Positions 1 to 64,000 of a stretch of DNA of 64,000 bases are shown here, in pieces. The DNA lies in the NCBI RefSeq assembly GCF_000966285.1, contig NZ_KQ031391.1:2887208-2951207 (forward strand), written 5' to 3'. Numbering within the stretch: position 1 is the first letter of the stretch; each line of letters begins with the position of its first letter. Made by a program: the position numbers and the translations under genes. The stretch is from Pseudofrankia sp. DC12 (GTDB lineage Bacteria; Actinomycetota; Actinomycetes; Frankiales; Frankiaceae). The notes beneath the pieces were generated by a model. It was not told where the DNA came from. It saw only the letters and a list, made by a program, of their open reading frames with translations, and did no database searches.

Positions 1-3
1 CGG

Positions 4-1578
4 ATGCGGCACAGCAGGACCGGGACAGTGCTGCGCACCCACCCCGTGCTCGTCGACTCGGGCCTGGCACTCACGGTCTGCGTCCTGGCGCTGGTGCCGT
101 TGGCCCACCCGCCGCGAGGGATGGCCGCCGCGATCCTGCTGCTCACCGTCGCGGCCACGGCTCCCCTGTGCCTGCGACGCAGCTACCCGCTCGGGACCTT
201 CGTCGTCTGCGCCCTCGTATCGCTGACGCAGATCCTGCTCTGGGTGCCGTCATTCGGCACGTTCACCTCGCTGCTCATCGAGTTCTACACGGTCGCGAAA
301 TGGTGTTCGCGGCGGGTCACCACAGCCGCAGCCGCGTCCGTCACCGCCTGGATCCTCTGGTTCTGCGTCAGGTTGCCTCATGTCCGTGAGGTCGACCGGG
401 TCGCGGTGGCACTCGTCTTCCTGCCGGCCGCGGTCGCGGCGGGCGTGCTCGGCGTGAACGCGAACACCCGGCGGGCCTACGTCGCCTCGATCACCGACCG
501 CGCCAACCGGGCCGAGCGCGAACGCGACCAGCAGGCGCGGCTGGCAGCGGCTGGGGAACGGTCCAGGATCGCGCGCGAGATGCACGACATCGTGGCGCAT
601 AACCTTTCCGTCATGATCGCGCTAGCTGACGGCGCCGGCTACACACTGCGTGACCTGCTCGCCGGCGCGGGTGCCACGGCTGCGCCCCCCGTCGAGGGGT
701 CAGAGGTCACGACGGCGGTCGTGGCGGCGCCGGGCCCGGATGACGAGCGGGTGCGGCGCGCGGCCAAGGCGGTCGAGTCCGTGTCGGCCACCGGCCGGGA
801 GGCGCTCGCGCAGATGCGCAGCCTGCTGGGTGTTCTGCGGGAGGACACCGGCCTTCGCGACGACAACAGCCTTGCCCAGCCCACGCCAGATGACGCTGGT
901 CGGGGCATCGCGGGCGTGCCCGGCGGCAACGAGGTCGTCGGCTGGCCAACTGGCGAGATGGCCGTCGCCGATTGGCACGATTCCGCCGTACCAGGCCTGG
1001 ACGGCGGGACGGCTCCGGATGAGCCGGCCATGGCCCCCCAGCCACGGATCGCCGACCTCAACCGGCTGATCGAGCAGGTCCGCCACGCGGGGCCGACAGT
1101 CGGGTTCCTCGTCATCGGCCAGCGCCGTGAACTGCCCGCCGCCGCCGAGCTGACGGTCTTCCGGATCGTTCAGGAGTCTCTGACCAACATCCTCAAGCAC
1201 GCCGGGCCACGGGCGAACGCAGTGGTTCGGCTGAGTTTCACGCCCGCCGGTGTCGACATCGAGATCACCAACACCGGGCCGACTCCCGACGCCGCCTCGG
1301 ACCAATCCGGGACCCACGGCCAGGCGCCGAGGTCGCCCGGCCGGGGGATCGCGGGAATGCGGGAACGCGCCAGCCTGCACGGTGGCTCCCTGGTCGCCGG
1401 CCCCGGCGCTGGCGGGTGGCGGGTGGCCGCGCGCGTCCTCGCGCCGGCGGGATCACCATCGGCCGCGACCGCCGGGGCCACCGACCGCGCGTCTGGAGTG
1501 CCTCCGGCGCGGGCGGTCGTCACCACACCGCCGAGGACCCCGGCGAGCCGACCTCCTGAGGGAGCCCCCCGCCCATGA
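4..1578 (+). CDS. NarL-type two-component sensor histidine kinase
   Basis: Membrane sensor kinase of the HisKA_3 (HPK7) class that autophosphorylates and passes phosphate to the LuxR-type regulator directly downstream. Several hydrophobic segments fill roughly residues 15-155. A linker leads to the H-box with the phospho-acceptor His194 in ARE-M-HDIVAHNLS. The HATPase region lies at about 375-480, with an N-box at NILKHAG and a glycine-rich GRGIAGMRER. An unusual Gly/Pro/Ala-rich insert (about 215-345) separates the two catalytic parts, and a Pro/Ala tail ends the protein. The stop overlaps the regulator's ATG (ATGA), so the two are translationally coupled. The ATG is three bases from the window edge, so a longer upstream start cannot be excluded. 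The signal sensed is unknown. Confidence 0.88.
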   Translation: MRHSRTGTVLRTHPVLVDSGLALTVCVLALVPLAHPPRGMAAAILLLTVAATAPLCLRRSYPLGTFVVCALVSLTQILLWVPSFGTFTSLLIEFYTVAKWCSRRVTTAAAASVTAWILWFCVRLPHVREVDRVAVALVFLPAAVAAGVLGVNANTRRAYVASITDRANRAERERDQQARLAAAGERSRIAREMHDIVAHNLSVMIALADGAGYTLRDLLAGAGATAAPPVEGSEVTTAVVAAPGPDDERVRRAAKAVESVSATGREALAQMRSLLGVLREDTGLRDDNSLAQPTPDDAGRGIAGVPGGNEVVGWPTGEMAVADWHDSAVPGLDGGTAPDEPAMAPQPRIADLNRLIEQVRHAGPTVGFLVIGQRRELPAAAELTVFRIVQESLTNILKHAGPRANAVVRLSFTPAGVDIEITNTGPTPDAASDQSGTHGQAPRSPGRGIAGMRERASLHGGSLVAGPGAGGWRVAARVLAPAGSPSAATAGATDRASGVPPARAVVTTPPRTPASRPPEGAPRP

Positions 1579-2324
1579 CGATCAGTGTGCTGCTCGTGGA
1601 CGACCAGCCGCTGCTGCGGATGGGATTCCGTATGGTGATCGAGTCACAGCCCGATCTGAAGGTCGTCGGCGAGGCCGGCGACGGCGCCGCCGCCGCGCTG
1701 CTCGCCAGCGAGCTTGCTCCCGACGTCGTGGTGATGGACGTTCGGATGCCCGGTGTCGACGGAATCGAGGCGACGAGGCGGATCGCCGCCGCCGGCGGGT
1801 CATCCCGGGTGCTGATCCTGACGACGTTCGACCTCGACCAGTACGTGCTGGCCGGCCTGCGCGCCGGGGCAAGCGGCTTCCTGCTCAAGGATGTGCCCCC
1901 GGCCGACCTGCTCGCCGCGATCCGCACGATCGCCGCAGGCGACGCCGTCGTCGCTCCCAACGTCACCCGGCGCCTTCTCGACGCCTTCGCGCATCATCTG
2001 CCAGACCCGGACGCCTCGTCGAACAGCGGTCCCGGCACTGGGCCCAGTGGCGCCGCGGGCCGCGGCGGCGCCCGCGCGACCGCCGGAGCCGACCGGCTGG
2101 ACCGGCTCACCGACCGGGAGCGCGACGTGCTCGGAGAGCTCGCCGCCGGGCTGTCGAACGCCGAGATCGCGGCCCGGCTGGTCCTCTCCGAGGCGACCGT
2201 CAAGACGCACGTCGGCCGGATCCTCGCCAAGCTGGAACTGCGAGACCGCGTTCAGGCGGTCGTCTTCGCCTACGAGACCGGCCTCATCCGCCCCTCCGCC
2301 AACCCGCCCCGCCACGACGGCTGA
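1575..2324 (+). CDS. LuxR/NarL-family response regulator
   Basis: DNA-binding partner of the overlapping histidine kinase. Residues 1-120 form a receiver domain with acidic pocket D9/D10, phospho-acceptor D55 (VVVMDVRMP) and the conserved Lys in FLLKD. A Gly/Ala-rich linker (about 140-172) leads to a LuxR helix-turn-helix at about 175-238 (LTDRERDVLGELAAG ... SEATVKTHVGRIL). The length of 249 aa is slightly above the family norm because of the linker. Targets are not evident; the divergently placed neighbour is a LysE-type exporter. Confidence 0.92.
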   Translation: MTISVLLVDDQPLLRMGFRMVIESQPDLKVVGEAGDGAAAALLASELAPDVVVMDVRMPGVDGIEATRRIAAAGGSSRVLILTTFDLDQYVLAGLRAGASGFLLKDVPPADLLAAIRTIAAGDAVVAPNVTRRLLDAFAHHLPDPDASSNSGPGTGPSGAAGRGGARATAGADRLDRLTDRERDVLGELAAGLSNAEIAARLVLSEATVKTHVGRILAKLELRDRVQAVVFAYETGLIRPSANPPRHDG

Positions 2325-2345
2325 GCCGGTCGGTCGCCACACGGG

Positions 2346-2957
2346 TCAGCGGTGCGTGGTCGCGAGCTTGGCGCCGAGGCCGAGGCAGCTGAGCGAGAAG
2401 AAGCGCTGGAGGCCGCGGACGGCCTTCGGCCGGTCGATCAGGTGGCGGCGCAGGTAGCTGGCGAAGACGCCGTACCCGATGAACACGACGAGGGTCATGG
2501 CCATGAACATGCCGCCGAGCTCCACCATCCGCGTCGTCGCGCCGGCGCCGCGCTGGTCAACGAACTGCGGCAGGAACGCGAAGAAGAACAAGGTCAGCTT
2601 CGGATTCAGCAGGTTGGCCAGCACCGCGTTCCCGATGGTCCGGCCGGTGGATACCCGCGGCGCGGCTTCGTCGACCGCCAGAATCCCGTGGTCCCGCCAG
2701 GTCGCCCAGGCCATGTACAGCAGGTAGCACACGCCCGCGATCTTGAGCCCTTCGAACGCGAGCCCGCCGGCCCGCAGCAGGGCCACCGTCCCGGTGACCG
2801 CCGTCGCCAGATGCGGCACGATCCCCAGCGTGCACCCCAGCGCGGTGACGATGGCCACCCGTCGCCCCGAGCGCAGGCCGGCCGCGACGGTCAGGACCAC
2901 CCCGGTCCCCGGCGTCGCCACGATCGCCAGGGAGGTCACCAGAAACGCGAGGCTCAT
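2346..2957 (-). CDS. LysE/RhtB-family amino-acid exporter
   Basis: Six-helix membrane exporter of 203 aa, the family's normal size. It probably exports amino acids or related metabolites. The N-terminus shows the family pattern [20 protein letters not shown]. The central region has the characteristic [19 protein letters not shown] segment. It converges on the response-regulator gene with only about 20 bp between them. The substrate cannot be read from sequence. Confidence 0.88.
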
Positions 2958-3054
2958 GCCCGAATTGTGGCCCAGGACGAGCCGCGGCCGTCAGGATCTC
3001 CGGAATCAGCGCGGACAGCAAGAAGGACCGCGATCGACGATCGCGATCCTTTGC

Positions 3055-3131
3055 TGGTCGGGGTGGCGGGATTCGAACCCACGGCCTCTACGTCCCGAAC
3101 GTAGCGCGCTACCAAGCTGCGCCACACCCCG
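3055..3131 (-). tRNA. tRNA-Pro (anticodon CGG), CCA encoded
   Basis: Reading the minus strand, a 7-bp acceptor stem (CGGGGTG/CACCCCG), D arm, anticodon stem CTACG/CGTAG with loop TTCGGGA, and T arm GTGGG-TTCGAAT-CCCGC fold into a standard cloverleaf. Anticodon CGG reads CCG. The discriminator A is followed by a genomically encoded CCA. Confidence 0.95.
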
Positions 3132-3217
3132 AAGACCAACGGTGGTCAGCATACCTGATGGATCGGCGGTCCAGGCGGACAGGTCGTGCCGACTCGACCC
3201 ACCGGCTCCGCCGCGGT

Positions 3218-4174
3218 CTAGCCAGCGGGGACGAGGGTGAGCAGGGTCGCCTCCGGACGGCAGCCGAGCCGGATCGGGGCGTAGGGCGAGGTGCCCAGGC
3301 CAGCCGAGACGTGCAGCCAGGACGTCAGCTCAGCGCCATCCGGGGTGGCGGCGGTCCACCGGGACAGGCCGCGGGCCCGCCTGGGGTCCAGGCCGCAGTT
3401 CGTGACCAGCGCCCCGACGAACGGCAGCCGGATCTGGCCGCCGTGGGTGTGGCCGGCCAGCGTCAGCTGCACGCCGTCGGCCGTGAAGGCGTCCAGGACT
3501 CGCGGCTCGGGCGTGTGCGAGAGGCCGAGCACGACGTCGACCTCCGGTTCGGGCGGGCCGGCCACCAGGGGCACCCGGTCACGCCGCGAGCGCGCGTCGT
3601 CGACCCCGCGGACGTCCAGGCGCCGGCCGCCGATCGTGAGGACGTCGTGGACGTGGGTCATGTCGCGCCAGCCAGAGTCCGCCACGAGATCCTTGGCGAA
3701 CCCGTCCCAGTCCAGCTCCGGCCCCTTGTGGGGGCCGCCGGGGTGCCGCTGGAAGTAGTGGTGCGGGCTGCGCGGCTTCGGCACGTAGTAGTCGTTGTTG
3801 CCCGGGATGAAGACACCCGGGAAGGAGTAGAGCGGCGCGAGCGCCCGGCGCAGCGGCTCGGCCGAGTCCTGGTGCGACAGCACGTCGCCGGTCATGGCGA
3901 CCAGGTCTGGCACCAGCCGGCTCAGCTCCCCCAGCCAGGCGAACTTGCGGTGCTGCCCCGGCGTCACATGCAGGTCGGACAGGTGCAGGAGGCGCAGCGG
4001 GGCTGCCCCTGGCGGGAGGACCGGCACCTCCCGCCTGGTCAGCGTGTACGCATCCCGCTCGTACACGCCGTACCCGACGGTGGCTGCTCCCAGCACCGCC
4101 AGCCCGGCGGCCGCCCGGCGCGCCGCCGGCCAGGCTGTTCGCGTTTCTCCTCGCATCCGTCCAGTCTCACCCAT
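3218..4174 (-). CDS. Membrane-anchored calcineurin-like metallophosphoesterase
   Basis: Predicted 318-aa phosphoesterase. After a short N-terminal hydrophobic anchor, the metallophosphoesterase motifs appear in order: LSDLHV (DxH), TGDVLSH (GDxx), PGNND(Y) (GNHD-like), and [13 protein letters not shown] (GHxH). All metal ligands appear present. The ATG at 4174 is preferred because GGAG lies 8 nt upstream; an ATG six codons later is possible. The family is usually found next to PBP and WhiB genes in actinobacteria, and its in vivo substrate is unknown. It is divergent from the YqeY-like gene. Confidence 0.88.
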
Positions 4175-4306
4175 TGTCGCCGCTCCAATCGGCAGCGGTC
4201 GGACGAGCGACCACCGCCCGAATCCGCCGCCGCGCTGCTGGACGTCGCGGGCCCGGGGAAAATGAGGGTGACCAGACGTCGTGCACGAACCTAGGCTGCG
4301 GGAATC

Positions 4307-4762
4307 ATGAACACCTTGAAGGAGCGGCTGCGCGCCGACCTGACGACGGCGATGAAGGCACGGGACGAGCTGCGGACGTCGACGCTGCGGCTCGCGATCT
4401 CGGCGGTGAAGGAAGCCGAGGTGGCCGGCCAGTCGGCCCACGAGCTCACCGACGACGAAGTGGAGAAAGTGCTGACCCGGGAGGTCCGCAAGCGCCGGGA
4501 GGCCGCCGACGCCTACGCCGGGGCGGGTCGCACCGAGCAGGCCGCCCGCGAGCGGTCCGAGGGCGAGGTCCTGTCCGACTACCTGCCCAAGCAGCTCGGC
4601 GACGACGAGCTCACCGCGATCGTCGACAAGGTGCTCGCCGACGGCGACTTCGCCGGGCCGAAGGCGATCGGACCGGCGATGAAGGCAGTGCAGGCCGTCG
4701 TCGCCGGCCGCGCCGATGGCAGCAAGGTCGCCGGCCTCGTCAAGGCGCGTCTGACGGCCTGA
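4307..4762 (+). CDS. GatB/YqeY-domain protein
   Basis: Soluble 151-aa protein matching the stand-alone YqeY family over its full length: N-terminal helix MNTLKERLRADLTTAMKARD, the TLRLAISAVKEAEV segment, and C-terminal GPAMKAVQAVVAGRADGSKV. The same fold forms the tRNA-binding tail of GatB in the Glu-tRNA(Gln) amidotransferase. The function of the free-standing protein is not established. It is convergent with the PBP gene. Confidence 0.92.
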   Translation: MNTLKERLRADLTTAMKARDELRTSTLRLAISAVKEAEVAGQSAHELTDDEVEKVLTREVRKRREAADAYAGAGRTEQAARERSEGEVLSDYLPKQLGDDELTAIVDKVLADGDFAGPKAIGPAMKAVQAVVAGRADGSKVAGLVKARLTA

Positions 4763-4816
4763 CGCCGCAGGCCTGGCCTGGTGCGGCCTGTCCCAGCGCC
4801 GCCATCCAGCGGTCTC

Positions 4817-7333
4817 CTAGCCGGAGCCGGCGGTCGGGGGTCGACCGCCCCGCCGGCCGGTGCCAGTACCGGCTGGCGGACTCTGGGTCTGGTCCTGGGT
4901 CTGGGTCTGGGTCTGGTCCTGGGTCTGGGTCTGGTCCTGGGTCTGGGTCTGGGTCCCGCCGGGGTCCAGCGCGGCCAGGCCGGCGATGGACCCGCCGGGC
5001 GTGACCAGCGCGATCGTCTGCCCGGCGGGTACCTGGCTCCCCGCCGACGGGTACTGGATGAGGACGACGCCGTTCGGGTTCCCCCGCACCTGCGTCGAGA
5101 ATCCCTGCGACTGGAGGAACGCCACCGCGGCCGGGGCGAGCGCGCCGACCACGTTCGGCACGACAACGTTCGGCAGCACCGGCTGGGTGCTGTCCGGGGG
5201 CGGCAGCGGCACGACCGGGAGACTCAGCCCGTCGAGGGTCTTCCTCATCGTGCTCGCCCAGATCTTCGTCGGCAGGTCGCCGCCGTAGACATGGGCGTAG
5301 CCCAGGACGTTGCGCAGCGGGTACGTCTGCGGGCCGCGCGGGTCGGCGAGGGTGACCGCCGTTGCGAGCTGCGGCACGTAGCCGACGAACGAGGCGGTGG
5401 TGAAGTCCTCGGCAGTGCCCGTCTTGCCGGCGGCCGGGCGGCCGATCTGCCCGTTGCCGGCGGCGGTGCCCTGGCTGATCACGCCTTCGAGTACCGAGGT
5501 CACGGCATCGGCGACCTGCGGGTTGAGGACCTGCTCGCAGGCGGCCGGCTTCGCGTACTTCACTGGCCGGTCCGCGCCGCCGACCTGCTGAGTGATCGAG
5601 GTGATGAACACCGGGTCGCACCGCTCGCCGTGCGCGGCGATCGTCGCGTAGGCGGTGGCGAGGTCAAGCGTGCTGATCTCGTTCGAGCCGATCACGAACG
5701 AGCCGTCGACGGAGCCCACCCCGTCGACGCCGTGGCAGGGCGAGTTGGTGTGCAGGTTCTGCGACTGCTCCTGCACCCGGCAGGAGCTGACCCCGAGCCG
5801 GCGCGCCATCTCCGCGATCTTCAGCACGCCCACCTTCTCGGCGAGCTGCACGTAGTAGGTGTTGACCGAATGCCAGGTCGCGGTGGTCAACGAGTAGGGC
5901 CCGGCCTCGTTCGGGTCGGCATTCGCGTAGCAGTCGTTCGGCTTCGGGTTCGGGAACCGGTCGGAGTGGTAGCAGGCCGGCGACATGAACGTCGTCGAGA
6001 GCGGCAGCCCCTGCTCCAGCGCCGAGACCAACGCGAACATCTTGAACGTCGAGCCGGGCGAGAACGACGTCTCCTTGGTCGGGTAGACCTGCTTCGTGTG
6101 CACGAAGTCGGTCGTCGTGGCCGGCCCCTGGCCGTCGGTGGTATCGCCGTAGTCACGGTTCTCGGTCAGCGCGAGCACGGCGCCGGTGCCCGGCTGCACC
6201 ATCGCCACGCCGGCGGCGACCCGGTTGCCCGGTGGGACGATCGTGCGGGCGGAGGAGTCCGCGGCCGCCTGGGCCACCGGGTCCAGCGTCGTGTGGATGG
6301 TCAGGCCGCCTGCGAAGAGCAGCTTGCTGGCGGCCTCCCTGGTGGGCGCGAACGACCGGTCGGCGAGCAGCATCTCCCGGACCTGCGCGCAGAAGTACGG
6401 CGTGGCCGAGTCGGCGCAGGAGTCCGCCGAGTGCGGCCGCAGGTTCAGCGCGAGCGGGGCCGCCTTCGCCGCCACCAGGTCCGTGGCGCTGATGTGGCCG
6501 TGCGTCCGCATGGCGTCCAGCACGAGGCCGCGCCGGTCCTGTGCGGCCTGCGGGTGCTGGATGGGGTCATAGGCCGTCGGATTCTTCACCAGCCCGGCGA
6601 GCATCGCTGCCTGCGGCAGCGTCAGCTGGGAGACATCGACGTTGAAGTACCGCTTGGCGGCGGCCTGAATGCCATACGCACCGGCGCCGAAGTAGGCGAT
6701 GTTCAGGTATCCCTCGAGAATCTTGTCCTTTGGCAGGTGCTGGTCTAGATAGAGTGCGTACCGCGCCTCGCGCAGCTTTCGGTCGACCGTCTGGGCGGTC
6801 GCCGCCTCACGTTCCGCCGGGGTGGTCGCCTCCTGCAGCAGGACGTTCTTCACGTACTGCTGGGTGATCGTGCTCGCGCCCTGGGTCACCGAGCCATTGC
6901 TTCGGTTGGCCACATAGGCACGGATCATGCCTTTGTAGTCGACGCCGGAATGCTGGTAAAAGCGAGCATCCTCAATGTCGATGATGGCGTTGCGCATCAC
7001 CTGCGGCACCCGCGACAGTGGCACGACCTCGCGGTACTGGTCGCCGACGAGGGTCGCGATGACATTGCCGCGCGAGTCGAGAATCGTCGACGGCTCGACC
7101 AGCGGGCCGACGGTCAGGTTCTCCGGCAGGGCGAGGAACTCGTCGGCACCGGACTTGGCCGAAATGCCGACCAGGCCGACGAACGGTGCCGCGAGAAGCG
7201 CGATGACGAGCCCGGCGGCGGCGCTTGCGAACAGCGTGCCGGAAAGGCGTCGGACAGTGACCCGTCGGCCAGCGCGAACCGGGCGTTCAGAACTGCCGCC
7301 GGTCGTCGCGCGGGGCGTCACGCGTATGCCCAC
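4817..7333 (-). CDS. ponA2: Bifunctional penicillin-binding protein with PASTA domain (PonA2 type)
   Basis: Class A PBP that polymerises and cross-links peptidoglycan at the membrane. After a short basic region there is one transmembrane helix. The GT51 glycosyltransferase follows (EDARFYQHSGVDYKG, TQGASTITQQYVKN). The transpeptidase has SxxK as STFK, SxN as SVN and KTG as GKTGT. A single PASTA domain (LPNVVVPNVVG...) comes next. The tail is an odd low-complexity run of Gln/Asp/Thr encoded by tandem CTGGGT-type repeats. Gene order with whiB4 and two ArsA-like ATPases matches the ponA2 region of mycobacteria. The GTG at 7333 is favoured by an upstream GGAGG, but an ATG at 7414 is an alternative. 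Confidence 0.9.
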   Translation of the reverse strand: MGIRVTPRATTGGSSERPVRAGRRVTVRRLSGTLFASAAAGLVIALLAAPFVGLVGISAKSGADEFLALPENLTVGPLVEPSTILDSRGNVIATLVGDQYREVVPLSRVPQVMRNAIIDIEDARFYQHSGVDYKGMIRAYVANRSNGSVTQGASTITQQYVKNVLLQEATTPAEREAATAQTVDRKLREARYALYLDQHLPKDKILEGYLNIAYFGAGAYGIQAAAKRYFNVDVSQLTLPQAAMLAGLVKNPTAYDPIQHPQAAQDRRGLVLDAMRTHGHISATDLVAAKAAPLALNLRPHSADSCADSATPYFCAQVREMLLADRSFAPTREAASKLLFAGGLTIHTTLDPVAQAAADSSARTIVPPGNRVAAGVAMVQPGTGAVLALTENRDYGDTTDGQGPATTTDFVHTKQVYPTKETSFSPGSTFKMFALVSALEQGLPLSTTFMSPACYHSDRFPNPKPNDCYANADPNEAGPYSLTTATWHSVNTYYVQLAEKVGVLKIAEMARRLGVSSCRVQEQSQNLHTNSPCHGVDGVGSVDGSFVIGSNEISTLDLATAYATIAAHGERCDPVFITSITQQVGGADRPVKYAKPAACEQVLNPQVADAVTSVLEGVISQGTAAGNGQIGRPAAGKTGTAEDFTTASFVGYVPQLATAVTLADPRGPQTYPLRNVLGYAHVYGGDLPTKIWASTMRKTLDGLSLPVVPLPPPDSTQPVLPNVVVPNVVGALAPAAVAFLQSQGFSTQVRGNPNGVVLIQYPSAGSQVPAGQTIALVTPGGSIAGLAALDPGGTQTQTQDQTQTQDQTQTQTQDQTQSPPAGTGTGRRGGRPPTAGSG
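4884..4962. repeat. CTGGGT/CTGGTC short tandem repeat inside ponA2
   Basis: About 80 bp of imperfect 6-bp units (CTGGGT, with CTGGTC variants). Read on the minus strand it encodes alternating Gln, Thr and Asp near the PonA2 C-terminus. Being in phase with codons, copy-number change would alter tail length without frameshift. Confidence 0.8.
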
Positions 7334-7950
7334 ATGGTTCGGAACCTCCGTCCGCCCCCAGACCGATCCCCCACGGATGCACACCACTTGCCCATCGACG
7401 TCCGCGGGCCTCATCGTTCCACCCATGCACGGACCAGTGGCGCGCGCTGCCAGCGGGCGGCGGGCTGAGGTTACCTCGCCCGGCTGTCCAACCAGTGACG
7501 TGCGCACGCTCGCGCCGGCACGCCGCGGTGCTCTCACCCCCATTCCGCGGCAATCAACACCTTGCGCACAACGCCCGCCGGTCGGTCGGCAGCCGCGGCT
7601 CCGGTGTCCGCCTCGGCGGCCGGCCGGTCGCCGACGGTGCGCATTCGAGCAGCTCAACGCCCGGACGTGCCACCGCGCCGGCGCCGACGGGACCGGCGGG
7701 AGGTGATGCAACGGGCGCGAAACGAACGGGCTCGGAGCAGGGCCGTGATGTCACACGAACGACATGTGGATGTCACCGACGGACCTACAGTCTGGTTCGA
7801 CATCAATGGCCCGGACTAGTCATCCGGATAACCACCCGAGTGGGGTCTGTGCCGTGGCCACCGCACTCCGTACGGTTTCGCACGACGCCAACGACGCCAC
7901 GTCACCCGCACGGGTCCCTTGACCACGGTCTCTCTCGAAAGGCAGGTGGC
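7334..7950. other. Intergenic region between ponA2 and whiB4, no gene seen
   Basis: About 617 bp between two divergent genes. No reading frame here has a convincing start, ribosome site and family match. It must hold both promoters; the part just before whiB4 (about 7740-7930) is less GC-rich and is the likely promoter area. Confidence 0.5.
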
Positions 7951-8307
7951 ATGACCAGAAGCCCAACTCCGGCCGTCTCCACGGCTCGCCGTGGCGGAAC
8001 CACCCGTCTCGTCAGCGGCATCGCCGATGGCGACTGGACCGCGCTCGCCGCGTGTCGCGACGTCGACCCGGATGAGCTGTTCGTACAGGGCGCCGCGCAG
8101 AACCGGGTGAAGACCCGCTGCTTCGGCTGCCTGGTGCGGACGCAGTGCCTCGCCGACGCCCTCGACAACCACGTCGAGTTCGGCGTCTGGGGTGGCATGA
8201 CCGAACGGGAACGCCGCGCGCTGCTTCGACGCCGGCCGGACGTCCGCTCCTGGCGGAAGCTGCTGGCCGACGCCCAGGCGGACCACCGGACCACCTCGAC
8301 CGGCTGA
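7951..8307 (+). CDS. whiB4: WhiB-family iron-sulfur regulator, WhiB4/WblA type
   Basis: 118-aa redox-sensing regulator. The four cluster-binding cysteines are C35, C57, C60 and C66 (Cys-X21-Cys-X2-Cys-X5-Cys). They are followed by the GVWGG turn at 78-82 and a basic C-terminal stretch. The ATG follows GGCAGGTGGC. The neighbourhood (ponA2 on one side, two ArsA-type ATPases on the other) is the known context of whiB4 in mycobacteria and wblA in Streptomyces. In those organisms the protein links oxidative stress to gene control and development; that role is inferred here. Confidence 0.93.
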   Translation: MTRSPTPAVSTARRGGTTRLVSGIADGDWTALAACRDVDPDELFVQGAAQNRVKTRCFGCLVRTQCLADALDNHVEFGVWGGMTERERRALLRRRPDVRSWRKLLADAQADHRTTSTG

Positions 8308-8473
8308 CGGCACCGCGACCGAACACCCCTCCTGACGGACCCCGGCGCAGCGTCGCGCGCGGGATCCGGGGAGAAGTCCACAGCCCTGCTTACTTTCAGT
8401 AGTCACTTGCGGACAGCCCACAAATTCGCCCCCGACGCAATAACACATTTGAGCCAGGCGGGCGGCAGGTTTC

Positions 8474-9892
8474 TCAGATCGCACGGATGAGACGTGCGTC
8501 ACCCGCGAGGGCGGCGCCGATCTCGCGCAGGCCGGCCAGGTCGTGGACGTCCTCGGCCAGCGCCTCGACCTCGACCAGCGGCGTGTCCGGGTGGGCCGAG
8601 GTGAAGCGTTCGCGCAGCCTCGACTCCCGCTCCGCCAGCCGCAGCCGGTCCGCGTGGACTCGAAGCACCGCGGCTGCCAGTGGATGCTCCCCGTGCTCGG
8701 TGAGGTTCTCGGCCGCGGCCAGGCTCCGCTCCGTCGTCAGCACCCGGCCGTCACTCTGGTGCATCCTGTTGATCACCAGACCGGCCAGCGGCATGCCGTC
8801 CGAGTCGAGCCGGTCCACGAAGTAGCTCGCCTCCCGCAATGCCGCCACCTCGGGCGCCGCCACCACGATGAACGAGGTGCCCGGCGCGCCGAGCAGGCGG
8901 TAGGTCTTCTCCGCCCGCTGCCGGAAACCGCCGAACATGGTCTCCAGCGCCGTGACGAACTGGCTGAGGTCGGTCAGCAGCTGGGTGCCGATCACCTTGG
9001 TCAGCACCCTCGTGAACACGCCGAACCCGACGCCGAGCACCTTCGCGTACGCCCGCCCGCCAGCCTTCGCCGGCGCGAGCATCAGCCGCAGCAGCCGGCC
9101 GTCCAGGAAGGCGCCCAGCCGGCTCGGGGCGTCCAGGAAGTCCAGGGCCGACCGGGTCGGCGGAGTGTCGACGATGATCAGATCCCAGTCGTCGGCCGCG
9201 TCCAGCTGGCCGAGCTTCTCCATCGCCATGTACTCCTGCGTGCCGGAGAACGAGGACGACAGCGACTGGTAGAAGGGGTTCGCGAGCAGCTGGGCCGCCC
9301 GGTCCGGGGTGGTGTGCGCCAGGACGATCTCGTCGAACGTCCGCTTCATGTCGAGCATCATCGCGTCGAGCCGCCCGCCCGCGGACCGGTCGACGCCGAG
9401 CACCTCACGCGGGGTGTTGTCCAGCTCGGTGAGGCCCATCGACTGCGCCAGCCGGCGCGCCGGGTCGATCGTGAGGACGACGACGGCCCGGCCCTGCTCG
9501 GCGGCCCGCAGCGCGAGCGCGGCGGCCGTCGTCGTCTTGCCCACCCCGCCCGACCCGCAGCAGACGATGATCCGCTCGGTGGCCAGCAGCTCGTCGACGT
9601 CGAGGCGCGGCACTCCGGCCGGCTGTGGGCGCACCCGGGCGTGAATCCGCACGACCCTGGCGGCGTCGCCCGTGCTCGCGCGTTCCTTGGCACCACCGGC
9701 CCCCTTGGCCGCCGGCTTCTTCGTCACGGGCGTCTTCGCCCGGCTGGCCGGAACGCGCCTGGGCACGGCCGGGTCCGCCGCGACGGCGTCGGGCTCGTCG
9801 CGCCGCGCGGCGGAGGACGCGGCCGGCGGCGCGGGCCGCTTCGACCTCGGGCGCGGGCCACCGTCGCCGTCGCCGTCCGGGGCCGGGCTCAC
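8474..9892 (-). CDS. ArsA-family ATPase (second of a coupled pair)
   Basis: 472-aa soluble P-loop ATPase of the ArsA/GET3 class. A 100-residue Ala/Pro/Lys-rich N-terminal extension precedes the deviant Walker A CGSGGVGKTTT at about 112-122. The ATPase core includes DTPPTRSALDFLDAP (switch region). Its start overlaps the preceding ATPase stop by 4 bp, indicating coupled translation and probably a hetero-complex. The order matches the Rv3679-Rv3680 pair beside whiB4 in M. tuberculosis. There is no arsenic gene nearby, so arsenite transport is not implied. Confidence 0.9.
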   Translation of the reverse strand: MSPAPDGDGDGGPRPRSKRPAPPAASSAARRDEPDAVAADPAVPRRVPASRAKTPVTKKPAAKGAGGAKERASTGDAARVVRIHARVRPQPAGVPRLDVDELLATERIIVCCGSGGVGKTTTAAALALRAAEQGRAVVVLTIDPARRLAQSMGLTELDNTPREVLGVDRSAGGRLDAMMLDMKRTFDEIVLAHTTPDRAAQLLANPFYQSLSSSFSGTQEYMAMEKLGQLDAADDWDLIIVDTPPTRSALDFLDAPSRLGAFLDGRLLRLMLAPAKAGGRAYAKVLGVGFGVFTRVLTKVIGTQLLTDLSQFVTALETMFGGFRQRAEKTYRLLGAPGTSFIVVAAPEVAALREASYFVDRLDSDGMPLAGLVINRMHQSDGRVLTTERSLAAAENLTEHGEHPLAAAVLRVHADRLRLAERESRLRERFTSAHPDTPLVEVEALAEDVHDLAGLREIGAALAGDARLIRAI

Positions 9893-10971
9893 GCGACCAT
9901 CCGCTGCGCCCGCAGCATCTCCGCGAACCGGTAGAGCATCCCCATGTCCATCCCGTCGGCCGCCAGCGGCAGCTCGTACACCGGCCGGTCCAGCGCCTCG
10001 ACCGCGACCCGCTGGGCCGCCTCCAGCGCGACGCGCTCGGCGTGCTGCGCGGCCTCCCGGGCCAGCTCGCCGACCAGGTCGGCGGTCGGCTCGACCCCGG
10101 CCTCCTTGACCCCCGCGGCAAGCTCCTCCAGGTCCAGGGTCCCGGCGCGAGCGGCGCTCAGGTCCGCCGGACCGAGCATCGGCGGCCGGATCATGTTCAC
10201 GACCACCCCACCGACCGGAAGGTTCGCGGCGCGCAGCTCCTCGACCGCGTCAACGGTCTCCTGGACCGGCATCTCCTCCAGCAGCGTCACCAGGTGCACG
10301 GCGGTCTGCCCGGAGTGCAGCACCTTGAGCACTCCGTCGGCCTGGGCCCGGATCGGCCCCATCTTCGCGAGGCCCGCGACCTCGTGGGCGACGTTCAGGA
10401 ACCGGGTGACCCGGCCCGTCGGGGGCGCGTCCAGGACCACCGCGTCGTAGGCGAGGCCGCTCGGGCGGGTGCCGTCCGGCCGGTTCACCGCCTCCTTGAT
10501 CTTGCCGGTGAGCAGCACGTCGCGCACGCCGGGAGCGATGGTGGTGGCGAAGTCGATGGCGCCGATCTTGCCGAGGACCTTCCCCGCGCCGCGCAGGTTG
10601 TAGAACATCTCCAGGTACTCCAGCAACGCCTCCTCGGCGTCGACCGCGAGCGCGTAGACCTCGCCGCCGCCAGGAGCGCTGGCCACCCGCCGCTCGCGGT
10701 ACGCCAGCGGCGGGGTGTCGAAGACCTGCGCGATCTGCTGGCGGCCTTCCACCTCGGTCAGCAGCACCCGCTGCCCACCGGTCGCCAAGGCGAGCGCGAG
10801 CGCGCCCGCGACGGTCGTCTTCCCGGTACCGCCCTTGCCGGTCACCACGTGCAGCCGCCGCGACCACGGCCCCTGGGATGCCTGCTTCACCACCGATGCC
10901 CCAAGCCGGGCGGCCGGTCCGGGCCGAACGGCGGGCTCCCTGTCGGTCCGGTCGCGATCCGAGGCCCTCAC
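9889..10971 (-). CDS. ArsA-family ATPase (first of a coupled pair)
   Basis: 360-aa P-loop ATPase with Walker A GKGGTGKTT at residues 45-53 near the N-terminus, followed by the ArsA-type pattern LLTEVEGRQQIAQVF and DAPPTGRVTRFL. It is upstream in a two-gene leftward unit, overlapping the next ATPase by 4 bp. In mycobacteria this pair works with WhiB4 in redox balance; here that is inference from synteny. Confidence 0.9.
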   Translation of the reverse strand: MRASDRDRTDREPAVRPGPAARLGASVVKQASQGPWSRRLHVVTGKGGTGKTTVAGALALALATGGQRVLLTEVEGRQQIAQVFDTPPLAYRERRVASAPGGGEVYALAVDAEEALLEYLEMFYNLRGAGKVLGKIGAIDFATTIAPGVRDVLLTGKIKEAVNRPDGTRPSGLAYDAVVLDAPPTGRVTRFLNVAHEVAGLAKMGPIRAQADGVLKVLHSGQTAVHLVTLLEEMPVQETVDAVEELRAANLPVGGVVVNMIRPPMLGPADLSAARAGTLDLEELAAGVKEAGVEPTADLVGELAREAAQHAERVALEAAQRVAVEALDRPVYELPLAADGMDMGMLYRFAEMLRAQRMVA

Positions 10972-11093
10972 GGCTCGAACGTACCCGGCATGGCCCGCGC
11001 CTTCCGCCCGGACGCCACGACTTCACAGCCTCCCCCGCCGGAGCCCGTCCCGTGCCGCGGTCGCGAGTGGTGCCACCACTAGAGTCCGGGAGC

Positions 11094-11261
11094 ATGCAGA
11101 AATGGGAGTACGTCACCGTCCCAGTCTTGATCCACTCGACCAAGATGATCCTCGACAACTGGGGCGAGGACGGCTGGGAGCTGGTGCAGGTCATCCAGGG
11201 GCCAAACCCGGAGAGTCTGGTCGCCTACTTCAAGCGCCCGAAGGGCGAGCCGACAGCGTGA
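11094..11261 (+). CDS. Small DUF4177 protein
   Basis: 55-aa protein beginning MQKWEYVTVPVL and containing NWGEDGWELVQV, the recognisable DUF4177 signature. No function is assigned to the family. It is divergent from the ArsA pair and lies 37 bp before the RidA-like gene, probably in the same transcript. The same tiny gene sits at this position in other actinobacteria. Confidence 0.88.
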   Translation: MQKWEYVTVPVLIHSTKMILDNWGEDGWELVQVIQGPNPESLVAYFKRPKGEPTA

Positions 11262-11298
11262 GCGCCCGGACGGACGCACCAGGCGACCGTGAGCCAAC

Positions 11299-11778
11299 GT
11301 GAGCGATCACACAGGCGTTCCCAGCGAGCGGATGCGCGAGCTCGGCCTTGAGCTGCCACCTGTCCCGGTACCCGCCGGCGCCTACGTGCCGGCGGTGCGC
11401 GACGGCGCGACGATCTGGACGGCCGGCCAGTTGCCGCTGGTCGCCGGGAGCCTGCCGGAGACCGGCCTGGTCGGCGCCGAGGTGACGCCGGAGCGTGCGG
11501 CCGGGCTGGCGCGGATCTGCGCGCTGAACGCGCTCGCCGCCGCGGCCGAGGCCGCTGGTGGAATCGACCGGATCCGCAGGGTCGTGAAGCTTGTCGGGTT
11601 CGTCGCGAGCGCCCCGGGCTTCACCGCGCAGCCGGCAGTGATCAACGGCGCCTCGGACCTGGTCGGGCAGATCTTCGGCGACGCCGGCCGGCACGCCCGC
11701 TCGGCGGTCGGGGTCGCGGCCCTCCCGCTCGGCGCGCCCGTCGAGGTCGAGCTGGTCGCGCTGACCCACGGCGACTGA
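11299..11778 (+). CDS. RidA/YjgF-family protein
   Basis: 159-aa member of the RidA superfamily, which removes reactive enamine/imine intermediates or related compounds. The fold is recognisable from TIWTAGQLPLVAG, ARICALNALAAAAEAAGGIDRI and the AR-SAVGVAALPLGAPVEVE end. The canonical catalytic Arg region is present as HARSAVG. It starts at a GTG. It is a subgroup long enough that function should not be assumed identical to RidA proper. Confidence 0.87.
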   Translation: MSDHTGVPSERMRELGLELPPVPVPAGAYVPAVRDGATIWTAGQLPLVAGSLPETGLVGAEVTPERAAGLARICALNALAAAAEAAGGIDRIRRVVKLVGFVASAPGFTAQPAVINGASDLVGQIFGDAGRHARSAVGVAALPLGAPVEVELVALTHGD

Positions 11779-11901
11779 GCCACCAGCAGCCAGGACCAGC
11801 CGGACGGTGGGGCCGACACGCACCCGGACCAGCCAGCACGCAGGGGTGGCCCAGGCCGGCAACGGGGGCACGTCGACGGGGCGGTCCTTACCATCGAAGA
11901 C

Positions 11902-12359
11902 GTGGTTGATCACAAGGCGGCGCTGATCGCCCTGCTCCGGCGGCCGATGCCCCTGTCATCGCCACGCGGGGTGCTGGCGGCCAACGCGGGGCCGGTGGCC
12001 CCGCTGCGGCACGCGTCCACGGTCGCCTGCTGCGCGACGCGCCCGGCGGCATCGAGGCGTACGTCGTCAAGCGGGTCAGGACGATGGTCGCCGACGTGCT
12101 CGCCGCGGCACCCGGCCGCGCCACAGCGCCGGTCATGCCGAAGATCGTGATTGCCGGCGGCGCGGTGCACTTCCTGCTGCCGCACGACCCCGAGTACGCC
12201 ACCGCCAGGCCCGCCGCCGACCCCGAGAGCGCCAAGGCGCTCATCGCGGCCACCGCGGCCACCGCGGCCACCGCGGCCGGACCCAGCCACGCGGCCCGGA
12301 CCGGCGGTGTCGACGACGCCGCCTTCGTGACCCCGTCGACCACGCCGGAGCAGGTATGA
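11902..12359 (+). pseudogene. Nudix hydrolase remnant (frameshifted, core missing)
   Basis: Two frames together resemble a Nudix gene. The first frame ends in RHASTV (to about 12024). The frame one base back continues LLRDAPGGIEAYVVKRVRTM, the classic first strands of a Nudix fold. The expected Nudix box (GX5EX7REUXEEXGU) never appears; instead the frame runs to AVHFLLPHDPEYA and an Ala/Thr-rich tail. The final stop overlaps the MBL gene's ATG (ATGA). A full Nudix gene occupies this slot in related genomes. I infer an internal deletion plus a missing base near 12024. It is not expected to be active. Confidence 0.6.
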
Positions 12360-13216
12360 CCGCCGGAAGCCAGCCCAGCCACCGCCCAGCTGGGCCGCGG
12401 CCCCTGGCGTCGGCCCCGCGGCAGGTCAACCCGCTGGCGACCGTCGTGCTCGCCCCGAACCCGGGCCCGATGACGCTGGAAGGCACCAACAGCTGGGTGC
12501 TGCGCGCGCCCGGTCACGACGGCTGCGTCGTCATCGACCCGGGCCCGGACTATCCCGAGCATCTCGCCGCGATCGCCGCCGTCGGCCCCGTCACGACGAT
12601 CCTGCTGACCCACGGCCACCCGGACCACAGCGAGGGCGCGGCGGCGCTGCACGAGCTGACCGGCGCCCCGGTCCGTGCCCTGGACCCGACCCATCGGCTC
12701 GGCTCCGAGGGCCTGGTCGAGGGCGACGTGGTGGCCGCGGCCGGGATCGAGCTGCGGGTGCTGGCGACACCCGGCCATTCGGCCGACTCGCTGTCCTTCC
12801 TGCTGTTCGGGGACGTCCCGGACGTCGGCGGCACCGAGCCCGTCGCCGTGCTCACCGGCGACACGATTCTCGGCCGCGGCACCACCGTGGTCGCCCATCC
12901 GGACGGGCGGCTGGCCGACTACCTGGCCAGCCTGCACCGGCTGGCCGACCTCCCCACCGGCCTCGGTGTGCTGCCCGGCCACGGGCCCGAGCTGGCCGAC
13001 GCCCGTGCCGCGGCGACGTACTACCTGGCGCATCGCGCCGAGCGGCTCGACCAGGTCCGGGCGGCCCTCACAGCCGCGGGCGTCGGCCCGGCGCAGGCCT
13101 CTCCCCGGGCCGTCGTCGAGCGGGTCTACGCCGACGTCGACCGGGTGCTGTGGCCAGCCGCCGAGCTCTCCGTCCGCGCTCAGCTGGAATACCTCCGCGA
13201 CCACCCTTGGACCTGA
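12356..13216 (+). CDS. MBL-fold metallo-hydrolase
   Basis: 286-aa metallo-beta-lactamase-fold enzyme. The zinc motif is THGHPDH (H86, H88, D90, H91). Further ligands are GHS in LATPGHSADS and the downstream LPGHGP. The family includes glyoxalase II-like and lactonase-like hydrolases; the substrate is unknown. It overlaps the broken Nudix gene by 4 bp and ends inside a strong terminator hairpin. The gene order resembles Rv3678c-Rv3677c. Confidence 0.9.
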   Translation: MTAGSQPSHRPAGPRPLASAPRQVNPLATVVLAPNPGPMTLEGTNSWVLRAPGHDGCVVIDPGPDYPEHLAAIAAVGPVTTILLTHGHPDHSEGAAALHELTGAPVRALDPTHRLGSEGLVEGDVVAAAGIELRVLATPGHSADSLSFLLFGDVPDVGGTEPVAVLTGDTILGRGTTVVAHPDGRLADYLASLHRLADLPTGLGVLPGHGPELADARAAATYYLAHRAERLDQVRAALTAAGVGPAQASPRAVVERVYADVDRVLWPAAELSVRAQLEYLRDHPWT

Positions 13217-13242
13217 CGGCCGGAACCGGCCGGCCGTCAGGT
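13211..13242 (+). terminator. Hairpin terminator after the MBL gene
   Basis: Perfect 13-bp stem: ACCTGACGGCCGG pairs with CCGGCCGTCAGGT across a 6-nt loop, and CTTCGTTC follows. The MBL stop codon lies within the left arm. Confidence 0.8.
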
Positions 13243-13685
13243 CTTCGTTCCCGCCCAGTCGGACTACGTCCACGGCGGTGACGAGGCCGCCCCGGCCAGC
13301 GGTAGCCGCCGGCCTCCTCACCAGACCGCCCGCAGACCTCCAACTTCCGCCTGAGTCGGCGACGGGTGGGCTCTCAGCGCCCGACAGGCGGTCGTCCGGC
13401 GGGCGCTCAGCGCCTGTTCCGGGCGACTGCCGCCCAAGATAGTGTGAGCGGCATCACAGCGGGAAGGCCTCGATCCGACAGACGCCGGGACCTTGTACCC
13501 GAGAAGCGGCGACCCGTCACTCCCTCCACGGAGGGCTTGGACGTGGCCAACCTGGTGTGTCGACCGGCCAGGCGTCCGACAACGCAGGGACGGCGAGCGC
13601 GCAAGTGGGTCGAAACCCGCCCACTAGAATTGCCGACTGGAGGGGGCCCGCCAGTGCAGCGCACAGTCCGTAAAGCCAGTCAGCA
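13243..13685. other. Intergenic region before the cyclase gene, no gene seen
   Basis: About 440 bp with no frame I can support. It should contain the promoter of the large cyclase gene. Confidence 0.45.
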
Positions 13686-16600
13686 ATGGTGATCGTCCCG
13701 ACCCACGGGGGGATGCTGCGGTGCCCGCGCTGTGGGACGCCGGCCGTGCCGGCCGCGCGGTACTGCTTCCACTGCGGCCTGCGGTTCACCCAGCTCGCGT
13801 CCGGGCCGGAGCCGGCTGAGCGCCGGGTGGTCACGGTCCTGTTCGGTGACCTGTCGGACTTCACCTCGTGGGCCGAGGACCGCGACCCAGAGCGGGTCGG
13901 CGAAGTGACCGACCTGGTGCTCGCGGCGCTGTCCAAGGAGGTCGACGACGTCGGCGGCCGGGTGGACAACCTCGCGGGCGACGGGATCATGGCGGTCTTC
14001 GGCGCGCCGACCGCGCACGAGGACGACCCCGAGCGCGCCGTGCGGGCCGCCGCCGCGATGCAGGAGACCGTCCGCCGCCTGGTCACCGACAGCGAGGACG
14101 ACTCCAGCCCGCTGGGCCTGCGCGTCGGGATCAACACCGGCGAGGTGCTGGCCGGGGTCCAGGCATCGATGACCTACACGGTCGTCGGAGACACCGTGAA
14201 CACCGCCGCGCGCCTGTCCGGAGCGGCCGCCGTCGGCGCGGTCTACGCCGGCCGGGAGACCATGCACGCAACCCGCTCCGTGGCGACCTGGCGGGAGCTG
14301 CCGGACCTGACCCTCAAGGGCAAGCGCGAGCCGGTGCCGGCCTACGAGCTGGTCAGCCTGCGCCCGTCGAACGTGGCCCGGCCCGGCCTCGGCGACGACG
14401 CGACCTTCCTCGGGCGCGACCGGGAGCTGGCCGAGCTGTATTCCTGGTTCACCGAGACCGTCGAGTCCGGCGCGCCGACGATCGCCGTGGTCACCGGCGA
14501 GGCCGGCATCGGCAAGACCCGCGTCGTCGGCGAGCTCGCGGCGAGGGCACACGACGAGGGCGGCGCCCAGGTGCTGTGGGGCCGCACGGTCCGCCACGGC
14601 GACGGACGCAGCCTGGCGCCGCTGGCAGACGTGATCCGCGGCGCCTGCGGCGTCGTCGACGGCGACAGCCTCGACCGGGTCGCCGACCGGGTCCGCCGCA
14701 CCGTCGGTCGGCTCGCGCACCCGATCACCGGCGCCAGGTTGCCGGCCGGGCTCGCCGACCGGCTGCTCGGCATGCTCGGCGTCCCGACCGACCGACGGGC
14801 CACGTCCCCGGCCGAGGCGCCTCCCGGCGACCCGGCCGGCCGGCAGAACCAGGGCGAGGTGTCCGCCGGCGAGCGTGCCTACGACCTCGCGGTCGACACC
14901 GTCGCGCTGATGCTCTCGGCGCTCGCCGTCGAGCAGCCGCTGATCGTCGTCATCGACGACCTGGAATGGGCCACCAGCCCGCTGACCGGAGCGCTGCGCC
15001 GGCTGGCGGCGCGGATCGTCGGCCCGATCATGCTTACGCTGCTCAACCGGGAGGGCCCGCGGCTGACCGATCTTCCCGGCGCGCACTGGATGGCGCTCGC
15101 GCCGCTGCCGGAGGACGCGGCGTCCCAGCTGCTCACCGAGTTCCTCGGCGGTGCCGCGCTCGGCGCGCAGACCAGGGCTGCCCTGCTCAACCGGGTGCAT
15201 GGGAACCCGTTCTTCCTCGCCGAGCTGCTGAACCTGCTGATCGACCGCGATCAGCTGCGCCGGCAGGCCACGGTCGAGACGACCGGCCCGGACGGCCCCC
15301 GCTGGGTGCTGGAAGGCCAGTTGTCGGAGACCGCGCTGCCGGCCGGGGTCCAGTCGGTGCTCGCGGCCCGGATCGACGACCTCGAACAGACCGACAAGGC
15401 CGTGCTGCGGGCCGCCGCCGTGCTCGGCAGCCGGTTCCCGGCCGCCGCGCTGCCGTCCGTCGAGGAGCTGCCCCCGCCCGAGGTGGCCGCGGCGCTGGAC
15501 CGGCTCACCGAACGCCAGCTCGTCCGCTCGCCGCGGGCCGGCGAGCAGCTCTGGCGCTTCGTCCACCCGATGGCCCGCGACGTCGCCTACGCCGGGCTGC
15601 CGAAGGTCGAACGGGCCCGGCGCCACTCGACCGCGGCCCGCTGGGGGGTGACGGCGATGACCGGCTCCTCCCGCGAGGTGTCCAACTTCGTCGCCACGCA
15701 CGCCCTGCGGGCGTTCGACCTGGCGTCGTCGATGTCACTGCCGCCGACCGACCCGGCCTGGTCCGCGCGTGAGCCCGGCTTCCGGGCGCTGCTGCGGCTG
15801 GCCCGAGCGGCCCTGGCCCGCGACGACCACCGCACCGCCGCCGACCAGCTCGCCGACGCCCGCCGGCTGGGCCGTGGCGTGATCGACGACGACGACGAGA
15901 ACGTCACCCGGGTGCTGCACGCCGAGGCGCTCGTGTCGCTGCGCCGGCTTGAGGAGGCCGAGCGGACGCTGCGCCCGGCCCTGCGAGTGACGCAGCCAAT
16001 ACGCCGGGCGTCCGCCTATGCCGTCCTCGGCGAGCTGCGCCAGAAGCAGGGGCGCACGGAGCTCGCCACCAGGGCGCTGCGCACGGCACTGGACGCAGCC
16101 CGCGCCGCCGGTGACGACCGGGCCGCCGCCGCCGCGCTGCGCAGGCTGGGGACGCTGGAGTACGGCGCCGCCCGGATCCGGATGGCTGAGGAGCTCTACC
16201 GGGAGGCCCTGGAGCTGGCCCGCCGGGTCGACGACCCGCGCGGCGTCGGCTGGGCGCTGCAGCACCTGGCCTGGTCGGCGACGACGCGGGGCGACTACCC
16301 ACAGGCCGAGCGCCACCTGCGCCAGGCCACCGAGGTCTTCGAGCGGTTGGAGGACGCCGGCGGCAACGGCTGGTGCAGCGGCACCGAGGCGCTGGTGCTG
16401 CTGCTGAGCGGCCAGCTGGCCAGGGCCCGGGCGCTGGCTCGCGGGCTGGTCGACGCGGGCGAGTCCATGGGTGAGCGCTGGGGGATGGCGGTCTGCCTGA
16501 CGATCGGCGCGATCGCCGCGGCGGAGCTCGGCGACATCAGCGCGGCACGCCTGGACGCGACGCGCGCCGCGGCCCTCTTCGAAGGTGCCGGTGACAGCTG

Positions 16601-17420
16601 GGGCCGCATTCTGGCCAAGGTCGCTCAGGGCCTGGCCGCGCGCGGCGCCGGCGAGCCGGACGCCGGCGCGGAGTTCCTGGCGGCGGCGTGCGCGGACGCG
16701 ATGGAGGCCGGCCAGGTCCTCGTCGGGGCGCTCGCTTCGCTGATGCTCGGGCTGACCCTGCTGGACGCGGGCCGGGTCGACGAGGCCGAGGAGGCCGCCC
16801 GGGCCTCGATGGCCGAGCTGGGCAGCCTCGACCTGCGCCCGCACGCCCAACTGGGCGCGAAGGTCCTCAGTGCCCAGATCGCCCGCGCCCGCGGCCGGCT
16901 CGACGAGGCGATCGCCCTGCTGCGCGAGGCGCTGTCCGCGAGCGAGCCGGCGACGCTGCTGTTCCCCCGCCGGCAGGCGTACGCGCACCTGGCCGGGACC
17001 CTGCTGGACGCGGGCCAGCCGGAGGAGGCGCTCGCTGTCGCCCGCCGGGCGGTCGCGGTGGACGCCGAGGATGTCCGGGCGCAGGTGCTCGCCTGGCGAG
17101 CGCTGGGCACCTGTCTGGTCTCCAGCGGCGACCTGGAAGGTGGGCGCGACGCCTATCTGCGCGCGCTGCGGGCGGCGACGGCGACCGAGGCGGTCAGCGA
17201 GGCGCCCCAGACCCGCCGGCTGCTCGCGGCACTGCCCGAACCCGGAGTCGAGCCCGCCGACGCGCGCGGGTACCACGCACCTGCCCTGTCGGCGCGTCCG
17301 ACTGGCAACGGGGTCGCCGAACACACCCTGACCACCGACGGCGCCGATGACCGTGACGGGTCACCCGCCGATGGCTCCGGGCCCGCGATCCCCGACGGAG
17401 CCACCGTCACCAGCGCCTAG
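13686..17420 (+). CDS. Class III cyclase fused to AAA-ATPase and TPR domains
   Basis: 1244-aa signalling protein. A small zinc ribbon (C13, C16, C27, C30) precedes a class III adenylate/guanylate cyclase domain at about 45-225. Metal-binding D55 is in VLFGDLSDF, the second Asp is in LAGDGIMAVFG, and TYTVVGDTVNTAARL is conserved. A STAND-like ATPase follows with Walker A TGEAGIGKT near residue 272. The C-terminal 500 residues are helical TPR-type repeats. It faces a Crp-family regulator across a terminator, an arrangement that fits local cAMP production and sensing (inference). An internal ATG at 13713 is a possible start. Confidence 0.9.
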   Translation: MVIVPTHGGMLRCPRCGTPAVPAARYCFHCGLRFTQLASGPEPAERRVVTVLFGDLSDFTSWAEDRDPERVGEVTDLVLAALSKEVDDVGGRVDNLAGDGIMAVFGAPTAHEDDPERAVRAAAAMQETVRRLVTDSEDDSSPLGLRVGINTGEVLAGVQASMTYTVVGDTVNTAARLSGAAAVGAVYAGRETMHATRSVATWRELPDLTLKGKREPVPAYELVSLRPSNVARPGLGDDATFLGRDRELAELYSWFTETVESGAPTIAVVTGEAGIGKTRVVGELAARAHDEGGAQVLWGRTVRHGDGRSLAPLADVIRGACGVVDGDSLDRVADRVRRTVGRLAHPITGARLPAGLADRLLGMLGVPTDRRATSPAEAPPGDPAGRQNQGEVSAGERAYDLAVDTVALMLSALAVEQPLIVVIDDLEWATSPLTGALRRLAARIVGPIMLTLLNREGPRLTDLPGAHWMALAPLPEDAASQLLTEFLGGAALGAQTRAALLNRVHGNPFFLAELLNLLIDRDQLRRQATVETTGPDGPRWVLEGQLSETALPAGVQSVLAARIDDLEQTDKAVLRAAAVLGSRFPAAALPSVEELPPPEVAAALDRLTERQLVRSPRAGEQLWRFVHPMARDVAYAGLPKVERARRHSTAARWGVTAMTGSSREVSNFVATHALRAFDLASSMSLPPTDPAWSAREPGFRALLRLARAALARDDHRTAADQLADARRLGRGVIDDDDENVTRVLHAEALVSLRRLEEAERTLRPALRVTQPIRRASAYAVLGELRQKQGRTELATRALRTALDAARAAGDDRAAAAALRRLGTLEYGAARIRMAEELYREALELARRVDDPRGVGWALQHLAWSATTRGDYPQAERHLRQATEVFERLEDAGGNGWCSGTEALVLLLSGQLARARALARGLVDAGESMGERWGMAVCLTIGAIAAAELGDISAARLDATRAAALFEGAGDSWGRILAKVAQGLAARGAGEPDAGAEFLAAACADAMEAGQVLVGALASLMLGLTLLDAGRVDEAEEAARASMAELGSLDLRPHAQLGAKVLSAQIARARGRLDEAIALLREALSASEPATLLFPRRQAYAHLAGTLLDAGQPEEALAVARRAVAVDAEDVRAQVLAWRALGTCLVSSGDLEGGRDAYLRALRAATATEAVSEAPQTRRLLAALPEPGVEPADARGYHAPALSARPTGNGVAEHTLTTDGADDRDGSPADGSGPAIPDGATVTSA

Positions 17421-17453
17421 CGGAACGGGGCCCACCCCGACCCGGACCATGGA

Positions 17454-17471
17454 GCGGGATTGCCATCCCGC
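17454..17471. terminator. Bidirectional hairpin between cyclase and crp
   Basis: GCGGGAT pairs with ATCCCGC across TGCC, lying between two convergent genes. Confidence 0.6.
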
Positions 17472-17490
17472 CCTGGCCTGGGCGGTTCGG

Positions 17491-18180
17491 TCAACGGGCC
17501 CGGCGAGCCAGCCGGTCGCGGTCCAGCAGCACGACCGCGCGCGAGTCCAGTCGCAGCCATCCTCGGGTCGCGAAGTCAGCCAACGCCTTGTTGACCGTCT
17601 CCCGGGAGGCGCCCACCAACTGGGCCAGCTCCTCCTGGGTCAGGCCGTGCTCGACCCGAACCCCGGCGGCCTCGTTACCGGGCTGCGCGGGCTCACCGAA
17701 CCGTCCGGCGAGATCGAGCAGCGCCTTCGCGACTCGGCCGGGCACGTCGGTGAACACCATGTCGGCCATGGCGTCGTTGGTCCGGCGCAACCGAGCCGCC
17801 AGCACGCGCAGCAGCATCGAGCCGGCGTCCGGCCGGGCCCGTAGCCACGGTCGCAGCGCCGAATGCTCCAGCGACACCAGCGAGGCGTCGGTCACGGCGG
17901 TCGCGGTCGCGGTCCGAGGGCCGGGGTCGAACAGCGACAATTCCCCGAAGATGTCCCCGGGCCCCATGACGTACAAGAGGTTCTCGCGCCCGTCCGCGGA
18001 CTGGCGTCCTATCTTCACCTTGCCGGACAGAACCACGAAGACGCGGTCGCCAGGCTCCCCTTCCCGGAAGAGCACGTCACCACGGGTGACGTCCCTCCGG
18101 TCGAGGTGACTGGAGAGCGCCTGGCGGTCCAGGTCGGACAGCCCGACGAACAACGGAACGCGGGCAAGCAGATCGTCCAC
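17491..18180 (-). CDS. crp: Crp/Fnr-family cAMP-responsive regulator (GlxR/Crp type)
   Basis: 229-aa global regulator. The N-terminal cyclic-nucleotide-binding fold ends in the phosphate-binding cassette FGELSLFDPGPRTATATAV. The C-terminal winged helix has LTQEELAQLVGASRETVNKALADF. The length and the position between a cyclase and nth match M. tuberculosis Rv3676 and corynebacterial GlxR. Effector cAMP is inferred from the cassette (GEL...PRTATA). It is divergent from the small membrane protein at 18399. Confidence 0.93.
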   Translation of the reverse strand: MDDLLARVPLFVGLSDLDRQALSSHLDRRDVTRGDVLFREGEPGDRVFVVLSGKVKIGRQSADGRENLLYVMGPGDIFGELSLFDPGPRTATATAVTDASLVSLEHSALRPWLRARPDAGSMLLRVLAARLRRTNDAMADMVFTDVPGRVAKALLDLAGRFGEPAQPGNEAAGVRVEHGLTQEELAQLVGASRETVNKALADFATRGWLRLDSRAVVLLDRDRLARRAR

Positions 18181-18398
18181 GGAGTGAGCATGCCAGCCCA
18201 GCGCCCGCGGGGCACGGCCAGGGGACCCGGAGAGCGCGCGCGCCTGCCCAAAATGACCAGATCAGCCCAAAGATATTGCGCTGAGTAATCGCGCGACCGG
18301 CCTAGCCGGGCCGACACCCGGCCGCGGGCGCCCGGCACCGACGACACGCCGGACCCCACTTCCACGACCGTGGGTGCGTCGTCCACCATGGACCCGTC

Positions 18399-18635
18399 AT
18401 GTTTCTCTTTGCCGCCATCGCGTTCCCCGTCGTGCTGCTCGGGCTGTTGCTGGCGATGGAGCGGGTCGAGCGCCCACTCAATGCCGCCGACACCCGCAAG
18501 GGCCTTGAGGGCTTCCTCGACAACGCCCAGCCCGACGAGGTCAACACCTTCGTCAACCAGGGTCTGGCCGCCGCGCTGGAGCGTTACCGTCGCCGGATTC
18601 GGCGGACCCCGCCAGGCAAGCACCGGGCGGCGTAG
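18399..18635 (+). CDS. Small single-pass membrane protein, unknown
   Basis: 78 aa with an N-terminal hydrophobic helix (MFLFAAIAFPVVLLGLLLAM), a charged middle and a basic C-terminus. It is divergent from crp and holds the slot occupied by Rv3675, also a small membrane protein, in mycobacteria. Nothing in it suggests a reaction. Confidence 0.7.
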   Translation: MFLFAAIAFPVVLLGLLLAMERVERPLNAADTRKGLEGFLDNAQPDEVNTFVNQGLAAALERYRRRIRRTPPGKHRAA

Positions 18636-18871
18636 CGCCTGGAGGTCAGGCAGGGGGCGTCTCGGCCGTCCAGACCGCCGTACGCGGCCTGGAAGCCAGC
18701 GGCCGGGGCGTCCCGCCGGCACTCTGCCTCCCCGAGGCCGCACACCGTCCCGTCGGCAGCCGGCCCGCAGGTCAGGTCGCTGCCAGCCGGCCGATCCGCC
18801 CGGGCTGTCCGGTAGCCGCCCGCGTGCCCCACGTGTCGGGAGCTGTCGGTGCTGAGGAATAGGCTCGGCTC

Positions 18872-19642
18872 ATGCCAGCCCCCGTCGACCCGTCAGCGGA
18901 GACGCGGCGGTCGGAGACTGGGCGGTCGGAATCGGCGCTGGCGGAGACACCGCTGGCGCGGACCCGACGGGCCCGCAAGATCGTGCGCGTCCTCGGCGAG
19001 GTACACCCGGACGCGCGGATCGCCCTGAACTTCACGACGCCGCTGGAACTGGTCGTCGCGACCGTTCTCTCGGCGCAGTGCACCGACAAGAAGGTCAACG
19101 AGGTCACTCCGGCCGTCTTCGCCCGATACCCCGTCGCGGCGGCCTATGCCAGCGCCGACCGGGCCGAGCTGGAGGCACTCCTGCGGCCGACCGGGTTCTA
19201 CCGGGCAAAAGCCAACTCGGTGATCAGCCTCGGTGCCGCGCTCGTCGACCGGTTCGGCGGGGAGGTCCCGCGCACCCTCGACGAGCTGGTCGCCCTGCCC
19301 GGCGTCGGGCGCAAGACCGCCAACGTCGTGCTCGGCCACGCTTTCGACACACCGGGCATCACGGTGGACACGCACGTCGGGCGGCTCGCCCGCCGCTTCG
19401 GCCTGACCACCCAGGACGACCCGGTCAAGGTGGAGACCGACCTGGCCGCGCTGATCGAGCGCAGGGACTGGACGATCGCCTCCGACCGCCTGATCTTCCA
19501 CGGCCGGCGCGTCTGCCATGCCCGGCGGCCGGCCTGTGGGGTGTGCGCCGTCGCGAAGCTGTGCCCCGCGTACGGCACCGGCCCCACGTCCGGGATCGAG
19601 GCGGCCAAGCTGGTCCGCGGCGACGTCGAAGCGGCCCGATGA
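18872..19642 (+). CDS. nth: Endonuclease III
   Basis: 256-aa DNA glycosylase/AP lyase for oxidised pyrimidines. The helix-hairpin-helix [14 protein letters not shown] contains the catalytic Lys. VDTHVGR supplies the Asp. The C-terminal Cys-X6-Cys-X2-Cys-X5-Cys ligates a [4Fe-4S] cluster. About 35 extra polar residues extend the N-terminus. The stop overlaps the Nudix start (ATGA), beginning a tightly coupled run nth-Nudix-cupredoxin. Confidence 0.96.
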
Positions 19643-20496
19643 CCAGGCCCGGTCGCGGGCCCAGCTCAGGCGAGTGGTCCACGGGCGGGCCGGACGGGCC
19701 GCCCGGCTGGCTCACCGAGGTGGTGGCGACGGTCGCCGACGGCGGGTTGTCGTTCCATCCGGAGGACTGGCCGGGCCCGCCCCCGCACGCTCGGCCCGCC
19801 GCGGTGCTCATCCTGTTCGGCGCCGGCGAGCGCGGCACCGAGGTGCTACTGCTGGAACGGTCAGCCGGCCTGCGTAAACACGCGGGCCAGCCGGCGTTCC
19901 CGGGCGGCGGCGCCGACCCGAGCGACGGTTCGCCGGCCGCGACCGCGCTGCGCGAGGCCCACGAGGAGGTCGGCCTCGACCCGGCCGGCGTCGAGATTCT
20001 GGGTACCGGCCCGCCGCTCTACGTATCGCACAGCAACTACCTGGTCACCCCGGTCCTGGCCTGGTGGCGCGTGCCGTCGCGCGTCTTCGCCGTCGACCCC
20101 GGCGAGACGTCCGCCGTCGCCAGGGTGCCGGTCACGGAGCTCGTCGACCCGGCGAACCGGGTGCGGCTGAGCCACCCGCGCACGGCGCTGCCAAGCCCCG
20201 CGTTCCGGGTCGCCGGCCTGACGGCCACGGTCTGGGGCTTCACCGCCGGCATTCTCGACGAGCTGCTGCGCCTCGCCGGGCTGGAGCGGCCGTGGGGCGA
20301 AGGCCCGCCAGTCGAGGACGCGACCGTCAATGCGTCCATCGCCCGGCCGGCGGGCGGGCTGCCCGAGGCGGGCGCCGGCGAGATCGACCCGGCCGACCTG
20401 CCGGTGCCGGATCTGGACATCCCCACGCCGGCGGGCGGCCGTGCGGTCGACACCGATCCCGGTGCCGACACCGATGAAGAAGGGTCGGCGGCTTGA
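19639..20496 (+). CDS. Nudix hydrolase, CoA pyrophosphatase type
   Basis: 285-aa enzyme. The UPF0035/CoAse signature [20 protein letters not shown] precedes the variant Nudix box [25 protein letters not shown], both expected in CoA diphosphatases. It probably cleaves CoA or a related dinucleotide. A 70-residue acidic/Pro-rich tail is extra. It overlaps nth and the cupredoxin start by 4 bp each. It corresponds in position to Rv3672c. Confidence 0.88.
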
Positions 20497-20957
20497 GCAG
20501 GGCCTGGAACAACGCGCAGGCGGTGGAACCGGCCACCGGCACGCCGGGTGGTGTCCCGTCGGGCCGGCGCGTGGCGCTGGCCGCCGCGGCGGTGCTCGCA
20601 CTGGGCGCGGGCGCCACCGGCTGCGCGGCCAAGAAACCGGTCGCGCCCAAGGTCGTCGCGATCGAGACACCGACCATGTCGGACGGCGTCCAGGTCTTTC
20701 ACGTCACCGGCCTGGCCGACCTGCGGTTCGACGTCGGCACCCTGCAGGCGGCGCCCGGCAGGATTCGCGTCGACTTCACGGTCGCGGACGGCTCGGCGTC
20801 CCACAACTTCGTCATCCCGAAGATCCCGGCGGCGCGCACCGACATCGTCGGCGCCGGGACGACCAGATCGGTGACGTTCACCGTCACCGAGCCGGGCGAC
20901 TACCCGGTGATCTGCACGCTGCACCCGAACATGTCCGCCACGCTGCACGTCGGCTGA
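20493..20957 (+). CDS. Cupredoxin-domain lipoprotein
   Basis: 154-aa exported copper protein. A twin-basic signal region, hydrophobic stretch and lipobox-like GATGC-A suggest membrane anchoring at Cys. The cupredoxin domain ends with the type 1 copper pattern: His in ASHNF, then ICTLHPNM giving Cys, His and Met ligands. It starts at a TTG overlapping the Nudix stop (TTGA). The role may be electron transfer or copper handling at the envelope (inference). Confidence 0.82.
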   Translation: MSRAWNNAQAVEPATGTPGGVPSGRRVALAAAAVLALGAGATGCAAKKPVAPKVVAIETPTMSDGVQVFHVTGLADLRFDVGTLQAAPGRIRVDFTVADGSASHNFVIPKIPAARTDIVGAGTTRSVTFTVTEPGDYPVICTLHPNMSATLHVG

Positions 20958-20998
20958 CCCGGCGCGGCACCCGAGGACTCTGGACGACCACGAACTCG

Positions 20999-22180
20999 AT
21001 GAATCTCCTCGACGTCATCCTGCTGCTCGTCGCGCTGCTCTTCGCGGCCTCGGGCTACCGCCAGGGCTTCCTGGTGGGTGCGCTGTCCTTCGTCGGCTTC
21101 CTCGGCGGCGGCATGATCGGCGCCCAGATCGCCTACCCGTTCGCCCAGCTGATCGGCCAGCGCCAGCACGGCGCGCTGATCGCGCTGGCCGTGGTCGTCG
21201 TGCTCGCCTGCCTCGGCCAGGTCGCCGGCACGGCCGCCGGGGTCGCGCTACGCAGCCGGCTCACCTGGCGTCCCGGGGAGACCGTGGACTCGCTCGCCGG
21301 AGCGGTGCTGGCTGGGCTGTCGGTGCTGCTGGTCGCCTGGCTGCTGGCGACCGCGGTGGAACGCTCGCCCTACCCGACCGCGGCGCGCGAGGTCCGCGGT
21401 TCCGCCGTGCTGACGACGGTCGACGCCGGCATGCCGGGCGCTGTTCGGGACGCGTTCTCCAGCCTGCGCAGGCTGGCCGACGGGAGCGGCTTCCCCGCCG
21501 TGTTCTCCGGCATCGGCGGCGGGTCGATCGTCGCGACCGATCCGCCCGACCCGAGGGTCGTGCACGATCAGGACGTGCTCGACGCGTCGGCGAGCGTGCT
21601 GAAGGTCCGCGGGATCGCGCCCTCCTGCTCCCGGCAGATCGAGGGCAGCGGCTTCGTCTTCGCTCCCCAGCACGTCATGACAAACGCCCATGTGGTCGCC
21701 GGTGTCCGGGAGCCGTCCGTCGAGGCCGGCGGGCGCCAGCTGCCGGCGCGGGTGGTGCTGTTCGACCCGGCCCGCGACATCGCGGTGCTCTACGTACCGG
21801 ACCTCAACCGGGCTCCGCTGCGGCTGCAGAGTTCTCCCGACGGACACGCCGACGACAGCGCGGTCATCGCCGGCTACCCGGAGGACGGGCCCTACCAGCT
21901 CGTCGCGGCCCGGATCCGCGACCGGCAGGCGGCGAGGGCTCCGGACATCTACTCCCGCGGCAGTGTCGTGCGTGACATCTTCGCCCTCCGCGGCACGGTG
22001 CTGCCGGGCAACTCCGGCGGCCCGCTGCTGTCGACCACCGGAACCGTCTACGGGATGATCTTCGCGGCCGCCACCGACGACAACGACACCGGGTACGCGC
22101 TGACCGCCGACGAGGTCAGCGCGTCGGCACAGGCCTCGGCGAGCGCGACCACCCCCGTCAGCACCAGCGGCTGCCGCTGA
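20999..22180 (+). CDS. marP: MarP-type periplasmic serine protease
   Basis: 393 aa. Four N-terminal transmembrane helices (CvpA-like, residues 1-120) anchor a chymotrypsin-like protease with triad H231 (TNAHV), D260 (PARDIAVL) and S339 (GNSGGP). C210 and C392 are placed where mycobacterial MarP has a regulatory disulfide. MarP is required for acid and oxidative-stress survival in M. tuberculosis. It sits at the end of the nth-Nudix-cupredoxin run, converging without a gap on the hydrolase gene. Confidence 0.94.
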   Translation: MNLLDVILLLVALLFAASGYRQGFLVGALSFVGFLGGGMIGAQIAYPFAQLIGQRQHGALIALAVVVVLACLGQVAGTAAGVALRSRLTWRPGETVDSLAGAVLAGLSVLLVAWLLATAVERSPYPTAAREVRGSAVLTTVDAGMPGAVRDAFSSLRRLADGSGFPAVFSGIGGGSIVATDPPDPRVVHDQDVLDASASVLKVRGIAPSCSRQIEGSGFVFAPQHVMTNAHVVAGVREPSVEAGGRQLPARVVLFDPARDIAVLYVPDLNRAPLRLQSSPDGHADDSAVIAGYPEDGPYQLVAARIRDRQAARAPDIYSRGSVVRDIFALRGTVLPGNSGGPLLSTTGTVYGMIFAAATDDNDTGYALTADEVSASAQASASATTPVSTSGCR

Positions 22181-23110
22181 TCAGGGTGCCGGAGCGCCCA
22201 GCCAGCGCAACAGGATGTCGCTGACCTGGTCGGGCGCCTCCTCGGGCAGGAAATGGCCCACACCGGGTAGCAGCTGCCAGCTGTAGGGCCCGCTGACGAA
22301 GCGGCCCGAGCCCTGCGCGGTGTCCGGCAGCAGGAACGGGTCGCCACCCCCGTGCAGGTGCAGCACGGGGCAGCTCACCGCCCGGCGCAGCGCCTGGGCG
22401 AACCGGGCGCCGTCAGGCCGGAACAGCGAACGGAAGACCCAGCGGTGGTACTCCAGCGAGCTGTGCGCCACCCCCGGAATCCGCATCGCCGCCCGGTAGC
22501 GCCGGTCCTCCTCGTCGGTGGGGAAGCCGGGGCCACCCCAGGAGCGCAGGTAACCGCCCACCCGGGCCGCGTCCGCGGCGACCAGCTGCCGCTCCGGACT
22601 CCAGGGCAGCTGGAAGCCGAACAGGTGCGCACCGGCGAGGCCCTGCCCGCGCGGGTCGACGGCGTACTCGTGCCGAATCCGCAGCGGGTGGGGCATCCCG
22701 AGCACGGCGATCCGGCGGACCTGACGGGGCCAGACGGCCGCCGCCGTCCAGCTGGCGAGCCCACCCCAGTCCTGACCGACGAGGACCGCGTCGCGCTCCC
22801 CGAGCGCGCGGATCAACCCGGCGACGTCGTCAGCGAGCGTGAAGGCGTCGTATCCGCGGGGCGGCTTGTCGCTGGCGCCGTAGCCCCGCAGGTCCGGCGC
22901 GACGACCCGGTAGCCGGCGGCGGCCAGCGCCACCAACTGGTGGCGCCAAGCCCACCAGAACTGCGGAAATCCATGCAGCAGCAGCACCAACGGCCCCTGG
23001 CCCAGCTCGGCCACGTGCAGCCGGGTGCCATTCGCGGACACGTCGCGATGCCGCCACGGCCCATCGATCAGGACGCTGGCGGGATCCGGCGCGGCCTCGT
23101 CCATCCCCAC
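22181..23110 (-). CDS. Alpha/beta-hydrolase, epoxide hydrolase-like (EphE position)
   Basis: 309-aa hydrolase. The oxyanion-hole motif is HGFPQFWWAW (46-55). The nucleophile elbow GQDWGG has Asp114 rather than Ser, typical of epoxide hydrolases and haloalkane dehalogenases. The catalytic His lies in GVGHFLPEE near the end. Mycobacteria carry ephE next to marP, matching this order. Substrate unknown. Confidence 0.88.
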   Translation of the reverse strand: MGMDEAAPDPASVLIDGPWRHRDVSANGTRLHVAELGQGPLVLLLHGFPQFWWAWRHQLVALAAAGYRVVAPDLRGYGASDKPPRGYDAFTLADDVAGLIRALGERDAVLVGQDWGGLASWTAAAVWPRQVRRIAVLGMPHPLRIRHEYAVDPRGQGLAGAHLFGFQLPWSPERQLVAADAARVGGYLRSWGGPGFPTDEEDRRYRAAMRIPGVAHSSLEYHRWVFRSLFRPDGARFAQALRRAVSCPVLHLHGGGDPFLLPDTAQGSGRFVSGPYSWQLLPGVGHFLPEEAPDQVSDILLRWLGAPAP

Positions 23111-23237
23111 GAGAATCGCAGACCGAGCCGGCCGCCGGGCCGGCCGGTAGCCACGGGACGCCCGCCAACCGGCCGCGGACGGCGGTGATCAGCTCAACGT
23201 GGCCACGAGCGCCCCGGCCACCGGGCCGCTCGACGGT

Positions 23238-23861
23238 TCAGGCGCGAGGCTCGACGGCTCCGGGCCGGTCGAACTCGGCGGGCCGGCGGCCGGCCGGCCC
23301 GGCGGCCTCCCGGGACTGCGGGATCGGCGCGAAGACCGGCCCACCCGGGCGCGCCGGGCCCGTCGGGCCGGCCGCGGGAGCCGCCTTCGCCGCGGGCCCG
23401 CCGCGGGCCTCGCCGGCGCCCGTCGCGTACCGCAACAACGCGACGTCCTCCCGAACCGACGCGACCGTCCGGCGCGGCGGCTGCAACTTGCGCAACCGCA
23501 GCGCGGCCAGCAGCGCCAGCACGCCGGCGAGCACCAACAGCAGCCCGGCCGTCAGCAGGAAGGCCCAGAACCGCTCCAGACCCAGCCAGGCGAAGAGCTC
23601 ACCCACGAAGATCATCAACGCGAGCAGCGCGCCCAGCACCAGGCCGGCCGCGACGCCGAGCAGCCCGATACCGACCGCGGCCGACGCCACCTGGCGTCCC
23701 ACCTCGGCCTTGGCCAGCTCGATCTCCTGCCGCACGAGCAGCGACACGTCCTTGGTCGCGAGCGCGACCAGCTCACCCAGCGACGCGTCCCGCCCCGGGC
23801 GCCGATCCCCTTGTCCGAACACCGCCACAGGTTCCTCCCACATCCCCGCGGTTGTCGGCAC
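23238..23861 (-). CDS. Phage-holin-like (DUF1469) membrane protein
   Basis: 207 aa: an N-terminal helix ELVALATKDVSLLVRQEIELAKAEV, two transmembrane helices (about 60-85 and 95-120) and a long Pro/Ala-rich cytoplasmic tail. Members are called phage holin family but are chromosomal and of unknown function. The position after the EphE-like gene is conserved (Rv3669 in mycobacteria). An ATG six codons in is an alternative start. Confidence 0.8.
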   Translation of the reverse strand: MPTTAGMWEEPVAVFGQGDRRPGRDASLGELVALATKDVSLLVRQEIELAKAEVGRQVASAAVGIGLLGVAAGLVLGALLALMIFVGELFAWLGLERFWAFLLTAGLLLVLAGVLALLAALRLRKLQPPRRTVASVREDVALLRYATGAGEARGGPAAKAAPAAGPTGPARPGGPVFAPIPQSREAAGPAGRRPAEFDRPGAVEPRA

Positions 23862-24030
23862 CGCGCCCGCCCCCGGGTCCGCCGGCCATCCCGCACGGCC
23901 AGACGTCCGTCCCCACGTCGAGTGTGCCGCCAGCGCCGCCCCAGCGCGGCGCGTAGCGATAAGTGAGCCGGTATGTGGCAGCGTCTACACACGGCCGAGC
24001 GGCCGGCAGGGCCGGTGTAGCGTCGGCCCG

Positions 24031-24903
24031 GTGTCGACAGCGCCCAGCACCCAGGCCAGTACCGGGCTCGACCCGTTCGCCCGGGTCGCCGCCCTGCCCG
24101 GCGTGGCCGAGGCCGTCACGGCGGCTCGGTCGGCCGTGGACACGCTGTTGCGCCACCGGCTGCTGCGCCGCCAGAGCGCCGAGGTGACAGCCGAGGCGTC
24201 GTTGCGCTCCGCCCGGGCCAGCGCCGCGTTGGAAGGCCACGACCTCGGCCTCGAAGGGCTGCGAGCCCGGCTGACCGCCGGCGAGCCGGCGGGCCAGGGC
24301 GGGGACGACCTGGCGGTGACGCTGGGCGCGGTGCGGCTGTACGCCGAGCTGGGCAGCCTGAGCACCGCCTGGGAGCGTGCCCCGCGACAGGCCTTGGCCC
24401 GCATGCACACCCTGCTCGGGCGGGGGATCATCGCCGACGCCGAGCTCGGCCGGCCTCGGGCCGGGGGCGGCGGAGCGGACCCGCTCGGCCTGGGCGCGCC
24501 GCCCGGCCCGGCCGAGCTGTCCGCCCGGTTGGACGGCCTGGTCGGCCTCCTGGTCGAGAAGACGACGGCGCCGGCGATCGTGGTCAGCGCTGTCGTGCAC
24601 GGCGAGCTCCTCGCGCTGCGGCCGTTCGGGAGCCTGGACGGCATGATCGGCCGGGCCGCCGCCCGACTGGTGCTCATCGGCCGGGGGCTCGACCCCAAGG
24701 CCGTCACCGCGGCCGATGTCGGTCACCTGGAGGCCGGTCTTGGCGACGACACCGTCGCCGACTACCGGACGGCGGCGGCCGGGTACGTCCACGGCGGAGC
24801 TGACGGCCTGCGAACCTGGCTGCTGCACTGCGCGCGCGCCACCGAGCTCGGCGCCCGCGAGTCCCTCGCCGTCTGCGAGGCGATCAGCCGGGCGGCCTCC
24901 TGA
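24031..24903 (+). CDS. Fic-like protein with degenerate active site
   Basis: 290 aa, GTG start. The N-terminal half has the SARASAALEGHDL segment typical of Fic-domain proteins. The region where HPFxDGNGR is expected reads ALRPFGSLDGMIGRAAARL. The catalytic His is replaced by Arg and the loop is altered, so AMP-transfer activity is doubtful. It precedes the Tad operon in related actinobacteria, where it is annotated as Fic or oxidoreductase. Function unknown. Confidence 0.65.
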   Translation: MSTAPSTQASTGLDPFARVAALPGVAEAVTAARSAVDTLLRHRLLRRQSAEVTAEASLRSARASAALEGHDLGLEGLRARLTAGEPAGQGGDDLAVTLGAVRLYAELGSLSTAWERAPRQALARMHTLLGRGIIADAELGRPRAGGGGADPLGLGAPPGPAELSARLDGLVGLLVEKTTAPAIVVSAVVHGELLALRPFGSLDGMIGRAAARLVLIGRGLDPKAVTAADVGHLEAGLGDDTVADYRTAAAGYVHGGADGLRTWLLHCARATELGARESLAVCEAISRAAS

Positions 24904-25035
24904 CAGGTTCCGCGCAACGCGGCCAACCTTCTCTTGTAGCGCATCGAATGCCCTGTGGATGGTCGTCCTCCACAGGGCGCCCTCGGGTGCACGGTAGGCG
25001 GGACTCGCCCTCCGGACCGAAGGGACGTGGGTGCC

Positions 25036-26304
25036 ATGCCCCCTGCCCCCACCACCCGTACCGCGCGGGACCCCGGCGTTCTGGCCGCGGACCCGCCCCT
25101 GCTCGACGCGGTGCGCGACCGACTGGCTGAGGCCTCGCACCCGCCGACACCCGCGGACGTCGCCCGAGCGCTCGCCCAGGTCGCCGGCCCGTTGCCCGCG
25201 GCGGACCAGGAGGCCGCCCGGCGGGCCGTCACCGCCGAACTGCTCGGCGCCGGGCCGTTGGAGGCGCTGCTCTCGGACCCAGGCGTGACGGACGTCCTGG
25301 TCAACGGCCCAGCCCTGGTCTGGGTCGACCGCGGGTCCGGTCTGGAGCGCACCGAGGTCCGCTTCACCGGCGAGGAGGCCGTCCGGCGGCTCGCGACCCG
25401 GCTTGCTGCCGCCGCCGGCCGGCGCCTCGACGCGGCCGCGCCGTTCGCCGACGCGCGCCTGCCGGACGGCACCAGGCTGCACGCCGTGCTCGCCCCCGTG
25501 GCGGCTGATGGGACCTGCCTGTCGCTGCGCCGGCCGCGCCGGGTGCCACTCACCCTCGCCGAGTGCGCCGACGGCCAGGACGCGGCGCTGCCCGGGGTGC
25601 TGCGGGCGCTGGTCGCCGGCCGGCTCGCGGTCGTGGTCACCGGCGGCACGGGCACCGGCAAGACGACGCTGCTCGCGGCGCTGCTCGGCTGCGTGCATCC
25701 GGCGGAACGCGTCGTCATCGTCGAGGACACCTCCGAGCTGGTGGTGCCGCGAGACAACCTCGTCCGGCTGCAGGGCCGGCCCGCGAACATCGAGGGAGCC
25801 GGCGCGATCACCCAGCGGGACCTGGTCCGCCAGGCTCTTCGGATGCGGCCGGACCGGCTGGTCGTCGGCGAGGTCCGGGGCCCGGAGGTGCTCGATCTGC
25901 TGGTCGCCTTCAACACGGGTCATGACGGCGGGATGACGACCCTTCACGCGAACGCCGCCGGGGCGCTGCCCGCGCGGATGGAGGCGCTGGGCGCGCTCGC
26001 CGGACTCTCCCGAGAGGCGGTGCACAGCCAGTTGGCGGCGGCCGTACAGGTGACCGTGCACCTGCGTCGGGACAACACCGGGCGACGGGCCGTCGCGACC
26101 ATCGGCGTGCTGCGCCAGGATTCGGACGGCCTGGTGCGGGTCAGGCCAGCGCTGGTCGCGGCGCCCGCGGTCCATCCCGCGGCCGGCCGGGAACCAGGCG
26201 GCTCGCCGGGCGCCCTGCTGCCGGCGGACGACCTCGCCGCGCTGCGCGGCCTGCTGCGCGACCGTGGCGTCGTCCTGCCACCTCCGTTCGGGGCACGCCC
26301 GTGA
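25036..26304 (+). CDS. tadA: TadA/CpaF-type secretion ATPase
   Basis: 422-aa hexameric ATPase that powers Flp-type pilus assembly or secretion. It has Walker A TGGTGTGKTTLL at about 205-216, the Asp box VVIVEDTSELV, Walker B DRLVVGEVRGPEVLDLL, and His box GHDGGMTTLHAN. It opens a compact operon (overlap of 4 bp with the next gene). The Ssd/TadZ-like gene usually upstream in Streptomyces and mycobacteria is absent from its expected place. Confidence 0.93.
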   Translation: MPPAPTTRTARDPGVLAADPPLLDAVRDRLAEASHPPTPADVARALAQVAGPLPAADQEAARRAVTAELLGAGPLEALLSDPGVTDVLVNGPALVWVDRGSGLERTEVRFTGEEAVRRLATRLAAAAGRRLDAAAPFADARLPDGTRLHAVLAPVAADGTCLSLRRPRRVPLTLAECADGQDAALPGVLRALVAGRLAVVVTGGTGTGKTTLLAALLGCVHPAERVVIVEDTSELVVPRDNLVRLQGRPANIEGAGAITQRDLVRQALRMRPDRLVVGEVRGPEVLDLLVAFNTGHDGGMTTLHANAAGALPARMEALGALAGLSREAVHSQLAAAVQVTVHLRRDNTGRRAVATIGVLRQDSDGLVRVRPALVAAPAVHPAAGREPGGSPGALLPADDLAALRGLLRDRGVVLPPPFGARP

Positions 26305-27797
26305 TCGCCGCGATGCTCGGGGTCGTCGTCCTGGTCACGGCGGTCCGGTCGGTCCGGCGAGCCGCGCGACGCCGACGGTCGGCCGACGACCGCGCCGTCG
26401 CCGAGGACCTGCTGGTGGCCTTCGCCGCCGAGCTCGACGCCGGGGCCGAGCCGGCCGCAGCCCTGGGCTCGGCCGTCACGGCGGCCAATGCCGTCGGCAC
26501 CGCGTCCGACCCGGGGGCCGGTGCGGCGAGCGGCGGCGAGCTGGACGTGGTGGCCGCCGGGCTCGCGGCCGGGACGGACCCGGCTGGGCTGCTGGCGGGC
26601 TGCCGGACGCCCGCGCTGCGCCAGCTCGGGATCGCGTTGCGGGTGTGCCGAGCGGGCGGGGCCCGGCTCGCGCCGGTCGCGCGAGCCCTCGCCGGGCAGG
26701 CGCAGGGGGATGCTCGGCGGGCCGGTGAGCTCGCCGCCGCGCTCGCCGGGCCACGGTCGTCCGGCCGTCTGGTGGCCGGGCTGCCGGTCGTCGGCCTCGC
26801 CTTCGCCGCCCTTCTCGGTGCCGGGCCGATGCACGTCCTGCTGGGCACCTCGGCCGGTTCGGCCTGCCTGGCCGCCGGGGTGCTGCTCGACCTGCTGGGT
26901 CTGCGCTGGCTGCGTTGGACCGGCGACCGGGTCGCGCGGCGGGCCGAGCCGCCGGCCGGGCGTGTGGACCGGGACTCCCACGGCCGGGGGCGGCACCCGA
27001 CTGTGACCCCAGGCGTGTCCTTCCGTCCCGGGCGGGGGGTCGCGGCCGCCAGGCAGCCGCGTCGATCCGTCGCCGACCCCGCCCGGCGCCTGCCCGGCCC
27101 GGCTGACCGGCGGATCGTCCGGCCTTTGGTGATGGGCACCGCGGCGGTCCTGTTGGGCGCCGCTGCCGTGACGCTGGTCGGCCACGATCAGCGCGGGTTC
27201 GGAGTGATGTTCGCGGCCGGGACGGCCGCCGCGCTGGTCGGAGCGGTGGCGCGCGCCGATCCGGACCGGGCGCGACGGGAGCGGCTCCTGGCCGACCTGC
27301 CGCTGGCGCTCGATCTCGTCGCGGCCTGTCTCGTGGCGGGCGCGACCGTGCCAGCGGCGCTGGAGGCGACCGCGGACGGGGTCGGCGGGCCGCTGGGCAC
27401 CGAGCTGCGGGCGACCGCGCGGGGGCTGCGGCTCGGCGCGCCGGCCGGCCAGGCGACCGCCCGGATGATGGCTGCCGGGCAGGCGCCGGCCGGGCTGCTC
27501 ACACAGGCCTCGCGTCGCGTCACCGGCCATCGCGCGGCGGGCCGTGGGCATCCGCTCTGGGCGGCCGCGCAGGCGCTTGGCCGGGTGGAGACCAGCGGCG
27601 CCCGGCTTGCCGAGGCGCTCACCAATATCGCCGCCCGGGCCCGCGCGCAAGCCCACGACGAGGCGATCGGCGCGGCCCGTCGTGCCGGCGTCGCGGCCGT
27701 CGCCCCACTGGGCCTGTGCTTCCTGCCGGCGTTCCTGCTGCTCGGTGTGGTCCCGACGATTCTCGGCTCGTTTCACGGGCTGTGGCCGGCCTCGTGA
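26301..27797 (+). CDS. TadB-TadC fused platform protein
   Basis: 498-aa inner-membrane platform for the Tad machine. The N-terminal half (1-215) is a TadB-like T2SSF unit with two helices near 155-205. A polar linker rich in Arg/Gly/Pro joins a TadC-like half (about 275-498) with LADLPLALDLVAACLVAGA and a final hydrophobic VAPLGLCFLPAFLLLGVVP. Many relatives encode these separately. GTG start overlapping tadA. Confidence 0.85.
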   Translation: MIAAMLGVVVLVTAVRSVRRAARRRRSADDRAVAEDLLVAFAAELDAGAEPAAALGSAVTAANAVGTASDPGAGAASGGELDVVAAGLAAGTDPAGLLAGCRTPALRQLGIALRVCRAGGARLAPVARALAGQAQGDARRAGELAAALAGPRSSGRLVAGLPVVGLAFAALLGAGPMHVLLGTSAGSACLAAGVLLDLLGLRWLRWTGDRVARRAEPPAGRVDRDSHGRGRHPTVTPGVSFRPGRGVAAARQPRRSVADPARRLPGPADRRIVRPLVMGTAAVLLGAAAVTLVGHDQRGFGVMFAAGTAAALVGAVARADPDRARRERLLADLPLALDLVAACLVAGATVPAALEATADGVGGPLGTELRATARGLRLGAPAGQATARMMAAGQAPAGLLTQASRRVTGHRAAGRGHPLWAAAQALGRVETSGARLAEALTNIAARARAQAHDEAIGAARRAGVAAVAPLGLCFLPAFLLLGVVPTILGSFHGLWPAS

Positions 27798-28041
27798 GGA
27801 CCGCCGGGCCCCCGGTTGGTTCGCCCTGGGCTCAGCCCGAGGGGCAGTCGTGGGCCAGTCTCCGCTCCGTCGCCGCGGCCCCAAGTGCGGCTGTGGACGG
27901 GCGCGCGTTCTCCACAGACGATCCCGCCGGCCTGGCGCGACGGGTCGCGTCCCGACACGCTCTCCCTGCTCAGCGGGTCCGCATCTCAGCCGGCGACGCG
28001 GTGGCCAGGTAGCTGCCGCCCGGATCACGGAGGTCTCAGCA

Positions 28042-28341
28042 ATGTCCCTGCTGCCGACGGTCATCTCGTTCGCCGCGATGGTGGCGGGCTGCGCGCTCTT
28101 GGCCCACGGGCTCGCGCGACACCCGACAGAGCATCGATGCGCGTCCTGGGAAGTGCCCAGCCAACCGCCTTGGACGGACCGGGGCCGGCGCCGCGACGCG
28201 GGTATGTCGACCGCCGAGTACGCCGTCGGCACCGTCGCCGCGGTGGCGTTCGCGGGAGTGCTCTACGCGGTCGTCCGCAGCTCGGCGACCCACGACCTGA
28301 TGATGTCGGTGGTCCGCCGCGCCCTCACGCTTCCCTTCTGA
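28042..28341 (+). CDS. Flp pilin-like DUF4244 protein
   Basis: 99 aa, well-placed GGAGGT ribosome site. A first hydrophobic helix and Trp/Arg-rich linker precede a class III prepilin-like sequence. DAG is followed by MSTAEYAVGTVAAVAFAG, with Glu at +5 of the putative mature protein, then a transmembrane helix. It is probably the major pilin subunit of this Tad system. A shorter start at the internal Met of MSTAEY is less likely because there is no ribosome site there. Confidence 0.82.
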   Translation: MSLLPTVISFAAMVAGCALLAHGLARHPTEHRCASWEVPSQPPWTDRGRRRDAGMSTAEYAVGTVAAVAFAGVLYAVVRSSATHDLMMSVVRRALTLPF

Positions 28342-28343
28342 CC

Positions 28344-29132
28344 GTGAAGCGGACTCGCGGCGCGCCCGCGGCACCGCCGGATCGCCGGTTCATCCCGCCA
28401 GACAGCGCGCCTCAGGCGCGCGCCCGCGGGGCCTGGCGGCCCGACCGGGGTCAGGCCACCGCCGAGCTGGCCCTCGGCCTGCCGACGCTGGGCGCGGTCG
28501 TCGTCCTGGCCTTGTGGCTGCTCGCCGCGGTCGGTGCACAGGCGCGCCTGGACGAGGCGGCAAGGATCGGAGCCCGGGCCGCCGCCCGCGGCGACGACGA
28601 CGGCCAGGTCACCAGGTGGGTCCGCGACGCGGCGCCGGCCGGCGCGACAGTCGAGATCGCCCGACGGGACGACCAGGTGGCGGTGACGGTGCGCTACCGG
28701 ATCGTCGCGGCCGGCCCGCTCGTGACGCCCCTCGCGCTTACCGCGACAGCGACAGCTCCGTCCGAACTTGCGATCACGAACGCGGCGTCGGCCGAAGTGG
28801 TCGATCCAGTCGGGGGCGACGCCGCGTCTCCCAGCGTGCCGCCTCCTTCGGGCAGGGGCACCCGGCCCCCGCTGACGACCGTCCGCCCCAGCGGCGTCCC
28901 TGACGGCGCCAGTGGCGTCCCCGCCGGCCTCACGCCGCAGCCAACCGGTGTGCCGTCGGCGGGCCCGGCAGCAGGTCCTGGCCGAAGCCCCGCTGGCGCG
29001 GCTTCCGCGGCGAGCAGACCGCCACCGACAGCGTCCGGGCCATCCGCGGTTCAGCAGGCCACGAGCGCAGCTGGCGACCCGAGCCCGAGCACGGGCTTAC
29101 CGAACAGCGAGAACAGCGAGAACAACGGGTGA
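28344..29132 (+). CDS. TadE-family minor pilin with Pro/Ser-rich tail
   Basis: 262 aa from a GTG two bases after the pilin stop. A basic leader is followed by DRGQATAELALGLPTLGAVVV, the TadE transmembrane motif with conserved Glu. A small domain reaches about residue 140. Beyond that a 120-residue Pro/Ser/Gly/Ala-rich region ends in NSENSENNG, unusually long for TadE and likely extracellular. Confidence 0.83.
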   Translation: MKRTRGAPAAPPDRRFIPPDSAPQARARGAWRPDRGQATAELALGLPTLGAVVVLALWLLAAVGAQARLDEAARIGARAAARGDDDGQVTRWVRDAAPAGATVEIARRDDQVAVTVRYRIVAAGPLVTPLALTATATAPSELAITNAASAEVVDPVGGDAASPSVPPPSGRGTRPPLTTVRPSGVPDGASGVPAGLTPQPTGVPSAGPAAGPGRSPAGAASAASRPPPTASGPSAVQQATSAAGDPSPSTGLPNSENSENNG

Positions 29133-29566
29133 GCGCGCCCGGCAAGCCAGAGCCAGAGCGAAGGCGACAGCCTCGGCCACCGCGGTGCCGGAGCCGCGAT
29201 CGTGGCTCGGCAACGGTGCTGTTGCTCGGCTGGCTGCTCGTCGTGGCAACGGTGGGCGCGATCCTGCTCGCCGTCAGTGCGGTGACCATAGCCCGACGGC
29301 AGGCGGCCACCGGCGCGGACCTCGCGGCGCTGGCCGGGGCTATGGACCGCACTGGCGACCCGGCCGCCGCCTGCGCGCACGCCCAAACGTTCGCGGCCCG
29401 CAACCGCACGGACCTGCTCACCTGCCGAACCGAGGGCGGCACCGTCGAGGTAGTCGCGGCGGCACGGCTGCCACCGGTATTGCGGGCGCTCGGCCCGCTC
29501 GCTGCCACCGCGCGGGCAGGACCGTGGATCGGCGCAGCCCAACGGCCCACGGCCGGACCGGGCTAA
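29129..29566 (+). CDS. Rv3654c-family TadE-like protein
   Basis: 145 aa, GTG start overlapping the preceding stop (GTGA). The motif RDRGSATVLLLGWLLVVATVGAILLAV is a TadE-like helix, followed by ARRQAATGADLAALAGA and paired cysteines. It is the last gene of the Tad operon, as in mycobacteria and Streptomyces. Confidence 0.85.
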   Translation: MSAPGKPEPERRRQPRPPRCRSRDRGSATVLLLGWLLVVATVGAILLAVSAVTIARRQAATGADLAALAGAMDRTGDPAAACAHAQTFAARNRTDLLTCRTEGGTVEVVAAARLPPVLRALGPLAATARAGPWIGAAQRPTAGPG

Positions 29567-29759
29567 CGGTCTCGGCCGTGGGCCGTCCTGGACGAGCGGT
29601 CGGCTGGCGACGTTCTGGCTAGCCCGTTGGCCAGCGCGTGGCGCGGCGTGCACCTGGTCGTAGCGAGGTCCGGAAGGTCGGAGTCACCTGACGATCGGAG
29701 GCACCTGCGGAGCAATCTCACTAGCGGGGCGTGACTCGTGCGATCTCAGCCGGAAGACC

Positions 29760-30533
29760 TCACTCGCAGACGGTGTCCTGGCCAACGGTGTCCTGGCCAA
29801 CGGTGTCCTGGCCAACGGTGTCCTGGCCAACGGTGTCGCTCGCGCTGCGGGCGCGGGCCACCACCCGGTCCTTCGGGCGGTCCGTCGGGTAGACCGCGGC
29901 CGCGCCGGTCCTGCTCGAGGACTGCGCGGGCACCGCGTCGCCACGATCGGTGACCACCACACCGTCGGAGCCGGCTGGCTTGCCGACCGCCCCGCGGAAC
30001 CGCCGGAAGGGCATCGTCCCCGTCGCCGAGTCATCCGAGACGGCCACCGGCGCCGGGCCGGCGGCCGAGGCCCCGGTCGCGGTGCCCGCTGACGCCGCGC
30101 GACCGGATCCGACCAACGTGCCGTCCGTCGAGCGGCGGCCGGACCGCGGCCGGGCCGGAGCCGTCGGCTGCGCGGCCGGCGCCACCGGAGCCGGCGCCGG
30201 CGAGGTCGGAGCCTGCGCGGTCGGAGCCAGCGAAGTCGGGGCGGTCGCCTGCGGGACGGTCGACCCAGCCGAGCGTGAGACGGCGGCGAGCTCGCGCCGC
30301 TGGACCCGCAGGACCTTGCGACGACGGCCACCGCGGACGAGTCCACTGAGCATCAGCTGAAGAGCGATCACGGTGAGCACACCGGTGAGCAGCCCGAACA
30401 CGAACAGTCGCCAGTTGTCGAATGCAAACTCGTGACCGAAGAGCGCGACCTGCGTCACGTCGTTGCTCTCCAGCACGATGTCGGCGGTGAGCCCGCCCGC
30501 GATGACGAGCAGCACCACGCCAAGGGTGAACAC
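29760..30533 (-). CDS. LapA-domain-like membrane protein with repeat tail
   Basis: 257 aa. Two transmembrane helices (1-20 and 44-66) flank a short loop in the manner of LapA/DUF1049 proteins. A long Ala/Pro/Thr-rich cytoplasmic region follows. The extreme C-terminus is a DTVGQ pentapeptide repeated four times, then DTVCE. Function unknown. It converges on the Tad operon. Confidence 0.72.
29771..29830. repeat. Four perfect 15-bp tandem repeats
   Basis: Unit CGGTGTCCTGGCCAA occurs four times without change, followed by a partial fifth. It is in frame with the LapA-like gene and encodes DTVGQ. Identity between copies suggests recent slippage. Confidence 0.95.
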
Positions 30534-30785
30534 CGTGACCTCCAGATCCCCCGACTAGTCGGATTTCCTCGTGGGCGTCGGGCCAGGGCGAGGGCGTCGG
30601 CCGCCCGAGGCCTGCTCCGTCGATCCGCTACCACGGACCGGCGGAGCCCCTAGTGATCGGACGAGCACCCTTGCCGGGCGCTCCGCCGCCGGCCGAGCGA
30701 GCCCGGCGACGGGCTAGATCACCCCCGACGATCGCGAAGTACCCACCTGGCGCGCACATACCCGCCTCGGACACAACGGGTTCCG

Positions 30786-33263
30786 TCAGGTCGAGCGGAG
30801 CCGGTCCAGAACGGTGTCGAGCAGGCGGACGGCCGCCGCCTTGTCCAGGGGATCATTGCCGTTGCCGCACTTGGGCGATTGGACGCAGGACGGGCAGCCC
30901 GCCGGGCACTCACAGGCGACGACCGCGTCCCTGGTCGCGGTCAGCCAGGGCCCGAACCGGCCGAACCCACGCTCCGCGAAGCCGGCGCCGCCGGGGTGCC
31001 CGTCGTAGACGAAGATCGTCGTCTGACCGGTGTCCGGATGCAGCGCGGTCGAGACACCGCCGATGTCCCACCGGTCACAGGTCGCGAACAGCGGCAGCAG
31101 GCCGATCGCGGCGTGTTCGGCGGCGTGCACCGCGCCGGGCACGTCCTCCGGCTCGATCGCCGCGTGCTCCAGCAGCCGGTCCGAAACCGCGTACCAGACG
31201 CCGCGGGTGCGCAGGTGGCGCGGCGGCAGGGCGAGCGGCACGTCGCCGAGGACCTCGCCGGTGGTGATCAGTCGCCGCTGGTAGCCGACCACCTGGCTGG
31301 TCACCTCGACGGTGCCGAAGTACACGGTCAGGTCGTCGTCCACCGGCCGGGCGCGACTGGACTCGACGATCCGGATGTCGGTGTGGTCACGGGCGGTCGT
31401 CGTCCAGTCCGTCGCCGCCCGGACGACGAACGCGACCGACTCGTCGAGATCGAGATCGTCGACGACGAAGCTCACACCCTGATGCAGGTAGACCGCGCCG
31501 GAATGAACGGTGGAGTGCGAGGTGGCCGCGTCGACGGTTCCCAGCAGGCGGCCCGTGTCGGCCTCGACGATCCGTACCGGCGGTCCACCGACCCCCCGGA
31601 TGTCGACGTCCGGGCGCGACCGCTGCGTCCAGTACCAGCCGTTCGGGCGCCGCCGCAGCCGGCCGCGGCGGACCAGGTCGTCGAGCACCGCTCTGGCCGA
31701 CGGGCCGAACAGAGCCAGATCGGCCTCGGTGACGGGCAGTTCCGCCGCCGCGCACTCCAGCTGGGGGCCGAGCACATAGGGGTTGTCCGGGTCGAAGACC
31801 GACGCCTCGACCGGCCGGCCGAACACCGCCTCGGGGTGGTGCACCAGGTAGGTGTCGAGCGGGTCATCCCGGGCGACCAGCACCGCCAGCGCGCCCTGGC
31901 CCGCCCGCCCGGCCCGCCCGGCCTGCTGCCACAGCGAGGCCAGCGTGCCCGGGTAGCCAGCGATCACCGTCGCGTCCAGCCCGCTGATGTCGACGCCGAG
32001 CTCCAGCGCGGACGTCGAGGCGACCCCGAGCAGGTCGCCGGAGCGCAGCCTGGCCTCCAGCTCGCGCCGCTCCTCGGCCAGGTAGCCGGCCCGGTACGCG
32101 GCGACGTGCTCGCCCAGCTCGGGCGCCACCAGGCCGAGCGCCCGGCGAGCCGAGTTGGCGACCACCTCGGCGGCCCGGCGGGAGCGGACGAAGACCAGGG
32201 TGCGCACCCCGTCGACGACCAGGTCCACCAGCAGGTCTGCCGCCTCCGCTGTCGCCGACCGCCGCACCGGCGCACCGTTCTCCCCGACGCCCGGCCCCTG
32301 GACGCCGCCCGGCCCCTGACCGTCACTCGGCCCCTCCGAGCTCCCGGGGCCCTCGGCGCCGGGTGGAGCCGGCGGCCGGCCTGCCACCCCGGCGGGCTGG
32401 TCTCGGGGCGCGGTGAGGAAGAGGGGCGGCTCGTAGAGGACGAAGTCGGTCGCGCCGCGCGGCGAGCCGTCCTCGTCGACCACCTCGACGTCGACTCCGG
32501 TCAGCCGACCGGCCGCGACGCCCGGGTCGGCGACGGTCGCCGAGGCGAGCACGAAGACCGGGTCAGCCCCGTAGCGTGCGCAGATCCGGCGTAGTCGGCG
32601 CAGCACCTGCGCGACGTGCGCGCCGAACACCCCGCGATAGCCGTGGCACTCGTCGACGACGACGAAACGCAGGCCCCGCAGGAACGGGCCGAACCTGCGG
32701 TGTCCCGGCAGGATGCCCCGATGCAGCATGTCCGGGTTCGTCAGCACGAGGTTCGCGTGCGCGCGCACCCACTCGCGCTCGGCGGCCGGCGTGTCGCCGT
32801 CGTAGCTGGCGGCGCGGACGGCGGTCAGCGTGAGCGCGCGGACCGCGCGCAGCTGGTCGTGAGCGAGGGCCTTGGTGGGCGCCAGGTACAGAGCCCGTGC
32901 GCCGGGATCCGCGAGCAGCGCGCTGAGCACGGGAAGCAGATACCCGAGCGACTTGCCGGACGCCGTGCCGGTCGACAGCACGACGCTGCGGCCGGTGTGC
33001 GCGGTCGTCGCCGCCGCCGCCTGGTGGCTCCAGGGCGCCGTCACGCCGGCAGCCCTCAGCCGGCTCAGCAGCAGCGGGTCGACCCAGCCCGGCCAGTCCA
33101 CCGGGGACCCGGGCCGGGCCGGGACTCGTTCGACGTGGGTGACGCAGCGGTCGCGCCGACGATCCGCCCGCAGCCGGGAAAGGATCTCGGAGCCCCGGTC
33201 GGTCCCCACCGTCGGAATCACCCGAGTCAGGATAGTGCGCACCCGCTCAGGACAGGGCGGCAT
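30786..33263 (-). CDS. DEAD/DEAH helicase with DUF1998 C-terminus
   Basis: 825-aa superfamily 2 helicase. Walker A is STGTASGKS, motif II is VVVDECHGY, motif III is LASATVADP, and the second RecA domain carries ALELGVDISGLDATVIAGYPG. The C-terminal DUF1998 region ends with a cysteine cluster CECPAGCPSCVQSPKCGNGN, probably zinc or Fe-S binding. The family (MrfA/Rv3649 type) acts in DNA repair in Bacillus. I chose the ATG at 33263 since upstream codons lack family similarity. It is divergent from bldG. Confidence 0.9.
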   Translation of the reverse strand: MPPCPERVRTILTRVIPTVGTDRGSEILSRLRADRRRDRCVTHVERVPARPGSPVDWPGWVDPLLLSRLRAAGVTAPWSHQAAAATTAHTGRSVVLSTGTASGKSLGYLLPVLSALLADPGARALYLAPTKALAHDQLRAVRALTLTAVRAASYDGDTPAAEREWVRAHANLVLTNPDMLHRGILPGHRRFGPFLRGLRFVVVDECHGYRGVFGAHVAQVLRRLRRICARYGADPVFVLASATVADPGVAAGRLTGVDVEVVDEDGSPRGATDFVLYEPPLFLTAPRDQPAGVAGRPPAPPGAEGPGSSEGPSDGQGPGGVQGPGVGENGAPVRRSATAEAADLLVDLVVDGVRTLVFVRSRRAAEVVANSARRALGLVAPELGEHVAAYRAGYLAEERRELEARLRSGDLLGVASTSALELGVDISGLDATVIAGYPGTLASLWQQAGRAGRAGQGALAVLVARDDPLDTYLVHHPEAVFGRPVEASVFDPDNPYVLGPQLECAAAELPVTEADLALFGPSARAVLDDLVRRGRLRRRPNGWYWTQRSRPDVDIRGVGGPPVRIVEADTGRLLGTVDAATSHSTVHSGAVYLHQGVSFVVDDLDLDESVAFVVRAATDWTTTARDHTDIRIVESSRARPVDDDLTVYFGTVEVTSQVVGYQRRLITTGEVLGDVPLALPPRHLRTRGVWYAVSDRLLEHAAIEPEDVPGAVHAAEHAAIGLLPLFATCDRWDIGGVSTALHPDTGQTTIFVYDGHPGGAGFAERGFGRFGPWLTATRDAVVACECPAGCPSCVQSPKCGNGNDPLDKAAAVRLLDTVLDRLRST

Positions 33264-33783
33264 AGTGGGCGAGACGCGGATCAGGCGAAGGCCGCCTCGG
33301 ACACGGCAGGTGGGCGCTCTCGCGCGGCGGCCGGGATCCGGGCAGTACGGCCAACACACGCCCCGCGTCCCAAGAGGTCCCGACGGACCACGCGGACGCG
33401 GCAGTCTCCCGGACAACCAGCGCTCATCCGACATATCCCACAGAACCGGCCCGGAAAGACGTCAGGCCGCGACTGTGGAAGCCACCGCGGTGTCTTCTGA
33501 CAATCGAACGAAGCTCGGTCACCGTCGGTCGCACCCGAAGCCGCAAGATCCGGCGTAGATTTCCGTTGGCGTCGGTACGCGTCAGGTCCGGCGCGCGGGG
33601 TCATCCCGGCGCGGCGGCACCGGCTGGTCGTGCCCGAGCCAGACGGATTGATCCTCCGTGTGGCCGGGTAATGGCGCCTGAAACCGGGCCCACCGGGCCC
33701 GGCCACCGCGCAGCCCGACGACCGCCAGACGCTCCCTGATGCCGCAGCACCGCCGACGACGCAACACCCCCAGGAGGACCCCC
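33264..33783. other. Intergenic region between helicase and bldG, no gene seen
   Basis: 520 bp separating divergent genes. Frames here lack support. It presumably carries the bldG promoters. Confidence 0.45.
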
Positions 33784-34125
33784 GTGGACCTGTCCCTCAC
33801 GACCCGTCAGGAAGGCGACCACACGGTCGTCGTCGTGGGCGGCGAGATCGACGTCTACACCGCGCCGAAGCTGCGCGAGCAGCTCATCGACCTGGTCTCC
33901 GCCGGCTCCTACCACCTGGTCGTCGACATGGAGGGCGTCGAGTTCCTCGACTCCACCGGCCTCGGCGTCCTGGTCGGGGGCCTGAAGCGAGTCCGCGCGC
34001 ACGACGGCTCGCTGCGCCTCGTGTGCACGCAGGAGCGCATCCTCAAGATCTTCCGGATCACCGGCCTGACCAAGGTCTTCCCGATCCACGCCTCCGTCGA
34101 GGAAGCACTCACCGCCACTGACTGA
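33784..34125 (+). CDS. bldG: BldG-type STAS anti-anti-sigma factor
   Basis: 113-aa STAS protein. The phosphorylatable serine lies in [16 protein letters not shown], the hallmark of SpoIIAA/BldG. A GTG start follows AGGAGGACCCCC. The next gene is the ATP-binding anti-sigma partner, and downstream order (hppA, topA) is that of the Streptomyces bldG locus. There BldG controls development and antibiotic production by partner switching. Confidence 0.93.
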
Positions 34126-34231
34126 GCAGCAGCGCCGGATGGACCGTGCCAACGCCGCCGACCCGTCGGTACGGCTGAGCGCTCGCACGGACCGCTTCGC
34201 CGGGCCGGCCGGTCAGGCTGCCTCGGACGCC

Positions 34232-34265
34232 GTCCCCGCCGGCCCGGACCGGAGCCGGCGGGGAC
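34232..34265 (+). terminator. Strong hairpin between bldG and its partner gene
   Basis: Perfect 12-bp stem: GTCCCCGCCGGC pairs with GCCGGCGGGGAC across 10 nt, about 107 bp after the bldG stop. It could give separate and read-through transcripts, as reported for bldG in Streptomyces coelicolor. Confidence 0.65.
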
Positions 34266-34586
34266 ACGATGCCCCGCTTCGTCCGCCTGTGCACCCGGAT
34301 GCGTCGAGGTCGCCGCGAGCGGCCAGCCGGCTGCCGAGCGGTCTCGACACCACGTTGGCCGCCAGGACGGACCCCACCTGCGGCTTTCGGCCGCGGCCCA
34401 CCCCCGGGTCGCTACCAACGGTGATCAAATAGTCGAGCCCCGCAACCAGGGAAGTCCGCGAAACAGGACAAGCACCACCTCGAACGACAAGAATGTGCCC
34501 CTGGCCGGGGACCCGCCGATCTGCGCCCCGGACCCGTTGCGGGCGGCCTCGTGTCGCCGGAGAAGCAGATCGGTGGGAGGCGCCGC

Positions 34587-35180
34587 ATGTCCACCGTCGA
34601 CACATCCACCGTCGACACACCCAGTCTCGGCATGTCCACCGTCGAGTTGCGGCTCCCCGCCCTTCCGGGACATGTCCGCACCGCCCGCATGGTCGCCTCG
34701 GCGGTCGCCCGGCGGTCCCTGGTGCCGGCGGACGCCCTTGACGAGATCAGGTTCGCGGTAGGCGAGGCCTGCCTGCGAGCGGTGAACGTGAACCGCCTGC
34801 GGGCTCCCGAGGACCCCGTCGTCGTCAGGATGACCGGCGCTGACGGCGTGTTCACGGTCTCGGTCACCGACGCCGGCGAGCCGGGCGACGACGCCGCTCC
34901 TGGCCCCGACGGCGGGCCGCTCGGCCTGCCCGCGCTGTTCGGCGTCGCCGGGTACGGCACCCAGACCGCCGCGGACGGCCCCGGCGCCGAGTACCTGCCC
35001 GGCGACGCGGACCCGGCAGGCGCCGGATCGGCGCTGCCGCCAGGCATCGGGCTGGCCCTCATTGAGGGGCTCGTCGACGACGTGGAGGTCCGCCGCCGCC
35101 CGGACGGCATCGGCACGGTCGTCACGATGACCTGGGATATCGGCTCCCTCATCGACGGCGGCCTGGTGACGGTCCGCTGA
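34587..35180 (+). CDS. HATPase anti-sigma factor partner of BldG
   Basis: 197-aa GHKL-fold ATP-binding protein with MSTVELRLPALPGHVRTARMVASAVA at its core N-terminus, DEIRFAVGEACLRAV (N-box region) and GIGLALIEGLVDDVEV. It probably binds BldG and one or more sigma factors. The ATG at 34587 follows GGGAGG; the next 27 residues repeat STVDT and include an alternative internal start at MSTVEL. Confidence 0.88.
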   Translation: MSTVDTSTVDTPSLGMSTVELRLPALPGHVRTARMVASAVARRSLVPADALDEIRFAVGEACLRAVNVNRLRAPEDPVVVRMTGADGVFTVSVTDAGEPGDDAAPGPDGGPLGLPALFGVAGYGTQTAADGPGAEYLPGDADPAGAGSALPPGIGLALIEGLVDDVEVRRRPDGIGTVVTMTWDIGSLIDGGLVTVR

Positions 35181-35190
35181 GGTAGCCCAG

Positions 35191-35218
35191 CCGCCCACGC
35201 CGGATCCGGCGTGGGCGG
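35191..35218 (+). terminator. Palindromic terminator after the anti-sigma gene
   Basis: 28-bp perfect palindrome: CCGCCCACGCCG and CGGCGTGGGCGG pair around GATC, starting 11 bp after the stop. Confidence 0.75.
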
Positions 35219-35865
35219 ACCCGGACCGGGCCGCGACGGACCGTGGTCCGGGGCTGTCGCGATCGGGATTTTTCGGCGACAGCCGGGTGACATTTGCGGA
35301 AGATCCGCCTGCTGACCTCTGGCTTTTCGGCCCGGTTTGCGCTGCGCGTCCGGGGAAAGCCGCTCACCACATGGTCGCTACGTACCCGCAGGTAGGGCCG
35401 CAGTTGGCCAAACATGTCACGGGGCGGGAGGCTCAAAAACGAGCGCACGCCGCAGAGGTGTGGATAGACTCCGCCGCATCTCACGGACGGTCTCAACGGG
35501 CCGACCGTGACCCCGTTGGTGCTCCCGGTGGAGTTTGCGGTGGAGGTGGGGACGCAGGAGCTTCCGCTAGGAACGGCCACGCAGACGCCGGCCCGGTCGG
35601 TTCACCGCGGTGCCCTGTCACAGGGCACCGCGACACCATTCCGGGATGCCCGCGGAATCGGTTGCAGCCGGTCCCGCCCGGCGATGTCGCCTGCGCGCCG
35701 CCACCCGCGGAAACCGCGAGTCCACAACATCCCCGAGTAGCCACCCACGACGTCGTCCGATGCGACGCCGTGCTGTGACCGTCGGATGCGCGTGCCTCGT
35801 CGAGCGATGACGGGGTACGCGCTGCCGATCAGGCAGGGGACAAAAAGTGCAGACCGGGAGGAACC
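35219..35865. promoter_or_regulatory. Long leader/promoter region of hppA
   Basis: About 650 bp without a supportable gene. It contains a strong perfect hairpin at 35606-35632 and ends with the hppA ribosome site GGGAGGAACC. The region from 35260 to 35480 is relatively AT-rich for this window and probably holds the promoter. Confidence 0.5.
35606..35632. promoter_or_regulatory. 12-bp perfect hairpin in the hppA upstream region
   Basis: CGCGGTGCCCTG pairs perfectly with CAGGGCACCGCG across TCA. No T-run follows, and no gene ends nearby on either strand. An operator or leader structure is as likely as a terminator. Confidence 0.6.
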
Positions 35866-38250
35866 ATGCCCCCGATCCAGGCCGCGGAGTCACCCGCGGG
35901 CACTGGGATCGACCTTACTGGCGGGCAACTGGGATTGGTCGCCGGTGTGGCGCTCATCGCAGCGTTGGCCCTGCTGGTGGCCGGTTATCTGGTCCGCGAA
36001 GTGCTCGCGGCAAGCCAGGGCGGCCCCAAGATGATCGAGGTAGGAAAGGCCGTCCAGGAGGGTGCCGCGGCCTACCTCAGCCGACAGTTCAAAACCCTGG
36101 CCGCGTTCGTCGTCGTCATCCCGTTCGTGCTGCTGGCCCTGCCGGCCGACGACCTGGGCGCCCGGATCGGACGGTCGGCGTTCTTCGTCGTGGGTGCGGT
36201 GTTCTCCGCGCTCGTCGGCTTCGTCGGCATGTCGCTGGCGACCAGGGCGAACACCAGGACAGCGGCGGCCGCCAATGAGCGCGGTGAGAAGGCCGCGCTC
36301 CGGCTGGCCTTCCGCACCGGCGGCGTCGTCGGCATGTTCACCGTCGGCCTCGGCCTGCTCGGTGCCGCGGTGGTGGTGCTGATCTTCAAGCACACCGCGC
36401 CGCAGGTGCTGGAAGGCTTCGGCTTCGGCGCCGCGCTGCTCGCGATGTTCATGCGGGTCGGCGGCGGCATCTTCACCAAGGCCGCGGACGTCGGCGCCGA
36501 CCTGGTCGGCAAGGTGGAGAAGGGAATCCCCGAGGACGACCCGCGCAACGCGGCGACGATCGCGGACAACGTCGGCGACAACGTCGGCGACTGCGCCGGC
36601 ATGGCGGCCGACCTCTTCGAGTCGTACGCGGTCACCCTGGTGGCCGCGCTCATTCTCGGGATCAAGGCCTTCGGCTCGCACGGCCTGGTGTTCCCGCTGT
36701 TGATCCCCGCGATCGGCGTCATCACCGCCGTCATCGGTATCTTCGCGGTCGCCCCGCGGTCCGGCGACCGGGACGGGATGGCGGCGATCAACCGCGGGTT
36801 CTTCATCTCGGCCGTCATTTCCGCGATCGGCGTCGTGGCGGTCGCGCTCGTCTACCTGCCGGGCAGCTTCAAGGGATTCCACGACCTGACCGGCGGCATC
36901 CCGCAGGGCGACCCGCAGGTCATCGCCATCAGCGCCTGCCTCATCGGAATCGTGCTCGCGGCGGCGATCCAGCTGCTCACCGGCTACTTCACCGAGACGA
37001 AGCGCAAGCCGGTCCGCAGCGTGGTGGACGCGTCCACCACCGGTCCGGCCACCAACATCCTGGCCGGCATCGGTGTCGGCCTGGAATCGGCGGTCTACTC
37101 GACGGTCCTGATCAGCGCGGCGGTGTTCGGCGCATACCTGCTCGGCTCCGGCAGCATCACTGTGGCGCTTTTCGCCGTCGCGATGGCCGGCACCGGCCTG
37201 CTGACCACCGTCGGCGTCATCATCTCGATGGACACCTTCGGCCCGGTCAGCGACAACGCGCAGGGCATCGCCGAGATGTCCGGCGAGGTCACCGAGGAGG
37301 GGGCGACAATCCTCACCTCGCTCGACGCGGTCGGGAACACCACGAAGGCCATCACCAAGGGCATCGCGATCGCCACCGCGGTGTTCGCCGCGACGGCGCT
37401 GTTCGGCTCGTTCACCGACACCATCACCGAGGCTCTCGCCAAGGCGGGCGTCGCCCCGAGCACCACGCGCGGAACCATCGGCGGCCTCAACGTCGCCTAC
37501 CCGGACGCGCTGGTCGGCCTGATCCTCGGCGCCGCCGTCGTGTTCCTGTTCTCCGGCCTGGCGATCAACGCCGTCGGCCGGGCCGCCGGGCGGGTCGTCT
37601 GGGAGGTCCGCAAGCAGTTCCAGGACCACCCGGGGATCATGGAAGGAACCGAGAAGCCCGATTACGGCGCGGTTGTCGACATCTGCACCCGCGACTCGCT
37701 GCGGGAGCTGGTGACACCCGGCACCCTCGCCGTGATGGCGCCGATCGCGGTCGGCTTCGGCCTCGGCTACCCGCCCCTGGGCAGCTATCTCGCCGGCGCG
37801 ATCGCCGGCGGCGTGCTCATGGCCGTCTTCCTCGCGAACTCGGGCGGTGCCTGGGACAACGCGAAGAAGCTGGTCGAGGACGGCATGCACGGTGGGAAGG
37901 GCTCCGACGTCCATGCGGCCACGGTCATCGGCGACACCGTCGGCGACCCGTTCAAGGACACGGCCGGCCCGGCGATCAACCCGTTGATCAAGGTGATGAA
38001 CCTGGTCAGCCTGCTGATCGCGCCAACGGTGGTCAAGTTCTCCGTCGGTGCGGACAAGAACACATGGCTGCGGGTCCTCATCGCCCTCGTGGCGCTCGCC
38101 GTGATCGCGACGGTGATCACCATCTCGAAGCGGCGCGGCTCGGCTCTCGACGCCACGCCTGGGAACAGCGGGACGGCGGTCTCGTCGAACGTCGTCGTGG
38201 CGACGGCGGCCGGCCAGCCCGCGACCGCTCCCGACCAGGTGAACGTCTGA
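35866..38250 (+). CDS. hppA: Membrane H+-translocating pyrophosphatase
   Basis: 794-aa integral membrane pump that couples PPi hydrolysis to proton export. The substrate site appears as GGGIFTKAADVGADLVGKVE followed by IPEDDPRNAATIADNVGDN. A further acidic motif is DTVGDPFKDTAGPAINPL. The segment GNTTKA carries Lys where K+-dependent enzymes have Ala, so it should be K+-independent. About 16 membrane helices are expected. Placement downstream of bldG and upstream of topA is conserved in Streptomyces. Confidence 0.96.
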   Translation: MPPIQAAESPAGTGIDLTGGQLGLVAGVALIAALALLVAGYLVREVLAASQGGPKMIEVGKAVQEGAAAYLSRQFKTLAAFVVVIPFVLLALPADDLGARIGRSAFFVVGAVFSALVGFVGMSLATRANTRTAAAANERGEKAALRLAFRTGGVVGMFTVGLGLLGAAVVVLIFKHTAPQVLEGFGFGAALLAMFMRVGGGIFTKAADVGADLVGKVEKGIPEDDPRNAATIADNVGDNVGDCAGMAADLFESYAVTLVAALILGIKAFGSHGLVFPLLIPAIGVITAVIGIFAVAPRSGDRDGMAAINRGFFISAVISAIGVVAVALVYLPGSFKGFHDLTGGIPQGDPQVIAISACLIGIVLAAAIQLLTGYFTETKRKPVRSVVDASTTGPATNILAGIGVGLESAVYSTVLISAAVFGAYLLGSGSITVALFAVAMAGTGLLTTVGVIISMDTFGPVSDNAQGIAEMSGEVTEEGATILTSLDAVGNTTKAITKGIAIATAVFAATALFGSFTDTITEALAKAGVAPSTTRGTIGGLNVAYPDALVGLILGAAVVFLFSGLAINAVGRAAGRVVWEVRKQFQDHPGIMEGTEKPDYGAVVDICTRDSLRELVTPGTLAVMAPIAVGFGLGYPPLGSYLAGAIAGGVLMAVFLANSGGAWDNAKKLVEDGMHGGKGSDVHAATVIGDTVGDPFKDTAGPAINPLIKVMNLVSLLIAPTVVKFSVGADKNTWLRVLIALVALAVIATVITISKRRGSALDATPGNSGTAVSSNVVVATAAGQPATAPDQVNV

Positions 38251-38301
38251 CGAGATGGTGACGGGCCGGCGGTCCTGACCGCCGCCACGCCACATCGACA
38301 T

Positions 38302-38348
38302 ACAACGACCACCCGTCACCGGTTCGGCCGGAGGCGGGTGGTCGTTGT
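38302..38348 (+). terminator. Hairpin terminator after hppA
   Basis: Perfect 13-bp stem: ACAACGACCACCC with GGGTGGTCGTTGT, with a 21-nt structured loop, about 50 bp after the hppA stop. Confidence 0.75.
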
Positions 38349-38819
38349 CGTCCAAAGCCCAATCCGGGTTGCCCTGCCCACCTGAGCGGCACCTCTGGCC
38401 GGCGCACCACCCCGGCCAGAGGTGCCGCCAGCGAGTCGGTAACTGGCCCCGCAGAGCGCCGGACCCTACTCTCGCGATATCTCGGGTTCACTGGTAGTGG
38501 TGGGAGCGGGGGTCCGGCAGGCGGGCTGTGACCGGGGGGACTCGTCCTCCGCGGTCGCGAGCGTGCCACGATCGGACCTGCGCCGGTCTACCCGGCCGGG
38601 CGGCGAGCAGCCGACCGCGACGGCGCGGCGTACCGTGCAGCACGACACGCGGCAGCCGAGGCCGCCGTCGGGACGCGACCGCTGACAACCGAGCCGGCCT
38701 ACCGTAGTCGCTGACCTTCTGGCAGCTCCGGAAGACCCAATATCGATCCGGGGGTAGTTCCCGGACCCCACGATGCTCACCAAACGCAGAGCCGAGCACA
38801 CGCAGTACCGAGGAGACCA
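38349..38819. other. Intergenic region before topA, no gene seen
   Basis: 470 bp. No frame has support. It probably contains the topA-tmk-holB promoter; the topA ribosome site GAGGAGACCA is at its end. Confidence 0.45.
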
Positions 38820-41810
38820 GTGCCACCGCGCGCGAAGACGACGGCCCGGACCCCGTCCCGGTCGTCCACACCGCTAGCCGAACCGCTCGACCTCGACGCA
38901 GAGGACGTCGACCCGGCCGAGCAGGTCGACGACGCCGAGACGTCGTCCGGCACCACCCGCGGTGGCGGGCGCAGGCGAGCGCCGGGCGGCACCGGCACCC
39001 GACTGGTGATCGTCGAGTCGCCCGCGAAGGCGAAGACGATCGCCGGCTACCTGGGCCCGGGCTGGCAGGTCGAGTCGAGCATCGGCCACATCCGGGACCT
39101 GCCGCGCAGCGCCGCGGACGTGCCGGCCGCGCACAAGGGCAAGCCGTGGGCCCGGCTCGGGGTGGACGTCGACAACGGCTTCGCGCCGCTCTACATCGTC
39201 ACGCCGGACAAGCGCCCGCAGGTGTCCAAGCTCAAGGAGCTGGTCAAGGGCGCGAGCGAGCTCTACCTCGCGACAGACGAGGACCGCGAGGGCGAGGCGA
39301 TCGCCTGGCACCTGCTGCAGACGCTCAAGCCGACGGTCCCGGTCAAGCGGATGGTCTTCCACGAGATCACCCCGCAGGCGATCCGCCGCGCCGTCGACAG
39401 CCCGCGTGAGATCGACGAGAACCTGGTCAACGCCCAGGAGACCAGGCGCATCCTGGACCGTCTCTACGGCTACGAGGTCTCCCCCGTGCTGTGGAAGAAG
39501 GTCATGCCGAGGCTGTCGGCCGGCCGGGTCCAGAGCGTCGCGACGAGGATCCTGGTCGAGCGGGAGCGGGCCAGGATGCGCTTCCGCTCCGCCGGCTACT
39601 GGAACATCGAGGGCCGGTTCGTGGCCACCGTCGGCCACGACGGAAAGGCCCCCGACACGACGCCGCTGCCCGCGGCCCTGGTCGCCCTCGACGGCCGCCG
39701 GCTGGCGACCGGCCGTGACTTCGACGCGACCGGCAACCTGACCTCGGCCGAGGTGGTCCGGCTCGACGAGGCGGCCGCCCGCGGCCTGGCCGAACGGCTG
39801 GCGGACACCACGTTCGCGGTCCGCTCGGTGGAGACGAAGCCGTACAAGCGCTCGCCGTACCCGCCGTTCATGACCTCCACCCTCCAGCAGGAGGCGGGCC
39901 GCAAGCTGCGGTTCTCCAGCCAGCGCACGATGCAGATCGCGCAGAAGCTGTATGAGAACGGCTACATCACCTACATGCGGACCGACTCGACGAACCTGTC
40001 CGAGACGGCCCTGGCCGCGGCCCGCGAGCAGGCCCGCCAGCTCTACGGCCCGGAGTACGTGCCGGAGAAGCCGCGGGTCTACACGAAGAAGGTCAAGAAC
40101 GCCCAGGAGGCGCACGAGGCGATCCGCCCCTCCGGCGACACGTTCCGCACCCCGGGCGAGGTGCGCCGCGAGCTCGACACCGACGGCTTCCGCCTCTACG
40201 AGCTGATCTGGCAGCGCACGGTCGCCAGCCAGATGGCCGACGCCCGCGGCACCAGCGCCACCGTCCGGCTCGGCGGCAAGTCCAGCACGAACGAGGACGC
40301 CGAGTTCGCCGCGACCGGCAAGGTCATCACCTTCCCCGGCTTCCTGCGGGCCTACGTCGAAGGCGCGGACGACCCGGACGCGGAGCTTGAGGACCGCGAG
40401 ACCCGGCTGCCCGACGTCCGCCAGGGCGACCCGCTGGCCACCCGCGGCCTCAACCCGCGCGGCCACTCGACCAGCCCGCCGCCGCGGTTCACCGAGGCGA
40501 GCCTGGTCAAGACGCTGGAGGAGCTGGGCATCGGCCGCCCGTCGACCTACGCGTCGATCATCGGCACGATCCAGGACCGCGGGTACGTCTGGAAGAAGGG
40601 CTCCGCGCTGATCCCCAGCTTCGTGGCGTTCGCCGTCGTCGGGCTGTTGGAGGACCACTTCGGCCGGCTGGTCGACTACCGGTTCACGGCGACGATGGAG
40701 GACGACCTCGACGCGATCGCCGCCGGCTCGTCCGCGTCCGCCGACTGGCTGACCCGGTTCTACTTCGGCGACGACGCGGCCGCCCTTGCCGCGGTGCCAG
40801 CTGCCGGGCCGGCCGCGAACGGCAGGAGCGCCAGCCCCGACCCAGGCCTCAAGCACCTCGTCAGCGAGCGCCTCGGGGAGATCGACGCCCGCGAGGTCAA
40901 CTCGATCCCGCTCGGTGCCACCGAGGACGGGGTTCCGGTGGTCGTGCGGGTCGGCCGGTACGGCCCCTACGTCCAGCACGGCGAGGGCCGGGCCAGCGTC
41001 CCCGAGGACCTGCCCCCGGACGAGCTGACGATCCCGAAGGCACTGGAGCTGCTCGACGCACCGTCCGGCGACCGGGTGCTCGGCACCGACCCGGACAACG
41101 GCGCCACGATCACCGCCAAGGCCGGCCGCTACGGCCCGTACGTCACCACCGACACCGAGCCGCCGCGCACCGCGAGCCTGTTGTCGACCATGTCGCTGGA
41201 GACGCTGACCCTCGACGACGCCCGCAAGCTGCTCACCCTGCCCCGGGTGCTCGGCGCCGGCGAGGACGGTGAGGAGATCACCGCCCAGAACGGCCGGTAC
41301 GGCCCCTACGTCAAGAAGGGGACGCAGAGCCGGTCGCTGGCGAACGAGGAGCAGCTGTTCACCGTGACGCTGCAGGAGGCGCTGGACCTGCTCGCCCAGC
41401 CGAAGACGCGCGGCCGGCGCAGCGCGGCCGAGATCCCGCCACTGCGCGAGCTGGGCGCCGACCCGGCGAACGGCAAGCCGGTGGTGCTCAAGGAGGGCCG
41501 GTTCGGCCCCTACGTCACCGACGGCGAGACCAACGCCAGCCTGCGCAAGGGCGACGAGATCGACACCCTGACGATCGAACGCGCGGCCGAGCTGCTCGCC
41601 GACCGGCGGGCCCGCGGCCCCGCGACCCCGCGCCGCGCCACCGCGCGGACGGGCGCGAAGGCACCGGCGAAGGCCGGGAGTACCGCCAAGTCGAAGCCGT
41701 CGGCACGAGCCTCGTCAACCGCCAAGGCCACGGCGAAGACGACCGCGAAGACCGGCACGCGCGCGACGAAGCGGTCCGCGGCTGGCGCTGACGGCGCCGG
41801 CGAGGGTTGA
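38820..41810 (+). CDS. topA: DNA topoisomerase I (type IA)
   Basis: 996-aa enzyme relaxing negative supercoils. The Toprim domain shows LVIVESPAKAKTIAGYL and YLATDEDREGEAIAWHL. The catalytic Tyr385 is in GYITYMRTDSTNLS. Four C-terminal TopoI repeats (GRYGPYV motifs) replace zinc fingers, typical of actinobacteria. The tail is Lys/Ala/Thr-rich, as in mycobacterial TopA where it aids processivity. GTG start after GAGGAGACCA. It overlaps the next start (TGATG). Confidence 0.96.
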   Translation: MPPRAKTTARTPSRSSTPLAEPLDLDAEDVDPAEQVDDAETSSGTTRGGGRRRAPGGTGTRLVIVESPAKAKTIAGYLGPGWQVESSIGHIRDLPRSAADVPAAHKGKPWARLGVDVDNGFAPLYIVTPDKRPQVSKLKELVKGASELYLATDEDREGEAIAWHLLQTLKPTVPVKRMVFHEITPQAIRRAVDSPREIDENLVNAQETRRILDRLYGYEVSPVLWKKVMPRLSAGRVQSVATRILVERERARMRFRSAGYWNIEGRFVATVGHDGKAPDTTPLPAALVALDGRRLATGRDFDATGNLTSAEVVRLDEAAARGLAERLADTTFAVRSVETKPYKRSPYPPFMTSTLQQEAGRKLRFSSQRTMQIAQKLYENGYITYMRTDSTNLSETALAAAREQARQLYGPEYVPEKPRVYTKKVKNAQEAHEAIRPSGDTFRTPGEVRRELDTDGFRLYELIWQRTVASQMADARGTSATVRLGGKSSTNEDAEFAATGKVITFPGFLRAYVEGADDPDAELEDRETRLPDVRQGDPLATRGLNPRGHSTSPPPRFTEASLVKTLEELGIGRPSTYASIIGTIQDRGYVWKKGSALIPSFVAFAVVGLLEDHFGRLVDYRFTATMEDDLDAIAAGSSASADWLTRFYFGDDAAALAAVPAAGPAANGRSASPDPGLKHLVSERLGEIDAREVNSIPLGATEDGVPVVVRVGRYGPYVQHGEGRASVPEDLPPDELTIPKALELLDAPSGDRVLGTDPDNGATITAKAGRYGPYVTTDTEPPRTASLLSTMSLETLTLDDARKLLTLPRVLGAGEDGEEITAQNGRYGPYVKKGTQSRSLANEEQLFTVTLQEALDLLAQPKTRGRRSAAEIPPLRELGADPANGKPVVLKEGRFGPYVTDGETNASLRKGDEIDTLTIERAAELLADRRARGPATPRRATARTGAKAPAKAGSTAKSKPSARASSTAKATAKTTAKTGTRATKRSAAGADGAGEG

Positions 41811-44206
41811 TGTCGCCGGCGGACGAGGCGGAAGGCTCCGTTCGCCGAGCGCCGCTCGGCTTCCAGGACACCCGCGATGCCCCCCCGGGGGACGGCTCCC
41901 CGGGGGCGCAGACCTCTGCGGCCGGGCTGCCGCCTCGGCCCACGGATGGCTCTCCGGCAGCCCCTGCCCCCAACGGGCGCGAGCACTACGGGGTGCCCGC
42001 CGGCGGGCACGCGGCGGAGGGGCCTGGCACCGCGTTAGTCGAACGACGCGCGCGGCGGGCCGGCTGGGCGCACCGGTCTGTCGGCCAGCACCCGGTCACC
42101 AGCGTCCCCGAGCCGCCTGAGCGGCGAGCCCCGGCGAGCTCGGACGAGGGCGACGTCCGTGCCGTGCTGCGCATCCCGGAGTTCCGCCGGCTCTGGATCC
42201 AGCTCGGGCTGTCCAGCCTCGGGGACTGGATGGGTCTGCTCGCCACGACGGCGATGGTGGCCGAGCTGGCGCACAGCTTCTCGGGGCAGGCCTACGGGAT
42301 CGGCTCGCTTCTGATCATCCGGCTGATGCCGGCGCTGATCTTCGGCCCGATCGCCGGGGCGGTCGCGGACAAGCTCGACCGCCGCCGCACCATGGTCGTC
42401 ACCGACCTGATGCGTTTCGCGTTGTTCGCCTCGATCCCGCTCGTCGGGACGCTGGCCTGGCTGTTCATCGCGTCGTTCCTGGTCGAATGCGTGACGCTGC
42501 TGTGGGCGCCGGCCAAGGAGGCGAGCGTCCCGCACCTGGTGCCCAAGGAGCGCCTGGCCGCCGCGAACACGCTGAGCCTGATCACGACCTACGGCAGCGC
42601 GCCGGTGGCCGCTGCGATCTTCGCGCTGCTGGCGACGCTGGCCCGCAGCCTGGCGCCCAGCTATCCGTGGTTCCGGGACTCGCCGGTCGACCTCGCCCTG
42701 TACTTCAACGCGGTCACGTTCCTGCTGTCGGCGATCGTGATCTGGGGGCTGCGCTCGATCGGCAAGGCCCAGCGGCCCGACCAGGGCCCGGGGCCCGGCT
42801 TCTTCGCCTCCATCACCGAGGGCTGGAAGTTCGTCGGCCAGGACCGGCTGGTCCGCGGCCTGGTCGTCGGCATCCTCGGCGGGTTCGCCGGCGCCGGCTG
42901 CGTCATCGCGCTGGGCCGGCTCTACGTGAAGATCCTCGGCGGCGGCGACTCGGCCTACGGCGTGCTGTTCGGCGCGGTGTTCGTGGGCCTGGCGGCCGGC
43001 ATGGCGGCCGGGCCCAGGCTGCTGGGCGACTACAGCCGTACCAGGCTGTTCGGCGTCTGCGTCACGGGTGCGGGCATCACGCTCGTGTTCGTCGCGATCA
43101 TCCCGAACCTGGTGCTCGCCTGCATCCTGGTCGTTCTGGTCGGGATGTTCGCCGGAGTCGCCTGGGTCACCGGGAACACCCTGCTGCAGGCCGAGGTGGC
43201 CGACGAGCTGCGCGGGCGCACGTTCGCGCTGGTGCAGTCGCTGGTCCGCGTCGACCTGCTGCTGGTACTGGCGGTCGCGCCGGCGCTCGTGGGCCTGATC
43301 GGCACCCATCAGATCCATCTGTGGGGCGAGGTCAACGTCCGCGCCGACGGCGTGACGGTGGTGCTGCTGTGCGGTGGTGCCCTGGCCATCGTGGTCGGGC
43401 TCTTCGCCTACCGGCAGATGGACGACCATTCGGGCGTTCCGGTGCTGCCGGAGCTGTGGAACGCGCTGCGCGGCCGCCGCGGGGTCCGTCGGCCGCGCCA
43501 CGCCGGGCTTTTCGTCGCCATGGAGGGCGCCGACTCCAGGAGCCGGGCCGACCAGCTCGAATCGCTGCGCCGATGGCTGGTCGAGGCCGGTCGCGAGGTC
43601 CTGGTCACCGCGGAGCGCCCGGCCGACACGTCCGGGCTGGAGGCCGCGCTGCGCACGGCACAGCCGGACCCTGCCGCCGGGCTGCACCCGCGGACCACGG
43701 CGCTGCTGACGGCGGCGATCCACGCCGAGCACGTCGCCCGGGTGATCGAGCCGGCCCTCGCGCGCGGCGCGGTGGTGCTCACGGACTCCTACCTCGACGC
43801 GGAGATCGCCCGGCAGAGCGCCGAGGCGTGCGCCGCCCTCGACGAGCTGACCGAGCTGTCGCACTGGGCCACCAGGTCCCTGGTGCCCGATGTGACGATC
43901 CTGCTCGACACGGAGCCGGGCGGCCCCGCCGCGACGGCGAACGGCCGAGCCGGACGGTTCGACGAGCGGGTTCGGGTGGCCCTCCTGCAGCTCGCCGACG
44001 ACGAGCCGCACCGCTACCTGGTGCTCGACGGGACGGCTCCGGCCAGCGAGCTGCGCGGCCGCATCCGGCAGGCCGTCCAACGCCGCCTCTCCGAGCCCGC
44101 GCCGGCCGTGACCGCCCCGGATGAAGGGACCGCCTACGGCGACGGCACGGCGTATCACGACGCGGCGGGCACCGAGGCCGCTGGGCACCGGGAGGGGCCT
44201 GGGTGA
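41810..44206 (+). CDS. MFS transporter fused to a degenerate thymidylate-kinase domain
   Basis: 798 aa. A disordered N-terminus (1-110) precedes a 12-helix MFS-like region (about 115-545). A dTMP-kinase-like domain spans about 560-760. At this locus Streptomyces has a real membrane-fused Tmk, but here the P-loop reads FVAMEGADSRSRADQL instead of a GxxGxGK[ST] form. The DRY motif reads TDSYLDAEIARQ. Both catalytic Lys and Arg are gone, so kinase activity is unlikely. It is coupled to topA and holB by overlapping codons. Confidence 0.82.
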   Translation: MSPADEAEGSVRRAPLGFQDTRDAPPGDGSPGAQTSAAGLPPRPTDGSPAAPAPNGREHYGVPAGGHAAEGPGTALVERRARRAGWAHRSVGQHPVTSVPEPPERRAPASSDEGDVRAVLRIPEFRRLWIQLGLSSLGDWMGLLATTAMVAELAHSFSGQAYGIGSLLIIRLMPALIFGPIAGAVADKLDRRRTMVVTDLMRFALFASIPLVGTLAWLFIASFLVECVTLLWAPAKEASVPHLVPKERLAAANTLSLITTYGSAPVAAAIFALLATLARSLAPSYPWFRDSPVDLALYFNAVTFLLSAIVIWGLRSIGKAQRPDQGPGPGFFASITEGWKFVGQDRLVRGLVVGILGGFAGAGCVIALGRLYVKILGGGDSAYGVLFGAVFVGLAAGMAAGPRLLGDYSRTRLFGVCVTGAGITLVFVAIIPNLVLACILVVLVGMFAGVAWVTGNTLLQAEVADELRGRTFALVQSLVRVDLLLVLAVAPALVGLIGTHQIHLWGEVNVRADGVTVVLLCGGALAIVVGLFAYRQMDDHSGVPVLPELWNALRGRRGVRRPRHAGLFVAMEGADSRSRADQLESLRRWLVEAGREVLVTAERPADTSGLEAALRTAQPDPAAGLHPRTTALLTAAIHAEHVARVIEPALARGAVVLTDSYLDAEIARQSAEACAALDELTELSHWATRSLVPDVTILLDTEPGGPAATANGRAGRFDERVRVALLQLADDEPHRYLVLDGTAPASELRGRIRQAVQRRLSEPAPAVTAPDEGTAYGDGTAYHDAAGTEAAGHREGPG

Positions 44207-45459
44207 CTGTCTGGGACGCGCTTGTCGGCCAGGACGCCGTGGTCGACACGCTCGCCGCCGCGGCGGTGGCCGCGACGCTCGCCGGCGGGCCGCAGGGGGC
44301 GCTGGCGGCCGCGCGGGCCGGAATGACCCACTCGTGGCTGTTCACCGGTCCGGCCGGCGCGGGCCGGACCGACGCGGCCCGGGCCTTCGCCGCCGCGCTG
44401 AGCTGCGTGCGCGCCGACGAGGCCGGCGCACGGCCGGGCTGCGGCGAGTGCGTCGGCTGTCACACCGTGCTCACCGACACGGCGGCGGACCTGCGCACGG
44501 TCCGGGCCGAGGGGCTCTCGCTCGGGGTCCAGGACGTCCGGGCGCTGGTCCGGGACGCGGCGAGCGCGCCCACCAGCGGCCGGTACCGGATCCTGCTCAT
44601 CGAGGAGGCCGAGCGACTGACCGACGCGGCCGCGAACGCGCTGCTGAAGGCGCTGGAGGAGCCGGCCCAGCGGTCGGTCTTCGTGCTGTGCGCGCCGTCC
44701 GTGGACGACGTCATGCCGACGATCCGGTCCCGCTGCCGGGTGGTGGCGCTGCGGCTGCCAACCGTCGACGACCTCGTCGGCGCGCTGCTGCGCGACGGCG
44801 TCGACGAGGCGACAGCCCAGGTCGCGGCCCGAGCGGCGCAGGGGCACCTCGGCCGGGCGCGGCTGCTCGCGACCGACGACGAGACCCGGGCCCGACGGGC
44901 TCAGGTGCTGGCCCTCCCGAGCCGGCTCGGCCGGGTGGCCGACTGCCTGGCCGCGGCTGGCGACCTCGTCGCCGCCGCGAACGCGGACGCACAGACAGCG
45001 AACGCCGAGCGCGACGAGGCGGAGGCCGGCGCGCTGCGCACCGCGCTCGGTATGGGCGCCACCTCGTCCGGTGGCACCGGCCGGGCGAGACCAGCCACGA
45101 AGGCCGCGCCCAAGGCGAAGACGATGCTGGTGCGCGGCGCGGCCGGGGCTCTCAAGGACCTGGAGAAGTCACAGAAGAGCCGGGGCCGGCGCACCGTCCT
45201 GGACTCGCTCGACCGGGCCCTGCTCGATCTCGCCGGCCTGTACCGTGACGTCCTCGCCCAGCAGCTCGGCGCCACCGTCGACCCGGTCAATACCGACGCC
45301 ACCCGCGAGATCGCGACCCTGGCGGCCCGGGCGGCACCGGAACGCACGCTCCAGCGCCTGGAGGCGGTCCTCGCCACCCGCGACGCCCTCGCTGCCAACC
45401 CGGGACTGGTGGCCCAGCTCACCGTCGAGTCCCTCGCCCTCACGCTGCGGGAGCCGTAA
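44203..45459 (+). CDS. holB: DNA polymerase III delta-prime subunit
   Basis: 418-aa clamp-loader subunit. The RecA-like fold has a Walker A remnant GPAGAGRTDA with Arg for Lys, usual for non-hydrolysing delta-prime. A zinc module follows (C-X-C-X2-C pattern in PGCGECVGC plus an upstream Cys). IEEAERLTDAAANALLKALEEP and IRSRC (SRC motif) are clear. A Lys/Ala-rich insert lies near 280-320. GTG start overlaps the MFS fusion stop. Confidence 0.93.
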   Translation: MTVWDALVGQDAVVDTLAAAAVAATLAGGPQGALAAARAGMTHSWLFTGPAGAGRTDAARAFAAALSCVRADEAGARPGCGECVGCHTVLTDTAADLRTVRAEGLSLGVQDVRALVRDAASAPTSGRYRILLIEEAERLTDAAANALLKALEEPAQRSVFVLCAPSVDDVMPTIRSRCRVVALRLPTVDDLVGALLRDGVDEATAQVAARAAQGHLGRARLLATDDETRARRAQVLALPSRLGRVADCLAAAGDLVAAANADAQTANAERDEAEAGALRTALGMGATSSGGTGRARPATKAAPKAKTMLVRGAAGALKDLEKSQKSRGRRTVLDSLDRALLDLAGLYRDVLAQQLGATVDPVNTDATREIATLAARAAPERTLQRLEAVLATRDALAANPGLVAQLTVESLALTLREP

Positions 45460-45498
45460 CCGCGCGGTCACGGCCAGCCCGGCGCACCGCCCGCGCCA

Positions 45499-45515
45499 GC
45501 CGGTCTGGGACCGGC
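45499..45515. terminator. Hairpin between convergent holB and monooxygenase genes
   Basis: GCCGGTC pairs with GACCGGC across TGG in the 94-bp convergent gap. Confidence 0.45.
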
Positions 45516-45553
45516 CGGCGTGGGCGTTGCTTCGCCGCGGTCTCGTCCCGTGC

Positions 45554-46822
45554 CTAGCCGACGCGGGCCAGCTCGCGGGCACGGCGGCGGTCGCGCAGCC
45601 AACGGGTGCCCGTGCTGGCCTCCCGGTAGACCCGGCGCACCGCCGGGACCTGGTTCGACCGCAGCACGTGGCGGCGCAGCGGCTGGATGCCGCCGCCATG
45701 ACGGCTCCCCATCGCCATCGCGACCGTCATCGGATCCGGCCCATCCTGCTCACTGTCCGGGCTGGCCAGCTCGCGGTCGAGGAGATCGTCCATTCGTTCG
45801 AACCAGTCCGAGCCTCTGCGCGCGTGCGCCTGCACCCGGCCGACCGCGAGACGCCCGGAGCGGTCGAACTCCGTCAGTGCCGCCGGGACGTCGCCGTCGT
45901 GCTGGCGCAGGAACCGGGCGAGCATGACGGCGTCCATCATCGCCAGCGCGGTTCCTGACCCGAACGTGAAGTGGGTGGTGTGCGCGGCGTCGCCGATCAG
46001 CACGATGTTGTCGTGCCGCCACGAGCGGTTGCCGACATGGGTGAACCGCTGCCAGTGGGCTGGCCGAGTCGCGTCCCGGCCGCCGTCGCCGCCGAGAAGG
46101 TGGTGACCGGCGAGCTGACGGGCGAAGATCGTCTCCAGCAGCTCGCGCCCGGCCGCGTCGTCGAGCCGGTCCAGACCGAGCCCGGCCCAGGTCGTCGACG
46201 CGCATTCGAAGACGCAGGTGCCGCCGTCCGCGGCCGAGGGATACGAGTGGAACCAGATCCAGCCATGCTCGGTGCGCTCGAACGCGAACCGGAAGTCCGT
46301 GAACCGCTGGTCGGTGCCCAGCCAGATGTACGGGTTGCTTCCCTCCTCGAGCCGGGTGCCGAAGGCATCCGGCCCGGCCAGCCGCCGCACCCGGCTGCGC
46401 CCGCCGTCCGCGGCGACCACCAGGTCATTCTCAGCGCACAACGCCTGTAGCTCCGCCGCGTCGGCCATTTCCTGACGGTGCCGCAGCTGGACGCCGAGCT
46501 CGCGCGCACGCCGGGTGAACAGGTCAAGCAGGACCGACCGCTGGATGCCGTAGCCGTGGCCAGGCATGTAGGCGGTCCGAGCACCGATGGTGAGCCGCTG
46601 CTCCTGCCACAGCGTCGAGGCGTCATGCACCGCCTGGGCGCCGACCGGGTCGTTGCGGTACATGATGTCGATCAGCTGTTCCCAGTAGACGACCCCCCAG
46701 CCGTGCGTCGATCCGGCGGGGTCGCGCTCCATCACGGTGATCTCATGGCTGGGGTCACGCTGCTTGGCGCAGATCGCGAAGTACAGCCCGGCGGGCCCGC
46801 CGCCGACACACACAATCCTCAT
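45554..46822 (-). CDS. Class A FAD-dependent monooxygenase beside RiPP-like precursors
   Basis: 422-aa single-component flavin hydroxylase. The Rossmann motif VGGGPAGLYFA is at the start. The NAD(P)H/FAD DG motif is AADGGRSRVRRL, and GDAAHTTHFTFGSG binds FAD phosphate. It resembles aromatic or indole hydroxylases of the VioD/salicylyl-CoA hydroxylase group. It is leftward with two Gly/Trp-rich precursor genes upstream and no other biosynthetic genes, so it may oxidise their Trp or Phe residues (inference). The ATG at 46822 opens MRIVCVGGG; an ATG 12 codons upstream is possible. The C-terminal 50 residues are basic and not part of the fold. Confidence 0.88.
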   Translation of the reverse strand: MRIVCVGGGPAGLYFAICAKQRDPSHEITVMERDPAGSTHGWGVVYWEQLIDIMYRNDPVGAQAVHDASTLWQEQRLTIGARTAYMPGHGYGIQRSVLLDLFTRRARELGVQLRHRQEMADAAELQALCAENDLVVAADGGRSRVRRLAGPDAFGTRLEEGSNPYIWLGTDQRFTDFRFAFERTEHGWIWFHSYPSAADGGTCVFECASTTWAGLGLDRLDDAAGRELLETIFARQLAGHHLLGGDGGRDATRPAHWQRFTHVGNRSWRHDNIVLIGDAAHTTHFTFGSGTALAMMDAVMLARFLRQHDGDVPAALTEFDRSGRLAVGRVQAHARRGSDWFERMDDLLDRELASPDSEQDGPDPMTVAMAMGSRHGGGIQPLRRHVLRSNQVPAVRRVYREASTGTRWLRDRRRARELARVG

Positions 46823-46952
46823 CCGAGCCGTCACCTTCCGTGAGTTCTCCCTCACCATGCTCTTCCGTGTCGGTACCCGCTTCTGTCGCCGCCGATGCCG
46901 CGGCCCCGCCGGCCGGGCAGGCCCGCCGCCGCGCCCGGCCCAGTGGACGCCA

Positions 46953-46983
46953 GTGGCGGTGGTCATCGAGCGACCACCGCCAC
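46953..46983 (-). terminator. Hairpin downstream of precursor peptide 1
   Basis: Perfect 12-bp stem: GTGGCGGTGGTC and GACCACCGCCAC with a 7-nt loop, 92 bp past the peptide 1 stop and before the monooxygenase. The stem shares GTGGCGGTGG with the hairpin after peptide 2. It could act as a partial terminator that keeps enzyme levels below precursor levels. Confidence 0.65.
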
Positions 46984-47074
46984 CAACGAGTCCTGCTTGC
47001 GGGATGTCTGCTTTCAGAGGCATCGGGATCAGGAGCTGAGTGCCGGTCAGCTGCCGGCACGGCTGTACGGGCTG

Positions 47075-47227
47075 TTACCAGTTGCCCCAGCCACCCCAAC
47101 CTCCGCCCGAGCCACCCCAGCCACCCCAGCCGCCCCAACCGCCCCAGCCGCCCCAGCCACCCCAGCCGGTGCAGTCGCGGAACGAGCCTGCGACCTCGAG
47201 AGTCGGCGCTTGGTACGTAGCCTTCAT
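47075..47227 (-). CDS. RiPP-like precursor peptide 1, lasso-type leader and WGG repeats
   Basis: 50-aa peptide. The leader MKATYQAPTLEVAGSFRDCT matches the YxxPxLxxxGxFxxxT pattern read by RRE proteins in actinobacterial lasso pathways. After T20 the sequence is Gly 19, Trp 9, Ser 1 and Asn 1, mostly WGG repeated six times, ending in NW. There is no Asp or Glu at core positions 7-9, so lasso ring closure is impossible. The start is secure: GGAGGAA lies 7 nt upstream and the second precursor shares the leader. The final modified product is unknown. Confidence 0.8.
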   Translation of the reverse strand: MKATYQAPTLEVAGSFRDCTGWGGWGGWGGWGGWGGWGGSGGGWGGWGNW

Positions 47228-47447
47228 GGTCGATTCCTCCGTCCATCCAGTTCGGCGGCGCCCATCGGCGCGCTCCGGCCGGACGAAGCGGCAGCCACCA
47301 ACCTGTGAGCCGTAACCCGACGGGGCGATAACCGCTCGCATCCAACCAGTCACTGGTGTCCCACCCAGGGATCCACTACGCGTCCATCGCGTGGAGTGAC
47401 CGGAAAGCGCCGAGGGTGGGCGCCCGCGTCACGAACCACGAGAAACG

Positions 47448-47481
47448 CCGGTGGCGGTGGATGAAGATCCACCGCCACCGG
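47448..47481 (-). terminator. Hairpin downstream of precursor peptide 2
   Basis: Perfect 15-bp stem: CCGGTGGCGGTGGAT with ATCCACCGCCACCGG, loop GAAG, 99 bp past the peptide 2 stop. CGTTTCT follows on the minus strand. It separates the two precursor genes. Confidence 0.75.
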
Positions 47482-47579
47482 GTCGTCTCTCCTCAGCTGG
47501 CGGGTGAGACTTGTCCCGTAGTTGAAGAGCGAGAAGCCGAGGTGACCGGCCGGAGATCGCCGGTGCGAGGCTGCGCGCG

Positions 47580-47756
47580 TCAGCAGCCCCAGCCACCACC
47601 CCAGCCGCCGCCCCAGCCGCCGCCCCAGCCGCCGCCCCAGCCGAATCGGCCCCAGCCGAAACCGAGTCCGAAGCCGCCGAAGCCAAAGCCGAAGCCGGTG
47701 TGCTCGCGGAAGGAGCCCTCAGCCTGCAGGGTCGGTGCCCTATACGTAGCCTTCAT
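47580..47756 (-). CDS. RiPP-like precursor peptide 2, lasso-type leader and FG/WGGG repeats
   Basis: 58-aa paralogue. The leader MKATYRAPTLQAEGSFREHT shares every conserved position with peptide 1. The core begins with GF repeats (six Phe), then R, then five spaced WGGG units, and ends in Cys. The ribosome site GGAGGAACGGGC before ATG is nearly the same as for peptide 1. The change from WGG to WGGG periodicity, with the leader held constant, suggests selection on the leader and free variation of the core. Both aromatic sets could be targets of the nearby flavin monooxygenase. Confidence 0.8.
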   Translation of the reverse strand: MKATYRAPTLQAEGSFREHTGFGFGFGGFGLGFGWGRFGWGGGWGGGWGGGWGGGWGC

Positions 47757-47808
47757 GCCCGTTCCTCCGTCCGTCGGTACTCGCAGAAGCCTCTTCGGCG
47801 CTGCGGCC

Positions 47809-47900
47809 GATACCGAACGGTAGGCTTGTACTCACACCGACGACTCGCGCGGCTACGCAACGACCCGCCTGCTACCGTCCGATACCGACCAATACCAGAA
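47809..47900. promoter_or_regulatory. 10-bp phased repeats upstream of precursor 2
   Basis: On the plus strand GCTACCGTCC, GATACCGACC and AATACCAGAA follow each other at exact 10-bp spacing (47871-47900), with a further GATACCGAAC at 47809-47818. One helical turn per unit suggests a cooperative activator or repressor site 115-145 bp before the precursor start. Confidence 0.5.
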
Positions 47901-48222
47901 TGCCACCAGTCGGTTCACCTGGGGTTCAGCACGCTGCGCGACGACGGCCGCTACCACGAGGATGAGGACGAACCGCTCAGGCTCCACCGAACCTGATGCT
48001 CGGGGACGGCCCCGGGACGTACGCTGCTGGCCGCAGGGCGAATCCCGCCGGCTCCCCCATCTGGTTCCGGCTGGCCCGGATCCGAACCATGTCCGGCGTC
48101 GATCCCCCAGTCGGCGCGGAAATGCGGAGCCGTCGTCGCCGAGGCCGCGGCTTGACGCGGCGGGCGCGGGCCACCGGCGGAGGACCCGAAGAGCGCGGGG
48201 ACACGGAAGGCGCGGGCTACCC

Positions 48223-49299
48223 ATGCCGATGATGTGCGCGGTGGCGTTCTCCCCCCGCGGGAAGCTCTACTACGCCGATCCCGGGTTACTCGCGCCGAAG
48301 GTCGGCGACCGGGTACTGGTCCCGACCGACGACGGCGCCGAGGTGGCGACCTGCATGTGGGCGCCCCAGTGGGTCAGCGACGACATCGGGCACCTGCCCG
48401 TACTGGCGGGGCTCGCGGCCGACGAGGACGTGGAACGGGAGGCGGCCTCCCGGCGGAGGCGCGCCCAGGCCAGGGTCGCCGCCAGACGGCTGGTCCGCGA
48501 GCACGGGCTCCCGATGAAGATCGTCGGGGTCGACCATGTCAGCTCGGCCGGCACCTTCACGATCTACTTCACCGCCGACGGGCGGGTGGACTTCCGCGCG
48601 CTTGTCCGTGACCTCAACCGGACGCTGGACACCCGGGTACTCCTGCGCCAGCTGTCCGCGCGCGACAGCGCGAAGCTTCAGGGCGGGATCGGCTCATGCG
48701 GCCGGGACCTGTGCTGCTCGACGTTCCTCACCGACTTCGAGCCGGTGAGCATCCGGATGGCCAAGGACCAGAACCTGGCCCTGAACCCGCTGAAGATCAG
48801 CGGGGCCTGCGGGCGGCTGATGTGTTGCCTGCGCTACGAGCATCCGCTGTACGAGGAGTTCGCCGCGGCCGTCCCGGCGGTCGGCGCCAGCGCGCGCACG
48901 CCCGACGGTCCGGGCCGCGTGATCGGCCACGACGTGCCCCGTCAGCAGGTCGTCGTCGCGCTCGACGCCGGTGGCCGCAAGGCCTGCGACCGGTCCGAGG
49001 TGTGTTCGTCCCGGCGGGCCCACGACGCCGCCTATCCCGCTGCCGGGTCCTCCGGCTGCGCGTCCACGCCTGCCCTCGCCGACCCGAGTCGGCTCGACCT
49101 GGACCAGGTCAGCGCCGGCCCGGCGGCGGGCACAGCGGCGGATGCGGATGTCGTCGACCCGGCTTCGCGCGCCGACGGCGACGGCGACGGCACGACAAAC
49201 CAGCCCGACGCGGGCTCCGCGACGGGCCAGACCGACTCCGGCGAAGGGGGCCACCACCGGATTCGCCGGCGGCGCTCCCGCCCAGCCGGCCCGGCCTGA
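48223..49299 (+). CDS. ricT: RicT (PSP1-domain) iron-sulfur regulatory subunit
   Basis: 358-aa protein of the YaaT/RicT family. The PSP1 domain includes KLQGGIGSCGRDLCC and SGACGRLMCCLRYEH, giving the conserved cysteines that bind Fe-S clusters in the Bacillus RicAFT complex, which affects RNase Y and development. A 90-residue Asp/Ala/Gly tail is added. In most actinobacteria it directly follows holB; here the precursor/monooxygenase locus separates them. Start MPMMCAVAF; an upstream extension has no support. Confidence 0.93.
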   Translation: MPMMCAVAFSPRGKLYYADPGLLAPKVGDRVLVPTDDGAEVATCMWAPQWVSDDIGHLPVLAGLAADEDVEREAASRRRRAQARVAARRLVREHGLPMKIVGVDHVSSAGTFTIYFTADGRVDFRALVRDLNRTLDTRVLLRQLSARDSAKLQGGIGSCGRDLCCSTFLTDFEPVSIRMAKDQNLALNPLKISGACGRLMCCLRYEHPLYEEFAAAVPAVGASARTPDGPGRVIGHDVPRQQVVVALDAGGRKACDRSEVCSSRRAHDAAYPAAGSSGCASTPALADPSRLDLDQVSAGPAAGTAADADVVDPASRADGDGDGTTNQPDAGSATGQTDSGEGGHHRIRRRRSRPAGPA

Positions 49300-49380
49300 C
49301 CCCCAGGACGGCCGTGACCTGGCGACCGCTTCCGCCTCTCGGCCGGAAACGCCGCCAGACCAGGGCCGACGGTCAACGGC

Positions 49381-50106
49381 TCACGGGTCGAAGCGGTAGC
49401 CCATGCCACGCAAAGTGGTGACGAGGCGGCGCTGCGGCGGACGCCCCTCGACCTTGGTCCGGACTCGCCGGACGTGCTCGGTCACCGTGGCCGGGTCCTG
49501 GAAGCGGGTGCCCCAGACCTGCTCCAGCAGTTCCTCACGGCTGAAGACGCGACGCGGGTGCCGGGCGAGGAAGGCCAGCAGCTCGTACTCACGGGCGGTG
49601 AGGTCGATCCGCTCGCCCGCGACAGCCACCTCCCGGGCGCGCAGGTCGATCGACACGTCGCCGTAGATCAGCGGCTCGTTGCCGTCCCCGGACCGTTGCG
49701 GCGGCGCTTCCACGGGACGGCGGCGCAGCCGGGCCCGGACCCGCGCGACCAGCTCGCGCAGCGAGTAGGGCTTGACGACGTAGTCGTCGGCCCCGAGCTC
49801 CAGGCCCACCACCCGGTCGACTTCCTCGGCCCGGCCGGTGAGCATGATCACCGGGACCTCGCTCGTCTGCCTCAGCCGGCTGAGCACGGCGAAGCCGTCC
49901 ATGCGCGGCATCGCGACGTCGAGGACAACCAGGTCGATCTCTGTGGTCTGGAACAGGCGAAGCGCGGTCTCGCCGTCCGCCGCCTCCAGAACGCGGTATC
50001 CGAAACGTTCCAGACTGCGCGCGAGTGCGACGCGCGATGCTTCGTCATCCTCCGCGACGAGGAGCGAGGCTCCTCGCGTCGTCGTCGCGACTGCTTCCCC
50101 GGTCAT
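49381..50106 (-). CDS. OmpR/PhoB-family response regulator
   Basis: 241 aa. The receiver has D20/D21 and phospho-acceptor D63 (VVLDVAMPRMDG), with Lys in YVVKPYSLRELVARV. The winged-helix effector shows LTAREYELLAFLARHP, EELLEQVWG and VTEHVRRVRTKVEG. No kinase is adjacent, so it is an orphan here. It is convergent with ricT. Confidence 0.92.
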   Translation of the reverse strand: MTGEAVATTTRGASLLVAEDDEASRVALARSLERFGYRVLEAADGETALRLFQTTEIDLVVLDVAMPRMDGFAVLSRLRQTSEVPVIMLTGRAEEVDRVVGLELGADDYVVKPYSLRELVARVRARLRRRPVEAPPQRSGDGNEPLIYGDVSIDLRAREVAVAGERIDLTAREYELLAFLARHPRRVFSREELLEQVWGTRFQDPATVTEHVRRVRTKVEGRPPQRRLVTTLRGMGYRFDP

Positions 50107-50747
50107 GCCGAAACCCTACGCAACCTCTCCAGTGCCACTGCGAGCGGGGTCGCATTTGACGAAATTCCGACCGGGGGAGGGTCGACTCCGACACATGTTC
50201 GTAACCGGGCGAGGACTTTATGTCACGAGAGCCTCACCTAGACCCCTAGCGGCCCATCAGCCTGTCACGACACGATCCGGAAGCCCAATACCAAATCCTC
50301 GCTCGCGGGGCACCTTTGAAGCACACACGGACACCACACACCCCCTGGCTGCCGCACGGGAACCCAACCAGGAGCCCCGCCGACCGACGGTGACGACCCA
50401 CCCGGCTTGTCAAGCGCGACGAGCCAGCGACTCGCCCGTGCGACGCGCGACGCGCGACGGCCAGGCGGACGCCGAGGTCGGCCCGGACGGACCAAGGCCA
50501 CCGACCTCCATCCCGCGGAACGCGGAACGCAGAGATCATCCAAGCGACTCGCGCCGCGGAACGCGGAGATCACCCGTTGAAGTTCGCCCACGTCGGACCG
50601 CATCTCCGCCGGCTCCCCGGCGGCCCAAGCCCACAGAGCGAGCCGGTGCAGCACGGGCATCCGCTACCCCGAGCCGCACCGGTCAGCAGGTCATCCCATC
50701 TGGCATACTCGGAGCCGCGCCAACCAGTAGGTCCTGCTGGTGTGCAT
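50107..50747. other. Intergenic region before tRNA-Thr, no gene seen
   Basis: 640 bp. It holds the promoters of the leftward regulator and of the rightward tRNA. A short GCGGAACGCGGA motif repeats near 50515-50570. No frame is convincing. Confidence 0.45.
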
Positions 50748-50819
50748 GCCGAAGTAGCTCAGTGGCAGAGCAATCGCCTCGTAAGCGATAGGTCGCGGGT
50801 TCAATCCCCGCCTTCGGCT
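50748..50819 (+). tRNA. tRNA-Thr (anticodon CGU), AICE integration site
   Basis: 72-nt cloverleaf: acceptor GCCGAAG/CTTCGGC, D arm GCTC/GAGC, anticodon stem ATCGC/GCGAT with loop CTCGTAA, T arm GCGGG/CCCGC, discriminator T. The CGT anticodon reads ACG. The 3' half from the anticodon loop onward is repeated at 63337, marking element integration; the functional tRNA is retained at the left end. Confidence 0.96.
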
Positions 50820-50826
50820 CTCACCC
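50778..50826 (+). repeat. attL, 49-bp direct repeat in tRNA-Thr
   Basis: Begins CTCGTAAGCGATAGGTCG at the anticodon loop and runs 7 bp past the tRNA end. It is identical over all 49 positions to 63337-63385. Confidence 0.95.
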
Positions 50827-50931
50827 CGATGTACCAGGGCTTTCACGGCCCGATCGCGATCGTGTAGACGAAGCTCTCCGGTCAGAGTCCTATCAACTTG
50901 CGTGGTGCGACGCTCCGACGTGCGCGGCCGG

Positions 50932-50987
50932 GTGGCGGCCCGACGCGCCCGCCGAGCACGGCGCGCCAGCGCCGCGCGCAGGCGGCT
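50932..50987. repeat. Left copy of a 56-bp near-identical flank sequence
   Basis: It matches 63505-63560 at 54 of 56 positions, starting GTGGCGG. Both lie 100-170 bp after an att repeat. Weaker similarity extends through much of 50827-51050 against 63386-63615. Confidence 0.8.
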
Positions 50988-51053
50988 GCGCGGCGGGTCG
51001 TCGGGTCCTGGCCGTGCACGTCGCGTGCGGCGCAGTGTCGCTAGGGTCCCGGC

Positions 51054-51362
51054 ATGTCTGTGCGGATGAGTCATGGCGCGTCGGGAGCGGTTCGCCGTTT
51101 CGCTGGGTGGGTGGCGCGAGGTTCGGTCGGCCATCCGCTGATGGACGGCATCGACTACTGGACCGAGCTGGCAGAGTCGGCGTCTCAGATGGAGACCTGT
51201 TTTGCGATCTTCATGAACGTCCTGGAACTCGATGACCAGGGCGAACCCATCAACGAGAAGTACGCCGAGCGACGTGCCGCTGTCTTCCTCTACCAGTACT
51301 GCACCGGGGAGCTTCCGCCCGGCGAACCGGAGCTCGAAGGTTGGGAGGTTGAGCTTTACTGA
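51054..51362 (+). CDS. Hypothetical AICE protein
   Basis: 102 aa. The part from residue 30 (MDGIDYWTELAESASQMETCF) is acidic, Tyr/Trp-bearing and codon-typical, ending ELEGWEVELY. The basic N-terminal 29 residues may be untranslated, since an internal ATG at 51141 is equally plausible. I do not recognise a family. It is convergent with the GNAT gene. Confidence 0.55.
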   Translation: MSVRMSHGASGAVRRFAGWVARGSVGHPLMDGIDYWTELAESASQMETCFAIFMNVLELDDQGEPINEKYAERRAAVFLYQYCTGELPPGEPELEGWEVELY

Positions 51363-51629
51363 CCCCCGCCTCCCGGGGCCTGAGGCTTCGAGGCCTGGTC
51401 TCTCTCAAGCCTGAGGCAGAGCGTGATCCCTTCGGTGTGCCGGCGGGCTCTGCCCTACCTCCGGGTTCTCGGCCGTGCAAGATCCGCCAACGGGTCCTGC
51501 GCGGCCGATCTGCTGTGCGGATCTTGCGCGGTCGGGGTTCCGGTGGTAGCCCTCGGGCGCCGGCATACCGAAGTGATCACGCGGACTTGCTCTGTTCCTC
51601 CCACCCCTTCGGGAGCCGGCGGGGGTTCG

Positions 51630-51669
51630 GGGGGCGAAGCCCCCTGAGGTCTTCCCCGCCGAAGGCGGG
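51630..51669. terminator. Two GAA-loop hairpins between convergent genes
   Basis: GGGGGC-GAA-GCCCCC (51630-51644) and CCCGCC-GAA-GGCGGG (51655-51669) lie side by side in the gap before the GNAT stop. They probably terminate both directions. Confidence 0.6.
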
Positions 51670-51703
51670 CCTTGAAGGAGCAAGGAAAGTTGGCACAGGC
51701 CAC

Positions 51704-52234
51704 TTAGCGGGTGGCTGTGACCTCGGACCAGGCTTCGCGCTGAAACAGGCTCTCGGTACCGATCTCGTCGGTGATGTCCCGGACGTGTGTCCACCCGCGG
51801 TCGACGTAGTACCGACAGAGCTGGGCGTTGGCTGTCACGCAGTCGAGGCGAACCTGCGCTCGCCCGGCAGCGAGCGCCTGTGCCGCCGCCCAGGCGAGAA
51901 GCTGCTCCCCGATCCGGCGTCCCGCTGCCGAGCGGAGGACGGCCAGGCGGTGGACGTAGACAGCCGCCCCATCGGTCCCCGCGGCCCCCCACATGTCGGG
52001 ATCCGCCCAGTCGAGACTGATCGTGGCGACGGCGTGCCCGTCGGCCTCGGCTACGTAGGTCTCGCCGCGTGCGATGCGGTCACGGATGTCCGCCACCGGA
52101 AAGCCGTCGGCGGGCCACTGCTCAATGCCGCGCGCGGCGAGCCAGCGTGCCGCCTCGGCGAGAATGCCAGCGACGGTGTCAACGTCGTCGCTGCTGGCGG
52201 GGCGGATCGCGAGCTGGCCTGCGGCGTCCGTCAT
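51704..52234 (-). CDS. GNAT-family N-acetyltransferase
   Basis: 176-aa acetyl-CoA-dependent acyltransferase. The fold is evident from AIRPASSDDVDTVAGILAEAARWL, the acetyl-CoA motif VYVHRLAVLRSAAGRRIGEQLLAWA and LCRYYVDRGWTHV. Substrate unknown. The ATG overlaps the stop of the GntR regulator (ATGA), so the two are co-translated on the minus strand and the enzyme is likely under the same repressor. Confidence 0.88.
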   Translation of the reverse strand: MTDAAGQLAIRPASSDDVDTVAGILAEAARWLAARGIEQWPADGFPVADIRDRIARGETYVAEADGHAVATISLDWADPDMWGAAGTDGAAVYVHRLAVLRSAAGRRIGEQLLAWAAAQALAAGRAQVRLDCVTANAQLCRYYVDRGWTHVRDITDEIGTESLFQREAWSEVTATR

Positions 52235-53010
52235 GCCTCGGAGACTTCGGCGATCAGGACGTGCCCGCGGCTGGTTGGGTAGACAGCGGTCACGACCTCG
52301 ACCGGCCGGTTTTCGGCGTCGTAGACGAGCTGCGTGCGCTCCATGACCCACTCGCCCTCGACCAAGCCGAGACGGTGGCTTTCGTCCGGGGTCGCTGCGC
52401 GGCAGAGGATCTCGTGTGTGCTCCGAACGGGACCGTGCCCGATCTCTTCGAGCACCTGCAGCGTTCCCGCGGCGAAGTCCTCAGGCACCGCGATCGGCGT
52501 ATCAGCGACCATCGCTGCCGGGTGGTACGAGTCCTCGGTTTGTGATGGCTCATTGTCAACGAACCGGGTCCTGCGCCGGACGAGCACCGGCGTGTCGGCG
52601 GAGACTTCCAGCCGCGTCGCCATGGCTTCGTCGGGCAGCTCGGTCGCTACGGAAATCACGAAGTGCCCGTCGCGGCCGGCGTCAGCGAGGTCAGCGCGGA
52701 ACGTGTCCCCTTTGCCCTGAGCGGCGTTTTCTTGCCTGCGTACGCGCGAGTCCGCGTGCGTGATGACGTGTCGCATCGGCGGCTTGGCCCGCACGATCGG
52801 GCGCCGACCCTGGCCACCCGCGATCAGGCCCTCGTTACGAAGTACGCCCAGCGCGAGACGGATGGTCGTCCTGGAGGCGCCGTACTCCTCGATCAGCTCA
52901 CGCTCGCTGGGAATCTCCGTCCCCGTCTGGTACTCGCCGCTTCGGATCTTCGAGCGGATGGCGTCTGCGAGCTGGCGGTAGAGCGGCCGGGAGCTTGCGG
53001 GATCGATCAT
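52231..53010 (-). CDS. GntR/HutC-family repressor with UTRA domain (KorSA-like role)
   Basis: 259 aa. The N-terminal winged helix is LYRQLADAIRSKIRSGEYQTGTEIPSERELIEEYGASRTTIRLALGVL in consensus GntR style. The C-terminal UTRA ligand domain ends with VEVVTAVYPTSRGHVLIAEV. AICEs such as pSAM2 use a GntR protein (KorSA) to hold the element silent; position and divergent layout suggest the same here. Several CTTGT/ACAAG inverted repeats lie in the upstream gap. Confidence 0.9.
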   Translation of the reverse strand: MIDPASSRPLYRQLADAIRSKIRSGEYQTGTEIPSERELIEEYGASRTTIRLALGVLRNEGLIAGGQGRRPIVRAKPPMRHVITHADSRVRRQENAAQGKGDTFRADLADAGRDGHFVISVATELPDEAMATRLEVSADTPVLVRRRTRFVDNEPSQTEDSYHPAAMVADTPIAVPEDFAAGTLQVLEEIGHGPVRSTHEILCRAATPDESHRLGLVEGEWVMERTQLVYDAENRPVEVVTAVYPTSRGHVLIAEVSEA

Positions 53011-53039
53011 CCGCCTCACGTCCTTCCTGACCAGGCTGG

Positions 53040-53119
53040 TTACAACAAGCGTACCGACACCCCTTGACAGCTTGTTACTACAAGCAGACACTCGACCTTG
53101 TCCACTTGGTGCAACAAGT
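53040..53119. promoter_or_regulatory. Divergent promoter region with CTTGT/ACAAG operators
   Basis: CTTGTTACTACAAG (53071-53084) and ACTTGGTGCAACAAGT (53104-53119) are inverted repeats with the same half site, and TTACAACAAG lies at 53040-53049. A consensus TTGACA at 53064-53069 overlaps the first operator. A good -10 is not obvious (GACACT at 17 bp). Autoregulation by the adjacent GntR protein is the natural reading. Confidence 0.6.
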
Positions 53120-53226
53120 AGACAGGCTCGCCAGCTCGGTGGGTCTCGGCATGAAACAGCCCCGTGGCCGGTGCTCGTAACACCGGCCCGGGGCCTGGCA
53201 CCAGACCGTGAAGGGGTCGAGCGCCT

Positions 53227-53841
53227 GTGTCCCATTCTCTCCTGTCGTACGCCTGGCGCGAAGTCGCCGCGTGCGCCGAGGTTGATCCCGAGCTGTGGTT
53301 CCCGGTCCGCGGTCCGGCGCCGGCCGCGGTCCGGATCTGCCGGACCTGCCCGGCCCTGGCCTCGTGTCTGCTGGACGCGCTGACCGAGCCAGACCAGGCG
53401 TGGGGTATCCGCGCCGGGGTCGACCAGGACACCCGCGAGCCGCTGCGCGCGGCCTACGCCGCCTGGCGGACCTCCGTCGAGTCCGACCGCGCCACCCTGC
53501 GCGAAGCGGCCCGCACCGCCCCGTCCGCGTCCGACCGCGAGGCCCTGCGGGCCCTCGCCACCGCGACCGCCACCGAGGCCGACGCGCTGGCCACCTACGT
53601 CATCGCCCTGGCTCTGTCCGCGCCGGCCGCCGACCTCGACGCCGCCCGCGACGCCTACCGGACCGCGAAGGTCACCCGCGGCTGGGCCGAGTGGGACACC
53701 GACTCCTGCACCACACCCGCCTACGCCACGTCGGCCACGACCGACCGTGCCCGGCTGCACCTACTGACCATCGCCCACGAGACCGCACAGGCCACCGCCC
53801 CCGACCCAGCTGTCCCGTCGTCGCTGGCGGGTGCGGCATGA
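53227..53841 (+). CDS. WhiB-like iron-sulfur regulator on the AICE
   Basis: 204 aa, GTG start. The N-terminal 80 residues have C16, C38, C41 and C47 in WhiB spacing (Cys-X21-Cys-X2-Cys-X5-Cys) plus WGIRAGV, equivalent to the GVWGG turn. The remaining 120 residues form a helical Ala/Asp-rich extension not found in chromosomal WhiB proteins. It leads the rightward AICE operon and overlaps the next gene by 4 bp. Probably an element-specific regulator. Confidence 0.82.
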   Translation: MSHSLLSYAWREVAACAEVDPELWFPVRGPAPAAVRICRTCPALASCLLDALTEPDQAWGIRAGVDQDTREPLRAAYAAWRTSVESDRATLREAARTAPSASDREALRALATATATEADALATYVIALALSAPAADLDAARDAYRTAKVTRGWAEWDTDSCTTPAYATSATTDRARLHLLTIAHETAQATAPDPAVPSSLAGAA

Positions 53842-54352
53842 GCTTCGAGGACCTGACACCGGACGAGCTGGACGCGGCCCGCGTCGAGCTGTTCCGCACC
53901 GTTGGCTCGGTCGTGGACTCGCCTCGCGACGACGCCATGCGAGCCCTGCGTTACCGGGCGGCTCTGGGAAACCTGGCCGATGCGGTCAACCTGCACCTGT
54001 CGTTCCCCGACAGCGAGTGGACGCCGCGCCGGGTCCGTGAGGGCCTGGCGATGGCCGCCGCGATCGACGCCGACGAGCCCGGCCGGGTCTCGCTCGCGAT
54101 CTGGATGGCCGGTCCCGGCACCGCCGGCCGCTACGGCACACCAGCCGAGCGCCGCGCCCGCCTCGCCGAGCTACGCGCATCAAAGCCGCCGACCTCGCCC
54201 GCGCCGAACACCACACCACCACCGCCCCCGACGACGACATCGCCGGCTTCTGGGCCGCCCGGGTCACGACCCTGGCCGGCGAGCTCGCCCGCATCGACAC
54301 CGCACTTACCCCCGACTCGTCTGTCCCGTCATCGCTGGCAGGTGCCGCATGA
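53838..54352 (+). pseudogene. Frameshifted AICE protein of unknown function
   Basis: The first frame encodes MSFEDLTPDELDAARVELFR through a helical region to ERRARLAELR near 54170. The natural continuation lies one base back in frame: IKAADLARAEHH ... DIAGFWAARVTTLAGELARIDTAL and ends SSLAGAA at an ATGA overlap with the sigma gene. One base is missing near 54172-54178. The restored protein would be about 171 aa. The SSLAGAA end copies that of the WhiB-like gene upstream. No family recognised. Confidence 0.65.
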
Positions 54353-54948
54353 CCACCCCCGTTCTCACCACCCCGGCGCCGGACGACGACCCGCGCGACC
54401 TGGACCTGATCGCCGGCTACCTCGCGAAGTACGCCGCCAAGGCGACCCCCGGCAGCGCCATGCCCGACGCCTCGGCCGATGTCGTCTCGTCGGCCGAGGA
54501 GACCGCTGATGGCGTGCTGGCGGTGTGGTCGGCGCTGGGTGACCCGGATGCGTTCGCCGAGCTGTACCGCCGCTACCAGCTGCGGGTCGGCGGTGCGCTG
54601 CGCCGCCGGCTGCCTCTGGGCCGCCTGGATGAGGTGGAGGACCTGACGCAGGAGGTGTTCACGACCGCGCTGGAACTGCTCACCCGCGGCGACCTCCCGC
54701 ACGACGGGGAGTTCCGCCGCTGGCTGTTCGGCCACGTCGTGTACCGCACCATGACCATCTACGCCGCCAGCTCCTGGAACCACCAGGAAGCCGTCGCCCG
54801 GGTGACAGCCGCCGCCAGCCTCACCGACCCCGAGCCCGCCACGCAGTCCGGCCTGCCCGAGGCGCTGCGGGGCGCGCTCGACAGCCTGTCGCCGCGGCTG
54901 CGGCAGGTGATTGAGCCTTTCCCTGCAACCGACCGTCACCCTGGGTGA
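54349..54948 (+). pseudogene. Sigma-70-like factor, 5' part, interrupted by IS
   Basis: Encodes an N-terminal leader, then a sigma region 2-like segment (DAFAELYRRYQLRVGGALRRRL, VEDLTQEVFTTALELL, FRRWLFGHVVYRTM) and the first residues of region 4 (LSPRLRQVIE). Native sequence ends at 54912; the next 12 codons belong to the IS. Joined to 55957, the frame continues exactly as VIELRYVEGQSIAAT, so loss is due to the insertion alone. The intact protein would be about 315 aa. Confidence 0.85.
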
Positions 54949-55953
54949 GTATCAATAGTGTGATCGTGTGTTGGTCGTCAGGTGGTCCTCTGGTACTCGG
55001 TGTGGAGGATGACGAGGGACGCTTTCGCGACCAGCCCGATCTTCCAGGGGTCGATCGTGACGTTGCGGAGCAGGCGGAAGGTGACCTTGAGCAGCGCGTT
55101 CGCGCGCTCCCCGACCGCCCGCAGGGCGTAGTGGATGCGGTTGTGCAGTTTCTGTTCGGCGGTCAGCTCCCCGCCCTTCGGCTTCTTGAACGGGACCGCG
55201 AACTGCCCCTCCTGGGTTCCGAACGCTTCGTAGCCGCCGTCGCCGAGCACCTGCCCGCCGTCGGCGAACCACTCCTCGAAGACCTCCGGGGCGCCGGAGG
55301 CGCGCAGGGCGGTGGTGTCGTGCTCCCGGCCGGGACGGACGTCGGACACCCACAGCGGCCAGCCGTCCTCGGGACCCGAGACGACTTGCACGTTCGCGCC
55401 GTGGTTCTTGATTTTTCCTGACCACCACAGGTCCACGCCCTTCGTCGGGCCGGGGACGGTCACCCGGTCGGTCTCGATCACCGTCCCGTCGACGATCACG
55501 TGGTCGTAGCCGGCGAACTTCGCGGCGATCAGTGCGTTGCGCAGGTCAGGGGCCTGCCAGGCCAGGACTGCGAGGCCCTCGTGCAGGTAGCGGTAGCCCA
55601 CCGACTTGCCGATGTTGTTGTCCCGACACAGCCGGATGACCGGGGTTCCGTCACAGAACCAGCGCAGGACGAACACGGCCTGCTCCCATGGAGACAGGGC
55701 GCGGGTCCCGCTCCGCGTACCGGTCCGCCTACGTTCCGCAATCAGGAGCGTGGCAAGGCGGACGACCGTGTGATCGCTCAGGGGCAGGACGCTCGTGTAT
55801 GTGACACTCATGAGGACGCGGGGCTCCGGCGGAAGTGATCTGTGAGAGGACTACTTCCTACCGGTTGCCCCGCGTTTCGTCGTCGGCGACCCAGCCGTCG
55901 ATCACGACCCGTGATGATTACCTAGCGTGACGGGTCGTTGCAGGGAAAGGCTC
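54913..55953 (-). mobile_element. IS5-family (ISL2-group) insertion sequence, 1041 bp
   Basis: The ends are imperfect inverted repeats starting GAGCCTTTCCCTGCAAC on each side, and both ends are flanked by ATT (54910-54912 and 55954-55956). A 3-bp ANT target duplication is the known habit of the ISL2 group. It carries one transposase gene read leftward. Removing IS plus one ATT rebuilds an open sigma gene. Confidence 0.93.
54978..55811 (-). CDS. IS5/ISL2-group DDE transposase
   Basis: 277 aa, apparently intact. An N-terminal HTH (SPWEQAVFVLRWFCDGTPVIRLCRDNNIGKSVGYRYLHEG) precedes a DDE_Tnp_4 domain with D in VIVDGTVIETD, D in VLGDGGYEAF and E in VGERANALLKVTF. Full length and intact motifs suggest it could still be active. 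Confidence 0.93.
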   Translation of the reverse strand: MSVTYTSVLPLSDHTVVRLATLLIAERRRTGTRSGTRALSPWEQAVFVLRWFCDGTPVIRLCRDNNIGKSVGYRYLHEGLAVLAWQAPDLRNALIAAKFAGYDHVIVDGTVIETDRVTVPGPTKGVDLWWSGKIKNHGANVQVVSGPEDGWPLWVSDVRPGREHDTTALRASGAPEVFEEWFADGGQVLGDGGYEAFGTQEGQFAVPFKKPKGGELTAEQKLHNRIHYALRAVGERANALLKVTFRLLRNVTIDPWKIGLVAKASLVILHTEYQRTT

Positions 55954-56340
55954 ATTGAGCTGCGCTATGTCGAAGGGCAGTCGATCGCCGCGACCGCGCA
56001 GATCGTCGGCGTGGCCGAGGCCACCGTCAAGCGCCACACCCTCGACGCGGTTCGCGCGCTGCACGCGACGCTGGCCGGGACCGCCCGACCGGCGCGTACC
56101 CCGGTCACGCCGCTGGCCGAGCTGCGCCCGGCCGCCTACGAGATCGCCGCCGAGATTGCCGAGGCCGGCCAGCCCTGGAACCGGCCCGCGCTGATCGCCG
56201 CCTTCGCCGCCCGCGGGATCGCCCTGAGCCGTGACCGCGCTGGGGTGCTCGTCCGTGAGATCCGCCCCTACATGCCCGAGGCCAGCAACGCTGTGCGCTA
56301 CGGCGTGGGTGCCCGCCGCGCGACCGGCGGTGCCCAGTGA
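55954..56340 (+). pseudogene. Sigma-70-like factor, 3' part
   Basis: Contains the region 4 helix-turn-helix ELRYVEGQSIAATAQIVGVAEATVKRHTLDAVRALH and a 90-residue C-terminal extension with a second helical module (PWNRPALIAAFAARGIALSRDRAGVLVREI). A GTG at 55927 inside the IS end opens this frame and could express the DNA-binding piece alone. Its stop overlaps the DUF2637 gene by 4 bp. Confidence 0.82.
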
Positions 56341-57019
56341 CCGCCCGCGGCTCCCGCCTGGAGCTGGCGGTGCGCCGGGGCCTGCCGATGGGCCTGGGCG
56401 CGGGGATGTTCGCGATCGCCGCCGTGCACACCGTGGAGGTGGCCCGCTGGGCGGGTCAGCCGCTGTGGGCCGCCGTGCTGATCGCCGGGACCGGTGAGGC
56501 GATGGCGATCGGCGCCGTCCTGGAGACCCGCCACCGCCGCCAGGCCGACGGGAAGGGCGGCGCGTTCTGGCCGGTGCTCGTCACGATGGCCGCCGTCGGG
56601 TTCTCGCTCGCGTGCAACCTGACGACCGCGCTCGCCCACCACGACGACAAGACCGGCGCCTTGACGGGCCAGCCGGGATTGTGGCGGCCGGTGATGGCCG
56701 GTTGGCCGGTGCTCGCGTTCGCGCTCGTGACCGTGATGAAGGCGACCGGCCGCCACGGCGCCGACGCGCCCGCCCCGGCGGCCGAGGACGCCACGGCCGT
56801 CGTGGCACCGGTACCACCGCCCGGCGCGGCACCGGTACCACCCGGCCGAAGCCGTCCGGCCGTGACGCGCTCGCCGGGCTACCCGACAGCGACACCCGGT
56901 CGGACCGGCAGCTCGCCGCCGACCTCGGTCCGACCGCCGGCCTGACCCCGGCGACCGCCCGGCGCTACCTCGCCGAGCTCCGCAAGCCCGCCCCGGCTCC
57001 GGCCGTGGATGCGGCATGA
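56337..57019 (+). pseudogene. DUF2637/SpdB-like membrane protein, frameshifted near 56845
   Basis: Four hydrophobic segments (about 14-32, 38-58, 72-92, 110-128) match DUF2637 proteins, which include AICE spread proteins acting with TraB. The first frame drifts into non-native SRPAVTRSPGYP and stops at 56945. The frame one base back continues GRDALAGLPDSDTRSDRQLA and then LGPTAGLTPATARRYLAELRK, the usual HTH-like tail. It ends at an ATGA overlap with the next gene. One C is probably missing from the CCACCC run around 56845. Confidence 0.75.
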
Positions 57020-57249
57020 GCGGCATCCGCGCGGACCTGGCCCGCGTGCCGTGGTGGGCGACCGGCTTGCTCGTGCTCCTGGCCGTGCTCGTGCTCGTCC
57101 TGCGGGTCGCGGGCCTGGCCGTGTGCCTGGTCGTGGACACCGCCGAGCGGGTCGAGCTGGCCGCCTCGAACCGCGCCGGGATCGCCCCACTCGGCGGCTC
57201 GTCCTGGCCCCTGACCGACGTCCCGACTCCCAGCGGAGGTGCCTGGTGA
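57016..57249 (+). CDS. Small AICE membrane protein
   Basis: 77 aa with one strong transmembrane helix (WWATGLLVLLAVLVLVLRVAGLAVCLVV) and a short polar end. It lies between the Spd-like gene and traB, overlapping both, a slot typical of small Spd proteins that assist mycelial spread of AICEs. No family assigned. Confidence 0.72.
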   Translation: MSGIRADLARVPWWATGLLVLLAVLVLVLRVAGLAVCLVVDTAERVELAASNRAGIAPLGGSSWPLTDVPTPSGGAW

Positions 57250-59432
57250 CCGAGCTTCCCGACGACGACATGGCGACCCCGGCGCCCGGCAAGCTGCTGG
57301 CTGGCCCATGGACCCCGACACTCGACACCCCGGCCGCGCTCGACGCCGAGGACGCCATCCCGGTGACGGTGGCGGTCGAGCTGGACGGCGACGGGGCCGA
57401 CCCGGTGCCCGTCGACCGGCCGGCACTCGTGGGTGAGGCGCTCGCGCCGTGGGAGCGGCAGGCGGAGCGGCGCCCGGTGCTCGCGCCGTGGCTGTTGGAC
57501 CCGGAGGCCCGGCGTGCGGCGGTGGTGTGGTCGGCGGGTGCGGTGTTGCACCCGGTCGCGTTCCACGCGGTGCGCGCCCCGCTGTACGTGCTGCGGCTGG
57601 CCGCGAACGCGCCGCGTGGCGCGCTGCGGCTGGTGAAGCTCGCCGGGCGGTGGGTGCTCGACTGGGAGTCCCACGGCCTGATCGCGGGTGCCGCCGGCGG
57701 CAGCGTCGACACGTCCCCGGCGTACCTGGCGCTGACCCGGCAGCGTGACGGCCGGCTCAAGCGCCGCGCGTCGATCGCCGGCAGCGTCCTGTTGGTCGCC
57801 GGGGTCGGGGACACGCTGCTGTGGTACCTGGAGCCGGCCGGGTTCTGGGGCGGCACGGTCGCCGCGATCCTCGGCCTGGGCCTGGCGGGGCGGCGCAAGG
57901 ACAAGCCGGTCGTGTCCTCCCGCGTCACCGGGGCCGGTGCGCCGCCGCGGTTGACGTCGGACGCGATCGTCCGCGCGCTCGGCGCGGCGTCGATCCGCAA
58001 CCTGTCGGACAGGGCCGCTGAGCAGATCGACTTCATCGCCCCGGGAATCGGCCGGGACGGGCACGGCTGGCGCGCTGAGCTGGACCTGCCGTTCGGGGTC
58101 ACGGTCTCCGACGTGCTCGACGCCCGCTCCCGGGTCGCGTCGGGCCTGCGCCGCCCGCTCGGCGCGGTCTGGCCGGAAGGCCGTCCCGAGGTCCACCCGG
58201 GCCGCCTGATCCTGTTCGTCGGCGACCACGACCTCTCGACGCTGCCACCGATCCCGTGGGCGCTGGAGCGCTCGGGCACGGTCGACCTGTTCGCCCCCGG
58301 TTCCATCCCGTGGGGCACCGACCCGCGCGGCCGCCCGGTCAAGGTCGGCCTGTTCGAGAACAACGTGCTGATCGGCGCGATCCCCGGCGCGGGCAAGACC
58401 GCCGCGCTTCGCCCGCTGGTCCTCGCCGTCGGCCTGGACCCGCTGTCCGAGTCGTGGGTGTTCAACCTCAAGGGCAACCGCGACCTGTCCGGCGCCGAGC
58501 TGTTCGCGACCCGCTACGTCTCATCCATGGGCCCGGCCGGCGTCCAAGCCGCCTTGGAGGGCCTGCGCGACCTGAAGAAGGAGATCCTGCGCCGGACCGA
58601 GGTCATGGCCGGCATCCCCGAGGCGCTCGCCCCCGACGGGTCCGTCACCCGCGAGCTGGCCGCGCGCCGCGAGCTGGGTCTGCACCCGCTGGTGATGACG
58701 ATCGATGAGGCGCAGAACCTGTTCTCCGACTCGAAGGTCGGCGAAGAGGCCGGCCAGCTCGCCGAGGACTGCATCAAGCTCGGACGGGCGTTCGGCGTGA
58801 TCCTCATGCTCGCGACCCAGCGGCCCGACAAGGAGTCGGTCCCGACCGGCGTGTCCGCCAACGTCTCCATCCGGTTCTGCCTGCGGGTCATGGGCCAGGT
58901 CGAGAACGACATGGTGCTCGGCACCTCCGCATACAAGAACGGGATTCGCGCGACGACGCTCCGGCCGTCGGACAAGGGAATCGGAATGCTCGTCGGCGGC
59001 GGCGACGAGCCGACCGTGGTCCGTACTGCATATATCCAGATTCCCGAGTCGAAGAAGATCGGCGCCCGCGCGCGGGCGATGCGCATCGCCGCGGGCACCC
59101 TGACCGGCTACGCCGCCGGCCAGTGGGCGTACACGGAGGACACCGGCCCCGACTACAGCCTGATCGCCGACCTGCTCCAGGTCATGGCCGAGCCCAAGGC
59201 CCACTCGGCGACGCTGTGCGGCCGGCTCTACGCCCACTGGCCCGAGCGGTACGCCGCGACCGGCCCCGACGGCGAGCGGATGCCCTGGGCCGCCGAGACC
59301 CTCGCCGCCGCCCTCAAGCCGTTCGGCGTGACCACCAAGCAGGTCTGGGCCAAGAGCCCCGGCGTCGACACCGGGACCAACCGCAACGGCGTCGAGCGCG
59401 CCGACCTCGTGGCCGCCGCCAAGAACTCCTAG
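57246..59432 (+). CDS. traB: TraB FtsK/SpoIIIE-type conjugal DNA translocase
   Basis: 728 aa, GTG start overlapping the upstream stop (GTGA). Membrane segments near 180-210 precede the motor domain with Walker A AIPGAGKT at about 378-385 and Walker B LVMTIDEAQNLF near 485. The sensor-like ATQRPDKESVPTGVSANVSIRFCLRV is conserved. The C-terminus has a winged-helix-like region that should read clt DNA. This hexameric pump moves double-stranded AICE DNA between hyphae. It is one of the few core AICE genes still intact. Confidence 0.93.
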   Translation: MTELPDDDMATPAPGKLLAGPWTPTLDTPAALDAEDAIPVTVAVELDGDGADPVPVDRPALVGEALAPWERQAERRPVLAPWLLDPEARRAAVVWSAGAVLHPVAFHAVRAPLYVLRLAANAPRGALRLVKLAGRWVLDWESHGLIAGAAGGSVDTSPAYLALTRQRDGRLKRRASIAGSVLLVAGVGDTLLWYLEPAGFWGGTVAAILGLGLAGRRKDKPVVSSRVTGAGAPPRLTSDAIVRALGAASIRNLSDRAAEQIDFIAPGIGRDGHGWRAELDLPFGVTVSDVLDARSRVASGLRRPLGAVWPEGRPEVHPGRLILFVGDHDLSTLPPIPWALERSGTVDLFAPGSIPWGTDPRGRPVKVGLFENNVLIGAIPGAGKTAALRPLVLAVGLDPLSESWVFNLKGNRDLSGAELFATRYVSSMGPAGVQAALEGLRDLKKEILRRTEVMAGIPEALAPDGSVTRELAARRELGLHPLVMTIDEAQNLFSDSKVGEEAGQLAEDCIKLGRAFGVILMLATQRPDKESVPTGVSANVSIRFCLRVMGQVENDMVLGTSAYKNGIRATTLRPSDKGIGMLVGGGDEPTVVRTAYIQIPESKKIGARARAMRIAAGTLTGYAAGQWAYTEDTGPDYSLIADLLQVMAEPKAHSATLCGRLYAHWPERYAATGPDGERMPWAAETLAAALKPFGVTTKQVWAKSPGVDTGTNRNGVERADLVAAAKNS

Positions 59433-59510
59433 ACCCGGACGGGTCTAGACCTAGACCCCCCTCTAGACCCCCCCACCCCGCTGACCTGCGGCCTAGGGAC
59501 CTAGACCCCC
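59429..59510. repeat. CTAGACC repeat cluster after traB, candidate clt locus
   Basis: CTAGAC-type direct repeats start at 59429, 59445, 59451, 59463 and 59501, with an inverted GGGTCTAG at 59441. GACCCGGA, the TraB recognition octamer I recall for plasmid pSVH1, occurs at 59432-59439. The array overlaps the traB stop. Such repeats form the cis-acting transfer locus in Streptomyces systems. Confidence 0.65.
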
Positions 59511-59919
59511 CGACCGGCGATCAAGGTTCCCGGGCCTGAGCGGGGTCCAGGACCCCCGACAGCCTCTAGCCGAAGGAGATCCCCTTGCCACCCTGACGCC
59601 CGAAACCGGACCTGCCGCGCGTATTTCCCGGACAGGGGCGGATCGTGCCGGCTACCGTGCTCTGCGGGACCACACCCACACACAGAGCGAGGTAGCACCC
59701 GCAGCCGCGAGAGCGAGCGTCCAGCACCACGAGTCGGCTGGACGAGTCGCTAGGCACCAACCCTTCCCAGTCCGGTCCCCGCCCGCCCCTTCCTGCCGCA
59801 CCACCCAGGCCGCTCGCTACGGCCGGCAGAGGACACCCGGGCACTTCCGTAGATCACGCCCACAGCCCCGATAGGGGTTCGTCGCGGCGTGCTCGCCCTG
59901 GGAAGGGACCGCACCCCTC
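59511..59919. other. Non-coding region between clt-like repeats and rep
   Basis: About 410 bp, with no frame supported. It could include the replication origin acted on by the downstream initiator. GGAAGGGACC before 59920 is the rep ribosome site. Confidence 0.45.
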
Positions 59920-61463
59920 GTGGCGCTCCTGACGTTCGACGTCGCCGCAGAAGCCGGCCCGCGCCTCGCGGACGGCAGCCTTGGCGCGTTCTGGACACAG
60001 GTCAACCGGATCGCTGGCTGCACCCGGCCCATCCGGCTGTCCGGCTGGAGCGGCCAGGTCGACACCGCCACCGGGGAGATCCGCCGCACGTTCGACTCCG
60101 CGACCCAGCCGGACGGCACGATCCTGATCCCGTGCGGCAACCGGCGCGCGGGTGTCTGCCCGTCGTGCTCGTGGACCTACGCCGGGGACGCCTGGCAGAT
60201 CGTGCATGCCGGCCTGGCCGGCGGCCGGGGCCTGCCCGCCTCGGTCGCCACCCATCCCGGCCTGTTCGTGACGCTGACCGCGCCGTCGTTCGGGAAGGTC
60301 CATTCCCGCAACGCCAAGGACCACGAGAAAGCCCGACCGTGCCACCCGCGCCGGGGCGTCTGCCGGCACGGCAACCCGATCGGCTGCCTGCGCAAGCACA
60401 AGGAGCTGGATGACCCCGCCCTCGGGCAGGCGGTCACGCCGTGCTGCTACGACTACGCCGGGGCCGTCCTGTGGAACGCGACCGCGGCGCGGCTGTGGAA
60501 CGCACCGTGGATCTCTGGTATCGACGGATCGCCCACCAGATCGGCGCCCCGCTCACCAGCGGCACCCGCAAAGACGGCACCGTCCGGATCGGGATCCGGG
60601 AGCTCGTCCAGCTCTCGTACGTCAAGGTCGCCGAGAACCAGGCCCGCTGCCTGATCCACTACCACGGCATCCTGCGCCTCGACGGGTACAGCTCGATCTC
60701 CGGCGACTACCCGGAACCACCTGAGTGGGCAACCGGGAAGCTGCTGGCCGCCGCCTGGCGCTGGGCGGTCGAGCGGGTCCGTGAGCCCTGCCCGACCCCG
60801 ACCGGCGCCGGGCTGGTGGATGCCCGCTGGGGACCGGAACACGACGAGAAGCACATCGGCCTGGCCGGCGGCGCCGAACTCGACCCGGCCGCCGTCGCGA
60901 ACTACCTGCCCAAGTACGTCACCAAGGATCTCCACGAGTCCGGCGCGCTGTCGCGGCCGATCCGCACGACCGGGGACCTGTTCGGGGTCCTGCCGTTCCT
61001 CAACGCCCACCAGGCCGCGATGGTGAAAGCCGCCTGGGACCTCGGTGGCCGGCGCCACCTCGCCGGCCTGCGGCTGCGCGCCAACGCCCACCAGTACGGC
61101 TACCGCGGGCACTGGCTGACCAAATCGCGCCGCTACTCGACCACCTTCGGCGCCTGCCGACAGGAACGCCGCGACTGGATCCGCACCCACGACAGCGCCG
61201 GCAACCCCCGCACCCCACTCGATGCCTGGAACCGCCCTCTCGAGGACGACACCGGCGACGAAGTCATCGCACTCGGCTCCTGGCGCTTCGAAGGCGCCGG
61301 CTACCGCCTCGCCGGAGACGCCCAACTCGCCGCCATGGCCGCCGACATGGCCCGCTCGCGAAGAGAAGCCGCCCGCTCCGAACGCGCATCCGCGCGGCTC
61401 GACAGCGGGCCCGGCAGCGCCGCCAAGCTTCCGCCGGGCCCGCCTACCCCACCCACCAGGTAG
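59920..61463 (+). pseudogene. RepSA-type rolling-circle replication initiator, frameshifted near 60502
   Basis: The first frame (GTG start) has CGNRRAGVCPSCSWTYAGDAWQI, a zinc-like module, and FVTLTAPSFGKVHSR (motif I). It reads AARLWN near 60502, then loses similarity. One base back, RTVDLWYRRIAHQIG continues into IHYHGILRLDG, an HUH motif, and NYLPKYVTKDL, containing the catalytic Tyr region. One C appears missing at AACGCACC (expected AACCGCACC). The restored protein would be about 514 aa. The initiator is required for AICE replication after excision. Confidence 0.85.
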
Positions 61464-61479
61464 GAGAGGCACCCTCATC

Positions 61480-61794
61480 GTGACGCACGAACAGCCCCAG
61501 CAAACCGGGACCGCCAGGACTACCCGGCAACAGCCCCCGGAAGTGGTCCGCCGGCTGCGCGCCCAGATCGCCGCCAACGCCCGCCTGGCCAAGGAAGACC
61601 CGGTGCAGGTCACCGCGCCGGCCCGCGCCGCGTTCCTCGGCAAGTTCGAGCGCGAGGCCGACCCGGACGGCACCCTCCCGCCCGAGGAACGCGCCCGCCG
61701 TGCCGACTGCCTACGGCGGGCCCACATGCAGCGCCTCGCCCTGCGTAGCGTCCAGGCCCGCCGCGCCCGTGCGGCCGGGGAGCGTGCGGCATGA
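61480..61794 (+). CDS. Small basic protein between rep and int
   Basis: 104 aa, GTG start after GGTAGGAGAGG. Highly helical and charged (VVRRLRAQIAANARL, FLGKFEREADPDGTLPPEERARRADCLRRAHMQ). AICEs often have an excisionase at this place, but no MerR/HTH_17 signature is seen, so I do not call it Xis. The stop overlaps the integrase ATG. Confidence 0.7.
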   Translation: MTHEQPQQTGTARTTRQQPPEVVRRLRAQIAANARLAKEDPVQVTAPARAAFLGKFEREADPDGTLPPEERARRADCLRRAHMQRLALRSVQARRARAAGERAA

Positions 61795-62725
61795 CCGCCA
61801 TCGACCCGATGTGGGATCTGCTGATCACGTCGTGAACCGGTCCTTGGACGCGGCGAATGCCTCGGACAACACGCGCCGGCTCTACCTGAACGCGGTGCGC
61901 CTGTTCGTCGCCTGGCTACTCGACCGCGACGACGCACCCGCCGAGGCGGCCGACATCAGCCGCTCCCACGTCGAACAGTTCCTGATCGACTTCCGGACGC
62001 TGCCGAGTCCGCGCCGCCCGAACGGTCGGAGCGCCGCCTACGCCAACCAGGTGTACCGCGGGCTCCAGCAATGGTTCGGCTGGCTGATCGCCGAAGACGA
62101 GATCGAACGATCCCCGCTCGACCGGATGCGACCACCGGTCGTCCCAGACAAGCCGGTCCCCGTGCTGGAGGACGACCAAATCCGGGCGCTCCTGGCGACC
62201 TGCGCGGGCAAGCTGTTCATCGACCGCCGCGACAACGCGATCATCCGAACCCTGATGGACAGCGGCGGCCGACGCGCCGAGGTCAGCAAGCTGGAAGTCC
62301 CAGACGTCGACCTGGCGGCCAAGACACTGCGCGTCCTTGGCAAGGGCCGCCGCTTCCGCGACGTACCGATCGGGAACAACACGGCTCTGGCGCTCGGCCG
62401 GTACCTGCGGGCCCGTGCCCGGGAGAAGGGCGCCAACCTCCCCGCGCTGTGGCTGGCGTCGAACGGCCGGCACGCCCTGACCGGGGACGGCATCGCCCGG
62501 ATGCTCTACCGGCGCGGCGCGCTGATCGGCCTGCCTCGGCTGCACCCTCACCAGTTCCGCCACACGCTGGCAGATGACTGGCTGGAGGCCGGCGGGACCG
62601 AGGGCGACCTGATGCGGATCATGGGCTGGAGATCCCGCCAGATGGTCGACCGGTACGCGGCCGGCGCCCAGGACCGCCGAGCCCGGAAGGCTCACGACCG
62701 CCTGGGGCTCGGTGACCGGTTCTGA
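61791..62725 (+). pseudogene. int: Tyrosine site-specific integrase, frameshifted at 61833
   Basis: The coupled ATG at 61791 gives MTAIDPMWDLLITS then a stop. With one G restored (TCGTGGAAC instead of TCGTGAAC), the frame continues WNRSLDAANASDNTRRLYL into a SAM-like N-terminal domain and a phage-integrase catalytic domain. It has Arg in SGGRRAEVSKL, HPHQFRHTLADDWL (HxxR), GWRSRQ in place of the usual GH, and Tyr in MVDRYA. It lies next to attR as expected. An in-frame GTG at 61831 could allow a shortened but functional protein. Confidence 0.88.
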
Positions 62726-62793
62726 GCGGCGTGCCCCCCGACCGGTCCGCGTCAGGACCTACGGTCGATGGCTTCCGGGCGTACAGTCGGGCC

Positions 62794-63000
62794 ATGAAGC
62801 GGATGATCCAGATTCCGTATGAGCTGGAGCAGGAGGAAGACGGCACCTGGGGCGCCCATGCTGTCTTTCCGAAGGGCGGGGCTCACGGCGTCGGGGACAC
62901 CCCGGAAGCGGCGGTCGCCGATCTCCACGAGGCGGTCACCCTGGTCATCGAGGAGCTGGGCGTCCCGTCGGTGCTGACCATCGTCCAGGACGTCGCCTGA
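62794..63000 (+). CDS. hicB: HicB-family antitoxin
   Basis: 68 aa with the partial RNase H fold of HicB: QIPYELEQEEDGTWGAHAVFP, HGVGDTPEAAVADLHEAVTLVIEEL. It lacks the C-terminal DNA-binding domain of longer HicBs. Its stop abuts the HicA start. Antitoxin first is the less usual order but is common in actinobacteria. It sits between int and attR, so it leaves with the element. Confidence 0.85.
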   Translation: MKRMIQIPYELEQEEDGTWGAHAVFPKGGAHGVGDTPEAAVADLHEAVTLVIEELGVPSVLTIVQDVA

Positions 63001-63228
63001 ATGCCTCCGCTCCCGTCAAGGCCCGGCGCGGACGTCGTCCGGGCCCTGGAGAAGGCCGGCTTCAAGCTGCTCCGCGTCAAGGGCAGCCATCACATGTTGA
63101 CCGGCCTCGGTGGTCGTTTCGTGGTCGTACCGGTGCATGCGGGTAAGGACGTCCCGCCGGGCACGCTCCGCCGGATCATCCGCGACGCGGACCTGTCGGT
63201 AGAGCAGTTCATCGAGCTTCTGCCGTAG
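63001..63228 (+). CDS. hicA: HicA-family mRNA interferase toxin
   Basis: 75 aa with the double-stranded RNA-binding-like fold: ALEKAGFKLLRVKGSHHML with the catalytic His in GSHH, VVVPVHAGKDVPPGTLRRIIRDADLSVEQF. Begins directly after the hicB stop. Probably stabilises the AICE by post-segregational killing (family knowledge). Confidence 0.9.
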   Translation: MPPLPSRPGADVVRALEKAGFKLLRVKGSHHMLTGLGGRFVVVPVHAGKDVPPGTLRRIIRDADLSVEQFIELLP

Positions 63229-63336
63229 CGGCTCGCCGCACGAACGAAGATCGATGAAGTCCTATCACCTTCGGGCGGAACGGGGTGCGAGCGACCTGCA
63301 ACGACGCAGGTCGGCTCACCGCTCAGGCGGTGTTAG

Positions 63337-63385
63337 CTCGTAAGCGATAGGTCGCGGGTTCAATCCCCGCCTTCGGCTCTCACCC
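63337..63385 (+). repeat. attR, 49-bp direct repeat
   Basis: Perfect copy of 50778-50826 without the 5' half of the tRNA, so it is not a functional tRNA gene. Confidence 0.95.
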
Positions 63386-63917
63386 TGCCCGACAAGGGCT
63401 TTGGCCCGTCAGGCGCTATCAGCCCTCCAGGCGCACCGTTCGCGCGGCTATCAACCTTTCGACGCCTCCCCCGTGCGTGGTGCGATGTTCTGACGCCCGG
63501 ACAGGTGGCGGACCGACGCGCCCGCCGAGCACGGCGCGCCAGCGCGGCGCGCAGGCGGCTTCGCCGCGGGCCGCCAGGTCCCGGCCGCGCGTGGCGGGTG
63601 CGGCGCGACCGAAGCGGGTGTCAGCTCGGACCGGCTCCGGGCTTGAGGCTGATCTCGAAGAAGTCAAGCAGGGCGTCGGCGATCAGCGGCGCCATCGCCT
63701 CGGCTGGCCGCTGCACCCCCCACCTGCGCCTCGATCTAGCATGCGATCACTCGACATAGTTGATCGAGAACATCGGCGCGGGCCCCCTCGCTCATGCGGC
63801 CGAGTATGCCCGTGGGCTACTAAACGGCCGGATCGAACGACGTCTCACTCGGAAGCCGGGCCAGCCGCCGCGGCCCGCCAGCCGCGCGGCGTCACCAGAC
63901 TCCGGCGCCATCGAGAA
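63386..63917. other. Right flank of the AICE, no confident gene
   Basis: Contains AAGGGCTTTGGCCC just after attR (terminator-like) and the right copy of the 56-bp flank repeat (63505-63560). A minus-strand stretch around 63625-63700 reads MAPLIADALLDFFEISLKPG to a stop but has no upstream frame; a second fragment MSEGARADVLDQLCRVIAC lies just before it in another frame. These may be pieces of a decayed small gene. Confidence 0.4.
63505..63560. repeat. Right copy of the 56-bp near-identical flank sequence
   Basis: 54 of 56 positions match 50932-50987; see the finding on duplicated flanks. Confidence 0.8.
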
Positions 63918-63950
63918 GGCCCCGGCTGGTTCGCGGAACCTGCCGGGGCC
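63918..63950 (-). terminator. Long hairpin near the right edge
   Basis: GGCCCCGGCTGGTTC pairs with GAACCTGCCGGGGCC across GCG with a single T-T mismatch. Minus-strand stop codons at 63973-63971 and 63989-63987 suggest it ends a leftward gene lying mostly outside the window. Confidence 0.6.
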
Positions 63951-64000
63951 CTGCTGGATGCGCGGCCTGGTCAGGCCGCTGACAGTTCAGGCCGTCTCGG

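Follow-up and report, generated by a model that had tools for sequence, protein, structure and literature searches.

The recurring unit of the locus described here is a Gly/Trp-repeat core together with a flavin monooxygenase (FMO), because the same FMO clade stands beside Gly/Trp-repeat genes with other N-termini outside Frankiaceae. The unit is more aptly seen as a peptide of Gly/Trp repeats that has an oxygenase of its own and is delivered through interchangeable N-terminal parts. We identified the unit in a window of 64,000 nucleotides from Pseudofrankia sp. DC12, in which the FMO gene is preceded by two Gly/Trp-repeat peptide genes (58 and 50 aa) that carry lasso-type leaders. The features in window coordinates are as follows:

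47580..47756, minus strand: precursor 1, 58 aa, leader MKATYRAPTLQAEGSFREHTG, Gly/Phe/Trp core GFGF..WGGGWGC (basis: ORF, PF19397, ribosome site)
47448..47481, minus strand: hairpin of 15 pairs after precursor 1
47075..47227, minus strand: precursor 2, 50 aa, leader MKATYQAPTLEVAGSFRDCTG, WGG-repeat core WGGWGG..NW (basis: ORF, NF033521, ribosome site)
46952..46984, minus strand: hairpin of 12 pairs between precursor 2 and the FMO gene, without a T run (repeat D3)
45554..46822, minus strand: FMO, a VioD-like group A flavin monooxygenase, 422 aa (basis: profile matches, alignment, fold)

The two small genes, lasso-type leaders, GGAGGAA sites, Gly/Trp-Phe cores and downstream FMO that an earlier note had read from the letters are all present. 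GGAGGAA precedes both precursors and ends 5 bases (precursor 1) or 6 bases (precursor 2) ahead of the ATG. Precursor 2 scored above the cut-off of the lasso leader model NF033521 (lasso_leader_L3; 22.5 bits against 19, with a query two residues shorter at the N-terminus), and precursor 1 just above that of Pfam PF19397 (DUF5972; 22.7 bits against 22.6), each falling below the cut-off of the other model. Among 477 window ORFs of 30-260 aa, only the two precursors passed a Gly/aromatic test, and a passing frame appeared in 3 of 200 mononucleotide shuffles of positions 46800-48000. The Gly/Trp core reading frame is under selection: core codon differences across 18 pairs of related precursors were 138 synonymous and 79 nonsynonymous, against a synonymous share of about 25% expected without selection. 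We could therefore rule out the wrong frame of a GC-rich repeat, since the leader, ribosome site and start all lie in the Gly/Trp frame and the core changes are mostly synonymous. A sigma-70-type promoter scan found none. With counting begun at the first GG or GW and the short Phe/Val/Ile-rich start excluded, the 794 core residues of 23 lasso-leader precursors were 61.5% Gly and 30.9% Trp, and Phe, His and Tyr also occur. As in RiPPs generally, a short precursor with a conserved leader and a variable core has a likely tailoring enzyme next to it, and the FMO would be the enzyme that tailors the peptide.

The ORF of the FMO stays open as far as a start at 47023, and each of the 23 loci inspected has an ATG or GTG at the position of MRIVCVG. 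The GxGxxG (GGGPAG), DG and GD flavin motifs are invariant in an alignment of 22 sequences, the window included. Both profile and fold bore out the earlier call of a flavin hydroxylase, since VioD was the top profile match (1e-54; next other enzyme 8e-19) and the top fold match (4e-30; next 2e-19) of a structure model with pLDDT 83.7 and pTM 0.86. At about 25% identity, the indole hydroxylase VioD is the nearest solved relative of the window FMO, which reached 161 bits on the VioD equivalog model NF053547 (cut-off 620). This likeness is in line with Trp/Phe oxidation. VioD and the N-terminal part of salicylyl-CoA 5-hydroxylase are the best profile and fold matches and share the flavin motifs. 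However, the FMO is a stand-alone ORF beside a peptide gene, with 422 aa compared with about 770 aa in the bifunctional salicylyl-CoA 5-hydroxylase, and it scored 333 bits on NF006101 (cut-off 1078; match to positions 1-346 of 768). The FMO also scored just above the cut-off of the Pfam Trp_halogenase model PF04820 (24.2 bits against 21). Flavin-dependent Trp halogenases carry the motif WxWxIP; the alignment has the invariant stretch W188-x-W190-x-H192-x-Y194-P195 instead, and we rejected a halogenase despite the score, halogenation being unlikely on this sequence. A further FMO relative with 37% identity is encoded in the Pseudofrankia sp. DC12 genome.

In Frankiaceae, 23 of 35 genomes encode an FMO that passes E<=1e-40, and in 22 of these 23 it belongs to the clade that is linked to Gly/Trp genes. 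Three of the 22 loci lie at contig ends and lack upstream sequence; in the other 19 of 19 a same-strand Gly/Trp gene lies directly upstream. Joint conservation of leader and monooxygenase in related genomes, on which the earlier reading had been made to depend, was thus found. Flanking genes differ between Frankia and Pseudofrankia loci. A response regulator is located near the FMO in Pseudofrankia and Parafrankia, and lone precursors without an adjoining FMO also exist.

To look beyond Frankiaceae, we took the 80 top-ranked of at least 573 FMO relatives. Among these 80, Nocardia and Streptomycetaceae combine the same FMO clade with Gly/Trp-repeat genes bearing signal-peptide-like N-termini (39 genes), and Pseudonocardiales and Geodermatophilus combine it with a third N-terminal type (14 genes), mostly together with an ABC exporter. 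The exporter of cluster 1 is present in 11 of the 14 third-type loci, and in 9 of the 17 exporter-bearing loci from the same 80 the exporter gene shares 4 bases with the start of the FMO gene. None of the linked non-Frankiaceae loci in this set has a lasso-type leader. A leader-motif search around non-Frankiaceae FMOs returned one spurious match (L119) only, and would by itself have restricted the pairing to Frankiaceae; it was a composition search that revealed the other N-termini. Frankiaceae thus have the lasso-leader version of the Gly/Trp precursor. The reading of the earlier note is supported in part: its leader/FMO pairing holds in Frankiaceae, but the leader does not define the unit, the same clade having other N-termini elsewhere.

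With a peptide gene counted within 4 kb of the FMO on either strand, a Gly/Trp-repeat gene was found in 72 of 81 testable clade loci, drawn from Frankiaceae and the 80 top-ranked of at least 573 relatives, and in 0 of 31 loci outside the clade (Fisher p about 7e-20, kinship ignored). The clade count and the outgroup together make a chance neighbourhood unlikely. All linked loci form one clade in the tree (quick method, SH-aLRT only), so the core-FMO pairing may have arisen once. Eight of the 80 loci (L102-L109) were left off the tree as their genomes were already included through the Frankiaceae set, and five duplicates (L112, L121, L126, L141 and L172) were dropped. Set aside as non-testable were L079, L086 and L089 (contig ends), L140, L168 and L174 (contig start at the exporter) and L170 (contig ending short of the position known from relatives). 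Six peptide labels were set by hand, namely L134, L159, L115 (gene end 446 bases upstream), L111 (Ser/Trp rather than Gly/Trp, and farther upstream than the others), L118 (contig beginning within the repeat) and L070 (a leaderless core at an assembly gap). False-frame matches in L082 and L139 were excluded as evidence; the 36 signal-type precursors include the L139 false frame and some over-long starts, and composition is quoted for the lasso-leader set only.

A clear Gly/Trp gene is missing in nine of the 81 testable clade loci, all nine from the 80 top-ranked of at least 573 relatives. In L181 a Trp/His/Asp peptide takes its place, the flanks of L177 are short, and no Gly/Trp gene lies within 4.5 kb in L167, L178, L169, L150, L122, L123 and L173. 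Among the 72 positive loci, five from Saccharopolyspora (L129, L144, L153, L164 and L166) have the gene 3.1-3.6 kb off, on the opposite strand and beyond the exporter, and in seven a gene or gap of about 2 kb intervenes between peptide gene and FMO; these links are therefore looser. Some Streptomycetaceae cores are Trp-poor and Asp/His-rich (L135). The outgroup includes 18 bifunctional relatives (ORFs of about 700-830 aa), which all lie outside the linked clade and have a Gly/Trp gene in 0 of 18 cases, within flanks of mostly 1.5 kb upstream and less than 0.5 kb downstream. Upstream sequence in the outgroup as a whole is mostly about 1.5 kb (137 bases in L213, 576 in L217, 1904 in L198 and 4-6 kb in 8 others), which suffices for the upstream position but not for the exporter-type layout. 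Outgroup matches to MelC1-like proteins (L204 and L208) and to a Trp-less stretch (L220) were left uncounted.

We then weighed lasso peptides made in trans as the product of the window precursors. The likeness to lasso precursors extends to the YxxPxL leader, the NF033521 and PF19397 matches and a Thr near the likely leader end. In addition, a genome search located a lasso cluster about 117 kb from the locus, with B1, B2, an ABC transporter and a cyclase-like protein (NF033561, 208 bits, below the cut-off of 300), and 11 of 21 leader residues are in common with the genome's own lasso precursor. The search for B1/B2 that the earlier note had suggested thus succeeded; its statement that lasso cyclase, RRE and protease are absent is right for the neighbourhood as far as the B2 model tells, all matches of which lie outside the window, but not for the genome. 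Nevertheless, a lasso product is nearly excluded. Ring closure in lasso peptides needs an acidic residue (Asp/Glu) around core position 7-9, and neither window core contains either residue, as had been noted before. The 794 counted residues of the 23 precursors include a single acidic residue, near a C-terminus, and none was seen by eye in the uncounted core starts, whereas lasso precursors in the same genus retain the ring acceptor (..GRWGWGRDWLWRSF). Further differences are the Gly/Trp-repeat core, the adjoining FMO and the lack of an adjoining B2, which is located with B1 and the cyclase in the distant cluster. Processing of the leader in trans by the B1/B2 set is possible, because a lasso cluster with a similar leader is present in the same genome. 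B2 was found in 22 of 22 linked genomes (p 0.014); since 31 of 35 Frankiaceae genomes carry it, this is weak evidence for trans use, and we did not accept the co-occurrence as proof.

It is probable that the VioD-like FMO hydroxylates the indole of several core Trp residues intracellularly, and that release and export of the modified peptide follow. The enzyme would act on the indole ring of several Trp, perhaps also on Phe or other aromatics, and would yield hydroxy-Trp by the chemistry of its class, which uses NAD(P)H, O2 and a flavin hydroperoxide. In Frankiaceae, the RRE protein B1 of the lasso cluster elsewhere in the genome would bind the leader and the protease B2 would cut it; in Nocardia and Streptomycetaceae the signal peptide, and in Pseudonocardiales often the ABC exporter, would serve release and export. 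The end product might be a redox-active or cross-linking extracellular peptide.

VioD itself has a small-molecule substrate, as has kynurenine 3-monooxygenase, and the Gly/Trp peptides could be unmodified structural or surface proteins with which a small aromatic made by the FMO (a pigment or cross-linker) acts. We consider this unlikely. The signal-peptide-like N-termini in 39 loci among the 80 top-ranked of at least 573 relatives would suit it, and in a neighbouring Streptomyces FMO group 2 of 7 loci have a gene beside the FMO that by eye is MelC1-like. However, a plain structural protein would have no need of a lasso-type leader, and besides the ABC exporter no gene family is common to most lineages beside the FMO in the neighbourhoods, which include these 80 loci (short-chain dehydrogenase-like genes are nearby in 8 of the 80 and TetR-like regulators in 13 of the 80).

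The closest sequence and fold relatives of the FMO are single hydroxylases by established chemistry, which speaks against action on the core by other chemistry, such as double hydroxylation to a quinone, oxidative Trp cross-linking or oxidation of Phe, His or Tyr. We rate this as less likely still, even with Phe, His and Tyr present in the cores and with QhpG, a flavoprotein reported to put two hydroxyls on one peptidyl Trp (PMC7876137). QhpG is a precedent for a flavin monooxygenase acting on polypeptide Trp; unlike the repeat peptide here, its reported substrate is a single Trp of a cross-linked enzyme subunit, in a single turnover (PMC7876137). No QhpG-named chain occurs among the 41 profile matches of the FMO. 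The LPP peptides of Bacillota are RiPPs that share the lasso RRE-binding motif and, like the window precursors, have a lasso-like YxxP leader on a peptide that is not a lasso; they are reported to differ in having their own RRE, a signal-peptidase-like leader peptidase, a kinase and a phosphorylated product, and in phylum (PMC13381572). Literature searches, with most subscription journals outside their coverage, found no description of a Gly/Trp peptide with an FMO and no paper on DUF5972, and these pairs may represent a type of chemically modified peptide not described before.

If hydroxylation of the core is correct, the locus would be a case of repeated peptidyl-Trp hydroxylation by a flavin enzyme and a natural source of hydroxytryptophan-rich peptides. 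The family would be defined by core and oxygenase rather than by leader, so that searches based on leader, RRE or cyclase would see its Frankiaceae part only. It would also be a clear case of a precursor swapping its recognition tag in evolution while core and enzyme are retained, and in Frankiaceae the cross-talk of lasso machinery with a second substrate would become directly testable. More tentatively, we propose an undescribed poly-hydroxytryptophan peptide class in several actinobacterial families, in which a Gly/Trp scaffold with swapped N-termini would serve a VioD-like peptidyl-Trp hydroxylase and give a redox-active or self-cross-linking extracellular material. The swapped N-termini would be a lasso leader processed in trans by lasso enzymes, a signal peptide, or a short leader used together with an ABC exporter. 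The extracellular material would be the Trp counterpart of DOPA-rich adhesive proteins.

A hairpin between precursor and enzyme gene, as at 46952..46984, might hold precursor output above FMO output. Intergenic hairpins occur at many of the related loci, and a GTGGCGGTGG-type stem likewise lies 3' of the precursors in loci L071-L075.

We found the two Gly/Trp-repeat precursor genes and the flavin monooxygenase (FMO) described in the earlier note, and their shared direction, ribosome sites and leader pattern were upheld. A single 6.88 Mb contig holds the window at 2,887,208-2,951,207, and the genes lie within the window as follows:

47580-47756, minus strand: precursor 1, ORF of 58 aa
47075-47227, minus strand: precursor 2, ORF of 50 aa
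45554-46822, minus strand: flavin monooxygenase, ORF of 422 aa

Their order on the minus strand is precursor 1, precursor 2 and FMO, with intergenic gaps of 352 and 252 bases, and GGAGGAA stands 5 and 6 bases ahead of the ATG of precursors 1 and 2, respectively. The lasso-leader models NF033521 and PF19397 (DUF5972) match the leaders at or near their cut-offs. Among the matches listed, from which its own genome is possibly excluded, the nearest relatives of the window FMO come from Frankia sp. AgB1.9 and Pseudofrankia sp. BMG5.36, which points to a Pseudofrankia-like host within Frankiaceae.

A profile of 22 FMO orthologues, across which the flavin motifs are invariant, gave its best matches to VioD chains (1e-54 and 9e-54), followed by the next enzyme at 8e-19. 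The predicted structure (pLDDT 83.7, pTM 0.86) is weak at residues 246-255 and around 280-288, the latter stretch adjoining a conserved motif. In a fold search it matched VioD (4e-30) and kynurenine monooxygenase (2e-19) with an rmsd of 5-8 A, at which the overall fold alone is safe. VioD is an indole hydroxylase. Since a Trp-rich product lies alongside this VioD-like enzyme, hydroxylation of peptidyl Trp is the leading idea for its function. The flavoprotein QhpG is described as able to hydroxylate peptidyl Trp (PMC7876137). Our best explanation, which we consider probable, is that a dedicated VioD-like FMO hydroxylates Trp in the Gly/Trp-repeat cores before their release and export.

The cores appear to be genuinely coding. 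Only precursors 1 and 2, among 477 window ORFs of 30-260 aa, passed the Gly/aromatic test. Related precursors were compared in 18 pairs, some of them entering more than one pair (each at most twice) and the repeat alignments being uncertain; core codons showed 138 synonymous and 79 non-synonymous differences (neutral expectation, about 25% synonymous), and the rate ratio was about 0.19 in the cores versus 0.39 in the remainder of the gene. Non-synonymous core differences prevailed in 5 of the 18 pairs, including L074_1/L075_1, L073_1/L074_1 and L116/L117, which lie at or below neutral expectation.

The FMO is present in 23 of 35 Frankiaceae genomes (E<=1e-40), the best non-window matches being 51-83% identical; in a quick tree that of genome G021 falls outside the clade of FMOs linked to a Gly/Trp-repeat gene (within 4 kb, either strand), leaving 22. 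The earlier note would have given up its reading if the leader pattern were not conserved beside the FMO in related genomes; a same-strand upstream peptide gene occurs in all 19 testable loci, including G006, where leader and core are on separate contigs, and the other 3 of the 22 stop at a contig edge. PF19397 matched in 8/8 genus genomes at E<=0.1 (7 above cut-off) and in 24/35 family genomes at E<=0.05 (17 above cut-off). The translated matches share a common leader type, mostly with Gly/Trp cores and in some cases with lasso-type Asp cores. By reading of translations, a Gly/Trp precursor was found in 21 of the 22 linked-clade genomes (not seen in G007) versus 2 of the 13 others (G018 and G020), giving a co-occurrence p of 2e-6 with kinship ignored; the precursor model can miss precursors, for example in G027. 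Five further precursors with lasso-type leaders (L052, L057, L062, L066 and L067) have no adjoining FMO, and all five genomes also hold a linked pair. Flanking genes differ between the linked Frankia loci (L063, L068 and L064) and the Pseudofrankia loci. A response regulator gene lies near the FMO in both Pseudofrankia and Parafrankia loci, so not every neighbour has changed; in the window it occupies 49381-50106 on the minus strand.

Beyond Frankiaceae, we kept the best 80 of at least 573 FMO relatives from 84,980 species genomes, including Nocardia, Streptomyces, Saccharopolyspora, Pseudonocardia and Geodermatophilus. Around these 80, searching for the leader yielded no genuine partner, and searching by composition revealed Gly/Trp-repeat genes. 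In Nocardia and Streptomycetaceae the partner, mostly of 100-150 aa and ending mostly 105-310 bases upstream of the FMO, has a signal-peptide-like N-terminus (by eye) followed by Gly/Trp repeats that also contain His, Asp, Asn or Phe. The partner in Pseudonocardiales, Saccharopolyspora and Geodermatophilus is 29-69 aa long and begins with a short N-terminal part, such as MKIKEIF or MQIKDTF. Among the same best 80, an ABC exporter of one family occurs in 11 of 14 loci of this third type, in some of them between peptide and FMO. Of the 17 loci with this exporter, 9 show a 4-base overlap between it and the start of the FMO. The peptide of L110 and of L113 stands 91 bases upstream of the FMO without that family's exporter, and five Saccharopolyspora loci have their peptide gene 3.1-3.6 kb away on the opposite strand, past the exporter. 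The looser layouts in some loci add slightly to the weight of the alternative that the Gly/Trp peptides are unmodified structural proteins and the FMO makes a small aromatic, which we regard as unlikely; Trp hydroxylation within the cores remains our preferred explanation.

A quick tree was built from 119 FMOs, drawn in part from the best 80. All 72 linked rows (39 signal-peptide, 19 lasso-leader and 14 third type) fell within one clade of 88 (SH-aLRT 99). Seven clade rows were not testable; 72 of the other 81 have a Gly/Trp gene and nine lack a clear one, versus none of 31 rows outside, 18 of which are bifunctional enzymes (Fisher p about 7e-20, kinship ignored). Thus, with lasso-leader rows found in Frankiaceae only, core type and enzyme go together and the N-terminus varies, and the peptide-FMO link may have a single origin. 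As a mark of the locus, the lasso-type leader holds beside the FMO in Frankiaceae but is exchangeable, given the other N-termini beside one FMO clade elsewhere. L181, one of the nine rows, has a Gly-poor, Trp/His/Asp-rich peptide (at about 3.5-4.1 kb of that locus) in the precursor position ahead of an ABC exporter and FMO; core composition may drift. Outside the clade, the FMO relatives L091/L172 (a Frankiaceae MAG) and L179 have flanking sequence without a Gly/Trp gene, and by eye the ORF upstream of the L091 FMO resembles a GNAT/FemX-type protein. Also outside the clade, L230 and L234 (same class; placed by their group in Streptomycetaceae) are stand-alone FMOs divergent from a gene resembling MelC1, the tyrosinase cofactor, by eye, a neighbour seen in 2 of 7 loci of their group.

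The Gly/Trp core with this FMO fits no peptide class known to us or tested here, and a literature search covering few subscription journals found no published description of the combination; we therefore take the unit as new. Within the broad RiPP category it would rank as one more class and would not open a category of its own; each of its components (RRE-type leader, group A flavin enzyme and ABC exporter) is already known. The earlier proposal of a new class with oxidised aromatic residues and a leader handled in trans was a reasonable inference.

Hairpins lie 3' of both precursors, that of precursor 1 being one of two terminator-like sites in the region (shuffle average, 0.9). A GTGGCGGTGG/CCACCGCCAC stem follows the precursors in the loci L071-L075, a GAGCCCGG/CCGGGCTC stem takes that position in many Nocardia loci, and Streptomycetaceae loci have one built on GTGCCCG or ATGCCCG with the opposite side changed to match. 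The hairpin search found no stem of more than 8 pairs in six lasso-leader loci (L080, L092, L083, L076, L077 and L090) and five Nocardia loci (L128, L137, L139, L151 and L158). The stems may act as partial terminators or 3' ends, which would raise precursor relative to enzyme.

The earlier note had suggested looking elsewhere in the genome for the lasso RRE protein (B1) and protease (B2), and both are present in a lasso cluster, L049, about 117 kb from the pair (B1, NF033530, 106.9 bits against a cut-off of 70; B2, NF033537, 111.5 against 33). The cluster also includes an ABC transporter and a cyclase-like protein (NF033561, 208 bits, below the cut-off of 300). Its precursor has the leader MKARYETPTLDAAGAFSQVTD and a core starting GRWGWGRDWLWRSF, and each window leader has 11 of 21 residues in common with that leader. 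B2 occurs in 22/22 linked Frankiaceae genomes versus 9/13 others, which lends weak support to processing of the window leaders in trans by lasso machinery. A second B2-like gene of the same genome (L059, G000:C1:741580-741966) scores 49.8 bits, weaker than the first and above the cut-off of 33. Lasso precursors of the genus (L049:8865-9062, at about 3.05 Mb of the genome, and also L060 and L061) have Asp at core position 8 followed by a long Gly-rich tail, as in RSFPRYYGGGGGGGGGGAIIIVGGGPGGGGGGW, resembling the Gly-rich FMO-adjacent cores.
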